A stretch of DNA of 64,000 bases from Comamonadaceae bacterium. Lineage in GTDB: Bacteria > Pseudomonadota > Gammaproteobacteria > Burkholderiales > Burkholderiaceae_C. The position numbers and the translations under genes are program-made. Shown in pieces: positions 1-64,000 of this stretch (the stretch's first letter is position 1; each line of letters starts with the position of its first letter). The notes below the pieces were generated by a model, which did no database searches, was not told the origin of the DNA, and saw only the letters and a program-made list of their open reading frames with translations. Where the stretch lies: the NCBI GenBank assembly GCA_947371915.1, contig CANBRM010000001.1, positions 39,236 through 103,235 on the forward strand, given 5' to 3'.

Positions 1-556
1 TTTTTAAACGCTGGTGCAGCGCTTTGATTTCGGCACGCATGGCCACACGTAATTTGGCGTCGAGGTTAGACAGGGGTTCGTCAAACAAGAACACCTTGGG
101 GTCTCGCACGATGGCGCGGCCCATGGCGACGCGCTGGCGTTGACCACCGGAGAGTTCGCGGGGGTAGCGGTCGAGCAGTGCGTCCAAGTTCAAGATGCGG
201 GCAGCGTTGGCCACACGGTCTTCGGTGGTCTTGGCATCGGCTTTGCGCAGACGCAGCGAGAACGCCATGTTTTCGCGCACGGTCATGTGCGGGTACAACG
301 CGTAACTTTGAAACACCATCGCGATGTCGCGGTCTTTGGACTCAAGTTCGTTGATGACGGTGCTGTCAATGCTGATCTCACCACCCGAAATTTCTTCCAA
401 ACCCGCCAACATGCGCAGCAGGGTGGATTTGCCGCAGCCCGAGGGGCCGACCAGCACCACGAACTCGCCGTTTTGAATGTCAAACGTGATGCCGTGGATG
501 ACCTTGACTTTGTTGCCGTAGGTTTTTTGAACGTTGTTAAATGAAACGGATGCCAT
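1..556 (-). CDS. Sugar ABC transporter ATP-binding protein (MalK/UgpC family), 3' part outside window
   Basis: Reverse-strand translation [60 protein letters not shown]...[36 protein letters not shown]: Walker A, signature and Walker B motifs; open at the window edge. Confidence 0.95.
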
Positions 557-583
557 GGTGTGATTCCCAGTTGCGCAAAAAAA

Positions 584-1426
584 TTAGCTCTTCACAGCGC
601 CGGCGGTCAGGCCCGACACCATGTAGCGTTTGAAGGTGTAGTAAATCGCGGCGGGCGGCAAGGCATAGACCAAGCCGGTGGCCATCAGCAATTCCCAAGG
701 GGAGTCATCGGCGGACAAAAAGTTACCCAGCGCGACAGCCAAGGTCACGTCTTGGTCTTTGGACAGCAACAAGAACGCGTAGAGGTACTCGTTCCAAGCC
801 AGCAGCAAGGCATAGGTGCCCACAGCCACGAGCGAGGGCACCATCAAGGGCAGGTAGACCATCCAGAACAACTGCAAGGGCGTGGCACCGTCAATGCGCG
901 CGGCCTCGTCCAACTCAAACGGAAGCTTGTCACTGGCTTGCTTGAGCACCCAAATGCAATAGGGTGAAGCAATGGTGACCATGGCCAAGATCAGGGACCA
1001 TTGGTTGTTCAACAAACCATACAAACCCATGGTTTTGTACATCGGCACGGCCAAGAAGGCGGCAGGGATGAAGTAGGTGAACAAGGCCAAGTTCATCACC
1101 GTGCGGCCACCGCGTACCTTGAGGCGACTGATGGCAAAGGCGGCGGTGGTGGCGACCGTCAGTGTCAGGGCACCAACAGACAACGCAATGATGAATGAGT
1201 TGCCCAATTGCTGCCAAAAGTGGTCCAAGTAAAAGTGATCGCGCTTGAACACAATGGCAAAGTTTTGCAAGGTGGGGTTCTCAGGCCATAAATGCCCAGA
1301 TGTGGCGGTGTCGCGGGGTGAGATGGCAAACAACACCATGTGATAAACCGGAAACAAAGTCCAGATCAGCACAGGAATGCCAATCAACAGCAACTTGGCT
1401 TCGGTGGCTATTTTTTTCAAGCTCAT
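584..1426 (-). CDS. Carbohydrate ABC transporter permease (MalG/UgpE type)
   Basis: 280-aa multi-TM ORF with EAA loop (ELDEAARIDGATPLQLFWMVYLPLMVPSL), next to the ATPase gene. Confidence 0.93.
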   Translation of the reverse strand: MSLKKIATEAKLLLIGIPVLIWTLFPVYHMVLFAISPRDTATSGHLWPENPTLQNFAIVFKRDHFYLDHFWQQLGNSFIIALSVGALTLTVATTAAFAISRLKVRGGRTVMNLALFTYFIPAAFLAVPMYKTMGLYGLLNNQWSLILAMVTIASPYCIWVLKQASDKLPFELDEAARIDGATPLQLFWMVYLPLMVPSLVAVGTYALLLAWNEYLYAFLLLSKDQDVTLAVALGNFLSADDSPWELLMATGLVYALPPAAIYYTFKRYMVSGLTAGAVKS

Positions 1427-2283
1427 TTCGACAGCCTTTTCATCATGAAGTAAACCAAGGGCAAGACAAATGGCAGTCCCACGACGATGGACGCCATGGC
1501 CAAGTCGACTTGGTCGAGTCGCAGGTAACGAATGCCTAAGGTGGCCAAAACGTGGGTCATGTCAGCGGGTCCACCGCCGGTGAGTAGGTACACGCTGTTG
1601 AAGTCGCCCAGTGTCCAAATCATGGACAGGATGGTCGATGTCAGGTAGATCGAACGCATGGATGGCCATGTGATGAACTTGAATTTTTGCCAACCCGTTG
1701 CACCATCCACCGACGCTGCTTCGTACTGTTCAGTCGGGATAGACAGTCGTGCTGCGACCAAGATCAACGTCCAAAAGGGCAAGGACTTCCAGATGTGCAT
1801 GACCATGGACAAGCTCAGGGCCAAGGTGGGGTCATTCAGCCAATTGGGGCCGTCGAGGCCCGTCCAGCGGAAGATGGCGCTGTTGATGATGCCCCACTCG
1901 GGGTTGAGCATGAAGCGCACCGACAAGATGGTGGGAATGGACGGCACCGCCCAAGGCAAGATAAAAATGGCCGCCACGATCTTGATCCACCAGCGCTCCA
2001 TCACAAAGAAGCCGGAGAGCGCCAAAGCCACCATCATTTTCAGGTTGATGGCGACCACCAAGAACACGAGCGTATTGACGGCGCTGCGAAAAAAGATGGG
2101 GTCGTTAAAAAGGTCCACATAGCTTTGTGGATGGCGAGCCAACCAGAGGCCATAGCCCACGGGGTAGAGCACAAACACCACAAACACCACGATGTAAGGC
2201 ACCACCATCAGGCGGCCCCAGTACTCCCAAGTCGATAGCGGCTTGGCGGGCGGGTTGGGAAGAGGAGCAGCTAGGGTAGTCAT
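1423..2283 (-). CDS. Carbohydrate ABC transporter permease (MalF/UgpA type)
   Basis: Multi-TM ORF with EAA-like motif (EQYEAASVDGATGWQKFKFITWPSM); overlaps the next permease by 4 nt; internal start MTTLAAP preferred over 2301. Confidence 0.92.
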   Translation of the reverse strand: MTTLAAPLPNPPAKPLSTWEYWGRLMVVPYIVVFVVFVLYPVGYGLWLARHPQSYVDLFNDPIFFRSAVNTLVFLVVAINLKMMVALALSGFFVMERWWIKIVAAIFILPWAVPSIPTILSVRFMLNPEWGIINSAIFRWTGLDGPNWLNDPTLALSLSMVMHIWKSLPFWTLILVAARLSIPTEQYEAASVDGATGWQKFKFITWPSMRSIYLTSTILSMIWTLGDFNSVYLLTGGGPADMTHVLATLGIRYLRLDQVDLAMASIVVGLPFVLPLVYFMMKRLSK

Positions 2284-2399
2284 GGGCAAAGTTCGCCTCA
2301 AAGGTTGCAGATGTCAGTCGTGCAACCCAATGTCAATCGGGAGGGGAGAGACACACACCGGTGTGCAGCGCGAAGCTGGCACCGGTGTGCGCTTTGGGT

Positions 2400-3782
2400 T
2401 TAGTTGCCGGCGACTTCTTTGATGCGGGCGATCATTTCGTCCACAGCTTTTTCAGTCGGCACTTTCTCATTCAACATGCGGTTCATAGCTTTGGCCCACA
2501 CGTTTTCGTTGTTCAGCACGGTGAACTTGTAGTTCTTGGTGAACTCAAACGGTTGGGTGCCATTCATGAACTGGTTGTAGACAGCCAAGCGTGCTGGGTC
2601 TTGTTTCCAGAAGGGGCGCTGTTGCGCTGCTTTGGTCACAGGGAACCAACGGCCGAGCGAACCTTCCACATAAGGTGTCAGGTTTTGCTCTTCCAGCATG
2701 AACGCCAAGAATTGTTTCGCCAAGTCTTTGCGCTTGGCATCCTTGAAGATCACGCCCGTTTTGACGGCTGAGCGGTAGGTCATCTTGGTGCCATCGGGTT
2801 TCAATGGGAAACCAGCGGTACCAATCAACTCGTAGTAGTTCTTCTTGCCCAAATCGCGTTGCTCTTGGGTCAGCGCGGTGTTGTTCATGTCGTCCAACCA
2901 CTTGGCAGCGATCGAGATCGTGGCGTTGTGCGTCATGACCGTCGTTTTGTTGTGGAACGCCACGTTGTTGTCCGGATCTTTCCAGCTGGTGGAGGACGGT
3001 GGTGTGCAGCCCTTGGTGTACACCGCGGTGTAGTCGTTCAAGGCATTGATCAGGCCAGCGCGCACAGCAGGGTCATCGACCAAGAGCTTGCCGGAATCAT
3101 TGACCAACTTGACGTTGTACGCATCCATGAAAGTCAGGAAGGAGAAGAACGAGTCGGTGGAGTCCACGCCCATGGGGAAGCCAGTACCGAAACCGCGCTT
3201 GCCAGTTTTTTGGCGGTAGCCAGTTTGCACTTTGGAACACCAGAAATCCCAGTAGCCTTTCCAGTCTGTGGGAATGTCGCTTTCTTTGTAACCCGATTCA
3301 GCGAGCATGTCTTTCCAATACTGGATGTGCATGGTTTGCTGTTTGATGGGGTAGGCGTAGTAAGCGCGTTTCTTGTCTTGGTTGTTGTACAAGAAGGTGG
3401 TGGACAGTGCAGCAGGTTCAAAGTTGTTACGCACTTTGTCGATCACGCTGGTGATGTCTTCCAGTTTGCCGTCATATGCCCACTTGGCTGTGACTTGGAA
3501 GTCATAGGTGTCGGCGTAAGCCAAATCGGGGGGGCTGCCAGAGTCGAGCGCCGCCACGGTTTTTGGAATCATGTCTTGGATCGGATACTGCGAGAGATCG
3601 ATCTTGATATTTTTGTGCTTGTCTTCGAACTTTTTGATGGCAGCGAACAAGGCGTCGTCTTCAGCTTTGTAGAAGCCTTTGACCCACCAGACGTTCAATT
3701 TCTCTTGGGCGAAGGCAGGGCCTACCGCTGTGATCAGCCCAGCCGCCACCATTGCGCCTGTCAGCCATGTTTTTAATTTCAT
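2400..3782 (-). CDS. Extracellular sugar-binding protein (CUT1 family, SBP family 1)
   Basis: 460 aa, signal peptide MKLKTWLTGAMVAAGLITAVGPAFAQ; first gene of the ABC operon. Confidence 0.92.
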   Translation of the reverse strand: MKLKTWLTGAMVAAGLITAVGPAFAQEKLNVWWVKGFYKAEDDALFAAIKKFEDKHKNIKIDLSQYPIQDMIPKTVAALDSGSPPDLAYADTYDFQVTAKWAYDGKLEDITSVIDKVRNNFEPAALSTTFLYNNQDKKRAYYAYPIKQQTMHIQYWKDMLAESGYKESDIPTDWKGYWDFWCSKVQTGYRQKTGKRGFGTGFPMGVDSTDSFFSFLTFMDAYNVKLVNDSGKLLVDDPAVRAGLINALNDYTAVYTKGCTPPSSTSWKDPDNNVAFHNKTTVMTHNATISIAAKWLDDMNNTALTQEQRDLGKKNYYELIGTAGFPLKPDGTKMTYRSAVKTGVIFKDAKRKDLAKQFLAFMLEEQNLTPYVEGSLGRWFPVTKAAQQRPFWKQDPARLAVYNQFMNGTQPFEFTKNYKFTVLNNENVWAKAMNRMLNEKVPTEKAVDEMIARIKEVAGN

Positions 3783-3856
3783 CAGTCGTCTCCTGAGTTT
3801 TTGAGGGTTAAGGTTGAGGGCAACCTTGGTGCTATCGTATGATGATTGATCGCGCT

Positions 3857-3882
3857 AAAAATGCGGAGTTACCCGCATTTTT
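3857..3882 (-). terminator. Intrinsic terminator (bidirectional shape) after the 2-hydroxyacid dehydrogenase gene
   Basis: AAAAATGCGG-AGTTAC-CCGCATTTTT, perfect 10-bp arms, 4 nt past the stop of the reverse-strand gene. Confidence 0.75.
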
Positions 3883-3885
3883 GGG

Positions 3886-4842
3886 TTAACCCTTGACTGC
3901 ACATTCGGGCACGGGGGTGTGCACGGGGCGGCCGTCGAAATGCGACTTGGTGTTGTTGAAGGCCAAGTCCGCCATGGCTTGGCGGGTCTGTGTCGTGGCG
4001 CTGCCAATGTGCGGCGCCAACACCACATGCGGGAAAGCCCGCAGCGCGTCTGGCACGTTGGGCTCGTTCTCAAACACATCCAAACCTGCGCCACCAATCA
4101 CACCGTTTTGTAAGGCCTCGATCAAAGCGGCCTCGTCGACCACGGACCCGCGTGCCACGTTCACCAAAATGCCTTTGGTGCCCAACGCTTTGAGCACGTC
4201 TGCATTGATGAGCTTGCGGGTGCCAGCCCCACCTGGGGTGATGACCACCAAATAGTCGCTTTCAGCGGCCAGTGCTTCTGGCGTCGCAAAGTACTTGAAG
4301 GGCAAGTCGGCCTTGGCGCTGCGCGCGGTGTAAGCCACGGACATGTTGAAGGCGAGGGCGCGTTGAGCAATAGCTTGACCAATGCGACCAATGCCCACGA
4401 TGCCCATGCGTGCGCCTGATACTTTGCGGGCCAAGGGCATTGGGCCTGTGGGCCATTTGCCGTCTTTCACATAGCGGTCTGATGCAGGGAGTTGGCGTGC
4501 GGCGGCGAGCATCAAGCCCATGGCCAAATCGGCCACATCGTCGTTCAGCACATTGGGCGTGTGGGTCACCATCACGCCGCGTGCTTTGGCTGCTGCCACA
4601 TCCACACCGTCATACCCCACGCCAAACACCGAGATGATTTCGAGCTTGGGCAATTGCTCAATCAAGGAGGCGGGCACCTTGGACTCGCCGCTGGCTGCGA
4701 TGGCGCGAATGCTGGGAGCGATCTTGGCAAATGCAGCAGGATCGGTCTCGTGCAGGCGATCGTGCAAGTTGAAGACGGCACGCAATTGCGGTTCAAGCAA
4801 AGGCGAAAGTTTGGTCACGGACAAGACATCAATTTGAGGCAA
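3886..4842 (-). CDS. D-2-hydroxyacid dehydrogenase (hydroxypyruvate/glyoxylate reductase-like)
   Basis: Rossmann motif MGIVGIGRIGQAIAQRA and the family block NVARGSVVDEAALIEAL...GAGLDVFENEP. Confidence 0.92.
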   Translation of the reverse strand: MPQIDVLSVTKLSPLLEPQLRAVFNLHDRLHETDPAAFAKIAPSIRAIAASGESKVPASLIEQLPKLEIISVFGVGYDGVDVAAAKARGVMVTHTPNVLNDDVADLAMGLMLAAARQLPASDRYVKDGKWPTGPMPLARKVSGARMGIVGIGRIGQAIAQRALAFNMSVAYTARSAKADLPFKYFATPEALAAESDYLVVITPGGAGTRKLINADVLKALGTKGILVNVARGSVVDEAALIEALQNGVIGGAGLDVFENEPNVPDALRAFPHVVLAPHIGSATTQTRQAMADLAFNNTKSHFDGRPVHTPVPECAVKG

Positions 4843-4958
4843 AGCGGGCTCCTAGGGCTTTCACGGGGTTGGATTTCAATCGTCATACCATAATATGCTC
4901 GGGTGCCCTGCATGTGGATGCGGGGAAACCAGTAAGAACGTCTAACAGCGAGACACCG

Positions 4959-6695
4959 ATGACCGATCAGCCCAAAAAACGCCCCGAGGATTTACGCAGT
5001 CAACAGTGGTTCGGTCGCCAAGACCGCGATGGTTTTGCCTACCGCAGTTGGGTCAAAGGTAAGGGCGTGCCGCATGACCAGTTCGACGGTCGTCCGGTGA
5101 TTGGTATTTGCAACACCTTCAGCGAACTCACACCCTGTAATTCGCATTTCCGCACCTTGGCCGAGCAGGTCAAGATTGGTGTGTACGAGGCAGGTGGTTT
5201 TCCGCTTGAATTCCCGGTCATGTCGCTGGGTGAAACTTTGTTGCGCCCCACGGCCATGCTGTACCGCAACCTCGCCTCTATGGATGTGGAAGAGAGCATC
5301 CGCGGCAACCCCATCGACGGCGTGGTGCTGTTGATGGGCTGTGACAAAACCACACCCAGTTTGTTAATGGGTGCATCCAGCGCCAACTTGCCCACCATTG
5401 GTGTGAGCGGTGGCCCGATGTTGAACGGCAAATGGCGTGGCCAAGAGTTGGGCTCTGGTACCGGTGTATGGAGCATGAGCGAGCAAGTGCGTGCAGGCAC
5501 CTTGAAGTTGCAAGATTTCTTTGAAGCCGAGAGCTGCATGCACCGCAGCCATGGCCACTGCATGACCATGGGCACAGCCAGCACCATGGCCAGCATGGTC
5601 GAAGCGCTGGGCATCGGCCTACCCGGCAACGCCGCCTACCCCGCGGTGGATGGCCGTCGCAATGTGCTGGCCCGAGATGCGGGTCGTCGCATCGTGCAGA
5701 TGGTGAAAGACGACATCAAGATTTCACAAATCTTGACCCGTGAAGCCTTCGAGAACGCCATTCGCACCTTGGCCGCGATTGGCGGCAGCACCAACGCGGT
5801 GATCCATTTGGTGGCCATCGCGGGTCGCTTGGGCGTGCCTTTGAGCATCGACGACTTTGACCGTTTGGCCAGCGAATTGCCCTGCTTGGTGAACTTGCAG
5901 CCATCCGGCCAATACCTGATGGAGGACTTCTGCTACGCCGGTGGCTTGCCCGTGGTGATGAAAGAAATTGCCCACCTGCTGCACACCGAGATCATCACCG
6001 CCAACGGCAAGACCGTGGGCGAAAACGTCGCCACGGCACAAAACTACAACACCGACGTCATCAAGCCGTTTGACCAGCCGTTCAAAGAAAAAGCGGGCAT
6101 CGCCATCTTGCGTGGCAACTTAGCGCCTCGCGGTGCCGTGATCAAGCCCAGCGCAGCCACGCCCGCGTTGATGACCCACACCGGCCGAGCCGTGGTGTTT
6201 GAAGACAGCAATGATTTCCATGCGCGCATCGACGACGAGAACTTGGATGTGGACGAAACCTGCATCTTGGTGCTGAAGAACTGCGGCCCCAAGGGCTACC
6301 CCGGCATGGCCGAAGTGGGCAACATGCCGCTGCCGCCGAAGGTGCTGCGCAAAGGCATCACCGACATGGTGCGTATCAGCGATGCGCGCATGAGCGGCAC
6401 GGCCTACGGCACCGTGGTGTTGCACACCGCACCTGAAGCTGCGGCGGGTGGTACTTTGGCCTTGGTGCAAAACGGTGACTTGATCACCCTTGATGTGCCC
6501 AATCGCAGCCTGCATTTGCATGTGGAGGAAGCCGAGTTGGCCAAGCGCCGCGCCGCGTGGACACCACCCGCCCCTGCGATGGAAAGCGGCTACTGGAAGC
6601 TCTATATTGACCATGTGCTGCAAGCGGACGAAGGCGCGGACCTCGACTTTTTGCGTGGCATGCGCGGTGCCGCTGTGCCCAAAGACAACCATTAA
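4959..6695 (+). CDS. IlvD/Edd family dehydratase, sugar-acid type (L-arabinonate dehydratase-like)
   Basis: MTDQPKKRPEDLRSQQWFGRQDRDGFAYRSW...GCDKTTPSLLMGA...HCMTMGTASTMASM...DARMSGTAYGTVVLHTAPE; ATG at 4959 preferred over the 4869 ORF start. Confidence 0.9.
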   Translation: MTDQPKKRPEDLRSQQWFGRQDRDGFAYRSWVKGKGVPHDQFDGRPVIGICNTFSELTPCNSHFRTLAEQVKIGVYEAGGFPLEFPVMSLGETLLRPTAMLYRNLASMDVEESIRGNPIDGVVLLMGCDKTTPSLLMGASSANLPTIGVSGGPMLNGKWRGQELGSGTGVWSMSEQVRAGTLKLQDFFEAESCMHRSHGHCMTMGTASTMASMVEALGIGLPGNAAYPAVDGRRNVLARDAGRRIVQMVKDDIKISQILTREAFENAIRTLAAIGGSTNAVIHLVAIAGRLGVPLSIDDFDRLASELPCLVNLQPSGQYLMEDFCYAGGLPVVMKEIAHLLHTEIITANGKTVGENVATAQNYNTDVIKPFDQPFKEKAGIAILRGNLAPRGAVIKPSAATPALMTHTGRAVVFEDSNDFHARIDDENLDVDETCILVLKNCGPKGYPGMAEVGNMPLPPKVLRKGITDMVRISDARMSGTAYGTVVLHTAPEAAAGGTLALVQNGDLITLDVPNRSLHLHVEEAELAKRRAAWTPPAPAMESGYWKLYIDHVLQADEGADLDFLRGMRGAAVPKDNH

Positions 6696-6722
6696 TTTTC
6701 AGACTTCAAGAGGACAAGCGAG

Positions 6723-7472
6723 ATGACAAAAGTAGCAGTCGTGACGGGCGCAAGCTCAGGCATTGGCAAAGCGTGTGCGCTGGCCTTGCTCAAATCCGGA
6801 TGGCAAGTGGCCTTGGTGGGGCGTCGCGCTGACGCACTGAATGCCGCCATTGCTGAAGCCGGTGCCAACAGTGGCAACGCCTTGGCCGTGCCCACCGACG
6901 TGAGCAAAGACGCCGAGGTGGCGCAACTCTTCCAAACCGTGGTGGCCAAGTTTGGACGCGTGGATTTGTTGTTCAACAACGCCGGCATCTCGCTGCCCTA
7001 CACCCTGCCCGGTGACATGGCGGCAGACACCTGGCGTCAAGCGGTGGATGTCAATTTGAACGGCGCGTTTTATTGCCTCTCACACGCCTTCAAGCAAATG
7101 CAAACCCAGTCGCCACAAGGCGGTCGCATCATCAACAACGGCTCGATTTCGGCGCATGCACCGCGCCCCGGCTCGATTGCTTACACCGCCACCAAACACG
7201 CCATCAGCGGTTTGACCCGTGCGGCGAATTTGGACGGTCGCGGCATGAACATCGCGGTGGGCCAAATTGACATTGGCAACGTGGCCAGCGACATGACCAT
7301 CAAAATGGCCAACGGCGTGCACCAAGCCGACGGCAGTATCAAGCCTGAAGCCCGTATGGAAATGAGCTCGGTGGTCGACACCTTCATGACCATGGCCAGC
7401 TTGCCGCTGTCGTCCAACATCTTGTTTGTCACCGTGATGGCGAACCAGATGCCCTTTGTGGGCCGCGGCTAA
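6723..7472 (+). CDS. Short-chain dehydrogenase/reductase
   Basis: TGASSGIGKA cofactor motif, NNAG, YTATK active site. Confidence 0.92.
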   Translation: MTKVAVVTGASSGIGKACALALLKSGWQVALVGRRADALNAAIAEAGANSGNALAVPTDVSKDAEVAQLFQTVVAKFGRVDLLFNNAGISLPYTLPGDMAADTWRQAVDVNLNGAFYCLSHAFKQMQTQSPQGGRIINNGSISAHAPRPGSIAYTATKHAISGLTRAANLDGRGMNIAVGQIDIGNVASDMTIKMANGVHQADGSIKPEARMEMSSVVDTFMTMASLPLSSNILFVTVMANQMPFVGRG

Positions 7473-7504
7473 AACGCCCTTCACACGCATTCATACCCTA
7501 GCCC

Positions 7505-8455
7505 ATGCAACACGCTGCACCCCCTGATGTGGTGACGCTGGGCGAGGCCTTGGTACTGTGGGCTGCCGAGCAAACAGGTCCGTTGGCTGAGGTGCAAAGC
7601 TTCAGCCAACACACCGCAGGTGCCGAAACCAATGTGGCTGTGGGCTTGGCGCGTTTGGGCTTGCACGTCGGTTGGGTCAGCCGCTTGGGTGACGATGCCA
7701 ATGGTGCTTATTTGCGCCAAGCTTTTGAGCGCGAAGGCATCGATTGTTCACACGTAGCCACCGTGCCAGGCGGTCTCACCGCTTCTATGCGCAAGGGGCG
7801 TGTGGACGATGGGTCAGACCCACCCATTGCCTACCAACGTGCAAACTCGGCAGCCAGTCAACTGAGCCCCGAGCATTTGGATTTGCCGTGGATGGCCAGC
7901 GCCCGTCACCTGCATGTGACGGGCATTTTTCCCGCGCTGTCGGCCAGCACGATGGCAGCCACACAAGCTGCCATGCGCCACATGCGGGCACACCAAAAAA
8001 CCATCAGCTTCGATCCAAATTTGCGCGCTGCGCTTTGGCCCAACGCCGCCGTGATGCGAAACAGCATCAACGCCTTGGCTGCGCAAGCCGATTGGGTGCT
8101 GCCAGGCTTGGACGAAGGCCGTCAACTCACCGGTTGCGACACGCCGCAAGAGATTGCACAGTTTTACCGCGAGGCCGGTGCCACACAGGTGATCGTCAAG
8201 TTGGGCGCACAAGGTGCTTACGTGGATGGCCCAGCAGGCTGTGCGTTTGTGCCCGCGTTTCCCGTAGCGCAAGTGGTGGACACCGTGGGCGCGGGCGATG
8301 CGTTTGCGGTGGGCGTCATCAGCGCACTGTTAGAAGGCGCAACGCTGGAACAAGCGGCTCAACGCGGCGCATGGTTAGGTGCGCGCGCGGTGCAAGTGCG
8401 TGGCGATTGCGAAGGGTTACCTACCCGCGCTGAGTTGAACGCTGCGGGTGTGTGA
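7505..8455 (+). CDS. PfkB-family sugar kinase, 2-dehydro-3-deoxygluconokinase-like
   Basis: GAETNVAVGLARLG, C-terminal DTVGAGDAFAVG PfkB signature, context of sugar-acid dehydratases. Confidence 0.9.
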   Translation: MQHAAPPDVVTLGEALVLWAAEQTGPLAEVQSFSQHTAGAETNVAVGLARLGLHVGWVSRLGDDANGAYLRQAFEREGIDCSHVATVPGGLTASMRKGRVDDGSDPPIAYQRANSAASQLSPEHLDLPWMASARHLHVTGIFPALSASTMAATQAAMRHMRAHQKTISFDPNLRAALWPNAAVMRNSINALAAQADWVLPGLDEGRQLTGCDTPQEIAQFYREAGATQVIVKLGAQGAYVDGPAGCAFVPAFPVAQVVDTVGAGDAFAVGVISALLEGATLEQAAQRGAWLGARAVQVRGDCEGLPTRAELNAAGV

Positions 8456-8497
8456 ATTTCAATGAACCAAACGAACAACCAACATCAAGGAGACAAC

Positions 8498-9403
8498 ATG
8501 AAAATTGGGTACATCGGAGCTTCTGGCCTCATGGGCCACGGCATGGCAAAAAACTTGTTGGCCAAAGGCCAACAAGTGGCGATCACAGTTCATCAGCAGC
8601 GCGATCGTGTGCAAGATTTGTTAGATGCTGGCGCCACTCTCGCAACAAATGCCGCAGAGCTTGGCGCGACTTGTGATGTGGTGCTGATCTGCGTCACCGG
8701 TTCGCCTCAAGTGGAGGCCGTTGTGTCGGGGGCGAATGGTTTGTTGACAAACCCTAAAGCAGGTTTGGTCATTGTGGATTGCTCCACCAGCGAGCCGCAC
8801 TCCACCACGCATTTGCGCGAATTGGCACAGGCCCAAAGCGTGACCTTTGTGGATGCGCCCTTGGCACGATCGCCCGTCGAGGCCGAAGCGGGTCGCCTCA
8901 ACATCATGGTGGGCGCTGAGCCCGCAGTGTTTGCCCAACTCGAACCCATTTTGAAATGCTGTGCAGAAAACGTGTTTCATGTGGGCGGTCCGGGTGCGGG
9001 CCATGGCATCAAACTGCTGAACAACTTCATTGGCCAAGCCATTTGCACGGCCACTGCGGAGGCTTTTGCTGTCGGCAAACGTGCAGGCATTGACCCCAAG
9101 CAACTCGTGGCCTTGGTGGGCGCAGGTCCGGTGAATTCCGGCTTGTTCCAAGCCATGGCCAAAACCTTAGATGGCGATTTGACCGGTTTGAAATTCGAGC
9201 TCGACAACGCCCGCAAAGACATCCGTTACTACACCCATTTGGCCGAAGGCATGGGCGTGCCCACCTTGATGGGCGAGGCGGTGCATCAGTCACTCAGCAT
9301 GGCCAGCGCCTTGGGCTTTGGCAAAAAATTTGTGCCCTCGTTGGTCGAGGCACAAGAACGCATCACGGGCGCCACCTTGGTGCCCAAAACTTCCAACACT
9401 TAA
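8498..9403 (+). CDS. NAD(P)-dependent oxidoreductase, beta-hydroxyacid dehydrogenase (3-HIBDH) family
   Basis: MKIGYIGASGLMGHGMAKNLLAKG, VDAPLARSPVEAEAGRLNIMVG, GPGAGHGIKLLNNF. Confidence 0.92.
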   Translation: MKIGYIGASGLMGHGMAKNLLAKGQQVAITVHQQRDRVQDLLDAGATLATNAAELGATCDVVLICVTGSPQVEAVVSGANGLLTNPKAGLVIVDCSTSEPHSTTHLRELAQAQSVTFVDAPLARSPVEAEAGRLNIMVGAEPAVFAQLEPILKCCAENVFHVGGPGAGHGIKLLNNFIGQAICTATAEAFAVGKRAGIDPKQLVALVGAGPVNSGLFQAMAKTLDGDLTGLKFELDNARKDIRYYTHLAEGMGVPTLMGEAVHQSLSMASALGFGKKFVPSLVEAQERITGATLVPKTSNT

Positions 9404-9422
9404 TCCATACAGAGAGACAACC

Positions 9423-10178
9423 ATGAGCAATCGTTTAGCAGGTAAAACAGCCCTCGTCACAGCCGCAGGTCAAGGGATTGGTCGTGCCACAGCACTGGCC
9501 TTCGTGCGCGAAGGTGCGACGGTCATTGCCACCGATGTGAATGCTGCTGCGCTGGAAACTTTGAAGCAAGAATGCGGCTGTGCCATCGACGTGTTGGACG
9601 TCACCAGCGACGCGGCCATCCAAGCGGCCCATGCCAAACACGGCGAGATCGACGTGCTGTTCAACGGCGCAGGTTTTGTGCATGCGGGCACCGTGCTCGA
9701 CTGCACCGAAGCCGAGTGGGACTTTGCGTTCAACCTCAACGTGCGCTCGCAGTTCCACATGATCAAAGCGTTCTTGCCCGGCATGCTCAAAAAAGGCAAA
9801 GGTTCCATCATCAACGTGGCGTCCGTGGCCGGCAGCATCAAAGGCGCGCCCAACCGTTTTGTGTATGGCACGACCAAAGCCGCGATCATCGGTTTGACCA
9901 AAGCGGTGGCAGCGGACTACATCACCACTGGCGTGCGTTGCAATGCCATTTGCCCAGGCACTGTGGAGTCGCCTTCTTTGCGTGACCGCATCTCGGCGCA
10001 GGCGCAGGCCAGCGGCCAAACCATTGCGCAAGTGGAAGCTGCCTTTGTGGCGCGTCAGCCGATGGGGCGCGTGGGTCGTGTGGAAGAAATTGCTTTGTTG
10101 GCCGTGTACTTGGCCAGCGATGAGTCGAGCTTCACCACAGGTACATCACAAATCATTGACGGTGGATGGTCGAACTGA
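9423..10178 (+). CDS. SDR oxidoreductase (similar to sugar-acid/KDF-type dehydrogenases)
   Basis: [32 protein letters not shown]-terminal [15 protein letters not shown] at 9423 preferred over the overlapping 9318 start. Confidence 0.9.
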
Positions 10179-11701
10179 TGTCACCCGTCATCCGCATCCA
10201 TGCGCAAGACAACGTGGTCATTGCGCGTTCGCAATTGGTGGGAGGCACCGAGTTGGCCCAAGAGGGCGTGACGGTTTCTGGCTTGGTGCCGCCGGGCCAC
10301 AAAGTGGCAACCTGCGCTATTGCCAAAGGGCAAGCTGTGCGTCGCTACGACCAAATCATCGGCATGGCGACGCGCGACATCGCAGCGGGCGAACATGTGC
10401 ACACGCACAATTTGGCCTTCAGCGACTTTGCGCGTGAGCACGCCCCTGGGTCAGCGGCGCAACCTACGGCGTATGTGGCTCAGCCCGCGACGTTCCAAGG
10501 CATCGTGCGTGCGGACGGTCGGGTGGCTACGCGCAACTACATCGGCGTGTTGACCTCGGTGAATTGTTCGGCCACCGCGGCGCGGGCCATTGCCGATTAC
10601 TTCCGTCGCGACATTCGCCCCGAGGCTTTGGCCGACTTTCCCAATGTCGATGGCGTGGTCGCGCTGACCCACGGCATGGGCTGCGCCACGGCCAGCGACG
10701 GCGAAGAACTGCAAGTGCTGCGCCGCACCTTGGGTGGCTACGCCAAGCACCCCAACTTCTCCGCCGTGCTGGTGGTGGGCTTGGGCTGTGAAACCAACCA
10801 AATCACAGGCTTGATCGCGCAAGAGGGCTTGCAAGAAAACGTCAAGCTGGCGACCTTCAACATCCAAGATACGGGCGGTACCCGCAAGACGGTTGAAAAA
10901 GGCGTGGCACTCATCAAAGCCATGTTGCCCGATGCCAACCGTGCGACGCGTGAGCCTGTGCCCTTGAGTCACTTGACCGTGGGCTTGCAGTGCGGTGGCA
11001 GCGATGGCTATTCGGGCATCAGCGCCAACCCCGCGTTGGGCGCTGCGGTGGATCTGTTGGTGCGCCACGGCGGTACGGCCGTGTTGTCTGAAACCCCCGA
11101 AATTTACGGTGGCGAACATTTGCTCACACGCCGTGCAGTCAGCGAGGCCGTGTCCGACAAGTTGCGCGCACGCATTGCTTGGTGGGAGGCTTACACCCGT
11201 CGCAACAACATGCAAATGGACAACAACCCCTCTGCCGGCAACAAGGCGGGTGGCCTGACCACCATTCTCGAAAAAAGCTTGGGCGCCATTGCCAAAAGCG
11301 GCACCACCAATTTGGTGGATGTGTACGAGTACGCCCAGCCCATCACGGCCAAAGGCTTTGTGTACATGGATACACCGGGCTATGACCCCGTGTCGGCTAC
11401 GGGGCAAGTCGCAGGGGGAGCCAACTTGATTTGCTTCACCACTGGACGCGGCTCGGCCTATGGCTGCGCGCCCAGCCCGTCGCTGAAGTTGGCTACCAAC
11501 ACGGCGTTGTGGCAGCGCCAAGAAGACGACATGGACATCAACTGCGGTGGTGTGGTCGATGGCTCAGAAACTGTGCAGCAAGCCGGCGAGCGCATTTTCC
11601 AAATGATGATCGCCGCTGCCTCGGGGCAATACACCAAGAGCGAGCAACACGGTTATGGCCAAAACGAATTTGTGCCGTGGCAACTCGGCGCGGTGATGTA
11701 A
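10178..11701 (+). CDS. UxaA-family altronate/galactarate-type dehydratase
   Basis: N-terminal SAF-like domain followed by [26 protein letters not shown]-type block, [42 protein letters not shown]. Confidence 0.9.
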
Positions 11702-11819
11702 CGCTTAGCAGCGTTCGGCACGACCAGCTTCACGCGTAGGGGCTGGTCGTGGCGTGTCAGGCACAGCAAGCCCAGACTTTTAGAATAGGCGGGTTATTCA
11801 ATTTCAAACTCAGCCCACC

Positions 11820-13013
11820 ATGAATGTCATTCGCTTCTCTGATTTGTGCGCCAACGGCAAAGCCCAAGGCCAACGTGTTTTCATCCGCGCCGACCTGAAC
11901 GTGCCGCAAGACGACAGCGGAGCCATCACCGAAGACACCCGCGTGCGCGCTTCGGTGCCTTGCATTCAAATGGCGCTGGCTGCAGGAGCCGCCGTGATGG
12001 TGACCAGCCATTTGGGTCGCCCCACCGAAGGCGAGTTCAAGCCTGAAGACTCCTTGGCCCCTGTCGCTAAGCTCTTAGGTGAGCTGCTGGGCCGTGATGT
12101 GCCGCTCATCGCTAACTGGGTGGACGGTGTGACCGTGGCCCCAGGCCAAGTGGTGTTGCTGGAAAACTGCCGCGTTAACAAAGGCGAGAAAAAGAACAAC
12201 GAAGACTTGGCTCGCAAAATGGCCGCGCTGTGCGACATTTTTGTGAACGACGCGTTTGGCACTGCCCACCGTGCCGAAGGCACGACTTACGGTATCGCTC
12301 AATTCGCCCCCATCGCCTGCGCTGGCCCTTTGCTGGCTGCTGAAATTGACGCCATCCAAAAAGCCTTGGCTGCGCCTAAGCGCCCCTTGGCCGCCATCGT
12401 GGCGGGCAGCAAGGTCAGCACCAAATTGACCATTTTGAAGAGATTGGCCAGCAATGTCGACCAACTCATCGTGGGCGGCGGCATTGCCAACACCTTCATG
12501 CTGGCCGCGGGCCTGAAAATCGGCAAAAGCTTGGCTGAACCCGATTTGATCGACGAAGCCAAAGCCGTGATTGAACTCATGAAGTCACGCGGCGCAGAGG
12601 TGCCAATTCCCACCGACGTGGTGACCGCCAAAACCTTCGCGGCCGATGCGGTGGCCACCGTGAAAAAAGCCACCGAAGTGGCCGACGACGACCTGATTTT
12701 GGACATTGGCCCAGAGACCGCAGCCAAGTTGGCCACGCAGCTCAAATCGGCAGGCACCATTGTGTGGAATGGCCCTGTGGGCGTGTTTGAATTTGCCGCA
12801 TTTGAGAACGGCACCAAGGTGATTGCGCAAGCCATTGCCGAGTCCAGCGCGTTCAGCATTGCGGGCGGCGGCGACACCTTGGCGGCGATTGCCAAGTACG
12901 GCATTGAAAAACAAGTAGGTTACATCTCCACCGGCGGTGGCGCTTTCTTGGAAATCTTGGAAGGCAAGACCCTGCCCGCCTTTGAGATCTTGGCCAAGCG
13001 CGCAGCAGGTTGA
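11820..13013 (+). CDS. pgk: Phosphoglycerate kinase
   Basis: [40 protein letters not shown], full length 397 aa. Confidence 0.98.
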
Positions 13014-13061
13014 GCGAGGGCCAAGTGTCAAGTTGAGTAGAACTCAACTGCCTACCAAGTA

Positions 13062-13089
13062 ACACGGGCATCATGGCCCGTGTTTTTAT
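13062..13089 (+). terminator. Intrinsic terminator downstream of pgk
   Basis: ACACGGGC-ATCAT-GGCCCGTGT followed by TTTTATTT. Confidence 0.8.
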
Positions 13090-13102
13090 TTGGGGTTTGA
13101 CG

Positions 13103-13396
13103 ATGCGTTTCATGGCCAAATTTGTTTGCGCTGGCATTGCCCTTTTTCCATTGACTGTCTGGGCGCAATCCCTGCAGCCCTTTCCGATTGGCTCGCCTCA
13201 GAGTTGCGTCAATTTGCCGAATCATGCGGCAATTCAAGAGTGTCAGAAACAGCAAAAGGCGGAATACACAGATTGGGAAAAGCAGATGAAAGACCGCTAC
13301 CCACCCTCGCCTCCAAGGCTGAACGGTGCTGATGACAAACTTCCCATGAATTGCTTCATACGCGAATCGACTGGCGAGAAAATTTGCGCGAATTGA
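13103..13396 (+). CDS. Small secreted hypothetical protein
   Basis: Signal peptide MRFMAKFVCAGIALFPLTVWAQ; ATG at 13103 preferred because the 13073 ATG lies in the pgk terminator stem. Confidence 0.6.
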   Translation: MRFMAKFVCAGIALFPLTVWAQSLQPFPIGSPQSCVNLPNHAAIQECQKQQKAEYTDWEKQMKDRYPPSPPRLNGADDKLPMNCFIRESTGEKICAN

Positions 13397-13411
13397 CGAG
13401 CAGGAAATCAC

Positions 13412-13446
13412 AAGCCCCTCGCATATCAGATGCGAGGGGCTTTTTA
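13412..13446 (+). terminator. Intrinsic terminator
   Basis: AAGCCCCTCGCAT-ATCAG-ATGCGAGGGGCTTTTT, 13-bp stem with T-run. Confidence 0.9.
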
Positions 13447-13534
13447 CGATTTTTACTTGCACTAAAACGCTATCGCATGGGTATCTTGCATGGACTCATG
13501 TCCTGCAAGGTGAACCATGGCGATGATCAAATCT

Positions 13535-13551
13535 ATGCCACTAAGTGGCAT
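13535..13551. promoter_or_regulatory. Candidate operator of the downstream toxin-antitoxin operon
   Basis: Perfect palindrome ATGCCACT-A-AGTGGCAT ending 8 nt before the toxin ATG at 13559. Confidence 0.6.
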
Positions 13552-13558
13552 AATTGAA

Positions 13559-13933
13559 ATGAGAGTTTTTAAAACGCGTCACTTTGACCGATGGATGCGC
13601 AAGACCGATCTCACTGACGTGGCTTTATGCACCGCAGTGCGAGAAATGTCGCAAGGTTTGATCGATGCAGAACTTGGCCATGGGTTGGTTAAAAAGCGCG
13701 TTGGTTTGGCTGGGCGTGGCAAACGCAGTGGCGCCCGAACTTTGGTGGCGACAAACAAAAACAACCGATGGTTTTTTGTTTTTGGTTTTGAGAAGAACGA
13801 GCGCACGAACATTGAGGGCAATGAGTTGGATGTTTTGCAAGAGTTGGCTGCCCAGCTGCTGCTGAGGTCCAGCGATGAGCTTGCCATTGCGGTTGCCGAT
13901 GGGGCATTGAAGGAGATTTGTCATGAGCACTAA
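13559..13933 (+). CDS. Type II TA toxin, RelE/HigB-like
   Basis: MRVFKTRHFDRWMRKTDLTD...GARTLVATNKNNRWFFVFGFEKNERTNI; overlaps an HTH gene. ORF track start 13517 adds 14 aa over the palindrome. Confidence 0.82.
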   Translation: MRVFKTRHFDRWMRKTDLTDVALCTAVREMSQGLIDAELGHGLVKKRVGLAGRGKRSGARTLVATNKNNRWFFVFGFEKNERTNIEGNELDVLQELAAQLLLRSSDELAIAVADGALKEICHEH

Positions 13934-14246
13934 ACCCAAAGCAAAAACCCGATTGTTAGATGCTGCACATGAAACTGCGCAAGATTTGCATCGCTTGGGC
14001 TTTATCGACAAACGCAAGATGAGCAAGTTTGATGCGCTGTGCATTGCGCCTGTGGCTGACTTTGACAGCGCCAAGATTCGTGATTTGCGACAGAGTTTGC
14101 AATTGAGCCAAGCCGTGTTGGCTGCGGTGCTCAACACCAGCATTTCGACGGTACGTAAATGGGAGTTGGGTGACAAGCACCCGAGCGGTCCATCGCTCAA
14201 ATTGCTCAGCTTGTTAGAGCGAAAGGGTCTGGAGGCCGTGCTTTAA
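13923..14246 (+). CDS. HTH antitoxin (HigA/NadS-like)
   Basis: IRDLRQSLQLSQAVLAAVLNTSISTVRKWELGDKHPSGPSLKLLSLL, Xre-type HTH, overlapping the toxin gene. Confidence 0.85.
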   Translation: MSTKPKAKTRLLDAAHETAQDLHRLGFIDKRKMSKFDALCIAPVADFDSAKIRDLRQSLQLSQAVLAAVLNTSISTVRKWELGDKHPSGPSLKLLSLLERKGLEAVL

Positions 14247-14280
14247 GGGCGGTCGATTCCGGTCATCAAGTTGCCCAACG

Positions 14281-14307
14281 AAAAAGCCCCGCATTGCGGG
14301 GCTTTTT
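14281..14307. terminator. Bidirectional intrinsic terminator between convergent genes
   Basis: AAAAAGCCCCGC-ATT-GCGGGGCTTTTT. Confidence 0.9.
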
Positions 14308-14332
14308 CGTTGAGTCAGGCTGTTTAAGAGGC

Positions 14333-15424
14333 TCAGGCCGCTTTCATCGCACGCGGGCTGGTGACTTTGCCGTCGTACGTCATCCAGCTGTCGGTTTTGA
14401 AGTCGTACAGCTTGCAGTCGCGAGCGGTTTGTACATACCAACTCCAAGAGAAGGGCTGAACGATGATGCGCTCGGGCAGCAACTCTTCGAGTTTGCTTTG
14501 CGCTTGCTTCAGTTTGTAAAGCGGAATGCTCATGTCCAAGTGGTGCGCGGTGTGCTCCATGATGTGGTGCATCAGCGCACCGATGTGCATGGGAAAGGTC
14601 AAGTGCACGGTGGTGGACACAAAAGGCGAGGCCTTAGACCAGCCGGTGCGCTCTTCATGCCAAGACACGTCCACATGGGTGTGGTGCACGTACACCACAA
14701 AGCCAATCATGGTGACCCAGAAGAAAAACGGCACCGCTACGCCCATCAACAAAATGTAGCCAATCGATTGCTCGGTCGCCACAGCGGCCCAAGCCATGAC
14801 GGCGACCCATGCGAAGCCAAACACCGTGATCAACCAGCAGTCTTTGGTGAAGATGGGACGGCGTGTCGGCATGTTCTTTTCGTTAGGGAACACCATCTTG
14901 TTCCACCAGATTTCGATCATGTAGTACAGGCCAGGTGCCCAGCCGCTGCGGTACACGCGGTCACGCAGTTTTTCAAACGGGCTGAGTGCTGCGAATTCTT
15001 CAGGGGTGTAGGGGGCCCACACGAAGTCGAAGTTTTTGAGGTTGGTGTAGCCATGGTGAACCACGTTGTGGCCGATGTCCCACAAGCTGTAGGCGGTCAA
15101 CGAGGGCAAGAACGCAATGCGACCCAGCCACTTGTTGAGGTTGCGGTGTGGCGTCAGGCTTTGGTGGCACGCGTCGTGGCCCAAGATGAACAGGCGGCCG
15201 ATCACGAAGCCAGCGACCAAGCCGCACAAGAGCTTGGCCCACCATGCGTCAAACAGCACGGTGCCGGTGAGCAAAGCGGCCCACAAGATGTAGTCGGTGA
15301 TCAGCAAAACGAACGCGAGGCCCGTGGTGCGACCGGCCAAAGGCAGCAGCCATTCGCGCATCACCTTGCGGTGTGGCATCGGTTCGCCGGGAAGAATAGG
15401 TTGAATGTGGGTGGTCATAGTCAC
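14333..15424 (-). CDS. Membrane fatty acid desaturase
   Basis: Histidine boxes HDACH, HNVVHHGYTN, HTAHH; multiple TM segments. Confidence 0.88.
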   Translation of the reverse strand: MTMTTHIQPILPGEPMPHRKVMREWLLPLAGRTTGLAFVLLITDYILWAALLTGTVLFDAWWAKLLCGLVAGFVIGRLFILGHDACHQSLTPHRNLNKWLGRIAFLPSLTAYSLWDIGHNVVHHGYTNLKNFDFVWAPYTPEEFAALSPFEKLRDRVYRSGWAPGLYYMIEIWWNKMVFPNEKNMPTRRPIFTKDCWLITVFGFAWVAVMAWAAVATEQSIGYILLMGVAVPFFFWVTMIGFVVYVHHTHVDVSWHEERTGWSKASPFVSTTVHLTFPMHIGALMHHIMEHTAHHLDMSIPLYKLKQAQSKLEELLPERIIVQPFSWSWYVQTARDCKLYDFKTDSWMTYDGKVTSPRAMKAA

Positions 15425-15642
15425 TGAATCTTAGGTTTGCCGGGGCAATTTGCACTGATTTGAATCAAATGCGGGCCTGATTATCGCTTTTTGTGCTCTG
15501 CAAGGCCGCTGAGCTGAAGTCTGCCCTTGCGCCGCACGGGCTTTGGCTGTGCACGCCCTTTGCGATGGGCCGTGTGCTTTGCAAAAGTTGCATGTCAAAC
15601 ATGTGAGAATCAGTGAAAAGAACACACACTAGGAGACTCTGA

Positions 15643-17076
15643 ATGCCCCGTCACGCCACCAAAATTGTTGCCACTTTAGGCCCAGCTTCCAGCGATCCCA
15701 CGTTGCTGGAGCAAATGATCCGTGCCGGCGTCAACGTGGTCCGTTTGAATTTCAGCCACGGCAAAGCCCAAGACCACATTGACCGTGCCCATTTGGTGCG
15801 CGAAGCCGCTGTGCGCGCGGGTCGTGAAGTGGCCATCATGGCCGACTTGCAGGGCCCCAAAATCCGCGTTGGCAAGTTCGCAGACGGCAAAGTGATGCTA
15901 GAAAATGGTGCCAAATTCGTGCTGGATGCCTCGCGCACCGAGCTTGGCGACTTGCAAGGCGTGGGCTTGGACTACAAAGAACTGCCCCGCGATGTGAAGC
16001 CCGGCGACTTGCTCTTGCTCAACGACGGTTTGATTGTGTTGACCGTAGATGCCGTGCGTGGCGAGCAAGTGCTCACCACCGTCAAAGTTGGCGGCGAGTT
16101 GTCCAACAACAAAGGCATCAACAAGCAAGGTGGCGGTTTGACTGCGCCTGCGTTGACCGCCAAGGATATGGACGACATCCGCACCGCCATGAGTTTTCAG
16201 GCCGATTACGTGGCCGTCAGCTTTCCTAAAAACGCCACCGACATGGAAATGGCACGTCAGTTGTGCAACGTGGCGGGTGCCGAATACGGCCATAAGCCTG
16301 GGTTGATCGCCAAGATTGAGCGCGCCGAAGCCATTCCTCACCTGGAAGCCATCCTGCGTGCCAGCGACGGCATCATGGTGGCGCGTGGCGATTTGGCGGT
16401 CGAGGTCGGCAATGCCGCTGTGCCCGCCCTGCAAAAACGCATGATCAAGCTGGCCCGCCAGCACGACAAAGTGGTGATCACCGCCACCCAGATGATGGAA
16501 AGCATGATCACCAACCCCGTGCCCACCCGCGCCGAGGTGAGTGACGTGGCCAACGCCGTGCTCGACGGCACCGATGCCGTGATGCTGAGCGCCGAAACCG
16601 CCGCTGGCAAATACCCGCTCGAAACTGTGGAAGAAATGGCCAAGATTTGCGCCGCTGCCGAAGGTGCCGAGCAGGTCGAGTTGGATGCCGATTTCACTGG
16701 CCAAACTTTCAGCCGTATTGACCAAACCATCGCCATGGGCGCTTTGTTCACGGCCCACCACTTGGGTGCCAAGGCCATCGTGGCCTTGACCGAGTCAGGC
16801 TCGACGGCGCTGTGGATGAGCCGCCACCGCATTCACATCCCCATTTATGCGTTGACCACCAAAGTCACGTCGCAACGCCGCATGGCGTTGTTTCGCAACG
16901 TGCGTCCCTTGCTGATGGACACCAGCGCCGACCGCGACACGGCCTTGGCCCAAGCCGAAGCGCGTTTGAAGTCACGCGGCATCATGGACAAGGGCGATGT
17001 GTACGCCATCACCTGCGGCGACCCCATGGGCACGCCCGGCGGCACCAACATGCTGCGGATTTGCGAAGTCGCATGA
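15643..17076 (+). CDS. pyk: Pyruvate kinase
   Basis: TKIVATLGPASSDP, MVARGDLAVEVG, VMLSAETAAGKYP. Confidence 0.97.
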   Translation: MPRHATKIVATLGPASSDPTLLEQMIRAGVNVVRLNFSHGKAQDHIDRAHLVREAAVRAGREVAIMADLQGPKIRVGKFADGKVMLENGAKFVLDASRTELGDLQGVGLDYKELPRDVKPGDLLLLNDGLIVLTVDAVRGEQVLTTVKVGGELSNNKGINKQGGGLTAPALTAKDMDDIRTAMSFQADYVAVSFPKNATDMEMARQLCNVAGAEYGHKPGLIAKIERAEAIPHLEAILRASDGIMVARGDLAVEVGNAAVPALQKRMIKLARQHDKVVITATQMMESMITNPVPTRAEVSDVANAVLDGTDAVMLSAETAAGKYPLETVEEMAKICAAAEGAEQVELDADFTGQTFSRIDQTIAMGALFTAHHLGAKAIVALTESGSTALWMSRHRIHIPIYALTTKVTSQRRMALFRNVRPLLMDTSADRDTALAQAEARLKSRGIMDKGDVYAITCGDPMGTPGGTNMLRICEVA

Positions 17077-17186
17077 TTGTTTTTGAGGCGGGGGCTAGGC
17101 AGCTACGTTCTGTCAGCTTCCCGCCAAGCTGCCACGCTTAAAATTTGGGCAGTTTTACAAGTTTTTAACTTTAGAGGAAATCTTCC

Positions 17187-18251
17187 ATGGCACTCGTTTC
17201 GATGCGCGAACTTTTGGACCACGCTGCAGAGCAGGGTTACGGCATTCCCGCCTTCAACGTCAACAACTTAGAGCAAGTGCAGGCCGTGATGGCCGCTGCC
17301 GATGCAGTGGGCGCCCCTGTGATCTTGCAAGCCAGCGCTGGCGCTCGCAAATACGCGGGTGAGTCGTTCATCAAGCATTTGATCCAAGCAGCCACCGAAG
17401 CCTACCCCCACATTCCCTTGGTCATGCACCAAGACCACGGCACCTCGCCCAAGATTTGCCAAGGCGCGATCGACCTCGGCTTCGGCTCCGTCATGATGGA
17501 CGGCTCGTTGTTGGAAGACGGCAAGACACCTTCTAGCTTCGATTACAACGTGAGCGTGACCCAAAAAGTCGTGGCCATGGCGCACCAAGTGGGCGTGTCG
17601 GTCGAAGGCGAATTGGGCTGCTTGGGCAATTTGGAAACTGGCGAAGCCGGTGAAGAAGACGGCGTGGGCGCAGAAGGCAAACTCGACCACAGCCAAATGC
17701 TGACCGACCCCGAAGAAGCCGCTCAGTTCGTCAAAGCTACGCAGCTCGACGCCTTGGCCATCGCCATCGGCACCAGCCACGGCGCTTACAAGTTCAGCCG
17801 CATGCCCACGGGCGACATTTTGGCCATCAGCCGCGTCAAAGAAATTCACGCACGCATTCCCAACACTCACTTGGTGATGCACGGCTCCTCCAGCGTGCCG
17901 CAAGACCTGTTGGCCATCATCAACCAGTACGGCGGCAAGATGAAAGAGACCTACGGCGTGCCCGTGTCTGAAATTCAAGAAGCCATCAAGCACGGCGTAC
18001 GCAAGATCAACATCGACACCGACATCCGCTTGGCCATGACTGGCGCGGTGCGCAAGTTTTTGTTCGAAAACCCTGAGAAGTTCGATGCTCGCGAGTGGCT
18101 CAAGCCCGCCCGCGAAGCCGCCATGGCCATTTGCAAACAACGCTATTTGGAGTTCGGTTGCGAAGGCCAAGGCAGCAAGATCAAGGGTGACAACCTGCAA
18201 ATCGTCGCTGCCAAATACGCCAAGGGCGAACTCGCCCAGTTGGTGAAGTAA
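17187..18251 (+). CDS. fba: Class II fructose-bisphosphate aldolase
   Basis: [55 protein letters not shown]. Confidence 0.97.
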
Positions 18252-18254
18252 CCC

Positions 18255-19160
18255 ATGAGCGCTTTGCATACCTCTGCTTTGACCTCCCTGCCCCTGTTGG
18301 CGCGCGGCAAAGTGCGCGACAACTATGCCGTGGGCGATGACCGCATCTTGATGGTCGCGTCGGACCGCATCAGCGCGTTTGACGTCATCATGGGCGAGGC
18401 CATTCCCGGCAAGGGCGAATTGCTCACCAAGATGGCTTTGTTTTGGTTCGGCAAGCTTGGCCACATTTGTCCCAATCACCTCACCGGCGAAGCGCCCGAG
18501 AGCGTGGTGAGCGCGGACGAAGTGGCGCAGGTGACCGGCCGCTCCATGTTGGTCAAGCGTTTGAAGCCCATCCCCGTGGAAGCGGTGGTGCGCGGTTATT
18601 TGGCCGGCAGCGGCTGGGCCGAATACCAAGTCAACCAAGCGGTGTGCGGCGTCAAGCTGCCCAAAGGTTTGAAGAACGCCAGCAAGTTGCCTGAGCCCAT
18701 CTTCACGCCCGCGGCCAAAGCCGCCGTGGGTGACCACGACGAGAACATCACGTATGAGCAAGTGGTCGAGATGATTGGCGGCAGCTTGGCCGAGAAGATC
18801 AAAACCATCAGCATCGCTTTGTACGAGACTGCGCGCGACGTGGCCGCGGCCAAAGGCATCATCATTGCCGACACGAAGTTTGAATTTGGTTTGGATGCCA
18901 ACAACAATCTCGTGTTGATGGACGAGGTGCTCACACCCGACTCTTCACGCTACTGGCCTGTCGAGGGTTATGAGCAGAGCTTCAAAGCGGGTGTGAACCC
19001 ACCGAGCTACGACAAGCAGTTTTTGCGCGACTGGTTGGAAACTGCCCAAGTGCAAGGCAAGCCTTGGAGCAAATCACCCCCCGCGCCACATTTGCCGCAA
19101 GCGGTGATTGCCCAAACCGCCGCCAAGTACCAAGAGGCTTGGGATCGGTTGCAGGACTGA
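18255..19160 (+). CDS. purC: Phosphoribosylaminoimidazole-succinocarboxamide synthase
   Basis: [57 protein letters not shown]. Confidence 0.97.
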
Positions 19161-20117
19161 TCAGTTCAGCGCCATGCTGAGCTTGCGGCGGTAGCGAGAG
19201 ATCATCTCCAGCACGGGGTCTTCTTGCACCGCGGCTTTGCCGGTTAATTCGATGCCGCCTGCGGATTTGCCGAAGGCGGCATCGTCTGTTTTGGGCTTGG
19301 GAGGTGTCATGAGTTCCAAGATGGCCACGTAGGTTTTGCGCGCCATGTCCTGGTTCCATGCCTTGTCGCGCATGATGATTTCGAGCAACTCTTCCATCGC
19401 GTTTTCAAACAACTCGGCGGCAATCAGCACGCGGGCTTTGGCCAGTCGGGTGTCGAAGTCGCGTTTGTTTTGGGCTATGGCGGCGTCGAACTGCTCGAAG
19501 CTCCAAGCTGCGCGCTCGTCGGTCGCCACGAATTGCAAGGCTTTCAGCCAATAGTTCAGGGCGTCAAAGCGCAGTTGCAGCGGAATTTCGGTGAGTTTGG
19601 GGCTCAGCGCGGCCTCGGCTTCGGCCAGTTCGCCGACCGAAATCAGCAGTTTCACCAGGTTGTAGCGGGTTTCGTCATCGGCTGGGTTTTGGCTCAGCGC
19701 ATCGCTGAGTTTGGCCAAGGCGGCGTGTGCGTCGCCCGATTGCAGCAGCTGATCGGCTTCTTGGGCGTCGGCTTGTGCGGCCACTTCGCCGTCAGAGGGC
19801 AGGTGTTTGTCGAGGAATTCACGCACTTTGCCCTCGGGAATCGCGCCCATGAAGCCGTCCACAGGGCGACCGCCGATCAACAAAATGCAGGTGGGCAGGC
19901 TTTTCACGCCAAACGCGCCCGCCAATTGCTGCTCGGTGTCGGCGTTGATTTTGACCAGCTTGAAGCGGCCTGCGTAGGCAGCTTCCAACTTTTCCAGCAC
20001 GGGGCCGAGTGATTTGCAGGGCCCGCACCAGTCGGCCCAAAAGTCCACCAACACGGGGGTGGTTTGAGAGGCGGCGATCACGTCTGCCTCGAAATTTTCC
20101 ATCGTCACATCGATCAT
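19161..20117 (-). CDS. Thioredoxin-domain co-chaperone (YbbN/CnoX-like) with C-terminal TPR-like region
   Basis: [19 protein letters not shown] plus helical C-terminal domain ([37 protein letters not shown]). Confidence 0.9.
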
Positions 20118-20165
20118 GGGGGTCCCGTCTTAAAATTCGTTTTTGCTTACACACACAGCCACATC

Positions 20166-20657
20166 ATGACCCAGTGCCAAGTCGGCGTCGTCATGGGTTC
20201 CAATTCTGATTGGGACACCATGCAACATGCAGCCCAGATTCTCCAAGAATTTGGGGTCACTTTTGAAACCCGCGTCGTTTCCGCCCACCGCATGCCTGAC
20301 GATATGTTTGCGTACGCTGAAAGCTCGCAAGACCGTGGCCTGCGCGCCATCATCGCTGGCGCAGGTGGTGCGGCGCACTTGCCTGGCATGTTGGCCGCTA
20401 AAACCATCGTGCCGGTGCTGGGGGTGCCCGTGGCCAGCAAGCATTTGCAAGGCGTGGACTCGTTGCACAGCATTGTGCAAATGCCCAAAGGCATTCCGGT
20501 GGCCACGTTTGCCATTGGCAACGCGGGCGCCGCCAATGCGGCTTTGTTTGCCGTGGCCTTGCTGGCGTCGACGGACCCTGTGTTGGCCGAAAAGCTGCAA
20601 GCCTTCCGTGTGGCGCAAACCGAAGTGGCCCGCAACATGACGTTGCCACCCGTATGA
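20166..20657 (+). CDS. purE: 5-(carboxyamino)imidazole ribonucleotide mutase
   Basis: [38 protein letters not shown]. Confidence 0.96.
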
Positions 20658-21871
20658 GTGACGCATTGAAGCCATTGCTGCCTGGCTCTAGCTTGGGCGT
20701 GTTGGGCGGTGGTCAGTTGGGCCGCATGTTTGCGCACGCCGCGCAGCGCATGGGTTACAACACCGCTGTGCTCGACCCTGATGCACAAAGCCCCGCAGGC
20801 TTGGTGAGCCACCACCACATTCACACCGACTATCTGGACGCCGCAGGCTTGAAGCAACTGGCCTCGGTGAGCCAAGCGGTGACCACCGAGTTTGAGAACG
20901 TGCCCGCCGATGCGTTGGCGCAGCTCGCAGCCACCTTGCCCGTGTCACCCGCTGCATCCGCCGTGGCTGTGGCGCAAGACCGTGCGCGTGAAAAAGCTCA
21001 CTTTGTGAAATGCGGTGTGCCTGTGGCCCCGCATGCGGTGATCGACACGGCAGAGCAACTCGCCGCCGTGAACGACAACTTGCTGCCCGGCATTTTGAAA
21101 ACCTCTCGCATGGGCTACGACGGCAAAGGCCAGCTGCGCGTGACCACGCGCGAGCAGCTCAATGCTGGTTGGGCCCAACTCGGTCAAGTGCCTTGCGTGT
21201 TGGAAAAAATGCTGCCATTGGCCGCCGAATGCTCCGTCATCTTGGCTCGGGGCCGCGATGGTGCGATGGTGAACTTGCCGGTGCAGCGCAACTTGCACCG
21301 TGACGGCATCTTGGCCGTGACCGAGGTGTTTGCGGGCAATGTGCCAGCTGACTTGGCCCAGCGCGCTGTTGCGGCGGCCAAAGCCGTGGCCGAAGGCCTC
21401 AATTACGTGGGCGTGCTCTGCGTCGAGTTTTTCGTCTTGGCTGACGGTGGTGATGTGACGGGCAATTTAGTGGTCAACGAAATCGCCCCTCGCCCCCACA
21501 ACAGCGGCCATTACAGCCAAGACGCCTGCGATGTGTCGCAGTTCGAGTTGCAAGTGCGCACCATGGCCGATTTGCCCTTGACGCAACCCCGCCAACACAG
21601 CCCTGCCGTCATGCTCAACTTGCTGGGCGATTTGTGGTTCGCCAAACAATTGGGTTCTGACCCCAATTCTTCTGACCCCAATTCTTCGCAAGTCGAACCC
21701 GCTTGGCATGACGTGTTGGCGCTGCCCGGCACGCATTTACACCTGTACGGCAAACGAGAAGCGCGCGTGGGTCGCAAGATGGGCCACCTCAACATCACGG
21801 CGGCAACGCCTGAGACTGCGCGCCACACGGCGTTGCAAGCGGCTGCCATTTTGGGCATCGCGGCGTTTTAA
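20654..21871 (+). CDS. purK: 5-(carboxyamino)imidazole ribonucleotide synthase
   Basis: [39 protein letters not shown]. Confidence 0.96.
21655..21684 (+). repeat. Two exact 15-bp tandem repeats inside purK
   Basis: TTCTGACCCCAATTC x2, encoding [11 protein letters not shown]. Confidence 0.95.
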
Positions 21872-21924
21872 CGCCGCGCCTGCGCATTGCCTGATCACTC
21901 AACGACGCCCGCTCCGTTTGCCCC

Positions 21925-23010
21925 ATGATTCTTGACGGTCAGCTCCCCCCATCCATCGCCGCCGCTGCGCAAGTTTTGCAGCGCGGCGATTTGTTGGGCT
22001 TGCCTACAGAAACGGTCTACGGTTTGGCGGCAGACGCGGGCAACGACGCGGCCGTGGCCAAAATCTTTGCCGCCAAAGGCCGCCCTGCCAACCACCCGCT
22101 CATCGTGCATGTGGCCAGCGCGCAAGGCGTGCAGCGTTTTGCCAGCTATGTGCCGGAATTTGCGCAGAAGTTGATTGACGCCTTTTGGCCCGGCCCGTTG
22201 ACCCTCATCCTGCCGCGCCGCCCTGACATGGCGGCCGTGGCCGCAGGCGGTCAAAACTCGGTCGGCCTGCGTTGCCCGTCGCACCCGACGGCGCATGCCG
22301 TGCTGCAAGCTGCTGAAACTTTGGGCGTTTACGGCGTGGCCGCACCCAGCGCCAATTTGTTTGGTCGTGTCAGCCCCACCACCGCTGCGCATGTGGCGGG
22401 TGAGTTTGGGCCTGAGTTGCTGATCGTGGACGGCGGCGCTTGCGCGGTGGGCATTGAGTCCACCATCGTCGATTGCACCCGCGCTGCGCCCGTGTTGTTG
22501 CGTCCAGGCGCCTTGACCCCCGAGCAACTCAGTGCGGCATGTGGCATCGCCGTGGTCACGCCCCAAGCGCCTGATGCTGACGCTCCGCGCGCCTCGGGCA
22601 CGCTTGCTTCGCATTACGCCCCGCACGCCCAAGTGCGCTTGATGACGGCGGCTGAAATACAAGAAGCGCTGCGTGGCTTAGACGTGAACGCCCAAAGCGC
22701 AAAGCAAGACAGAACCCCCACTCAGGCTGCGCCGGGTGGGTCGGGATCAGCAGGCGAAGCCAGCCCTGCCAAACCGAACATTGCCATTTGGGCGCGCAGC
22801 GATATAAGCATTGCGCCAGCGCAGAGCCACCAAGTCGCGCTGTATGCCATGCCGCAAGACCCCGCCGAGTGCGCCCACCACCTTTTTGCCCAACTCCGCC
22901 GCTTCGACGCCCAAGGCGTGGCGCAGATTTGGGTGGAAACACCGCCTTTCACCCCCGCTTGGGACGGTGTGCGCGACCGCCTCACCCGCGCCGCCACCCC
23001 GGCTCGTTAA
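21925..23010 (+). CDS. L-threonylcarbamoyladenylate synthase (Sua5/YwlC/TsaC family)
   Basis: LLGLPTETVYGLAADAGNDAAVAKIFAAKGRPANHPLIVH; Sua5-like C-terminal extension with an Ala/Pro/Ser-rich linker. Confidence 0.93.
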   Translation: MILDGQLPPSIAAAAQVLQRGDLLGLPTETVYGLAADAGNDAAVAKIFAAKGRPANHPLIVHVASAQGVQRFASYVPEFAQKLIDAFWPGPLTLILPRRPDMAAVAAGGQNSVGLRCPSHPTAHAVLQAAETLGVYGVAAPSANLFGRVSPTTAAHVAGEFGPELLIVDGGACAVGIESTIVDCTRAAPVLLRPGALTPEQLSAACGIAVVTPQAPDADAPRASGTLASHYAPHAQVRLMTAAEIQEALRGLDVNAQSAKQDRTPTQAAPGGSGSAGEASPAKPNIAIWARSDISIAPAQSHQVALYAMPQDPAECAHHLFAQLRRFDAQGVAQIWVETPPFTPAWDGVRDRLTRAATPAR

Positions 23011-23040
23011 ACTAGCGCCGCAACCAACCAAGAGCACGCG

Positions 23041-24336
23041 ATGAACCCCATTTTTAGTCAGTCCCTCAAAGCCCTGTGCGCGATCACCGCCTTGGCCGTG
23101 CTTTCGGCCTGTGGCGGTGCCAGCAGCACGGTGAATCCAATCATTCCAAAGCGCATCGTTGCGTTTGGTGATGGCTTGAGCGATGTGGGCACGGGCAGCG
23201 TCACAGGCTTAGGCGGACGATTCACCATCAACGGCAGCGATACAGTTGCTGCAGCGACCACCACGCTGGCGACGCCGACGACTGTGAGCGAAGTGCTCGC
23301 AGGCGTTTATGGCTTGTGGTCTGCCACTCTGCCCCCCGTGGCAAGAACGATTGGCGACACCACATCCTTACCCGCCACGGGTTTGGTCAGCTACGCCAAA
23401 GGCAACGCCATGATTCGCAAGGCCGATGCCGCCACCGTCAGTGGCAGCTTAGGTGGCAACGAGCCCACGCTGATTGCCCAAGTGCAAGACTATTTGGCCC
23501 GCGTCAACAACAAAGTGGCCACCGACGACTTGATTGTGATCACCGCTGGCACGCGCGATTTGTTCTCCATCTCTTACCGCTACTTTGGTCGCAATGCCAC
23601 GATGCTGGCGGCCGATGGCACAACCGCCATCAACATCGACAGCGCTTTGGTGACCCAACTCGGCGGCCCCTTGGCAGATAAAACCGCGGCCTTTGCTGAG
23701 CTGGACCGCGTGGTCAACGGTAGCAATGGTTTGATGGCCGCCATCGACTTGTTGGTGCAAGCCGGTGCCACCCATGTGTTGGTGGTCGAGCCCATGAATT
23801 TGGCACGTACCCCTTGGGGCTTGTCGCTGGACGGCAGCAGCACGTTGGCCGATGGCAAGTCGAAAAACTTTTTGTGGTCCTTGTCCTACGACACGGATGA
23901 GGCTTGTTTGAAGACCAACGCCAACAACTCGTTCCATTGCAAGTTGACCGTCGCCTTGATGGACAAATACAAAACCGATGCGGACAGCCGTCGCGTGTTG
24001 CACGTCGATTTGGCGCAGCAGCTCAACCTGTGGTCGGGCACCACCGAAACAGGCAATTTGAATACCTATCTGTCTTACGGCGTGCTGCAAGCGCCCAAAA
24101 CACCAGCCTGCGCAGTGGCCACCGTCGGCACACCACCAACGCTCGCTACCAGCTACGTGGCCACAGACTTCAGATACAGCACCGGCTGCACCGTCAATGC
24201 CTCTGCTTCAATTTGGACCGACGCCGCGTTCAACAGTTACTTGTTTGCCGATAACTTGAACCTGACGCCGCTGGGCAACACCTTGATTGCCAACTACATC
24301 TACAACACCAAGTTTTACCAAGCAGCTTGGCGTTAA
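23041..24336 (+). CDS. SGNH/GDSL-like lipoprotein, probable pseudoenzyme
   Basis: Lipobox LSACG; SGNH-like fold motifs RIVAFGDGLSDVG, ITAGTRDLF, LFADNLNLTPLGNTLIA. Confidence 0.75.
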   Translation: MNPIFSQSLKALCAITALAVLSACGGASSTVNPIIPKRIVAFGDGLSDVGTGSVTGLGGRFTINGSDTVAAATTTLATPTTVSEVLAGVYGLWSATLPPVARTIGDTTSLPATGLVSYAKGNAMIRKADAATVSGSLGGNEPTLIAQVQDYLARVNNKVATDDLIVITAGTRDLFSISYRYFGRNATMLAADGTTAINIDSALVTQLGGPLADKTAAFAELDRVVNGSNGLMAAIDLLVQAGATHVLVVEPMNLARTPWGLSLDGSSTLADGKSKNFLWSLSYDTDEACLKTNANNSFHCKLTVALMDKYKTDADSRRVLHVDLAQQLNLWSGTTETGNLNTYLSYGVLQAPKTPACAVATVGTPPTLATSYVATDFRYSTGCTVNASASIWTDAAFNSYLFADNLNLTPLGNTLIANYIYNTKFYQAAWR

Positions 24337-24349
24337 CCTCGGCGATGTT

Positions 24350-24622
24350 TTAATTTGAGCTTGCGGCCGCGCCAAACCGCAAGCGCATCCACAAAATGCT
24401 GGATGCCAAGGCCAAGGTGATCACGTTGGCGATCACCACGGGCCAGGCTTCGATCAGCAAGCCGTAGGCCAGCCATAGCGCGATCCCTAGGGTAAAGGCG
24501 CTGTACATGCCCAAAGAGATGCCGCTGACATCACGTGTTTTGAACGTCAACCACGCCTGCGGGATGAAGCTGGCGGTGGTTAACGAGGCGGCGGCGTAGC
24601 CAACAAAATCGGTCAGTTGCAT
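24350..24622 (-). CDS. SemiSWEET-type small sugar transporter
   Basis: 90 aa: MQLTDFVGYAAASLTTASFIPQAWLTFKTRDVSGISLGMYSAFTLGIALWLAYG; PQ-type three-TM repeat. Confidence 0.88.
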   Translation of the reverse strand: MQLTDFVGYAAASLTTASFIPQAWLTFKTRDVSGISLGMYSAFTLGIALWLAYGLLIEAWPVVIANVITLALASSILWMRLRFGAAASSN

Positions 24623-24653
24623 GGGTTCTTTCGCATGGGGTCTTTCAAGAGAT

Positions 24654-26219
24654 TCAAGGTTGCTGCGCGACCCAGTCCACCATCGCATCGAGGGCGGGGC
24701 GGGCGGCGTTGGCATTGGGGTGGTGCAGCACAGCGACCAGCACCCAGCGCTTGCCGTTGGGGCCGTCGACAAAGCCGGCAATGCCCGCCACGTCGCGCAA
24801 GCTGCCTGTTTTGAGGTGGGCTGAGAACTGGGCTTTGCTGCGTTTCAAGGTGCCGTCTAAGCCGGTGATGGGCAGCGAGCTCATCAGCTCGGGCATGCTG
24901 GCCGAGGCCCACGCGGTTTGCAGCAAACGCGCCAAGCCTTGGGCGCTGATGCGCTCCTCGCGGCTCAGGCCCGAGCCGTTGTCAAACACGGGCATGTCGC
25001 CGCCCACGCGCTCTCGCCACCAGCGCTGCATGACCTCGCGCGATGCTTCAAAGCTGCCGACGCCGCGTGGTTGTTGGCTGAGCGTGAGAAAGAGCTGCTG
25101 CGCCATGACGTTGTTGCTGAATTTGTTGATGTCGCGAATCACCTCGGCCAGCGTGGGCGACTCCACGGTGAAAGCGGGTGGCATACCGTTGGGCACCGCG
25201 CCTTCGCGCACTTGCCCGCTGAGCTGGCCGCCCAGCTGCTGCCACATGCCCAGCAGCGCGCGGGCCGCGAACTGCGGGGGCGCGCTGTAAGCGATGGGCC
25301 ACATTTTTTCACCGCAAACGGCGGGGAAGTTGCCTGCAAAACGGGGACGTGTGGCGTCGGTCCAGTCGGCGCGCAAGCTGGTGCGGTAATCGCTGCAGTC
25401 CCCGGCGGACAGTGGCACGGTGGTTGGGAATTGCACCCCTGCCATTGGCGGCTCCACGTGCACACGGGCCACGTTGGCAGCGCGGTCGGGCACGAACTGA
25501 ATGAGCAGCGATTTGAAGTTCAGCAGCAGCGCATCGGGCGCGGCGTTGTAGGGGCGCAGGGGCTCGCCGTCAAAGCTGGCGGCATCGCGCGGCGGCACCT
25601 CAAAGGCGCTGCGGTCGAGCACGATGTCGCCCTGAATTTTTTGAATGCCCAAGCCCTGCAAGCGGCGCATCAGCAGCCACACACGCTCCACGCCCAAACG
25701 CGGGTCGCCGCTGCCGCGCAGGTAGACGTTGCCTTGCAACACGCCATCGCGCACGGGGCCGTCCACAAACACGGGGGTGCGCCACACGAAGGCGGGGCCG
25801 AGCAAATCGAGCGCGGCGGTGGTGGTGGCCAGCTTCATCAGCGAGGCGGGGTTGACCGCGGTTTGCGCTTGGTGGCTCAAACGCGGGGCGGTATGGCCGC
25901 TGGCCTCCACCACCATCACATGAAAGGCGTCGCGGGGCACTTTGGCGCGCTGCAACGCCGCGTCGACTTCGGGGGGCAGTTGGCCGATGTCGTCTCGGCT
26001 TTGGGGCGCTGGCGCTGTGTTCTGCGGTTGTTTGTGGCGAGCTTCGGCGCGTCCTTCTGGGCGGGCCTGGCTGAGATTGGGTGTGAGCGCGCCCAAGCAC
26101 ACCAAGCCAAAGACGGCCCAAGTCCTGAGCCGATCACGCAGCAATGGCAGCCGCGAATCGTGGAAAAAATGGGGCATTAAAAAATGCTGAGCGGGCCGTC
26201 GCAGAGTCGTCATGGGCAA
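24654..26219 (-). CDS. dacB: D-alanyl-D-alanine carboxypeptidase/endopeptidase (PBP4 type)
   Basis: NPASLMKLATT (SxxK), FSNNVMAQQL (SxN), LKTGSLRDVAG (KTG). Confidence 0.93.
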   Translation of the reverse strand: MPMTTLRRPAQHFLMPHFFHDSRLPLLRDRLRTWAVFGLVCLGALTPNLSQARPEGRAEARHKQPQNTAPAPQSRDDIGQLPPEVDAALQRAKVPRDAFHVMVVEASGHTAPRLSHQAQTAVNPASLMKLATTTAALDLLGPAFVWRTPVFVDGPVRDGVLQGNVYLRGSGDPRLGVERVWLLMRRLQGLGIQKIQGDIVLDRSAFEVPPRDAASFDGEPLRPYNAAPDALLLNFKSLLIQFVPDRAANVARVHVEPPMAGVQFPTTVPLSAGDCSDYRTSLRADWTDATRPRFAGNFPAVCGEKMWPIAYSAPPQFAARALLGMWQQLGGQLSGQVREGAVPNGMPPAFTVESPTLAEVIRDINKFSNNVMAQQLFLTLSQQPRGVGSFEASREVMQRWWRERVGGDMPVFDNGSGLSREERISAQGLARLLQTAWASASMPELMSSLPITGLDGTLKRSKAQFSAHLKTGSLRDVAGIAGFVDGPNGKRWVLVAVLHHPNANAARPALDAMVDWVAQQP

Positions 26220-26244
26220 ATTATCACAGCGGGATAATCACGCC

Positions 26245-27057
26245 ATGCACAACAAGCCTTGGCTGGCCTTAGAGACCAGCACCGACACCCTCTCCATCGC
26301 CGTCTCGCGTGACGCGCAAACGTGGGCGCACACCAGCGCAGGCGGCGCGCAGTCGTCGGCCCAGACTTTGCCGCAGACCTTGCGTTTGATGGTGGAAGCG
26401 GGCTTGGCCTTTGCCAATTTGCAGGCGGTGGTGTTTGGGCGTGGGCCGGGCGCGTTCACGGGCTTGCGCACCGCCTGCTCGGTGGCCCAGGGCTTGGCCT
26501 TTGGCGCAGACGTGCCCGTGTTGCCGATTGACACCTTGTTGGCGGTGGCCGAAGAGGCACGTGATGCCTGCGCAGCTGCGGCGACTTTGCCCATCACCCG
26601 CGTGCTCGCGGTGCTGGATGCACGCATGGATCAGGTTTACGTGGCAGCTTATGAATACGAGGTGACTGCCGACGCCGACGCTGACCCTGAAGCCGTGCCC
26701 GTTTGGCGTTGCGTACAAGAAGCAGAATTACAAAACCCAGACACCTTGCGTTGGCCCAGTGCTTGGGCGGCCGACGAAGTCCGGGTCACCAGCAACGACA
26801 GCGCAAGCACTCACGTGCCTACTTTCATCGCCGCAGGCAACGCATGGGCCGTTTACGCAGGGCGCTGGCCCGAGGCGTTCAATGCACCGCAAATCACCGC
26901 CTTGCCCACCGCTAGCGCCTTGCTGCGCTTGGCCCCGCAAGCGTGGGCGCAAGGTCGGGCCGTGCTGCCCGAATATGCCTTGCCGCTTTACATCCGCGAC
27001 AAGGTGGCCCAGACCACCGAAGAGCGCATGCTGGCGAAACAGCAGTCTGCCGCTTGA
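26245..27057 (+). CDS. tsaB: tRNA threonylcarbamoyladenosine biosynthesis protein TsaB
   Basis: LALETSTDTLSIAV, FGRGPGAFTGLRTACSVAQGLAFG. Confidence 0.95.
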   Translation: MHNKPWLALETSTDTLSIAVSRDAQTWAHTSAGGAQSSAQTLPQTLRLMVEAGLAFANLQAVVFGRGPGAFTGLRTACSVAQGLAFGADVPVLPIDTLLAVAEEARDACAAAATLPITRVLAVLDARMDQVYVAAYEYEVTADADADPEAVPVWRCVQEAELQNPDTLRWPSAWAADEVRVTSNDSASTHVPTFIAAGNAWAVYAGRWPEAFNAPQITALPTASALLRLAPQAWAQGRAVLPEYALPLYIRDKVAQTTEERMLAKQQSAA

Positions 27058-27071
27058 TCGACAATGCCCTG

Positions 27072-27536
27072 ATGAGTGCCGTTTTGAAACCCGAAGTTCG
27101 CCTAGAGCCGCTGACCACAGCGCTGCTCGACGACGTGCTGCGCGTGGAGCAAAGCGCCTACAGCCACCCGTGGACGAGGGGCAATTTTGCCGACTCTTTC
27201 AAAGCCGGCTACCAAGTGGTGGCCCTGCTGGGCGGCGACTCCTTGCTGGGTTACTTCGTGGCGATGGAGGGCGTAGACGAGGTGCACTTGCTCAACATCA
27301 CCGTGGCACCTGAGTTTCAGGGGCAAGGCTGGGCGGTGCTGATGCTCGACGCGCTGGCCGTGTGGTCACGCGGACGCGGCGCACAGTGGCTGTGGCTGGA
27401 AGTGCGCGCCAGCAACGCCCGCGCCATGCAGGTGTACGAGCGCTATGGCTACCGCCGTGTGGGCGAACGCAAAAATTATTACCCCGCCAACCTTGGGCAG
27501 CGCGAACACGCGGTGGTCATGTCGTTCAAACTGTGA
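27072..27536 (+). CDS. rimI: Ribosomal-protein-alanine N-acetyltransferase
   Basis: GNAT fold: AYSHPWTRGNFADSF, LLNITVAPEFQGQGWAVLML, LEVRASNARAMQVYERYGYRRVGERKNYY; follows tsaB. Confidence 0.92.
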   Translation: MSAVLKPEVRLEPLTTALLDDVLRVEQSAYSHPWTRGNFADSFKAGYQVVALLGGDSLLGYFVAMEGVDEVHLLNITVAPEFQGQGWAVLMLDALAVWSRGRGAQWLWLEVRASNARAMQVYERYGYRRVGERKNYYPANLGQREHAVVMSFKL

Positions 27537-27546
27537 GCCTTCTGCC

Positions 27547-28521
27547 ATGACGTCCCTCAACCTCGATCCCCGTCAACGCGCCATGCTGGCCGAGATGCAT
27601 GTGCGCGTCTGGGCGCCTGCGTGGGAGCCTGATTTGGTGGCGGAGCCGCATGCGGCTGTATCAATGGACCAAAACGCGGATCCTGCTTTTGGCGCATCAC
27701 CCGTTGCGCTTGGGGTTGCTTCGCCTCTGGCCCATGGCACGTTGGCTAACTCGTCCTCGACGTTTGCCGATGCGGCCGACCTGGCTCTGCAAGCCGTCAG
27801 CGCAGCCAGTGCGGCCCGTTCCCCTGTGTCCGTGCCATCACCCCGTACCGCAATGGCTGCGCCCGTCATCATCCAGCGCCCTGATGGCTTGGACCAAATG
27901 GACTGGCCCACTTTGCAAGCCACCGTCGAGAGCTGCCAAGCGTGCAGCCTCTGGGGCACCCGCAAAAACACGGTGTTTGGCGTGGGCGGCCCGATGCAAG
28001 AAGGCCAAGCCCCCAAGGTTGATTGGCTCATCGTGGGCGAGACCCCTGGCGAAGCGGAAGACGCGCAGGGCGAGCCCTTTGTGGGCGCAGCGGGCGAACT
28101 GCTCGACAACATGCTGCGTGCCTGCGGCCAATCGCGCACCGGTCCTTTAAAAGGCGCAGCGCCCGATGCGGGTGGGGTGTTCATCACCAACGTGCTCAAG
28201 TGCAGCCCACCGGGCAACCGCAACCCCAAGCGCGAAGAGGCGGCGCAATGCACGCCGTATTTGCAACAACAAGTGGCCTTGCTCAAACCCAAAGTCATCG
28301 TGGCCATGGGCCGTGTGGCCATTCAAGCTTTGCTGCAAGACACCGTGCCCGAGCTAGACACCACGCCTCTGGGCAAGCTGCGCGGCCAAGTGCGGCGTTA
28401 CCAAGGCGTGCCGGTGGTGGTGACCTATCACCCTGCCTATGTGCTGCGTAACTTGCCCGAAAAATCCAAGGTGTGGGCCGATTTGTGTTTGGCCATGGCG
28501 CAGATCAGCGATCAGTCTTAA
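27547..28521 (+). CDS. Family 4-type uracil-DNA glycosylase
   Basis: CQACSLWGTRKNTVFGVG, IVGETPGEAEDAQGEPFVGAAGELLDNML, FITNVLKCSPPGNRNP, VTYHPAYVLRN. Confidence 0.92.
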   Translation: MTSLNLDPRQRAMLAEMHVRVWAPAWEPDLVAEPHAAVSMDQNADPAFGASPVALGVASPLAHGTLANSSSTFADAADLALQAVSAASAARSPVSVPSPRTAMAAPVIIQRPDGLDQMDWPTLQATVESCQACSLWGTRKNTVFGVGGPMQEGQAPKVDWLIVGETPGEAEDAQGEPFVGAAGELLDNMLRACGQSRTGPLKGAAPDAGGVFITNVLKCSPPGNRNPKREEAAQCTPYLQQQVALLKPKVIVAMGRVAIQALLQDTVPELDTTPLGKLRGQVRRYQGVPVVVTYHPAYVLRNLPEKSKVWADLCLAMAQISDQS

Positions 28522-28558
28522 AGCGACTGCGCCCCTCGCCAAGGCAGGGGCACAAGGT

Positions 28559-29518
28559 TTAGGCCGTTGCTTTTGCCGGCCACAGCACCGAGGCAATGGC
28601 CACCACCATCAACGCGACGGCGGTCCAGTCTTGCCAGTGCAGCACCTCGCCCAACCACCACGCGCCGCTGAACACACCCAGCACGGGAATGAACATCACA
28701 CTTAAGGTGGACGCCACCGGTGGCAGGCCGCGGGCTAGCGTCAGCCAAGCGGCTTGCGCAAAGGCAAACACACCTACTGCGTTGTAGGCAATGGCCCACG
28801 CGGTGCTGGCGCCAGGCATCTGCCAGCGGTCTTGTTCGGTGGCCACGCTCAAAACAATCATCAGCAACGTGGTGAGCGTGGTCATCCAAAACGCGATGGT
28901 CAGCGTGGGCACGGGCATCGGGGTGTGACGCAAGCGCTGTGTGCCGTAAGCCCAAGTAGCTGCGGCGACCAACACCATCAGCACCCCCACAGGTTGACCG
29001 GCAAAGTGTGTCAACTCATTCCACAGCAACAACAAAACGCCCACGGCTGCCGCCACCACGCCCAGCCATTGGCGGGGTCGCAGTGGCGCCTTGAACCACC
29101 ACACGCCGCACATGGCCGAAAAAATAGGCATGGTGTAGCCCAAGATCGCGGCCCGTCCACTGGACAGCAAGGGCAGCGCCAAGATCACCAAGATGTGCCA
29201 CACAAACATGTTGAACACCGCCAACACCAGCAACTCGCGCCAATGCGTGCGCGGAATGCGAAACGGCACCTTCATCACCACCAGCGCCAAGCCCAGCAAG
29301 GGCAAGCCCGCGATCATCGACAAGCTGCGAAAGGTGAGCGGTGGAAAGCCCGTCACGCCCAGCTTCATGATGGGCCAGTTCAGACCCCAGACCACGGTCA
29401 GTGCGATCAACGTCCACAGCTGGCGGCGCGTCAGCAGCGGCAGGCGTGCTCCCGTGTTGGGTGTGGGTGTGGGTGTGGCCTGCGGGGCCGGTGTGTGCTG
29501 CGCATTCATGGGTGGCAT
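28559..29518 (-). CDS. EamA/DMT-family transporter
   Basis: About ten hydrophobic segments, VVWGLNWPIMKLGV and VFSGAWWLGEVLHWQDWTAVALM. Confidence 0.9.
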   Translation of the reverse strand: MPPMNAQHTPAPQATPTPTPNTGARLPLLTRRQLWTLIALTVVWGLNWPIMKLGVTGFPPLTFRSLSMIAGLPLLGLALVVMKVPFRIPRTHWRELLVLAVFNMFVWHILVILALPLLSSGRAAILGYTMPIFSAMCGVWWFKAPLRPRQWLGVVAAAVGVLLLLWNELTHFAGQPVGVLMVLVAAATWAYGTQRLRHTPMPVPTLTIAFWMTTLTTLLMIVLSVATEQDRWQMPGASTAWAIAYNAVGVFAFAQAAWLTLARGLPPVASTLSVMFIPVLGVFSGAWWLGEVLHWQDWTAVALMVVAIASVLWPAKATA

Positions 29519-29529
29519 GGTAAGGCTTC

Positions 29530-29535
29530 TAAAAT
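29530..29535 (+). promoter_or_regulatory. Candidate -10 element of a leaderless pyrF promoter
   Basis: TAAAAT followed by CCCCGC then the ATG at 29542; no Shine-Dalgarno visible. Confidence 0.5.
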
Positions 29536-29541
29536 CCCCGC

Positions 29542-30384
29542 ATGACCTTCCTTGACATGCTTAAGGGCGCCGAGCGCCAAAACGCCTCCATGCTTTGCGT
29601 GGGCCTTGACCCAGAACCGACCAAGTTTCCTGACCGCATCAAGGGCGACTCGAACAAGATTTACGACTTCTGCGCAGCCATCGTCGACGCCACGGCTGAC
29701 TTGGTGAACAGCTTCAAGCCCCAAATCGCCTACTTCGCCGCACACCGTGCCGAAGGCCAGTTGGAGCGTTTGATGGAACACATGCGACGTGTCGCGCCTC
29801 ATGTGCCCATCATCTTGGATGCCAAGCGCGGTGACATTGGCAGCACCGCCGAGCAATACGCCATCGAAGCCTTCGAGCGCTACGGTGCAGACGCCGTCAC
29901 CCTCTCGCCCTTCATGGGCTGGGACTCGGTGGCGCCCTATTTGAAGTACCACGGCAAAGGCGCGTTCTTGCTGTGCCGCACCTCCAACCCCGGCGGTGAC
30001 GACCTGCAAAACCAACGCCTCGCCTCGGTCGACGGCCAGCCCTTGCTGTACGAGCACATCGCCAAATTGGCCCAAGGTCCATGGAACTTGAATGGCCAAC
30101 TGGGCTTGGTGGTGGGTGCGACTTACCCCAAAGAAATTGAGCGTGTGCGTGAATTGGCCCCGACCTTGCCGTTGTTGATTCCTGGCGTGGGTGCACAGGG
30201 GGGTGATGCAGTGGCCACTGTGAAAGCGGGCTTGCGTGTGGCCAACGGCAACACCACAGGCCCCATCATCGTCAACTCCTCGCGTGCGATTTTGTATGCG
30301 TCAAAAGGTGACGACTTTGCCGAGGCTGCGCGCCGTGTGGCCTTGCAGACGCGTGAGACCTTGCAGGCGGCTGCGCGCGCGTAA
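29542..30384 (+). CDS. pyrF: Orotidine-5'-phosphate decarboxylase
   Basis: [44 protein letters not shown]. Confidence 0.96.
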
Positions 30385-30422
30385 GTTCGGGCACTCGCAA
30401 TCCAAGTTCATCAGGAGCAAAC

Positions 30423-30857
30423 ATGGCTTTGAATGTGGAACACCTTAACCGCAAGGTCGCCACGTTAGAGCAGGCCTTGTTGGCCATTGCGCAACACCCA
30501 GCTGCGCCTGATAACGTGTTGTTTGACCTGTATCGCAACGCGGCCATCAAGAGCTTTGAGCTGTCGCTAGAAACGGCGGGCAAGCTCCTGCGTAAAGCGC
30601 TGAAAGCTTTTGAAGCCTCGCCTCGCAGCGTGGATGGGTTGGTATTCAACGACGTGCTGCGCTACGCCGGCAAACATGGCGTGCTCACCCATGCCGAGGT
30701 AGAGCGCTGGTTGGCCTACCGCGCCAATCGCAACAGCACCGCGCACGACTATGGCGAAGGCTTTGCCAACGACACGCTGCAACTCTTGCCCACTTACTTG
30801 CAAGACGTTCGCGCCTTGGCCGTTGCGCTGCAAAAGGTGTTTGATGCCAGCGCTTGA
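30423..30857 (+). CDS. HEPN-domain protein, HI0074/HepT-like (putative toxin of MNT/HEPN pair)
   Basis: HEPN Rx4H motif in RANRNSTAHDYG; adjacent minimal nucleotidyltransferase. Confidence 0.88.
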   Translation: MALNVEHLNRKVATLEQALLAIAQHPAAPDNVLFDLYRNAAIKSFELSLETAGKLLRKALKAFEASPRSVDGLVFNDVLRYAGKHGVLTHAEVERWLAYRANRNSTAHDYGEGFANDTLQLLPTYLQDVRALAVALQKVFDASA

Positions 30858-31167
30858 GCTGGCTGCGCTCGATTTGCCCGAGCGCCATCGCAGCACGCTG
30901 CAAACGCTGTTGGCCAAGCACGTTCCGCAGGCCCAAGTTTGGGCTTATGGCAGTCGTGTGAACGGCAATGCCCACGAAGGCAGCGACCTCGACTTGGTGC
31001 TGCGGAACCCCGCCAATCTAACCCAAGACGTGCCCGGCTGGTTCGAACTGAAAGAAGCCCTGCAAGCCAGTAACCTGCCCATGCTGGTGGACGTGCATTT
31101 GTGGTCGCGACTGCCGCAGGCCTTTCACGCGAATATTGAGGCGGCTTATGTGGTTTTGCCGTGTTGA
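30844..31167 (+). CDS. Minimal nucleotidyltransferase (MNT/MntA-like antitoxin)
   Basis: VWAYGSRVNGNAHEGSDLDLVL: GSx10DxD motif; overlaps the HEPN gene by 14 nt. Confidence 0.88.
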   Translation: MPALELAALDLPERHRSTLQTLLAKHVPQAQVWAYGSRVNGNAHEGSDLDLVLRNPANLTQDVPGWFELKEALQASNLPMLVDVHLWSRLPQAFHANIEAAYVVLPC

Positions 31168-31188
31168 TGTGAAGCGCCGCTAAGGGCT

Positions 31189-31488
31189 TTAAGTGATGCT
31201 GGGGTGCTCGTTGATGAACTGACGTAGCGCTGCGTCAATTCGCGTTTGCCAGCCGCCGCCGCTGGCTTTGAAATGGTCAATCACCTCGGATGACAGGCGA
31301 ATGCCTACACGTACCTTGGTTGCATCTGCTTTGGGCCGCCCGCGTGGCGCGAGCAAAGCCTGCGCTCGCGCCTGACTGAACAGACTAGGTAGAACCTCAT
31401 GCGCTGGCCGCGCCTGAGCAAAGTCTTGCGCTGTCCAGGCAGGGTTGTCAGTGTCGGGGCTTTGCGGCTGAATTTTGCGTTTGCTCAT
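31189..31488 (-). CDS. BrnA-family antitoxin
   Basis: MSKRKIQPQSPDTDNPAWTAQDFAQARPAHEVLPSLF...GRPKADATKVRVGIRLSSEVIDHFKASGGGWQTRIDAALRQF. Confidence 0.9.
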   Translation of the reverse strand: MSKRKIQPQSPDTDNPAWTAQDFAQARPAHEVLPSLFSQARAQALLAPRGRPKADATKVRVGIRLSSEVIDHFKASGGGWQTRIDAALRQFINEHPSIT

Positions 31489-31747
31489 AGTTTTTGACCT
31501 CTCGGGAATTGGCTTTGCGAAGGCTGATGACATGAACTTTGTCGTCTCGCGGTGTAAACACCACCGCATGAAGCCGCCCCTCAATGAGACCAAGTCCAAA
31601 GAAACGGCGTTCGCCGTAATCCTTGCGCGTGTCCTCGCGTAATAAAGCGGAATCCCATTCCATGCGGGCCACAACCGTGAAGGGCAAGCCACGTTCTACG
31701 TCATTGCGGTCACTTTTGATTGGATCAAAGCTGATGTCTTGATTCAT
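31448..31747 (-). CDS. BrnT-family RNase toxin
   Basis: FDPIKSDRNDVERGLPF...RRFFGLGLIEGRLHAVVFTPRDDKVHVISLRKANSREVKNYE; overlaps BrnA. Confidence 0.92.
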   Translation of the reverse strand: MNQDISFDPIKSDRNDVERGLPFTVVARMEWDSALLREDTRKDYGERRFFGLGLIEGRLHAVVFTPRDDKVHVISLRKANSREVKNYEQTQNSAAKPRH

Positions 31748-31948
31748 TTATTGTGGCCACAATAAAGGCATCTGTCAAATTTTTTAGATGGCTCATCAAT
31801 TGAATTTTTCTAAGCAATTATTCGTATATTAAATGGGAGGGTAAATGATTGCATGGGGCAAGATCAATAAAAAATATTCATCCGCTGGCAGCACCCATGA
31901 TGGACCTTGCAACTTTTTTTCAGGCGACGCTACAACTCAGCAGCGTAT

Positions 31949-31977
31949 GGTTCCCCCGTTTATGCGGGAATAGACCC
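31949..31977. repeat. Solitary CRISPR repeat-like element (type I-E-like, 29 nt)
   Basis: GGTTCCCCCGTTTATGCGGGAATAGACCC: 29 nt, short CG-rich stem and ATAGACC end resembling type I-E repeats; no second copy one 61-nt period away on either side. Confidence 0.5.
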
Positions 31978-32085
31978 AGCGTGCTGTGATCCGTGATGGT
32001 TCTTCATATTCAGGTTTAAATCGCCATCTTCAATCCTGTCATTTCGGCGCCAGCCTCTCTCCCAACCTCCTGTTAGCCTTTCCCC

Positions 32086-32808
32086 ATGATCGACCTCTAC
32101 ACCGCCGCCACGCCCAATGGGCACAAAGTCTCCATCGCGCTTGAAGAGCTGGCGCTGCCCTACACGCTCAAGGTGCTCGACCTGTCCAAGGGCGAGCAAA
32201 AGCAGCCTGACTTTTTGGCCATCTGCCCCAATGGCCGCATCCCCGCCATCGTGGACCGCGAGGCCGATGACTTTGCGGTGTTCGAGTCTGGCGCTTGCCT
32301 GATTTACCTCGCCGAAAAAACCGGCCAGCTCATGCCCACCGATGCCAAGGGCCGCTCGCGTGTGCAGCAGTGGCTCATGTTCCAGATGGGCGGCATCGGG
32401 CCGATGATGGGGCAGGCCAATGTGTTCTTTCGCTACTTTCCGGAAAAGATCCAGCCCGCGATTGACCGCTACCAAGGCGAGAGCAAGCGCCTGTTCACGG
32501 TGCTCGACAGCCACCTGAAGGACCACGAGTACCTGGCGGGCGATTACTCGATTGCCGACATTGCCAACTGGGCCTGGGTGCGCACGCACCGTTGGTCGGG
32601 CGTCGAAGTGGAAGATTTGCCGCACCTCAAGCGTTGGCTCGATGCGATCCGCCAGCGCCCGGCCGTGTTGCGTGGCATCGAAGCGCCACCGTCGCGCATC
32701 AACCTGACCAAAGACGGCGACGATGCCGCCAAGAAGTTTTCAGAAGAAGCCCGCAAGATGGTCGAGATGGGACAAAACCAGAACACGCCCAACAAGGACA
32801 AGCCATGA
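32086..32808 (+). CDS. Glutathione S-transferase (YfcG/Ure2p-like)
   Basis: [70 protein letters not shown]. Confidence 0.92.
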
Positions 32809-33425
32809 AGCTTTACACCGCCCACCGCGCCCCCAGCCCTCGCCGCGTGCTGATGTTCCTGGTCGAGAAAAACATCACCGGCATCGAGATGGTCAACATG
32901 GACTTGAACGGTGGCGAGCACCGTCAGCCCGAGTACCTGGCCAAAAGCCCGTTGGCCAAAGTGCCCGCGCTGGAGCTGGATGATGGTCGTGTGATCACCG
33001 AGACGCGGGCGATTTGCACCTTGCTCGAAGGCCGCTACCCCGAGCCCAACCTGATGGGTGTGGACGGCGACGAGCGCGGCTTCATTGAGATGGCCGACCG
33101 GCAAGTGGAGCTGTATTTGCTGGGCGGCATCGCCAACGCGATCCGCCACAGCCACCCGGGTTTGGCCGCTTTAGAAAAGCCCCAGTTCCCCGAGTTCGGC
33201 CGTTCACAGGCCGAGAAGGTGCGCGATGTGGCGCGGGGTTTTGACGTGCGCCTGCAAAGCCAGCCTTGGATCGCGGGCGAGCGCTTCACCATTGCCGACA
33301 TCACCGCGTTTTGTGCTTTAGAGTTTGCACGCGGCTTGATGAAGTTCGTGCCCGGCGACGAGGGCATGCATGCCTTGCAGGCGTGGCGCGACCGCATGAA
33401 CGATCGGCCAAGCGCCAAGGTGTGA
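32805..33425 (+). CDS. Glutathione S-transferase
   Basis: [35 protein letters not shown]...[21 protein letters not shown]; overlaps the preceding GST by 4 nt. Confidence 0.92.
33240..33425 (+). repeat. Copy 1 of a duplicated GST 3' segment (direct repeat with 36613-36798)
   Basis: Aligns without gaps over 186 nt, 16 differences by hand count (about 91% identity). Confidence 0.95.
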
Positions 33426-33519
33426 TGGGCTGAAGACACCTAGCCACTACAACTAGAACAGCAGCTCCACTGCAGGAGCTTTCACGCGCCAAAATTTCGA
33501 GATGGGCAGCTGTGCCCCA

Positions 33520-36417
33520 TCAACGCTTAGACAAGCGATCCAGTTCGCGCCGAGCCAAGTTGTACTCGATGAATTCCAGTACGCCAGTGGCCAAACTTCG
33601 CTCTAACCAGCGTTGCGCCTGAGCTGTATTTCGCTCCAGTAAGGCCTTTTGTGAGGCAAAGAAATAAAGTTCGCATTCTCGGCCGGCTTGTTCAGACTTG
33701 TCAGCAGAAGCTGTGACCTCGACATCTTTGAGACTCTGTTCACCGCGCAATAGACGCAGTACAGGTTGGGGCCAGACAGACTTTTCGTTGCGGTGGATAA
33801 ACTCATTTGTAGCTTCCCGCCCATCTTGCCCTTGGGCTTGTAGAGATAAAAAGAGCCAGATTGCACGGTAGCTTCGTTCAAGCTCGTTGTTCCCTCCATC
33901 GCGAAGCAATATGCGAAGGTCTTCGCTGGCTCCCGCGAAATCGCCGCTCATGTAACGTGCAATGGCGCGGGTATAGCGAGGGGCTGTGCTGTTCGGGGAC
34001 AACTTTAAAGCTTCTTTTGCCGCACTTTGGGCGCGTACATCCTGACCACTCATCAGTGCATTCATGGCTAAGCCAGCTTGGGCCTCGCTGGAGGTCGAAT
34101 CAAGTTGTATCGCTGTCTCGAAAGCTTCCAGCGCGGCCTTGGATTGACCCAAATGATCCAAGTGTTCTCCTCGCTCAGTCTGCATCTGCGCCGTCAATTT
34201 GGGAGACAGGCGCTTGCCCGCCAAGATGCTGTCCAGGGCCAGAAGCTCGTAATGGGCATTGGCCTGAACCTTGGTGCTGGTTTTGATCTGTCCACCGCGT
34301 AGGCGCTCGGCTAAAGTTTTTTCAGCACTTCGAAATTCTTCAAACCCTTGAGTTGCCAAGGTGGGCATGCTTAAACGCGTGGCCATGCGCGGCCAAAGCT
34401 TTTGCAGGGCATCACGGTAACGAGTCCACTGAGCAGCTTCGATGCGTTCGGTCCGAAAGGACAGCTCTGCATTGAATTCACCAAAGTGCTTGGCTCCTCT
34501 GTTTCGCAAGCGCAGATCGAAGAATTCATTGTTTTCCACAAATGGCGTCTCAGTCTCACGCCCATAGGCTTGTTCATCGAATTCGAATCGCACAGTATGT
34601 CGATAAATGCCAGGTAAATTCACGTTCAATGCTTGCTGACGCGGCGTCATGTCGGGCAACCGCAGAGGAGACATCACGGAATACAAGACAACATCGGTTG
34701 TCATCACGCCCTTGTTGAGTAGCTGCCATATTTCATTTGGATTCGCCTGCAGACGTTGGGTGATGCGCATGGCATTTCGACCCGGAAGCTCCTCCACTTG
34801 TACAGCTCCCTGTCGCTGATAAGCAGGGTATGCCTTGGCCAAATCGCCAATCACAATGGCCTCAAAAGCTTCGGTCGTTTGACTGGCTCGTGCCATGCGC
34901 AGGTTCTCAGCCACTTCTCCAAAATAGATTGCTTCAGAGACCAGTTCACCCTGGCCGGCAATCTGATGAAAACGGAAGACATCACGCACTTCGACGCGGA
35001 GTTGTCCGTGTGATGACGGTGTATTGACAAGTGCATTTTCGCTTGCTCGCGCCATCAATGCGGGGCTCAAACCTGACACCGTGCGGTCACGCACGGGCCC
35101 GGATTGTAAGGATCGGGTGGCATCAAGCCAAAGCCAGCCATCTTGCTGTTTGATGGCCACAATGGCGTGATCGAAGTCCAGTGGGCTGGGCAGCCGCTTG
35201 CCTACACTTTGTCGGAGTGTGGTGGAGACAAGGGCTGGTACGGCCTCGATCCCCAGTTGATTCAGCAGATTCACGAGGAGTGCCGATTTGTCTTTACAGT
35301 CGCCGAAACGTTGGCGCATCACCTGACTGGCGCTGGCAGGTCGATGTGAGGATGCGCCGATTTCTGTCCCGAAATAACGCACTTCTTTTTGAACGAAATC
35401 CAGAGCCATTTCAATTCGGCGCCCAGGGTCGGTGGTGGCAGCTCTGATCTCAGCGACTTTGGCATGCAGGGGTTCGCGGTCATTCAGAGCGGGAGTGAAT
35501 TGACGTTCTGCCCAGACAGCGACCTCAGCCCAGCTTTGGAATTCGCTCCATTCGAGCAAATCGGTGAAGTCATCCTCAGGTGGTAGCAGGGGGTCGTGAC
35601 GCCATTGCGGAACTGCACGGCGACGGAACACGGTTTCACGCAAGCCATCCGGGCGGATTTGCTCACTGAACTCCACTCCAGCTGCGGTCGCGCGATGTCG
35701 GATTTTGCGATCAGGGGGTGCCAACAATCGGCTTTGTGCCAGACCCGCAGGACCATGAGATGATATGAGCCATTGCAGATCAACAAAACGGCCTTCGAAG
35801 ACGGGGTTATCGCCACTCAATGAGGCCGCCCACTCAACCCTGTCACCTACACGAGTGTCCTCCAAGACGATGGAGGCGGTCAATCGTCCATCAACGATCT
35901 GGCGTTCAAGTTTAGATTCGCGCTGCAATAATTTAACTGCCTTACGGTCTAGTCGGTCCAGCTTTTTACCGTTACGCCAGATGGCCAGCTCATGCAGGCT
36001 TAAGCGCTGATAGCTGGGGTCGAAGATCAACTCAATTTGCGAACCAGCCTCTAATCCGGCACTGCTCGTGATTTGTCGCACCACCCTTTCAAAGCGCACC
36101 GTGTCACCAGCGCCAATACGGGTCTGCGCATCCATCAGCAACGTTTGTACAGGAGATGCAGGAAGTTCAGGCAAATCAGCCAGGTCCACAGGCTTGACCC
36201 AACTTGGTTGGGCAGTAATGTTAAATGGGGTTTCAGTGGCCACACCGACTGGCTTGGTTGCTACACGCGGCGTTGAATTGGATTTAGTCACAGAGGTTTG
36301 TGCCATGACCCAAGGAGTGCACAGGCTCAAGCAGAACACAAAAATCAGACTGCTGATACGCAATCGACCGGCGAGGAAATTTGTGTCTGCGTACTGATGC
36401 TTTCTGTTCATGTTCAA
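33520..36417 (-). CDS. DUF3857/transglutaminase-like domain protein with C-terminal TPR-like repeats
   Basis: 965 aa, signal peptide; RFGDCKDKSALLVNLLNQLGIEAVPALVST...DFDHAIVAI (transglutaminase-like Cys/His region), later repeats ALEAFETAIQLDSTSSEAQAGLAMNALMSGQ. Confidence 0.85.
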   Translation of the reverse strand: MNMNRKHQYADTNFLAGRLRISSLIFVFCLSLCTPWVMAQTSVTKSNSTPRVATKPVGVATETPFNITAQPSWVKPVDLADLPELPASPVQTLLMDAQTRIGAGDTVRFERVVRQITSSAGLEAGSQIELIFDPSYQRLSLHELAIWRNGKKLDRLDRKAVKLLQRESKLERQIVDGRLTASIVLEDTRVGDRVEWAASLSGDNPVFEGRFVDLQWLISSHGPAGLAQSRLLAPPDRKIRHRATAAGVEFSEQIRPDGLRETVFRRRAVPQWRHDPLLPPEDDFTDLLEWSEFQSWAEVAVWAERQFTPALNDREPLHAKVAEIRAATTDPGRRIEMALDFVQKEVRYFGTEIGASSHRPASASQVMRQRFGDCKDKSALLVNLLNQLGIEAVPALVSTTLRQSVGKRLPSPLDFDHAIVAIKQQDGWLWLDATRSLQSGPVRDRTVSGLSPALMARASENALVNTPSSHGQLRVEVRDVFRFHQIAGQGELVSEAIYFGEVAENLRMARASQTTEAFEAIVIGDLAKAYPAYQRQGAVQVEELPGRNAMRITQRLQANPNEIWQLLNKGVMTTDVVLYSVMSPLRLPDMTPRQQALNVNLPGIYRHTVRFEFDEQAYGRETETPFVENNEFFDLRLRNRGAKHFGEFNAELSFRTERIEAAQWTRYRDALQKLWPRMATRLSMPTLATQGFEEFRSAEKTLAERLRGGQIKTSTKVQANAHYELLALDSILAGKRLSPKLTAQMQTERGEHLDHLGQSKAALEAFETAIQLDSTSSEAQAGLAMNALMSGQDVRAQSAAKEALKLSPNSTAPRYTRAIARYMSGDFAGASEDLRILLRDGGNNELERSYRAIWLFLSLQAQGQDGREATNEFIHRNEKSVWPQPVLRLLRGEQSLKDVEVTASADKSEQAGRECELYFFASQKALLERNTAQAQRWLERSLATGVLEFIEYNLARRELDRLSKR

Positions 36418-36502
36418 ACTCCCTTAGCGGCAAGCAATGATAGTCGTGTGATCATTGGCTCTAAGAAGTTTTTGAATTTTTTGGATGTATTTATTTGTAC
36501 AT

Positions 36503-36524
36503 ATATAAACTTAAAGGTTTATAT
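36503..36524. repeat. AT-rich perfect inverted repeat upstream of the DUF3857 gene
   Basis: ATATAAAC-TTAAAG-GTTTATAT. Confidence 0.8.
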
Positions 36525-36612
36525 TTGTGAAATATAGACGTGTGAAATGGATTGGACGGTTAGGCGTTTGGCGCAAGGCCGTGGTCGCCATGCAAGGACT
36601 TCACCCGATGGC

Positions 36613-36798
36613 TTTGACCAACGCCTGCAAAGCCAGCCTTGGATCGCGGGCGAGCGCTTCACGATTGCCGACATCACCGCGTTTTGTGCGTTGGAGTTTG
36701 CGCGTGGCCTGATGAAGTTTGTGCCCGGCGACGAGGGCATGAGCGCCTTGCAGGCTTGGCGCGACCGCATGAACGATCGGCCAAGCGCCAAAGTTTGA
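36613..36798 (+). pseudogene. 5'-truncated GST remnant (duplicated C-terminal 61 codons)
   Basis: [61 protein letters not shown], near-identical to the C-terminus of the 32805 GST; no GST-like sequence upstream. Confidence 0.92.
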
Positions 36799-36812
36799 TC
36801 GGCAGAAAAAGA

Positions 36813-38435
36813 TCAGCTGAACACGCCGCCGTAGTCTTTGCGCAGGTCGTTTTTCTGAACCTTGCCGGTGCCGCCCACAGGCAGAGATTCGAGGAACACC
36901 ACATCGTCCGGCACCCACCACTTGGCGACCTTGGTGGTGAGGAAGTCGAGGATCTCTTGCTTCTCCAGCGCCTGGCCGGGCTTGCGCACGATGAACAGCA
37001 GCGGGCGCTCATCCCACTTGGGGTGCTTGACGCCAATGACAGCCGCCATAGCCACAGCGGGGTGACCCACGGCAGCGTTTTCCAGGTCGATCGAGCTGAT
37101 CCATTCGCCACCGGTTTTGATCACGTCCTTGGTGCGGTCGCGGATTTGCATGGTGCCGTGTGCGTCGATGGTGGCAATGTCACCGGTGGGGAACCAGCCG
37201 TCCACCAGCGCAGTTTTCTCGGCCTTGAAATAACGCTCTACGATCCACTGACCGCGCACCATCAGCTCGCCTTGTGAGGTGCCGTCGCGTGGCAAGGTGA
37301 CGCCGTTTTCATCCACGATTTTGATCTCGATGCCCGAGACGGTTTTGCCTTGTTTGGCCACGATGGCGTGCTGCTCGGCGGCGGGCTTGAGGCGATCGGC
37401 ACGGCTCAGGTTGCTCATGGTGGCGACAGCCGTGGTCTCGGTCATGCCCCAGCCGTGGCGCACTTCCACGCCGTAGGTGTCCATGAACTTGGCGATCAGC
37501 GCCATCGGCATGGCCGAGCCGCCCACGCAGGTGCGCTTCATGTGGGCAAAGCGCAAGTTGTTTTGCTCGACGTGCTGGATCAAGCCCATCCAGATGGTGG
37601 GCACGCCCGCGCTGATGGTGACTTGCTCGCTGTCCATCAATTCGAACAGGCTGGCGCCGTCGAGCTTGGGGCCGGGCAAGACCAGTTTGGTGCCCGCCAC
37701 CAACGCGGCATAGGGGATGCACCAGGCGTTGATGTGGAACATGGGCACCACGGGCAGAACAGTCTCTTGCGTGGAGAAGCCCAGCACATCGGGCAGGCAG
37801 GCGGTGGTGGCGTCCAGCACGATGGCGCGGTGTGTGTACAGCACGCCCTTGGGGTTGCCGGTGGTGCCCGAGGTGTAGCAAAGTGCAGCGCCGGTTTGAT
37901 CGTCCAACTCGGGCCAAGCGAAGGTGTCGCTTTGGCCGGTGATCAGACCTTCGTAATTCATCACGTTGGCCACGCCTTCGATGGCGGGCGTGTTGGCTGC
38001 ATCGGCCAAGCAGACCCAGGCACGTACCTTGGGGCAATGCGCTGCAATGCCTTTGACCAACGGCGCAAAGGTGGCGTCAAACAAGACCACTTCGTCTTCG
38101 GCGTGGTTGATCACATAAATTAGTTGCTGGGGGTGCAGGCGCGGGTTGCAGGTGTGCATGACCATGCCGCTGCCCGAGACGGCGTAATACGCCTCTAAGT
38201 GGCGGTGGTTGTTCCAGGCGATGGAGCCGACCGCGCTGCCAAGCTTCAAGCCCATTTGGGCCAAGGCGTTGGCCAATTGGCGGGCACGTTGGGCGGTCTC
38301 GGCATAGGTGGTGCGGTGCAGCGGGCCATGCGTTTCACGCGAGACGATTTCTTGGTCGCCAAACTGCGCAGCGCCGTGTTCGAGGATGCCCGAAATGAGC
38401 AGAGGGCGGGTCATCATGAGGCCGGTTTGAGGCAT
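36813..38435 (-). CDS. Acyl-CoA synthetase, medium-chain (AlkK-like)
   Basis: [92 protein letters not shown]. Confidence 0.93.
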
Positions 38436-38471
38436 GGTTAGGTCTCCAGTTTTTTATGGTGTGGTTGCATC

Positions 38472-40058
38472 TTAAGTTTGACGCACCATGTCCACGGCCT
38501 TTTCAGCCATCGCGATGACCGTGGCATTGGTGTTGGCACCGATCAACGTCGGCATGGCTGATGCGTCCACCACGCGAATGCCATCGAGACCGCGCACCTT
38601 CAGCTGCGGGTCCAACACGGCCATGGCGTCGGTGCCCATTTTGCAGGTGCCCACGGGGTGGTACACCGTGTCCGAGCGGTCACGCAAGACTTGTCGAATG
38701 TCGTCGTCTGTTTTGACATGCGGGGTGAAGACGTTTTTGTGTCGGATGTTGGCTAAGGCTGGGGCATCCATCAATTTTTGGGTCAGCTTGTAGCCTTTGA
38801 CCAGCGTTTCCAAATCGTCGTTGTGCGCCAAAAAGGCCGGGTCGATGAGGGGTGCGCTTCGCGCGTCGGCGTTGGCCAACGTGACTTGCCCTCGGCTCTT
38901 GGGGCGCAGCAGGCACACATGGCACGAGTAGCCGTGGGCTGTGCGCAGTTTGCGCGCGTGGTCTTCCACCAAGGCCATCACAAAGTGCAATTGCACATCG
39001 GGCGCTTCCAGCGCCGCGTCGGTCTTCAGAAATCCACCCGCTTCGGCGTAGTTGGTGCCGATGAAGCCTTGCCGCGTACGGATGTATTTCAGGGCCTCTT
39101 TCGCTAAGTGAGCCGTGCCGCCCAGCGAGATGCCCATTAAATCCAAGCTTTTGGCGGCATAGCCAAAAATGAAATCGGGGTGGTCTTGCAGGTTCTGGCC
39201 CACGCCGGGCAAGTCGTGCAGCACGTCGATGCCGTGCTGACGCAAATGCGCGCCTGGCCCCACGCCCGAGACCATCAGCAACTGTGGCGACTGGAAAGCG
39301 CCGGCGCACAAGATCACCTCACGGCGCGCGCGAATCACGCGCTGGTTGCCCGATTGGATGCACTCCACGCCCACTGCGCGTCGGCCTTCAAACAAGATGC
39401 GTGTCACTTGAACACCCGTTTCCACGTGCAGGTTCTGGCGCTGTCCCATGTGCGGGTGCAGATAGCCTCGCGCTGCGCTCCAACGCTCGCCGTTGCGCTG
39501 GGTGACTTGGTAGATGCCCAATCCTTCTTGCGTGGCCCCATTGAAGTCGTCGTTGATCGGAAAGCCCGCTTCGCGCGCCGCGTTCAGGTAGACCTGTTGA
39601 AACGGGTTGTGCGTTTGCAGGTCCGACACATGCAAGGGGCCCTCGTTGCCGTGAAATTCGTTGTGAATGCGCCCGTTGTTTTCGCTGCGTTTGAAGTAGG
39701 GCAACAGCTCGTCGTAGGACCAGCCTGCATTGCCCAATGCCGCCCAGTGGTCGTAATCGCTGCGGGGCCCGCGGGTATAGATCATGGCGTTGATGGCAGA
39801 CGATCCGCCCAGGCCTTTGCCGCGAGGTTGGTAACCCTTGCGGCCATTGAGGCCCGCTTGGGGCACGGTTTCGAACGCGTAGTTGTTGATCGGCGTGGGC
39901 AACATGGCCACCGCCGCTGCGGGGGTCTTGACCAGCCAGCTGTCACCAGTGCCGCCTGCTTCCAAAAGCATGATCTGCACGTTGGCGTCTTCGCTCAGGC
40001 GGCCCGCCATCACGCTGCCCGCTGAGCCGCCGCCGATCACGATGTAATCCATGTCCAT
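38472..40058 (-). CDS. GMC-family FAD alcohol dehydrogenase (AlkJ/choline dehydrogenase-like)
   Basis: YIVIGGGSAGSVMAGRLSED, RGKGLGGSSAINAMIYTRG, YQVTQRNGERWSAARGYL, YHPVGTCKMG. Confidence 0.94.
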   Translation of the reverse strand: MDMDYIVIGGGSAGSVMAGRLSEDANVQIMLLEAGGTGDSWLVKTPAAAVAMLPTPINNYAFETVPQAGLNGRKGYQPRGKGLGGSSAINAMIYTRGPRSDYDHWAALGNAGWSYDELLPYFKRSENNGRIHNEFHGNEGPLHVSDLQTHNPFQQVYLNAAREAGFPINDDFNGATQEGLGIYQVTQRNGERWSAARGYLHPHMGQRQNLHVETGVQVTRILFEGRRAVGVECIQSGNQRVIRARREVILCAGAFQSPQLLMVSGVGPGAHLRQHGIDVLHDLPGVGQNLQDHPDFIFGYAAKSLDLMGISLGGTAHLAKEALKYIRTRQGFIGTNYAEAGGFLKTDAALEAPDVQLHFVMALVEDHARKLRTAHGYSCHVCLLRPKSRGQVTLANADARSAPLIDPAFLAHNDDLETLVKGYKLTQKLMDAPALANIRHKNVFTPHVKTDDDIRQVLRDRSDTVYHPVGTCKMGTDAMAVLDPQLKVRGLDGIRVVDASAMPTLIGANTNATVIAMAEKAVDMVRQT

Positions 40059-40110
40059 GCTTGTCTCCCATTGTTTGAGCCATGCTACAGATCGACATGG
40101 CTATTTCTTG

Positions 40111-41691
40111 TCACTTGGGCAGCATGGCCCAGAGTTTGGATTTGTCCACAGGGCACCCCAGCGCTTCAAAGCGGTCTCTCGCCTTGAGGTTGAGCACATA
40201 GGGCAGGTATTCGCCCATAGCCTCTTTTTCGGTGCCGGGTTGGGTCACGGCGAACCAGCTGTGTTTGAAGTCCGCATGCACCTGGGTGTGGCGGTTGATG
40301 AGCGATGCAAATTGTGGTGAGCCGCTGACCATGCCGTCGCCGTTGCCGATGTCGATCCACGCCACACCGCATTGGGCATTGGCATTGCTGGGGCGGTCTT
40401 CCTGGCGCGAAATCACCAAGGCATAGCGTCCCGTGTCGTCCGCGCTGGCCGCCAGTTGTTCGTCGTAGATGCAGTCGGGGGTGCTGGCAGCGGTCAAGGA
40501 GCCTCCTGTGCAGACCGAGGCATAACGCATGTCGTAGTCTGCAGGGTTGTCTTTTTCGCCATGCCAGTTTTTAGGGGTGCGCGGCAGCTTGGCCGTCATG
40601 ACATAGACCTGACCGTAATTTCGGCTCAGGTAGGTGTAGCCATAACGCGTGACCTTGTTGCTCCACCAGCCGCCCACTTGTTCGGGTGTTTTGGCCGTGA
40701 GCATGGGGAAGAACAAATCGGTCACCACCTGCTTGCGGTTAAAGAAGGCTTGCAACGGGCGCGCCTCCACATCCTTGGCGCCCACATTGGCCGTGTCCAC
40801 CCAAGGCAGATGGGTCAGTAAGACCCAGGCGCGGCCATCGACCGAGCTGGGCAATTGCTTGCCACGCATCGGCGTGTTGCTGGCTTCGCAGGCGGCATCA
40901 CCCTCCAGGCGTTGGCCATCGGCTTTGATCATGGCTACGGCGGGCAGGGCCACGCTGCCCAGGTAATCGGCGCTGTGGTCGGGCACGTAGTTGCGCATCC
41001 ACATGAACACTTCTGCGCCTGCATCCGCGTTGGTGTAAAGCGTGTTGGCCGGGCGTGGTGAGACCGGCTTGCCGTTCACGATGGTGAAGGTGTAGCGGCG
41101 GTTCTTGGCATCGCGAGGCACACCGGGCTTGAATGGATTGACCGAGCCTGCATCGGGCGTGATCTCCACGTCATTGAGTGCATCCTGCGGCTCGCCACGG
41201 GGGTTGTAAGTGTTGAAGTTCCAATGCCGCATGTGCGGGAATTCGCCCTGCACGACCAGTTTGGCGCCCTCTGGCAATTTGAATGCCGTAGGAATGTAAG
41301 TGGTGGCGGTGTCAGGGAACTGGTTTTCCAATGAAAAGGAGTTGGCGTCGTTGGTGAAGACGCCGTTTCGTGCGCGGGGACCAGGCCAAAAACATGAGCG
41401 CAGGCTCAAGTTGTGTTTCTGGTTGGCCGCGGTGTGGATGTCCATCGGCTTTTCAGGCGGCATCGGCGGCACGATGCGGCCACGACCTGCGCTGTCGACC
41501 ACATAGCCCACATCGTTGGGCTTGGGGGTGCCGTCGGCAGCGCCTTGGCCCATTTCATATTGCTTGTAAGTGGGGCGGTTGATGCTCGGGTCGTCTTTGG
41601 CCAGACGTGATGTGGCCCACAGCACTGCTGCGGCCACGAGTGCGATCAGGGTGATCAGCACAGCAGCGACGATTTTGAGAAATTTTTTCAT
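40111..41691 (-). CDS. Uncharacterised membrane-anchored/exported protein, 526 aa
   Basis: N-terminal TM MKKFLKIVAAVLITLIALVAAAVLWA, long soluble domain with no family I recognise; same strand and tight spacing with alk-like genes. Confidence 0.8.
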   Translation of the reverse strand: MKKFLKIVAAVLITLIALVAAAVLWATSRLAKDDPSINRPTYKQYEMGQGAADGTPKPNDVGYVVDSAGRGRIVPPMPPEKPMDIHTAANQKHNLSLRSCFWPGPRARNGVFTNDANSFSLENQFPDTATTYIPTAFKLPEGAKLVVQGEFPHMRHWNFNTYNPRGEPQDALNDVEITPDAGSVNPFKPGVPRDAKNRRYTFTIVNGKPVSPRPANTLYTNADAGAEVFMWMRNYVPDHSADYLGSVALPAVAMIKADGQRLEGDAACEASNTPMRGKQLPSSVDGRAWVLLTHLPWVDTANVGAKDVEARPLQAFFNRKQVVTDLFFPMLTAKTPEQVGGWWSNKVTRYGYTYLSRNYGQVYVMTAKLPRTPKNWHGEKDNPADYDMRYASVCTGGSLTAASTPDCIYDEQLAASADDTGRYALVISRQEDRPSNANAQCGVAWIDIGNGDGMVSGSPQFASLINRHTQVHADFKHSWFAVTQPGTEKEAMGEYLPYVLNLKARDRFEALGCPVDKSKLWAMLPK

Positions 41692-41730
41692 GCACTTGTC
41701 TCCTTGTTTTTCTGAGGCATCAGACTTGTA

Positions 41731-41895
41731 TCAGTCTTCGATCAGGTGGTAGTCCGACTTCATGGCGCCGCACTCCAAGCAGCACCAGTCTTCAGGCAAG
41801 TCCTCAAACGGGGTGCCCGGCGGGATGCCCGTGTCCGGGTCGCCTTCGGCTTCGTCGTACACATGGGCGCAATACGCGCAGCGGTATTTCTTCAT
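41731..41895 (-). CDS. Rubredoxin (AlkG-type); not in the supplied ORF track
   Basis: 54 aa read directly: [54 protein letters not shown]; two CxxC iron ligand pairs. Confidence 0.95.
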
Positions 41896-41918
41896 GTCAG
41901 CCTTTCAGTGCAATGGGG

Positions 41919-42869
41919 TCAGTGCGATCCGATGGTGGTGGTGCCACCGGGGTGGAAGGTGGGGATGAGCGCAAAACCGTGTTGGATGCGCAAATCGCGG
42001 GCGCGCAGTTCGGGCTCCATCAACTGCCAGACTTTGCGGTGGTTGTAGGACGGGGTGGTCGGCCACAGGTGGTGGATCAGGTGGTAGTTGTGCCACTGCA
42101 TCAGCGTGTCCATCAAGGGCTCATGGCCCATGCGCAAGGTGGTGCCGGCGGTCAGGTTGTTCTGGGTCGATGCGGCGGTGGTGATGTGCTGCAATTCACC
42201 ATGTTCATCGCCGTCCAAGTGCGGCAGCCACAAGAAGACAAAGCCTATCAAGGCGGTCGTGATGCGGGCTGGTACAAGCCACAGCATCACCACTTCCCAG
42301 CCGTAGCCGAAATAGACCAAGGCGGCCACCCCCGCGACGGTCATGGCAGCCAGCGGCAGGGTGTCTTTGAGGGTCTTCACGCCCCGTGGGTCGCCTGATC
42401 GCCAGTTGTAGACCGCATAAGACAGGTCGAAGGTCATCCAGCGAAAAACGATGTTCCACCAGGGGCCGTGCGCGTAGTGGTCGGGGTCTTTGGCTTCGTT
42501 GGTGAAGCGGTGGTGAATCATGTGCGAGTAGCGGAAGGTGCTCAGAGACACCTGAGGCGCAATCATCAAGAGGGCGATGCGGCCCATCCAGTCGTTGATC
42601 TGCACATTCGATGACGCACTGCGGTGCGTGGCGTCATGGGCCACGTGAAAGATCGGGTACATGAACAGCACATTGAGCATGGCCGCTGCCCAAAGGGGCA
42701 CATGCCCTTGCAGTGCCAAGGTGTCGGTGCCCACAATGCCCACCACGATGAACACCAAGATCGCCAAGGTGGGCCAGGCAATCACGGGTGGGTTCGTTAG
42801 CCGATAAAGCTCAGCTTTTTTCTCTGCCGAGACCGGGATCGGATTTTTCGAAGAAGCATTCGATGACAT
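41919..42869 (-). CDS. Membrane di-iron hydroxylase/desaturase-superfamily protein
   Basis: 316 aa, TM segments and histidine boxes HDATH, HMIHH, HLIHH; adjacent rubredoxin. Confidence 0.9.
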   Translation of the reverse strand: MSSNASSKNPIPVSAEKKAELYRLTNPPVIAWPTLAILVFIVVGIVGTDTLALQGHVPLWAAAMLNVLFMYPIFHVAHDATHRSASSNVQINDWMGRIALLMIAPQVSLSTFRYSHMIHHRFTNEAKDPDHYAHGPWWNIVFRWMTFDLSYAVYNWRSGDPRGVKTLKDTLPLAAMTVAGVAALVYFGYGWEVVMLWLVPARITTALIGFVFLWLPHLDGDEHGELQHITTAASTQNNLTAGTTLRMGHEPLMDTLMQWHNYHLIHHLWPTTPSYNHRKVWQLMEPELRARDLRIQHGFALIPTFHPGGTTTIGSH

Positions 42870-42963
42870 GGCGTTGTCTCTCTGGTTGGCTTAGCGGTGC
42901 ATGCCACCAAGCGTTTGTGTGTTCTGCCATTGTCTGGAGCGGTCGCTTTTCGGACAGCTCAGC

Positions 42964-43004
42964 AAGTGACAACATTTCCTCATTAGGTGACAATTCGTTC
43001 TCAT
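42964..43004. promoter_or_regulatory. Tandem direct repeats, candidate AraC-type operator
   Basis: aaGTGACAAcatttcCTCAT / agGTGACAAttcgttCTCAT, 14/20 identical by hand, start-to-start spacing 21 bp, running into the regulator start codon at 43003. Confidence 0.6.
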
Positions 43005-43983
43005 GATCGAACCCTCTCCTCCGGTGTCTTGGCGCGAAGGCGTCATCCACCCGGCCTATGTGCGCATCGCCATTGCACTGGCAGAGCGCATGGGCTTGGC
43101 TGTCGCTTTGCACCTGCCCGAAGGTGCACGCATGGTGTCTGTGCTGGATGTGCTGCCCTTGCTTGACGCCCTTGGAGTGGCTCATCAACCTTACTTGGGC
43201 ATCGAATTAGGCAGTCTGATTCCGGCATCGGCTCACGGGGCCATGGGCTATGCGGTGGTGTCCAGTTCCACGGTGGGCGAGGCCATGCACACGCTGGCGC
43301 GTTACGCCTCGATGCGCAACCGTTTTTTCAAGTACCGCTGTGAAAGCGATGAAGGCGAAATTCGCTTGGTGCTGGAGCCGCGCATGCCTCTGGGACCTCT
43401 GCGCACGTTTTGCGAAATCGGCACGGCCGTCTCGTTATTCAAGATGATCCAAGGGGTGGCCGGCGACGAAGCCTCCGCACATATGCACTTTGACGCGAAT
43501 TGGAACGGCGAAGTGCCTTTGCGTGTGCCCATGCAAATGCACTATGCACAAGCACAGACCGCCTTGCGTGTGCCGCAGACTGTCGCCCGCAAGGTCACCC
43601 CTACAGCAGACGCCAAGCTTTACGCCAGTGCTTGCCGAAGTTGCGAAGAAGAGTTGGCCGCCATCGATGGCCACCTGGTCTCGCGTCTGCGCGCCATGAT
43701 GCCCAGCGAGCAGCAAGAGTGGCCTAGCCTCAAGGAGGCCGCCGCGCGATTGGCCATGTCACCACGCACGGTGATTCGCCGATTGGTCGCTGAGGGCGTG
43801 ACATACCAAGCGTTGCTGGATGAGGCCAAAAGCGAGATGGCTTGCTGGTTACTTCAAAACACCAAGCTGCCCATGGGCGTCATTGCAGAACGGCTGGGCT
43901 TTGTGGATGACACCAACTTCAGCCGCAGTTTCCGGCGCTGGCGCGGCAGCACGCCGCTCGAATACCGTAAATCCGGTCAGTGA
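43003..43983 (+). CDS. AraC-family transcriptional regulator
   Basis: C-terminal SLKEAAARLAMSPRTVIRRLVAEGVTYQALLDEAKSEMACWLLQNTKLPMGVIAERLGFVDDTNFSRSFRRWRGSTPLEYRK. Confidence 0.95.
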   Translation: MIEPSPPVSWREGVIHPAYVRIAIALAERMGLAVALHLPEGARMVSVLDVLPLLDALGVAHQPYLGIELGSLIPASAHGAMGYAVVSSSTVGEAMHTLARYASMRNRFFKYRCESDEGEIRLVLEPRMPLGPLRTFCEIGTAVSLFKMIQGVAGDEASAHMHFDANWNGEVPLRVPMQMHYAQAQTALRVPQTVARKVTPTADAKLYASACRSCEEELAAIDGHLVSRLRAMMPSEQQEWPSLKEAAARLAMSPRTVIRRLVAEGVTYQALLDEAKSEMACWLLQNTKLPMGVIAERLGFVDDTNFSRSFRRWRGSTPLEYRKSGQ

Positions 43984-43999
43984 GCTGAAGCGACCGGCT

Positions 44000-45193
44000 T
44001 CAAAGCATGGCTGCATAAACCAAGTCGCGAAACAGGGGTCTGTAGTAGTCACGCTGGTTGGGCGCCTGAATCATCAGCATGGCGTACATGTCGAGCGCGG
44101 GGTCCACAAAAAACGTGGTGCCTGCGATGCCGCCCCAGTAATACAAGCCTACTGAGCCCGGCACCGGCGACACGCCCAAGTGCGTGCGCACCGCAAAGCC
44201 CAAACCAAAGCCATGCCCGGGTGGCAGCAAGGGCCCGTCGGACGGGATGTTGCCCAAGTGGTCGGCCGTCATGTAGTCGACGGTGTGTGGGCCCAGCAGG
44301 CGCACGCCGTTCAGCTCGCCTCGGTTGCGCAGGCACTGCAAAAAGCGCGTGTAGTCCATGGCGGTGGACATCAGGCCACCGCCGCCGCCCTCCATGGCGG
44401 GCACTTGGCGAGGTTCGATCACTTTCATGGGCACGCCGCCGTCTGGGTCGTGTGCGAAGGGTTCGGCAATGCGGTGGTGTTGCTCGGGCGGCACGGCAAA
44501 GCCGGTGTCCACCATGCCCAGCGGGCCAAAAATTTCGGTTTGCAAAAATGCACCCAGGTCTTGTCCGCTGACCACCTCCACCAACCGCCCCAGCACATCG
44601 GTGGCACGGCTATACGCCCACACGCTGCCGGGCTGGAACTGCAGCGGCAGTGCCGCCAGCGTTTGCGAAAACTCGGTGTTGCTTCGCTCGCGTGAGCCGA
44701 TCTTGACTTGGCCGTAGTGCTGTTGCACCGACGACGTGCCCAAAAATTCATACGTCAGCCCCGCCGTGTGACGCAACAGGTCTTGCACGGTGGCTGGGTT
44801 ATGCACCGGTTCCAGTCCATTCGGGGTGGCCACTTGCTGGTTGGCGTAATCGGGCAACCAACGGCTTACGGGGTCGCTGAGCAACAACAGCCCGCGCTCC
44901 ACCAGCATCATCACCGCCACCGACACCACGGGCTTGGTCATGGAGTAGATGCGAAAGATGCTGTCGGGCTGCATGGCCGAACCGCTGGCGGGGTCTTGCT
45001 GGCCCACGGCTTCGAAGAGTGCAATCTTTCCTTGCCGAGCAATCATGGCCACCGCGCCCGGCAAACGCCCACTGGCCACCTCGCGGCGCAACGCGTCCAT
45101 CAGGCGTTGCGTGCGCTCGGGGCACAGGCCCACGTCGGCGGGTTGGGCATGGGGCAGAGGTTGATGGGGTGAGGTGAGTTGGGTGGTGGACAT
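44000..45193 (-). CDS. Serine hydrolase, beta-lactamase/EstB family
   Basis: SMTKPVVSVAVMMLVERGLLLLSDPVSRWLPDY (SxxK), YSRATDVLGRLVEVVSG (YxR/YSN region), YYWGGIAGTTFFVDP. Confidence 0.9.
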   Translation of the reverse strand: MSTTQLTSPHQPLPHAQPADVGLCPERTQRLMDALRREVASGRLPGAVAMIARQGKIALFEAVGQQDPASGSAMQPDSIFRIYSMTKPVVSVAVMMLVERGLLLLSDPVSRWLPDYANQQVATPNGLEPVHNPATVQDLLRHTAGLTYEFLGTSSVQQHYGQVKIGSRERSNTEFSQTLAALPLQFQPGSVWAYSRATDVLGRLVEVVSGQDLGAFLQTEIFGPLGMVDTGFAVPPEQHHRIAEPFAHDPDGGVPMKVIEPRQVPAMEGGGGGLMSTAMDYTRFLQCLRNRGELNGVRLLGPHTVDYMTADHLGNIPSDGPLLPPGHGFGLGFAVRTHLGVSPVPGSVGLYYWGGIAGTTFFVDPALDMYAMLMIQAPNQRDYYRPLFRDLVYAAML

Positions 45194-45275
45194 TTGACGC
45201 TCCTTGAGATGGGCGATTTGTAACTCAAGGCCGGACAAATGGGTATCACCTAAAGCAACCCGCGAGGGTGCTGGT

Positions 45276-45305
45276 TAGAATACTTGTCCAACATATTGAA
45301 CAAGT
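45276..45305 (+). promoter_or_regulatory. Candidate promoter -10 and YefM operator
   Basis: TAGAAT (45276-45281) abutting inverted repeat ACTTGTcCAA-CATA-TTGaACAAGT (45282-45305). Confidence 0.55.
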
Positions 45306-45312
45306 GTGCGCC

Positions 45313-45567
45313 ATGCGAATCATTAGCTACTCTGAAGCCCGCAACGGTTTGAAGTCTGTTCTTGACGGTGTTGAGGATGATGCCGACATCACCATCATCA
45401 CCCGACGCGACGGCGGTGATGCGGTGGTGATGTCCATGGCCCATTACCAAAGCATGGCCGAAACCTTGTACCTGCTCTCCAACCCAGTCAACGCCGCCCA
45501 CCTCGCAGCGTCCATTGCGGAGCACAAGGCGGGCAAAGCGATGAAACGCGAACTGTTGCCCTCATGA
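45313..45567 (+). CDS. yefM: YefM-family antitoxin
   Basis: MRIISYSEARNGLKSVLDGVEDDADITIITRRDGGDAVVMSMAHYQSMAETLYLLSNP. Confidence 0.95.
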   Translation: MRIISYSEARNGLKSVLDGVEDDADITIITRRDGGDAVVMSMAHYQSMAETLYLLSNPVNAAHLAASIAEHKAGKAMKRELLPS

Positions 45568-45827
45568 GCCGAGGGATCGCGTTCACCTCGTATGCGTGGT
45601 CGGATTACCTGTACTGGCAAGGGCAAGATAAAAAAACGCTCAAGCGCATCAACTTGCTGATTGACGCTGCGCGGCGCGAGCCCTTTGATGGCATCGGCAA
45701 GCCAGAACCCTTGCTGGGTAATTTGTCGGGCTACTGGTCAAGGCGCATCGATGATGTGCATCGCTTGGTGTATGCCGTGGACGATGCGGAATTGACCGTG
45801 ATCGCCTGCCGCGGGCATTACCAGTAG
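45564..45827 (+). CDS. yoeB: YoeB-family toxin (Txe/YoeB)
   Basis: IAFTSYAWSDYLYWQGQDKKTLKRINLLIDAARREPFDGIGKPEPLLGNLSGYWSRRIDDVHRLVYAVDDAELTVIACRGHY. Confidence 0.96.
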   Translation: MSRGIAFTSYAWSDYLYWQGQDKKTLKRINLLIDAARREPFDGIGKPEPLLGNLSGYWSRRIDDVHRLVYAVDDAELTVIACRGHYQ

Positions 45828-45833
45828 CGCCGC

Positions 45834-46457
45834 TCAGTTTGCGGCGGTGGTTATGGCCCACAACGCCATTCCCCGCTGCGCCTTGCTCGTGTCACTGGGT
45901 GTCAGCGACACCGCACCTTGTGGCGTGTGACGCAGCTCATCCGCCAGCGCCATCAAAGCAGATTCGGGGCCGCTGAGCAGTTCAAGCTCCAGCTCGCGCA
46001 AGGGCTCTTGCAACGCGGTGCCGGGCACATGGATGTGGCCTTGGTCGAGGGCCACTTCGATCTGAGCACCTTCGTGCGTCACCACCCAGCGCGGGCGTTC
46101 AAAGTCGGTGCAAAACAGTGGTTTTAAATGGGGACGCAACGCCATCAGATCGGCGGCCAACGTGGTGTCGTCCACCAGTGTGTCGAACTGCAAGGCGCCT
46201 GGTGTGGTCGGGCCTTCCCACTCTTGGCGACGCGACAGACCGTTCTCGCTTTTGCCAGCCGTTTTCACCGTGAGCAGCCATTGCTCGCCTGCCAATCGTT
46301 CGCGAACGGCCATGCGGCGTTGCTTCAAATCTAGGGCGGGCGTGTCGAAGTAGGTGTTGAGCAGGCGTTGTGTTTGGGCCGGTTGGCTGAGTAGCGGGTG
46401 CGTCAACAGTGCAGCCACGTCTTGCTGGCACACGATGAGTTTGAGTTCGGTTTCCAT
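45834..46457 (-). CDS. CYTH-domain protein (inorganic triphosphatase-like)
   Basis: METELKLIV start (ExExK-type), LLNTYFDTPALDLKQRRMAVRERLAGEQWLLTVKT, ELELELLSG. Confidence 0.9.
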   Translation of the reverse strand: METELKLIVCQQDVAALLTHPLLSQPAQTQRLLNTYFDTPALDLKQRRMAVRERLAGEQWLLTVKTAGKSENGLSRRQEWEGPTTPGALQFDTLVDDTTLAADLMALRPHLKPLFCTDFERPRWVVTHEGAQIEVALDQGHIHVPGTALQEPLRELELELLSGPESALMALADELRHTPQGAVSLTPSDTSKAQRGMALWAITTAAN

Positions 46458-46525
46458 GGTGTGAGGACTTGTGCCGAGTCAGACACGTTGCGCTGAGAAC
46501 GGACGCGCTGAGGCGGCGAAAGATT

Positions 46526-46924
46526 TCAACGAGGGGCGTTCTGGAAGCGTGCGCGCAGGTAGGTCACGATGGCGGTCGAGTCTTGCAGCCACTGGGTTTG
46601 CCCGTTGGCGTCGGTGATTTGCAGGCAAGGCACTTTGGTGGCACCCGTGCCTTCTAGCAGTGCGTTGCGGTGCGTGCTGTCGTGTTGTGCGTCGCGCTTG
46701 TCAATGGGCAACGACAGACGACGCATTTCTTGGCGCACCTTGATGCAAAACGGGCAGGTGTTGAACTGGTACAGCACCATGGTCTGGCATTGCAGGTTGA
46801 CCGTGGTTTGTGCGGCGGGGTCGCGCTGCACGCCCTTGGGCTGGGTGAGTCGCTCTTTGAGCAGCATGACGGGGCCGAGGACGAGGCGCACGGTTTTAAA
46901 GAAGACACGGATGACAGGTTTCAT
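46526..46924 (-). CDS. Glutaredoxin-family protein with N-terminal hydrophobic segment
   Basis: MVLYQFNTCPFCIKVRQEMRRLSLPI (CPFC), TKVPCLQITDANGQTQWLQDSTAIVTYL. Confidence 0.88.
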   Translation of the reverse strand: MKPVIRVFFKTVRLVLGPVMLLKERLTQPKGVQRDPAAQTTVNLQCQTMVLYQFNTCPFCIKVRQEMRRLSLPIDKRDAQHDSTHRNALLEGTGATKVPCLQITDANGQTQWLQDSTAIVTYLRARFQNAPR

Positions 46925-47001
46925 GGGAGGGAATGGTAAGGCCTGAAGGCAATTGAGCCGTGTGGTCGTGGACAATGGTGCTTTTCATTCAAAGCCTAGC
47001 C

Positions 47002-47472
47002 ATGCACATCACTCAAGACACGGCCGTCACCATCAAATACCAAGTCACCACACCCACTGGCAAGCCTTTGGACTCGGGGCAATTGGCTTATTTGCACGGC
47101 GGCTACGAAAATATTTTTCCAAAGGTCGAAGCCGCGCTCAATGGCCAAGCCGTAGGCTTTGCTGTCACGTTGGATTTGAGCGCAGAAGACGCCTTTGGCG
47201 AGCGCGACGAATCGTTGGTGCGCGTCATTCCTAAAGCCGAATTTCCACCGGGCGTGAAAGTGGGCGGACAGTTGCAGGGCGCAGGTGCTGACGGACAGCC
47301 GCAAGTTTTTAACGTGGTCAAAATCAAAGGGCCCGAAGTGCACCTAGACGGCAACCATGAGTTGGCCGGTCAAGCGCTGCGTTTCAGCTGCACCGTGACA
47401 GCTGTGCGTGCCGCTACCGCCGAAGAAATTGCCCATCGCCATGTGCATGGCGCGCATGGGCATCAGCATTAA
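47002..47472 (+). CDS. slyD: FKBP-type peptidyl-prolyl isomerase SlyD-like
   Basis: Split FKBP domain with IF insertion (AFGERDESLVRVIPKAEFP), His-rich C-terminus HRHVHGAHGHQH. Confidence 0.9.
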   Translation: MHITQDTAVTIKYQVTTPTGKPLDSGQLAYLHGGYENIFPKVEAALNGQAVGFAVTLDLSAEDAFGERDESLVRVIPKAEFPPGVKVGGQLQGAGADGQPQVFNVVKIKGPEVHLDGNHELAGQALRFSCTVTAVRAATAEEIAHRHVHGAHGHQH

Positions 47473-47476
47473 AAAA

Positions 47477-50400
47477 TCAGCTGGCTAGCAAGCGCTTCAA
47501 GTACTTGCCGGTGAAGCTGGCAGGGTTGGCCGCCAGGTCTTCGGGCGTGCCCACACCCACCACCATACCGCCGCCCGAGCCGCCCTCGGGCCCCATGTCA
47601 ATCAGCCAATCGGCGGTTTTGATCACGTCGAGGTTGTGCTCGATGATGACGATGGTGTTGCCCGCATCGCGCAGGTGTTGCAGCACTTTCAGCAGCAGCG
47701 CAATGTCTGCGAAGTGCAGACCGGTGGTGGGCTCGTCCAAGATGTAGAGCGTGCGGCCGGTGTCGCGCTTGCTCAGCTCCAAGGCCAGCTTCACGCGTTG
47801 CGCCTCACCGCCTGAGAGTGTGGTGGCGGCTTGGCCGAGTTGCAGGTACGACAGGCCCACGTCCATCAAGGTTTGCAGCTTGCGGGCGATGTTGGGCACG
47901 GCGTTGAAAAACACCAGCGCGGCTTCGACGGTGAGCGTCAAAATTTGCGCGATGTTTTTGCCCTTGTACATGACCTCCAAGGTTTCGCGGTTGTAGCGTA
48001 AGCCAGCGCACACGTCGCAGGGCACGTACACGTCGGGCAAGAAGTGCATTTCGACTTTCACCATACCGTCGCCTTGGCAAGCCTCGCAGCGGCCCCCGCC
48101 TGAGCCTGCGGCCACGTTGAAGCTGAAGCGCCCTGGGCCGTAGCCGCGTTCGCGCGCCATCGGCACTTCGGCCAACAGTTCGCGAATGGGCGTGAACAAG
48201 CCGGTGTAAGTGGCGGGGTTGCTGCGGGGCGTACGGCCAATGGGCGACTGGTCGACGTTGATGACTTTGTCGAAATAGTCGAGGCCTGTGATTTCGTCGT
48301 GGGCTGCGGGCTCGTCGTGTGCGCGGTGAATGGCGTGTGCGGCCGCGGTGTACAGCGTTTCGTTGACCAACGTCGATTTGCCCGAGCCCGAGACGCCCGT
48401 GACGCAAGTGAGCAAGCCCACGGGGAAGTCGGCGGTCACGTTTTTGAGGTTGTTGCCACGCGCGCCTTTGATGCGGATGACTTGGTGCTCGCTTGCGTCT
48501 TTGTCGAGCTTGCGGTTGTAGACCAAGTCGTCGGCGGGTACGGGCCAAAAGCTGTTGCGCTTTGTCGGCACGTCAATGCGCAGGGTTTGCGCCAAATAGC
48601 GGCCGGTCAGCGAGTTGGGGTTGGCTTCAATTTCAGTGGGTGTGCCGCTGGCCATCACTTGGCCGCCGTGCACGCCCGCCCCGGGGCCCATGTCCACGCA
48701 GAAGTCGGCGCAACGGATCATGTCTTCGTCGTGCTCGACCACGATCACGCTGTTGCCAATGTTGCGCAGATGTTTGAGGGTGTCGATCAGGCGATCGTTG
48801 TCGCGTTGGTGCAGGCCGATGCTGGGCTCGTCCAACACGTACATCACGCCGGTTAGCCCCGAGCCAATTTGCGATGCGAGGCGAATGCGTTGTGCTTCAC
48901 CGCCAGATAGCGTGTCGGCGCTGCGGTCGAGGCTGAGGTAGTTCAGGCCCACGTCGTTCAAGAACTTCAGGCGTGAGGCAATTTCGCGCACCACTTTGTC
49001 TGCAATCTCGGCTTTCGCGCCTTGCAGCTGCAGGGTGTTGAAGTAGCCGAAACATTCACCCAACGTGGTGTGGCTGATGTCGAAAATGCCGCGCATTTGT
49101 TCGCCATCGCCAATGCGCACGTTGCGCGCTTCGCGGCGCAGGCGTGTACCGCCGCAGGCCACACACGAGCGCGAGCCACGGTAGCGGGCCAAGTCTTCGC
49201 GCACCACCACCGAGTCGGTCTCGTGGTAGCGGCGTTCCATGTTGACCAAGATGCCTTCGAAGGGGTGTTTTTTGCTGAGCTTTTTGCCGCCCGAGGCAAC
49301 GCTGTCTAAGCTGTAGTTGAACTTGATTTCTTCGTCGCCCGAGCCGTACAAGAGCACTTGGCGCATCTCGGGGCTGAGGTCTTCAAAGGGCGCGTCAATG
49401 TCGAATTTGTAGTGTTTGGCCAAGCTCTCGAGCAGGGTGAAGTAATGCGCGTTGCGGCGGTCCCAGCCTTTGATGGCGCCGCTGCCAAGGCTCAACGACG
49501 GAAACGCCACCACGCGCGCAGGATCGAAAAAGTCTTGATGGCCCAAGCCATCGCACGAGGGGCAAGCGCCCACGGGTGAGTTGAACGAGAACAAGCGGGG
49601 CTCAAGTTCGCTGATGGAGTAGGTGCACTGCGGGCACGAAAACTTGGCGTTGAAGCTGTGCTCGACGCCTGTGTCCATCTCCAGCGCAATGGCGCGGCCT
49701 TCGGCCAAACGCAAGGCGGCTTCAAAGCTCTCCGCCAAACGCTGGCGCAAGGCGGGCGGCGGTGGCGCTGTGGGTGCGATGGCAATGTCGCCAATGCTGG
49801 GTGCGGCCGCAGGCGAGGGGGCCACAGCGGGCGCTGGCGCTTCGTGGCGCACTTTGATGCGGTCCACCACCACGTCGATGTCGTGCTTCTCGGTTTTCTT
49901 CAGCTCGGGCAGTTCGTCGTATTCGTACACCTTGCCCTCGATGCGAAAGCGCACATAGCCCTGCGCTTGCAGCTGCGTGAAAAGCTCGCTGTACTCGCCC
50001 TTGCGGTTACGCGCGATGGGCGCGAGCAGCATGAGCTTGGTGTCTTCGGGCAGCGCCATGACGGCGTCCACCATTTGTGACACGCTTTGCGCTTGCAGCG
50101 CCAAGTTGTGGTCGGGGCAATAAGGTGTGCCCGCGCGGGCAAACAGCAGGCGCAGGTAGTCGTGAATTTCGGTCACCGTGCCCACGGTGGAGCGCGGGTT
50201 GTGGCTGGTGGCTTTTTGCTCAATGCTGATGGCGGGCGACAAGCCCTCAATCAGGTCCACATCGGGCTTGTCCAAGCGGCCCAAAAACTGGCGGGCGTAG
50301 GCCGACAAGCTTTCCACATAACGGCGCTGGCCTTCGGCATACAGCGTGTCAAACGCGAGGCTGGATTTGCCCGAACCCGACAAACCCGTGATCACCACCA

Positions 50401-50536
50401 ACTGGTTACGCGGAATGTCGAGGTCGATGTTTTTCAGGTTGTGCGTGCGCGCCCCGCGAATGCTGATGTTCCGCATGGCTGAAGGGTGGTTCAGGGCAAG
50501 GCCTAGGTAGGCGCCGTCATCGGTGGGTTTGTTCAC
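47477..50536 (-). CDS. uvrA: Excinuclease ABC subunit A
   Basis: Two ABC ATPase modules, [37 protein letters not shown], zinc-finger Cys pairs, 1019 aa. Confidence 0.98.
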
Positions 50537-50715
50537 GGGGCAGTCAAATTAAGGGCAACCCGCCATGATAGTGGCGGGGCGGCAATTGTTCATGTGTGAA
50601 ATTAATAAGACGGGTTAGACCGTGGTTCTTGAGCGCATGAGGAAATAGTTCGTAGCGCTAAAGTATCTAATTTTACCTTTCAAGGCTATAGTGCAATGAA
50701 GACTTGGAGAGATTC

Positions 50716-51417
50716 GTGATCACGCTGCACACCTTCGGCCCCGCTTTCGGCCAACCCGACCCCAGCCCCTTCGTGATGAAAGCAATGGCCTTGTTGAAGT
50801 TGTCAGGTCTTCCCTTCACCACAGACGTCTTTGCGGGCGGCACCCACGTTGGTCCCAAAGGCAAGCGCCCGTTTATCGTGGACGATGGGGTGACGGTGTC
50901 TGACTCCACCTTGATCCGTTTTCACCTTGAGCAAAAGTACGGCCTTGATTTCGACGCGCATTTGACCCCGCAGCAAAAGGGCGTGACGTGGGCGGTCGAA
51001 AAAATGTGTGAAGAGCACCTGTATTTCGCAGCGGTGTATTTCCGCTGGATGGTGGATGAAAACTTCAACAAAGGCCCAGCTACTTTCTTCAACAAAGTAC
51101 CTGCGTTGGTTCGCCCCCTCATTCGTGCATTCATGAGGAACAAGACTCGCAAAATGCTTCATGCCCAAGGTCTGGGGAGACATACCGAGTCAGAAATCAC
51201 GCAGCTAGCTTGCCGTGATATCGATGCGTTGGCGCAGGTGCTGGGTGATGATGATTGGTTCGGTGGCGCATCGCCTTGCGCTGCAGATGCAAGTGCTGGG
51301 GCCTTTGTTTTGGCAAGCGTGTGTGAACACTTTGACACACCGTTATTGGCAAGGTCCAAATCACACAAGAATCTTGTGGCGTATGCCCGGCGCGTGCAAA
51401 GCCGTTTCTTTGCATAG
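50716..51417 (+). CDS. Glutathione S-transferase-family protein
   Basis: ITLHTFGPAFGQPDPSPFVMKAMALLKLSGLPFTTDVFAG; GTG start at 50716 preferred over TTG at 50704. Confidence 0.8.
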   Translation: MITLHTFGPAFGQPDPSPFVMKAMALLKLSGLPFTTDVFAGGTHVGPKGKRPFIVDDGVTVSDSTLIRFHLEQKYGLDFDAHLTPQQKGVTWAVEKMCEEHLYFAAVYFRWMVDENFNKGPATFFNKVPALVRPLIRAFMRNKTRKMLHAQGLGRHTESEITQLACRDIDALAQVLGDDDWFGGASPCAADASAGAFVLASVCEHFDTPLLARSKSHKNLVAYARRVQSRFFA

Positions 51418-51482
51418 ACGTGTGAGGTGAGTGAGCGTTAAGGCTGTCGAGTCGTGCTGTGAAAGTTGGTTAAAGTAACACC

Positions 51483-51722
51483 ATGGCACCCACCATTGTT
51501 CGAGACGGTCAGTTTCGTCTTTTCTTTTTCTCTCGGGAAGAGTCGCGCATTCACGTGCATGTTGCGCATCCAGATGGCGAAGCCAAGTTTTGGTTGACTC
51601 CACAGGTAGCGTTGGCTGACCATACTGGCCTTTCAACCACACAAATTCGGCAAGCGCAGGCCGTTGTCGGTGCACATTTGAAGGAGATTCAAGATGCTTG
51701 GAAGCACCACTTTGGCAGCTGA
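51483..51722 (+). CDS. DUF4160-like protein
   Basis: MAPTIVRDGQFRLFFFSREESRIHVHVAHPDGEAKFWL; overlaps the downstream DUF2442-like gene. Confidence 0.85.
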   Translation: MAPTIVRDGQFRLFFFSREESRIHVHVAHPDGEAKFWLTPQVALADHTGLSTTQIRQAQAVVGAHLKEIQDAWKHHFGS

Positions 51723-51951
51723 AGTCACCCACATTTCAAAGCACGGATTTTGGCTGCTGCTGGCTGATGAAGAGTTGCTTGTCCCTTTCGATCAATTCCC
51801 TTGGTTTCGAAAAGGGACGATTGAGCAGATCTCAGACGTTGAGTGGCCCACGCCCGACCATCTTTACTGGCCGAGCTTGGATATTGACTTGTCAGTCCAG
51901 TCCATACGCAACCCTGCTGCATTCCCACTCACCTCAGCCGTCGTCAGCTAA
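51694..51951 (+). CDS. DUF2442-like protein
   Basis: GFWLLLADEELLVPFDQFPWFRKGTIEQISDVEWPTPDHLYWPSLDIDLSVQSIRNP. Confidence 0.87.
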   Translation: MLGSTTLAAEVTHISKHGFWLLLADEELLVPFDQFPWFRKGTIEQISDVEWPTPDHLYWPSLDIDLSVQSIRNPAAFPLTSAVVS

Positions 51952-52052
51952 TTAAGTCACATGCGCACCTGCCCCGTAAACAGAATGCGGGACAATTGCA
52001 AGCTGTGACGACGAACCTAACCCCCGATCCCTCTTTAGACGACAGCCCCACT

Positions 52053-53240
52053 ATGACGCCCACCGAGCGTCGCGCCAGTGGCTCGCTCGCGTCTATCTTC
52101 GCTTTGCGCATGCTGGGCCTGTTTTTGGTCTTGCCTGTGTTTGCCTTGGAGGCCCGCAAGTACCCCGGCGGTGACGACCCGGCCTTGATTGGCTTGGCGA
52201 TGGGCATTTACGGCCTCACGCAAGGCATGCTGCAAATTCCGTTTGGCATGGCCTCGGACCGTTTTGGGCGCAAGCGCGTGATCGTGTTGGGCCTGCTGGT
52301 GTTCGCTTTAGGCAGCGCCATGGCGGGCATGGCCGACACCTTGAGCCAATTGTTGATGGGCCGTGCCTTGCAAGGCGCAGGCGCCGTTTCTGCCGCCGTG
52401 ACCGCTTTGTTGGCTGATTTGACCCGCGACAACGTGCGCACCAAAGCCATGGCCTTGGTGGGGGGCAGCATTGGGTTGATGTTTGCCCTGTCGTTGGTGT
52501 TGTCGCCGTTGTTGGCGGCATGGATCGGGTTGTCGGGCTTGTTCACGCTGACGGCTGTGCTGGCGGTGATGGGCTGTGCTGTCGTGATTTGGGCGGTTCC
52601 CGCTGAGCCCGTGGTGCACAAAGATGCGGCACGGGGCGGGTTACGCCAAGTTTTAGCAAATCCTGCGCTGTTTCGCTTGAATGTGGGCGTGTTTGTGTTG
52701 CACGCGGTGCAACTGGCCATGTGGGTGGCGATTCCTGCCTTCTTGGTGCAAGCCGGTTTGCCTAAAAACGACCATTGGGAAATTTACCTGCCTGCCGTGC
52801 TGGCGTCGTTTGTCGTCATGGGCGGTGTGTTCCCGATGGAGCGCCGTGGTTATTTGCGTGGCGTGTTTTTGAGCGCCATTGGTTTGATTGCGCTGGTGCA
52901 AGTGGCGTTGTTGTGGGTGTCGTCGGGTGCGCCGTCGATCACGTCATTGGCGGTGTTGCTGTTTGTGTTTTTCTGTGGCTTCAACGTGCTGGAGGCCACG
53001 CAGCCCAGCTTGGTGTCGCGCATCGCGCCAGCCTCGTCGCGTGGCGCGGCCATGGGCGTGTACAACACCTTGCAATCGCTGGGGTTTTTTGCCGGTGGGT
53101 TGATGGGCGGTCAGCTCGTCAAGAGCTACGGCACACAAGGTTTGTTTTTGAGCTGTGCGGCATTGATGGTGTTGTGGTTGGTGGTAGCGTGGCCGATGGT
53201 CGCCCCCGCCCGCCCCGTGACCACCCCCAAGACCGCATAA
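52053..53240 (+). CDS. MFS transporter
   Basis: 12 TM-like segments, MASDRFGRKRVIVLGL (GxxxDRxGRR motif); ATG at 52053 preferred, TTG at 51996 possible. Confidence 0.92.
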   Translation: MTPTERRASGSLASIFALRMLGLFLVLPVFALEARKYPGGDDPALIGLAMGIYGLTQGMLQIPFGMASDRFGRKRVIVLGLLVFALGSAMAGMADTLSQLLMGRALQGAGAVSAAVTALLADLTRDNVRTKAMALVGGSIGLMFALSLVLSPLLAAWIGLSGLFTLTAVLAVMGCAVVIWAVPAEPVVHKDAARGGLRQVLANPALFRLNVGVFVLHAVQLAMWVAIPAFLVQAGLPKNDHWEIYLPAVLASFVVMGGVFPMERRGYLRGVFLSAIGLIALVQVALLWVSSGAPSITSLAVLLFVFFCGFNVLEATQPSLVSRIAPASSRGAAMGVYNTLQSLGFFAGGLMGGQLVKSYGTQGLFLSCAALMVLWLVVAWPMVAPARPVTTPKTA

Positions 53241-53267
53241 TTAGCCCCTATCTGGAGGAATTTACCC

Positions 53268-53768
53268 ATGGCATCCGTTAATAAAGTGATTCTCGTCGGC
53301 AACTGTGGCCGCGACCCCGAAGTGCGCTACCTGCCCAGCGGCCAAGCCGTGGCCAACGTGAGCGTGGCGACATCGAGCCGTCGCAAAGACAAAAACAGCG
53401 GTGAGATGATTGAAGACACCCAGTGGCACCGCGTCACGTTTTATGACCGCTTGGCCGAAATCGCTGGCGAATACGTCAAAAAAGGCCGCCCCATTTACGT
53501 GGAAGGCCGCTTGAAATACGGCGTCTACACCGACAAAACCACAGGCGTGGAAAAAAACACCGTGGACATCATCGCCACCGAGCTGCAACTCTTGGGCGGC
53601 CGTGAAGGCATGGGCGGCCCCAGCGGTGGTGGCGAAGAAGGCGGCGGTGGCTACAGCCGCCCAGCAGCGCCTGCTCGCCAAGCTGCCCCAGCGCCGCAGC
53701 GTCAAGCCCCAGCACCCGCGCCTGCCCGCGGCGGCTTTGACGACATGGACGACGACATTCCATTTTGA
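53268..53768 (+). CDS. ssb: Single-stranded DNA-binding protein
   Basis: [36 protein letters not shown]; Gly/Pro/Ala-rich linker and acidic tip DDMDDDIPF. Confidence 0.98.
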
Positions 53769-53812
53769 AGAATGGATGATTCGATTGGCACCTCTTGCTG
53801 ACGCGAATGAAC

Positions 53813-53842
53813 AGCCGGTTGACCTCAGGTCAACCGGCTTTT
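53813..53842 (+). terminator. Intrinsic terminator after ssb
   Basis: AGCCGGTTGACC-TCA-GGTCAACCGGCT-TTT, 12-bp perfect stem. Confidence 0.9.
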
Positions 53843-53868
53843 ACGTTATTGGCCTACCCGTTATTTGA

Positions 53869-54342
53869 ATGAAAAATCACTACAAAACATTAGGCCTGCT
53901 GCACGACGCAGAAGAGGTGGTGATCAAAGCCGCTTACAAGGCCTTGGCGCAAAAGTACCACCCTGATCGGCATCTTTCCAACAAGGTCGAAAACACGGCC
54001 AAGATGGTGTTGCTGAATGAGGCTTATGCGGTCATTGGTAACCCTGCTTTGCGCAAAATTTACGATGATTTGCGGGCGTCATTGGTGGCCAAAAAGGCGC
54101 CTGCGGAAGTTAAACCTGCGCCGGTCAAGTCCAAGGAAACGCAGGATTTGATCATCCAACTCGACAAAAACGCGTTAGATGAAATTCAGGTCATTGATAT
54201 GTTTGAAAAAGCGTTTGATTGCCGAATCCGAATTCATCACGGTTGGATCAACACGTATTCCTTGATTCGCGACGGGGTCAAGCAACCAATTGACTTTGAG
54301 GCCATCAAATCTCAGTTGGTTGCCCATCTCAGCAAGGACTAG
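53869..54342 (+). CDS. DnaJ-domain protein
   Basis: NHYKTLGLLHDAEEVVIKAAYKALAQKYHPDRHL with HPD tripeptide. Confidence 0.92.
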   Translation: MKNHYKTLGLLHDAEEVVIKAAYKALAQKYHPDRHLSNKVENTAKMVLLNEAYAVIGNPALRKIYDDLRASLVAKKAPAEVKPAPVKSKETQDLIIQLDKNALDEIQVIDMFEKAFDCRIRIHHGWINTYSLIRDGVKQPIDFEAIKSQLVAHLSKD

Positions 54343-54352
54343 GGGACGCACC

Positions 54353-55132
54353 ATGCCGTATCCATTTGAGCACCTCCGATCTGACGCCCAGCAGGCGAAA
54401 CTATTCCGAGAGACGTTGCCTCAAGTGAATGCGGCCATGCCAGAGTTTTTCAGAACGATGGCGATCGCGCAGCGCAGCATTGCGCAAAAAAACATGTTTG
54501 GAAACCCGCAGGGCATACGCCAAGATTTAGGGTTTGAGACTTCGCTTCGCTTGGTGTTGATGGCCGGCTTGAACGAGCGCTTGTTCAAGATCAACGAAGA
54601 CACGAAGAGCTTGGTCAATATCTTGCGGTTGTTGGTGCTCAAGTGGTATTCGTTTGGCAATCAGTTAGAGGCCTGTTTGTATTTTGGCCATTACTTTTAT
54701 GCGTTCCAAAGCCACTCGCAATATGCTGTGAAGTTGCTGATGGAGCAGTCACGATTGGTGGCACCCGAGGCGGACAAAGTGGTGCCAAACAAGGCCGGGT
54801 TGGCGTTGCTTGACATCCTGCCCGAGCCGCGTTGGTACAAATCGGTGGACGGTTTGGGCGACAAGTTGTCTTCCATCTTTATAGAGACAGCGGACTTGGC
54901 CAAAGTCGAGGCGCAGGTGTCCGGGTTTCAAATTCACTTCAAAAAGTCCGCCCATTACGACTTGAGAGCGCCGCTTTTTGTGCGCGCGGACGCCATCGAA
55001 ATACCTGAAGTGCTGAACGACAAAGTGATTGTGCGTTGCCCGTATTGCCGCCAAAAATGCCGTGGCAATTACTTTCGTCACATTGAGATCACGTGTCCTA
55101 AATGCCAAGGCCACTGGTCGCAGCGGATGTGA
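54353..55132 (+). CDS. Uncharacterised protein with C-terminal zinc-ribbon-like motif
   Basis: C-terminus VRCPYCRQKCRGNYFRHIEITCPKCQGHW; follows the DnaJ gene by 10 nt. Confidence 0.8.
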   Translation: MPYPFEHLRSDAQQAKLFRETLPQVNAAMPEFFRTMAIAQRSIAQKNMFGNPQGIRQDLGFETSLRLVLMAGLNERLFKINEDTKSLVNILRLLVLKWYSFGNQLEACLYFGHYFYAFQSHSQYAVKLLMEQSRLVAPEADKVVPNKAGLALLDILPEPRWYKSVDGLGDKLSSIFIETADLAKVEAQVSGFQIHFKKSAHYDLRAPLFVRADAIEIPEVLNDKVIVRCPYCRQKCRGNYFRHIEITCPKCQGHWSQRM

Positions 55133-55270
55133 TTACAAAGCCCGCGTAACGGCGAAGTTGCGCAAAACGTTGACGAAAATAATTAAATATTCAGGTCAAC
55201 ATCTGTCATTCAGCCCCCGTTGTAGGTGCACTCCAACTTGGAGTTGTTCAACAACCTAAAGGAAACTTTT

Positions 55271-55507
55271 ATGAACAAGCTGATTGCCACTTTGATCGTT
55301 GGTGCATTTTCTGCCGCAGCTTTTGCTGTGACGCCTGCGGCTCCTGCGACACCAGCCACGCCCGTGACACCGGCTTCCGCCGCCGCCAAAGTGGAGGCCG
55401 TACCCGCCGTTAAGACGGAAAAAATAGAAGGCAAGCACCTTGCTAAGGCCAAGCATGAGGCGAAGAAAGCTGAAGCCGTTGCGCCTAAAGCAGACGCTGC
55501 GAAGTAA
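55271..55507 (+). CDS. Small exported Ala/Pro/Lys-rich low-complexity protein
   Basis: Signal peptide MNKLIATLIVGAFSAAAFA then TPAAPATPATPVTP...KAKHEAKKAEAVAPK. Confidence 0.75.
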   Translation: MNKLIATLIVGAFSAAAFAVTPAAPATPATPVTPASAAAKVEAVPAVKTEKIEGKHLAKAKHEAKKAEAVAPKADAAK

Positions 55508-55529
55508 GCGTGTTGCGGCTTGACGTCGC

Positions 55530-56684
55530 TCAGGCGGGTGTTCTGCTCAGCGCTGTAGCGCTGGCAATCACCCCGCCACCCAAACAAATTTCACCGTCAT
55601 ACAACACAGCCGATTGGCCCGGTGTGACGGCCCACTGAGGATCATCAAAGGCGAGCACCAGCTCGTCTTTTTCGTTGTAGTTCAGGGCGCAAGGTGCATC
55701 GGCTTGGCGATAGCGGGTTTTGGCCGCGTAGCGGCCAGGTGCTGGCTGGTGTGGGGCACACCAACTCAAGTCGTCTGCCTGCAGTGCGCCATAAAGCAGC
55801 CAGGAGTGGTCATGGCCTTGCACCACGTACAGGGTGTTGGTGGCCAAGTCTTTGCGCGCAACAAACCACGGTTGGTGTTCGCCAGCGCCGCGCAATCCGC
55901 GGGCGCGGAGTGCTTCCATGTCTGCGCCTTTTGCCTTGAGGCCGCCAATGCCCAAGCCTTGACGTTGTCCGAGTGTGTAAAAACTCAAGCCCACGTGATT
56001 GCCGATTTTGCGACCTCGCTCGTCTTTGATGGGCCCCGGTGCGTTGGCAATGTAGCGGTTCAAGAAGTCGCGAAACGGACGCTCACCAATGAAGCAAATG
56101 CCGGTCGAGTCTTTTTTCTTGGCGTTGGGTAGGCCGATTTCGTCGGCAATGCGACGGACTTCGGTTTTGTGCAACTCGCCCACGGGGAACATGGTTTTGG
56201 ACAGCTGCGCTTGGTTCAGCCGATGCAAGAAGTAGCTTTGGTCTTTGCTGGCGTCCAAGCCCTTCAGCAGTTGAAATTCGCCATTCACTTCGCGCACGCG
56301 TGCGTAATGGCCCGTGGCGATTTTTTCAGCACCCAAGCGCATGGCGTGGTCAAGAAACGCTTTGAACTTGATTTCGGCGTTGCACAAAATGTCGGGGTTG
56401 GGCGTGCGGCCGCTTTGGTACTCGCGCAAAAACTCGGCAAATACACGGTCTTTGTACTCGGCTGCGAAGTTGACGTGTTCGATTTCAATGCCAATCACGT
56501 CAGCCACGGCCGCGGCGTCGACGAAATCAATGTTGGAGGAACAAAACTCGGAGTCGTCATCGTCTTCCCAGTTTTTCATGAAGATGCCGATGACCTCATA
56601 GCCCTGCTGTTTGAGCAGGTAGGCGGTGACCGCAGAGTCCACCCCGCCACTGAGTCCCACCACCACACGTTTGTTGTTTGCCAT
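55530..56684 (-). CDS. mnmA: tRNA-specific 2-thiouridylase
   Basis: [63 protein letters not shown]. Confidence 0.98.
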
Positions 56685-56691
56685 GGGGCAA

Positions 56692-57192
56692 TTATCCCTG
56701 TGCGGGGCGGGTCACGCTGGGGTCGGTGTAGACCATGCTCAGCGGGAAGCGCTGGCCATTTTGGTGGTCTTCAATACAACGCAGTACCAAGGCGCTGCGC
56801 AGTCGATGCGCATTGGCGCGCACCTCGTCTGGCGTCATCCACAAGGTGCGAACGATGCCGTGGTCCAGCTTGGCGCCTGGCACCGAATCGCCCAAGGTGC
56901 CGCAATAGGCAAAGCGCAGGTAGGTCACGTCTTCCGCTGCGCGCCCTTCGCGGGCGGGGCGCTCAAGGCGTGACATGTAGATGCCGACCAGTTCGGTGGG
57001 GGCAAAGGTGTGTGTGGTTTCTTCCAAGGCTTCGCGCGCACAACCTGCTTCTGGGGACTCCCCCGGATCAAGGTGGCCCGCAGGGTTGTTCAGACGCAGG
57101 CCCTCGGGCGTGTGTTCTTCGATGAGCAGGTAGCGTCCGTCGCGTTCAATGATGGCGGCAACGGTGACGCTGGGTTTCCAACGTTTATTCAT
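56692..57192 (-). CDS. NUDIX hydrolase (NudJ-like)
   Basis: [25 protein letters not shown] Nudix box; start [15 protein letters not shown] at 57192 preferred over 57546. Confidence 0.92.
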
Positions 57193-57294
57193 TCGGTCAT
57201 TATCTTTCGGGTAAGTCCGTCTCAAGAATATGGGAATTTTGGTGTAACCTTTCTGCGGTCTGACAGAGACGAACTTTTCTATTAGGAGCCCCCC

Positions 57295-58425
57295 ATGCAG
57301 ATAGGCGTTCCTGCCGAAACTTCGGCCGGTGAAACCCGTGTGGCTATCACGCCGGAGACGGCTAAAAAATTGATCGCTCAAGGCCACGCTGTGCGCGTGC
57401 AGTCTGGTGCGGGCGTTGCTGCAAGCATCACCGACGAGGCCTATGCGGCGGTGGGTGTTTCCATTGTGGATGCTGCGCAGGCGTGGGCGTCTGAGTTGGT
57501 GCTCAAGGTGCGTGTGCCCGAAGCGGCAGAGGCAGCCAGCATTCAATCCGGTAGCACAGTGGTGGGCATGTTGGAGCCATTCAATGCGGAGGGCTTGCAG
57601 CGTTTGGCCTCTGCCGGCGCTGTCGGGTTCGCCTTAGAAGCGGCGCCTCGCACCACCCGTGCGCAGAGCATGGACGTGTTGTCGAGCCAAGCCAACATCG
57701 CGGGCTACAAAGCCGTCATGTTGGCTGCAGACACATACCAACGCTTTTTCCCCATGTTGATGACTGCCGCGGGCACCGTCAAAGCAGCACGCGTGGTGAT
57801 TTTGGGCGTGGGCGTGGCAGGTTTGCAAGCCATCGCAACAGCCAAGCGTTTGGGTGCGGTGATTGAAGCCACCGACGTGCGCCCCAGCGTGAAAGAACAA
57901 GTGGAGTCGCTGGGCGGTAAGTTCATTGACGTGCCGTTTGAAACCGCCGAAGAAAAAGAAGCGGCTGAAGGCGTGGGTGGCTATGCCCGCCCGATGCCAC
58001 AAAGTTGGCTGGACCGCCAAAAGGTGGAAGTGGCCAAACGCGTGGCGCAGGCCGATGTGGTGATCACCACGGCCTTGATCCCCGGCCGCGCAGCCCCTGT
58101 GCTGGTGACCGCAGAAATGGTGCAAGCCATGAAACCAGGCTCGGTGATCATCGACATCGCGGCTGGCAAAGGTGCCGATGGCGTGGGCGGCAATTGCCCG
58201 CTGACCGAGGCTGGCAAAACCGTGATCAAGCACGGCGTGACCTTGGTGGGTGAAACCAACTTGCCCGCCTTGGTGGCCGCAGACGCGAGCGCGCTGTATG
58301 CCCGCAACGTGCTCGATTTTTTAAAGCTCGTCATCAACAAAGAAGGCGCGCTGCACATCGATCTGGAAGACGACATCGTGGCGGCCTGCTTGGTCACCCG
58401 CGATGGCGCCGTGGTTAAAAAGTGA
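57295..58425 (+). CDS. pntAA: NAD(P) transhydrogenase alpha subunit part 1
   Basis: MQIGVPAETSAGETRVAITPETAKKL, VVILGVGVAGLQAIATAKRLGAVIEATDVRP. Confidence 0.96.
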   Translation: MQIGVPAETSAGETRVAITPETAKKLIAQGHAVRVQSGAGVAASITDEAYAAVGVSIVDAAQAWASELVLKVRVPEAAEAASIQSGSTVVGMLEPFNAEGLQRLASAGAVGFALEAAPRTTRAQSMDVLSSQANIAGYKAVMLAADTYQRFFPMLMTAAGTVKAARVVILGVGVAGLQAIATAKRLGAVIEATDVRPSVKEQVESLGGKFIDVPFETAEEKEAAEGVGGYARPMPQSWLDRQKVEVAKRVAQADVVITTALIPGRAAPVLVTAEMVQAMKPGSVIIDIAAGKGADGVGGNCPLTEAGKTVIKHGVTLVGETNLPALVAADASALYARNVLDFLKLVINKEGALHIDLEDDIVAACLVTRDGAVVKK

Positions 58426-58443
58426 TCGCAAGGACCTAAGAAC

Positions 58444-58767
58444 ATGGATGCCGTCTCCCCCACCCTCATCAACCTCATCATTTTTGTGTTGGCCATCTAC
58501 GTGGGTTACCACGTGGTGTGGACCGTCACGCCCGCATTGCACACGCCTTTGATGGCTGTGACCAACGCGATTTCAGCCATCGTCATTGTGGGTGCCATGT
58601 TGGCGGCCGCGATGACCGAAACCACGCTGGGTAAAACCATGGGCGTGCTGGCGGTGACGCTGGCTGCCGTCAACGTGTTTGGTGGCTTCATGGTCACGCG
58701 ACGCATGTTGGAAATGTTCAAGAAAAAAGACAAGCCGGCTAAAGCGGCGACAGGAGACAAAGCATGA
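58444..58767 (+). CDS. pntAB: NAD(P) transhydrogenase alpha subunit part 2 (membrane domain)
   Basis: Short TM protein HTPLMAVTNAISAIVIVGAM between pntAA and pntB. Confidence 0.95.
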   Translation: MDAVSPTLINLIIFVLAIYVGYHVVWTVTPALHTPLMAVTNAISAIVIVGAMLAAAMTETTLGKTMGVLAVTLAAVNVFGGFMVTRRMLEMFKKKDKPAKAATGDKA

Positions 58768-60215
58768 ACATGGACTTTGTGTCAATGAATTTGGTCACCT
58801 TGCTTTACTTGGTGGCGAGCGTGTGTTTTATTCAGGCGCTCAAGGGCTTGAGTCATCCCACGACATCCATTCGCGGCAACGTGTTTGGCATGCTGGGTAT
58901 GACGATTGCGATCATCACCACCGCGGCTTTGATCATCAAGCTGTCGGGCTCTGGCATTGGCATGAGCTGGGTGCTGCTGGGTTTGGTGTTGGGCGGCGGC
59001 GCTGGTACCTTGATGGCGCAACGAGTCGAGATGACCAAGATGCCCGAACTCGTGGCGTTCATGCACAGCATGATTGGTTTGGCTGCGGTGTTCATCGCCG
59101 TGGCCGCAACCGTTGAACCTGCCGCTTTCCAGATCGTCTTAAAAGCCGCAGACGGCACGGTGCCCGCCATTCCAGCGGGTAACCGCTTAGAACTGTTCTT
59201 GGGTGCAGCCATTGGTGCCATTACCTTTAGCGGTTCTGTCATCGCGTTTGGCAAGCTGTCTGGCAAATACAAGTTTCGCTTGTTTCAAGGCTCGCCCGTG
59301 TCCTTTGCCGGCCAGCACCAGCTGAATTTGGTGATGGGCTTGGCGACTTTGGGCTTGGGCTTGGTCTACACCGCCACGCAAGACATGAATGCGTTTTACG
59401 CCATGTTGGCCCTGTCGTTTGTGCTGGGCGTGCTCATCATCATTCCGATTGGTGGCGCGGACATGCCGGTGGTGGTCTCCATGCTCAACAGCTACTCGGG
59501 CTGGGCGGCGGCGGGCATCGGTTTCACTTTGAACAACAGCATGTTGATCATTGCGGGTTCGTTGGTGGGCAGCTCGGGCGCGATCTTGAGTTACATCATG
59601 TGCAAGGCCATGAACCGCTCGTTTTTCAGCGTGATCTTGGGCGGCTTTGGCGCTGAGCCCACCACCGCTGTGGCGGGTGCGCAAGAGCAACGTCCTGTGA
59701 AGAGCGGTAGCGCTGACGATGCGGCCTACATCTTGGCCAACGCGGAGACCGTGGTGATCGTGCCCGGTTACGGTTTGGCAGTGGCGCGTGCGCAGCATGC
59801 GGTGAATGAATTGGCTGAAAAGCTGATGCACAAAGGCATCACCGTGAAGTACGCCATTCACCCCGTGGCAGGACGTATGCCCGGTCATATGAACGTGCTG
59901 CTGGCCGAGGCCGAAGTGCCCTACGACCAAGTGTTTGAGATGGAAGACATCAACGGCGAGTTTGCGCAAGCCGATGTGGCCATCATCTTGGGTGCCAACG
60001 ATGTGGTGAACCCCGCCGCTTTGCAAAAGGGCAGTTCGATTTATGGCATGCCGATTTTGGAAGCCTACAAAGCCAAAACCATCATCGTCAACAAGCGCTC
60101 GATGGCGGCGGGTTATGCCGGTTTGGACAACGAGTTGTTCTACATGGACAAAACCATGATGGTTTTTGGCGATGCGAAAAAAGTGGTGGAAGACATGATC
60201 AAGGCAGTGGAATAA
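58764..60215 (+). CDS. pntB: NAD(P) transhydrogenase beta subunit
   Basis: GGADMPVVVSMLNSYSGWAAAGIGF, VVIVPGYGLAVARAQHAVNELAEKL, ILGANDVVNPAA. Confidence 0.97.
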   Translation: MNMDFVSMNLVTLLYLVASVCFIQALKGLSHPTTSIRGNVFGMLGMTIAIITTAALIIKLSGSGIGMSWVLLGLVLGGGAGTLMAQRVEMTKMPELVAFMHSMIGLAAVFIAVAATVEPAAFQIVLKAADGTVPAIPAGNRLELFLGAAIGAITFSGSVIAFGKLSGKYKFRLFQGSPVSFAGQHQLNLVMGLATLGLGLVYTATQDMNAFYAMLALSFVLGVLIIIPIGGADMPVVVSMLNSYSGWAAAGIGFTLNNSMLIIAGSLVGSSGAILSYIMCKAMNRSFFSVILGGFGAEPTTAVAGAQEQRPVKSGSADDAAYILANAETVVIVPGYGLAVARAQHAVNELAEKLMHKGITVKYAIHPVAGRMPGHMNVLLAEAEVPYDQVFEMEDINGEFAQADVAIILGANDVVNPAALQKGSSIYGMPILEAYKAKTIIVNKRSMAAGYAGLDNELFYMDKTMMVFGDAKKVVEDMIKAVE

Positions 60216-60217
60216 AA

Positions 60218-61894
60218 ATGATGAATCGCCCATGGCTGAGCGCCTATCCTGAGGGTGTGCCAGCTGATATTGATACGAGCGCTTACGCCTCGTTGGTGGA
60301 ACTGATGCAAGACAGTTTCAAGCGCTTTGGCGATCGGCCTGCGTTCAATTTCATGGGGCGCAACATGTCCTATGCAGAGTTGGACCGTCTGAGTCAAGTG
60401 TTTGCGGCCTACTTGCAAGGGTTGGGGTTGGTGGCCGGTGACCGTGTGGCCATCATGTTGCCCAACGTTTTGCAATATCCGGTGGCCGTGGCTGCGGTAT
60501 TGCGCGCAGGCTTTGTGGTGGTCAACATCAATCCCTTGTACACGCCGCGCGAGTTGGAGTTGCAGTTGAAGAACTCCGGCGCGCAAGCCATTGTGATTCT
60601 CGAAAACTTTGCCGCCACGCTGCAGCAGTGCATCACCAAAACGCCGGTCAAACATGTGGTGTTGTGTGCGATGGGCGACCGTTTGGGTTTGCTCAAAGGG
60701 TTTTTGGTCAATCAAGTGGTGCGGCGGGTTAAAAAAATGGTGCCCCCCTTCGAGTTGCCAGATGCCGTGCGTTTCAACGAAGCCTTGTCGTTAGGCGAGC
60801 GCAGCACGCTGACTTTGCCCACCATCACCGGCGACGATTTGGCCGTGTTGCAGTACACCGGCGGCACCACGGGTGTGTCAAAGGGGGCTGAGTTATTGCA
60901 CCGCAATTTGGTGGCCAACGTGTTGCAGTCTGCGGCGTGGAATGACCCCGCGCTCAAGCGCGTTCCGGCCAACGAGCAGCTGACCTTTGTGTGCGCTTTG
61001 CCGCTGTATCACATCTTTGCGTTCACCATCAACATGATGCTGACCATGCGCATGGGTGGCTGCTCTATCTTGATTCCCAATCCGCGTGATTTACCGGCGG
61101 TGCTCAAAGAGCTGTCCAAGCATCGTTTTCACATGTTCCCTGCGGTCAACACCTTGTTCAATGGCTTGGCCAATCACCCAGATTTTGGGACGGTGGACTG
61201 GTCGCATCTGGTGGTGTCTTTGGGTGGTGGAACGGCTGTGCAAGGGGCTGTCGCCAAACTTTGGCTCGAGAAGACAGGTTGCCCCATTTGCGAAGGTTAC
61301 GGCTTGTCTGAAACCAGTCCTTCGGCCAGTTGCAACATCGTGACCAGCGCGGCTTACACCGGCAGCATTGGTGTGCCGATTCCTGGCACCGAAATGAAAA
61401 TCGTCGACGACGATGGGCGAGAGGTCGCGCCAGGCGTGCCAGGCGAAATTGTCATTCGTGGCCCGCAAGTGATGGCGGGCTACTGGCAGCGCCCCGATGA
61501 AACCGCGCGGGTGATGACACCCGATGGTTTCTTTAAATCGGGCGATGTGGGCGTGATGGACGAACGTGGATTTTTCCGCATCGTAGATCGCAAAAAAGAC
61601 ATGATTTTGGTCAGTGGCTTCAACGTCTACCCCAACGAGGTGGAAGATGTGGTGGCCAGTTTGCCGGGCGTGCTGGAGTGCGCGGTGATCGGTATTCCGG
61701 ATGAACGTTCGGGCGAAGCGGTCAAGTTGGTGGTGGTCAAAAAAGACCCTGCGTTGACCGAAGCTGACGTGCGCGAACATTGCAAGCAAAACCTCACCGG
61801 CTACAAAATGCCCCGAGTCATTGAGTTCCGTGCGGACTTGCCCAAAACCCCTGTGGGCAAAGTGTTGCGCCGCGAATTACGCGATCAAAAATGA
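60218..61894 (+). CDS. Long-chain fatty-acid-CoA ligase (FadD-like)
   Basis: LQYTGGTTGVSKGAELLHRNLVANVLQ, GYGLSETSPSASCN, DRKKDMILVSGFNVYPNEVEDV. Confidence 0.94.
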   Translation: MMNRPWLSAYPEGVPADIDTSAYASLVELMQDSFKRFGDRPAFNFMGRNMSYAELDRLSQVFAAYLQGLGLVAGDRVAIMLPNVLQYPVAVAAVLRAGFVVVNINPLYTPRELELQLKNSGAQAIVILENFAATLQQCITKTPVKHVVLCAMGDRLGLLKGFLVNQVVRRVKKMVPPFELPDAVRFNEALSLGERSTLTLPTITGDDLAVLQYTGGTTGVSKGAELLHRNLVANVLQSAAWNDPALKRVPANEQLTFVCALPLYHIFAFTINMMLTMRMGGCSILIPNPRDLPAVLKELSKHRFHMFPAVNTLFNGLANHPDFGTVDWSHLVVSLGGGTAVQGAVAKLWLEKTGCPICEGYGLSETSPSASCNIVTSAAYTGSIGVPIPGTEMKIVDDDGREVAPGVPGEIVIRGPQVMAGYWQRPDETARVMTPDGFFKSGDVGVMDERGFFRIVDRKKDMILVSGFNVYPNEVEDVVASLPGVLECAVIGIPDERSGEAVKLVVVKKDPALTEADVREHCKQNLTGYKMPRVIEFRADLPKTPVGKVLRRELRDQK

Positions 61895-62652
61895 CCCGGC
61901 TTGCGCTGGTCAGTGCCATGCACGAAGAGCTGGCTGCTGTGTTGGCGCGCATGCCCGACGAGCAAAAAACTGTGGTCGCAGGCCGCGAGTTTTGGGTGGG
62001 ACATTGGCACGGCCATGAGGTCGTGGCTGTGCTGTCTCGCATTGGCAAGGTCGCGGCGGCCACCACGGCCACAGCGCTGATTGAGCGATTTGGTGTGACC
62101 CGCATGGTGTTCACCGGCGTGGCGGGCGGTTTGGCACCACACGTGAACGTGGGCGATGTGGTGGTGGCTCGCGAGTTCGTGCAGCACGACATGGACGCCT
62201 CGCCGCTGTTTCCCCGCCATGAAGTGCCGCTGACGGGCATGACCCACTTTCCCGCAGATGCCACGTTGCGTGATGCCTTGTTGGCCGCAGCGCCCTTGGC
62301 GTTGGCCGATTTGGTGCAAGGTTTGCCACCTAGCGATTGGCTAGGTTTGGCGCTGGATGCGGCGCAGGTTCATCAAGGCTTGGTGGCCAGTGGGGATCGG
62401 TTCGTGTCGACCAATCTTGAAAGTTCTGAGTTGCAGCGGCGTTTGCCGCAAGCATTGGCGGTAGAGATGGAGTGCGCGGCCATCGCGCAGGTATGTCACG
62501 ATTACGGCGTACCTTTGGCCGCCGTGCGCACCATTTCAGACCGTGCAGACGACGCGGCGCATGTGGACTTTCCCCGCTTCATCCAAACCATTGCCAGTCG
62601 CTACAGCGTGGCCGTGTTGGACCGCTTGCTGGCGCAGTTGCCGGTGTCGTGA
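61891..62652 (+). CDS. mtnN: 5'-methylthioadenosine/S-adenosylhomocysteine nucleosidase
   Basis: ALVSAMHEELAAVL, VFTGVAGGLAPHVNVGDVVVA, AVEMECAAIAQVCHDYGVPLAAVRTISDRAD. Confidence 0.93.
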   Translation: MTRLALVSAMHEELAAVLARMPDEQKTVVAGREFWVGHWHGHEVVAVLSRIGKVAAATTATALIERFGVTRMVFTGVAGGLAPHVNVGDVVVAREFVQHDMDASPLFPRHEVPLTGMTHFPADATLRDALLAAAPLALADLVQGLPPSDWLGLALDAAQVHQGLVASGDRFVSTNLESSELQRRLPQALAVEMECAAIAQVCHDYGVPLAAVRTISDRADDAAHVDFPRFIQTIASRYSVAVLDRLLAQLPVS

Positions 62653-62691
62653 GGCAGGGGGCCAAGCGGCCCAGAGACGGGCCTGGTTGGC

Positions 62692-63678
62692 TTACTTCAA
62701 CCAGCCGCGTTTGCGGAAATACCACATGGGTACCAACGCACTCGCCAGCATCAACGCCAATGCGAACGGATAGCCCCACGTTTGGTTGAGTTCGGGCATG
62801 TACTGGAAGTTCATGCCGTAAATGCTCGCAATCAACGTCGGTGGCAGCAGCGCGACGCTGGCCACCGAGAAGATCTTGATGATCTTGTTTTGGTTGATGT
62901 TGATGAAACCGACCGTAGCGTCCATCAAAAAGTTGATCTTGTCGAACAGGAACGCGGTGTGGTTGTCGAGTGATTCAATGTCGCGCAAGATTTGGCGCGC
63001 TTCTTCAAACTGGTCGGCATTGAGCATGCGCGAACGCATCATGAAGCTCACGGCACGGCGGGTGTCCATCACGTTGCGGCGGATGCGGCCGTTCAAGTCT
63101 TCTTGGCGTGCGATGGCACCCAGCACATCACCGGCTAAGGCGTCGGTCACGTCTTCGGAGAGCACCAATTTGCCTGCTTTTTCGAGCTGGTCATAAATGC
63201 CTTCGAGGGTGTCGGCGGAGTATTCGGCATCCGCGTCAAACAATTTGAGCAGCACTTCTTTGGCGTCTTCGATCAAGCCTGGGGCGCGACGGGCACGCAT
63301 GCGCAGCAAGCGAAACACGGGCACGTCTTCGTCGTGGATGGAAAAGAGCACGCCACGACTTTTCAAGGCATCGTTGTTTTGGTTCAAGATGAACGCCACG
63401 CGCACGGTGCGTGGTTCGTCTTCGTCGGCGATTAAAAAGTCACTGCGGATGTGCAGTTCGCCGTTGTCTTCTTGGTAAAAGCGGGCGGATTCTTCAATGT
63501 CTTCGTCCATCGCATCTTCAGGGATGGACAGGCCGTAATACTGTTTGATCCAGCGCTTTTCTTCGACCGTGGGGGCTTCAAGGTCGACCCAGATGGGTTG
63601 AAATTTAGAGAGTTCTTCCAGCGACTCGATCTCTTCTTGGAAGAGTCGGCCATTGGCCAGCGTGAAAATATTGAGCAT
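62692..63678 (-). CDS. corA: CorA-family magnesium/cobalt transporter
   Basis: C-terminal TM pair with IYGMNFQYMPELNQTWGYPFALALM (GMN signature); start at 63678. Confidence 0.96.
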   Translation of the reverse strand: MLNIFTLANGRLFQEEIESLEELSKFQPIWVDLEAPTVEEKRWIKQYYGLSIPEDAMDEDIEESARFYQEDNGELHIRSDFLIADEDEPRTVRVAFILNQNNDALKSRGVLFSIHDEDVPVFRLLRMRARRAPGLIEDAKEVLLKLFDADAEYSADTLEGIYDQLEKAGKLVLSEDVTDALAGDVLGAIARQEDLNGRIRRNVMDTRRAVSFMMRSRMLNADQFEEARQILRDIESLDNHTAFLFDKINFLMDATVGFININQNKIIKIFSVASVALLPPTLIASIYGMNFQYMPELNQTWGYPFALALMLASALVPMWYFRKRGWLK

Positions 63679-63956
63679 GGCGTTCCTTGTGCGTGTGGCA
63701 CCGAAATTCGAAGGAGGTGAAATGCAGCTTTCGAATCCGTGCGGCACGAAGGCCTGATGCGATCCGAAAGCTACCGACTAGGGTAGGTTTCCAAGGAGAT
63801 ATCTCCGCTGTTGAAGTGGCTTGAATTATGGCACTTGGTCCGACGGCGCTAGGGGTTTTCAGCAGGGTCTTTTTACGAAATCTTTGCATGCAACCTCTTG
63901 TGTTTTCTGCAAGCTGAGCGCATAGTGAAACTGCCAATTCACTCTAGGAGGCTTTT

Positions 63957-64000
63957 ATGAACTTGACGATCAGTGGTCACCATCTTGAAGTTACGCCCGC
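63957..64000 (+). CDS. hpf: Ribosome hibernation-promoting factor (partial, runs off window)
   Basis: Only MNLTISGHHLEVTP visible after CTAGGAGGC ribosome-binding site; matches the start of HPF/YfiA proteins. Confidence 0.7.
   Translation, partial: MNLTISGHHLEVTP

Follow-up and report, generated by a model that had tools for sequence, protein, structure and literature searches.

A solitary CRISPR repeat and an adjoining 5' stub of cas3 very probably survive from a complete type I-E CRISPR-Cas locus that was otherwise lost by deletion. Both lie in the gap at 31748-32085 of the window, i.e., the whole 64-kb stretch of DNA that was analysed. This gap is bounded by brnT and GST1, which in intact loci are the left neighbour of cas3 and the right neighbour of the array, respectively. 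Remnants of both ends of such a locus are found at the syntenic place, with the brnT/cas3 boundary and the cas3 stub on the left and the repeat and GST1 flank on the right (Table 1). Gene order in the window is pyrF, a HEPN/MNT-type pair, brnTA, the gap with its one repeat, GST1 and GST2. Compared with intact loci, a cas operon of approximately 9 kb is missing, as are the leader and every repeat but one.

Table 1. Coordinates of the features at the site (positions in the window)
Feature	Position	Strand	Remarks
pyrF	29542-30384	+	Left flank in the window, G011, Umea1p1_bin-590 and D1_MAG_00011
HEPN/MNT-type pair (PF08780 and nucleotidyltransferase)	30423-31167		Stands where relatives have an MFS gene
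brnA antitoxin gene	31189-31488	-	PF14384, E 3.9e-23; 78-82% aa identity to relatives
brnT toxin gene	31448-31747	-	PF04365, E 7.6e-19; brnT next to cas3 in L122 and L123 is 72-75% identical (aa)
AT-rich brnT/cas3 intergenic region	31748-31835	.	Contains palindrome TATTGTGGCCACAATA; promoter-like site for brnTA
5' stub of cas3 (~codons 1-39)	31836-31947	+	Altered start codon; disrupted reading frame
Solitary, partly degenerate type I-E repeat	31949-31977	+	Unique; only surviving repeat of the array
59 nt 3' of the repeat	31978-32036	+	No recognisable relatives; might include the final spacer plus trailer DNA
Conserved upstream region and GST1 gene (32086-32808)	32037-32808	+	91% nt identity to L024 from 32037 on; GST1 94% aa identity

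The repeat and its family

The 29-mer GGTTCCCCCGTTTATGCGGGAATAGACCC is present exactly as described in an earlier, sequence-only reading of this DNA; it is the only copy in the window and also in the genome to which the window belongs, a metagenome-assembled genome (MAG; 2.74 Mb, 207 contigs, 83.5% complete). No second copy was found in the window or in the whole genome with up to three mismatches allowed. Likewise, no further repeat-like sequence was found in 30385-32085, including one period away, in agreement with that reading. An array needs two or more repeats spaced at a regular 61-nt period, whereas the window and genome hold a single copy.

Judged by its sequence, the 29-mer is a member of a genuine type I-E repeat family, far from what chance would produce. 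Repeats of 28-29 nt and of the GGTTCCCC...CGGGGATAGACCC type are common to arrays linked to type I-E cas genes. When genome contigs were searched with the pattern GGTTCCCCCGNNNNTGCGGGNATAGNCCC, 28 stretches were returned, mostly regular 61-nt arrays; the nearest array repeat, GGTTCCCCCGCGTATGCGGGGATAGACCC from a Lautropia MAG (L032), is identical at 26/29 positions. Identity is 24/29 to the repeats of arrays in G048 (a genome of the window's own genus), Umea1p1_bin-590 and D1_MAG_00011, where type I-E cas genes were identified with PADLOC models. For comparison with the 24/29 match to a real type I-E repeat of the same genus, random 64-kb sequences (n = 200) peak at 18-22/29. The type I-E assignment made from the letters is thereby upheld. 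The repeat is closer to that of Lautropia than to those of the syntenic arrays, from which it differs at 5/29 positions; thus, the repeat of the lost array may have differed slightly from theirs. Its hairpin is predicted to have 5 bp, with the basal C-G pair lost and one G-U pair, compared with the ~6 bp expected of the Cas6e type. No Rfam match to 31700-32150 was found.

Solitary repeats of this family were also seen elsewhere. In G263, a complete 4.9-Mb genome of the same family of bacteria, GGTTGCCCCGCGTGAGCGGGGATAGACCC (L089, 10017-10045; also L066, 1501-1529) is the sole match to the pattern and lies ~160 bp beyond the 3' end of the GST1-GST2 pair, near a PIN-domain gene. It may be another relic at a hotspot common to these genomes, or its position may be coincidental. 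A third solitary repeat, with a perfect stem, occurs in the Acidobacteria MAG contig JAKAJO010000046.1 (L022, 3665-3693), and no second copy was found within 8 kb of it.

The cas3 stub and the AT-rich stretch

The DNA upstream of the repeat had been described as AT-rich and leader-like. The first part of this description holds, as GC content over 31748-31835 is 28%, similar to the 31-33% of the brnT/cas3 intergenic region in relatives. The second does not: leaders of the family score 132-141 against one another and 19-24 against the window, which is the level of shuffled sequence. The window from 31198 to 31795, covering brnTA and the upstream palindrome region, is 78% identical to D1_MAG_00011 and 75% identical to Umea1p1_bin-590, and beyond 31795 it runs colinearly into the first cas3 codons of these relatives. 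Because this colinear alignment continues into the cas3 stub, the AT-rich stretch is assigned to the brnT/cas3 intergenic region. The suggestion of an ancestral leader-repeat still able to take up spacers is therefore not supported.

The statement that the window contains no cas genes overlooked the stub. The equivalent of codon 1 lies at 31836, and an ATG stands at codon 4 (31845). The motif AWGK(L/I)N is retained, whereas between codons 11 and 17 the net loss of 5 nt shifts the frame. The translated segment HPLAAPMMDLATFFQATLQLSSV corresponds to Cas3 residues 17-39, HPLTAHMLDVAACFCAIARVDSV. The stub is colinear with cas3 of both Umea1p1_bin-590 and D1_MAG_00011, and none of 2000 dinucleotide shuffles reached the observed score against cas3 of either relative. 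A hidden Markov model built from twelve Cas3 N-termini aligns up to residue 39 (i-Evalue 1.5e-5). Over the last nine codons of the stub, similarity to cas3 is weak. Codon 39 ends at 31947, leaving one base before the repeat.

Beyond this stub, Cas1, Cas3 and Cas7e were not found in the genome, ~16% of which is missing. Cas7e of the G048 type is present in only 3/84 genomes of the genus, and the window's own genome is not among them. Thus, of the Cas1, Cas3 and Cascade genes of a functional type I-E system, only the 39-codon cas3 stub was detected, and processing of the repeat in trans by a cas locus elsewhere, as the earlier reading had proposed, is unlikely. PF09481 (Cse1) was set aside as a genome screen on account of its insensitivity. 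It missed Cas8e of this subfamily on contig 2 of G048 (L055), which PADLOC identified at E ~1e-189; screens relying on PF09481 alone would miss such type I-E systems.

The palindrome TATTGTGGCCACAATA occurs with the same sequence and spacing in both relatives and is a probable BrnA operator. In Umea1p1_bin-590 (L122, 3068-3706) and D1_MAG_00011 (L123, 15357-15989), brnTA is divergent from cas3, with ~85 nt between the start codons. Given this divergent spacing and the common palindrome, BrnA may affect cas expression in these relatives. The brnT gene of Umea1p1_bin-590 has an in-frame stop codon. A general linkage of brnTA to cas3 in type I-E loci was considered and rejected, since only these two syntenic relatives show it among approximately fifteen loci examined.

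Intact, deleted and empty states of the site

The intact state is represented by Umea1p1_bin-590, in which the order is pyrF, MFS gene, brnTA, cas3-cas8e-cas11e-cas7e-cas5e-cas6e-cas1e-cas2, leader, array, GST1, GST2 and AMP-ligase. Contig L122 carries pyrF, the MFS gene, brnA/brnT (minus strand), the cas operon, the leader and 25 repeats, and L024 carries the gene just after the array, which is 94% identical to GST1 of the window. The end of L122 equals the start of L024 (reverse strand) over exactly 97 nt inside the array; therefore, the order can be taken as contiguous across the two contigs. An isolated further repeat is present at 1128-1155 on the reverse strand of L024, ~155 bp past the array end and before GST1, so trailing single repeats also occur in an intact locus. 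D1_MAG_00011 matches this locus except in its trailing flank, with pyrF-MFS-brnTA-cas3...cas2 and 32 repeats; two different genes then precede GST2 and the ligase also seen in Umea1p1_bin-590. In the genus of the window itself, G048 has an 18-repeat array beside Cas3e, Cas8e, Cas11e, Cas7e, Cas5e, Cas6e and Cas1e (PADLOC models). The presence of same-family arrays at the syntenic position in two relatives bears out the collapsed array that had been one of the two earlier proposals.

The closest relative at the site, G011 (91% nucleotide identity in the flanks, 97% amino acid identity in GST1), represents the empty state. There, GST1 comes directly after pyrF, with 97 bp against 1,685 bp in the window (30385-32069). 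The extra DNA in the window comprises the HEPN/MNT-type pair, brnA, brnT, the AT-rich stretch and the repeat. The pyrF/GST1 intergenic region of G011 (L056) contains AGCGGGTTCAATTCCCGC, which resembles a tRNA T-arm; an integrated element may have left it behind as a piece of a tRNA, although no tRNA gene was found near this empty site by ARAGORN.

On the basis of these comparisons, a complete type I-E locus very probably once stood between brnTA and GST1. A single deletion event, we infer, would have begun near codon 40 of cas3, run through the cas operon, leader and array, and ended at the leader-side edge of one repeat, leaving behind the brnT/cas3 intergenic region, the cas3 stub and that repeat. 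Since then, a frameshift has arisen in the stub and part of the repeat stem has been lost. On account of these two changes, the remnant is most likely an inert, non-functional relic of a known system. Several points count against the relic reading, namely the incomplete MAG, the 59 nt without recognisable relatives between the repeat and the GST1 flank, the greater similarity of the repeat to that of Lautropia, and the HEPN/MNT-type pair. These 59 nt match neither the L024 trailer nor phages or viral contigs, and conserved GST1 upstream sequence resumes at 32037. As the HEPN/MNT-type pair occupies the place of the MFS gene, the site has changed more than once. Further downstream, a 198-bp copy of the 3' part of GST2 (33237-33434), 90% identical, is present at 36610-36807; the DUF3857/transglutaminase gene at 33520-36417 separates the two copies, which is a sign of insertion with duplication or of recombination.

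Junction, rival readings and comparison with known systems

The only unusual detail of the sequence is the apparent junction of cas3 and repeat at the repeat edge. By our own estimate, a random breakpoint would fall this near a repeat edge in ~5-10% of cases in a 61-nt unit. The deletion could have arisen if a self-targeting array spacer, acquired from cas3, had recombined with that gene, as an escape from autoimmunity; 31917-31948 (32 nt) would then be both cas3 codons 29-39 and the spacer, which would account for the end of cas3 homology a single base short of the repeat. The triplet preceding these 32 nt is TTT rather than AAG, the typical PAM of E. coli type I-E, which may not be the PAM of this host. 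No spacers matching cas3 were found in the array segments of six relatives, and comparison of the repeat flanks with the spacers of those arrays gave matches of chance length only. The 32 nt on either side of the repeat likewise gave nothing meaningful against viral contigs and phages. Because no cas3-matching spacer was found and the last nine stub codons are only weakly similar to cas3, this route is raised tentatively and appears unlikely.

It is very improbable that a real cas operon and array simply collapsed during assembly. Short-read assemblies do break in arrays, and that of Umea1p1_bin-590 breaks within its own; however, a collapse here would have to join cas3 to the repeat and drop ~9 kb of unique sequence, namely cas genes also absent from the rest of the bin, and it would leave the stub frameshift and the diverged repeat unexplained.

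There is even less to recommend the repeat as a solitary repeat unit (SRU) encoding an RNA anti-CRISPR (Racr), in which the RNA of a lone repeat on a mobile element captures host Cas proteins. Such repeats are usually preceded by a promoter (PMC10651486). As in the published SRUs, the repeat is single and intergenic, with no second repeat within 100 bp (PMC10651486). However, the whole gap matched no plasmids or phages and the repeat pattern was found in no viral contigs. Promoter-like sites lie on the minus strand only, none being directed at the repeat, and no type I-E system was found in the genome as a target. Moreover, the best identity to known repeats, 26/29 (89.7%), is just below the 90% SRU cut-off, and synteny accounts for the repeat as a relic.

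A CreTA-like module, in which the guide RNA of a degenerate repeat lets Cascade repress a neighbouring toxin, is just as remote: CreTA repeats are degenerate and the present one is a degenerate ectopic repeat 200 bp from brnT, but CreTA depends on a linked Cascade and on CreT, a small RNA toxin (PMC9458426), whereas BrnT is a protein toxin with an adjoining protein antitoxin and the genome yielded no Cascade gene, let alone a linked operon. In intact loci, brnTA stands beside cas3, and ~9 kb of cas operon separates it from the repeats at the opposite end; therefore, the proximity of brnT and repeat is a product of the deletion.

The site is thus best compared with the Burkholderiales type I-E loci of Umea1p1_bin-590, D1_MAG_00011 and G048, with which it shares repeat family, flanks (pyrF, brnTA, GST1/GST2, AMP-ligase) and orientation, together with the brnT/cas3 intergenic region and cas3 start. 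Unlike those intact loci, it lacks the cas operon, leader and other repeats, its cas3 stub is frameshifted and its repeat has diverged. It resembles orphan or degenerate arrays left after cas loss in having a repeat without cas genes in the genome, but only one repeat is left here, joined to a cas3 stub, such that the history of the site is readable. What it represents is the scar of immune-system loss, not a new kind of element. When a lone repeat with AT-rich upstream DNA is encountered, synteny should therefore be checked before it is named a leader-repeat or an RNA anti-CRISPR. CRISPR-Cas loss is common, but a readable scar is rare, and the occurrence in related bacteria of one site in intact, deleted and empty form opens breakpoints, the order of events and toxin-antitoxin persistence to study.
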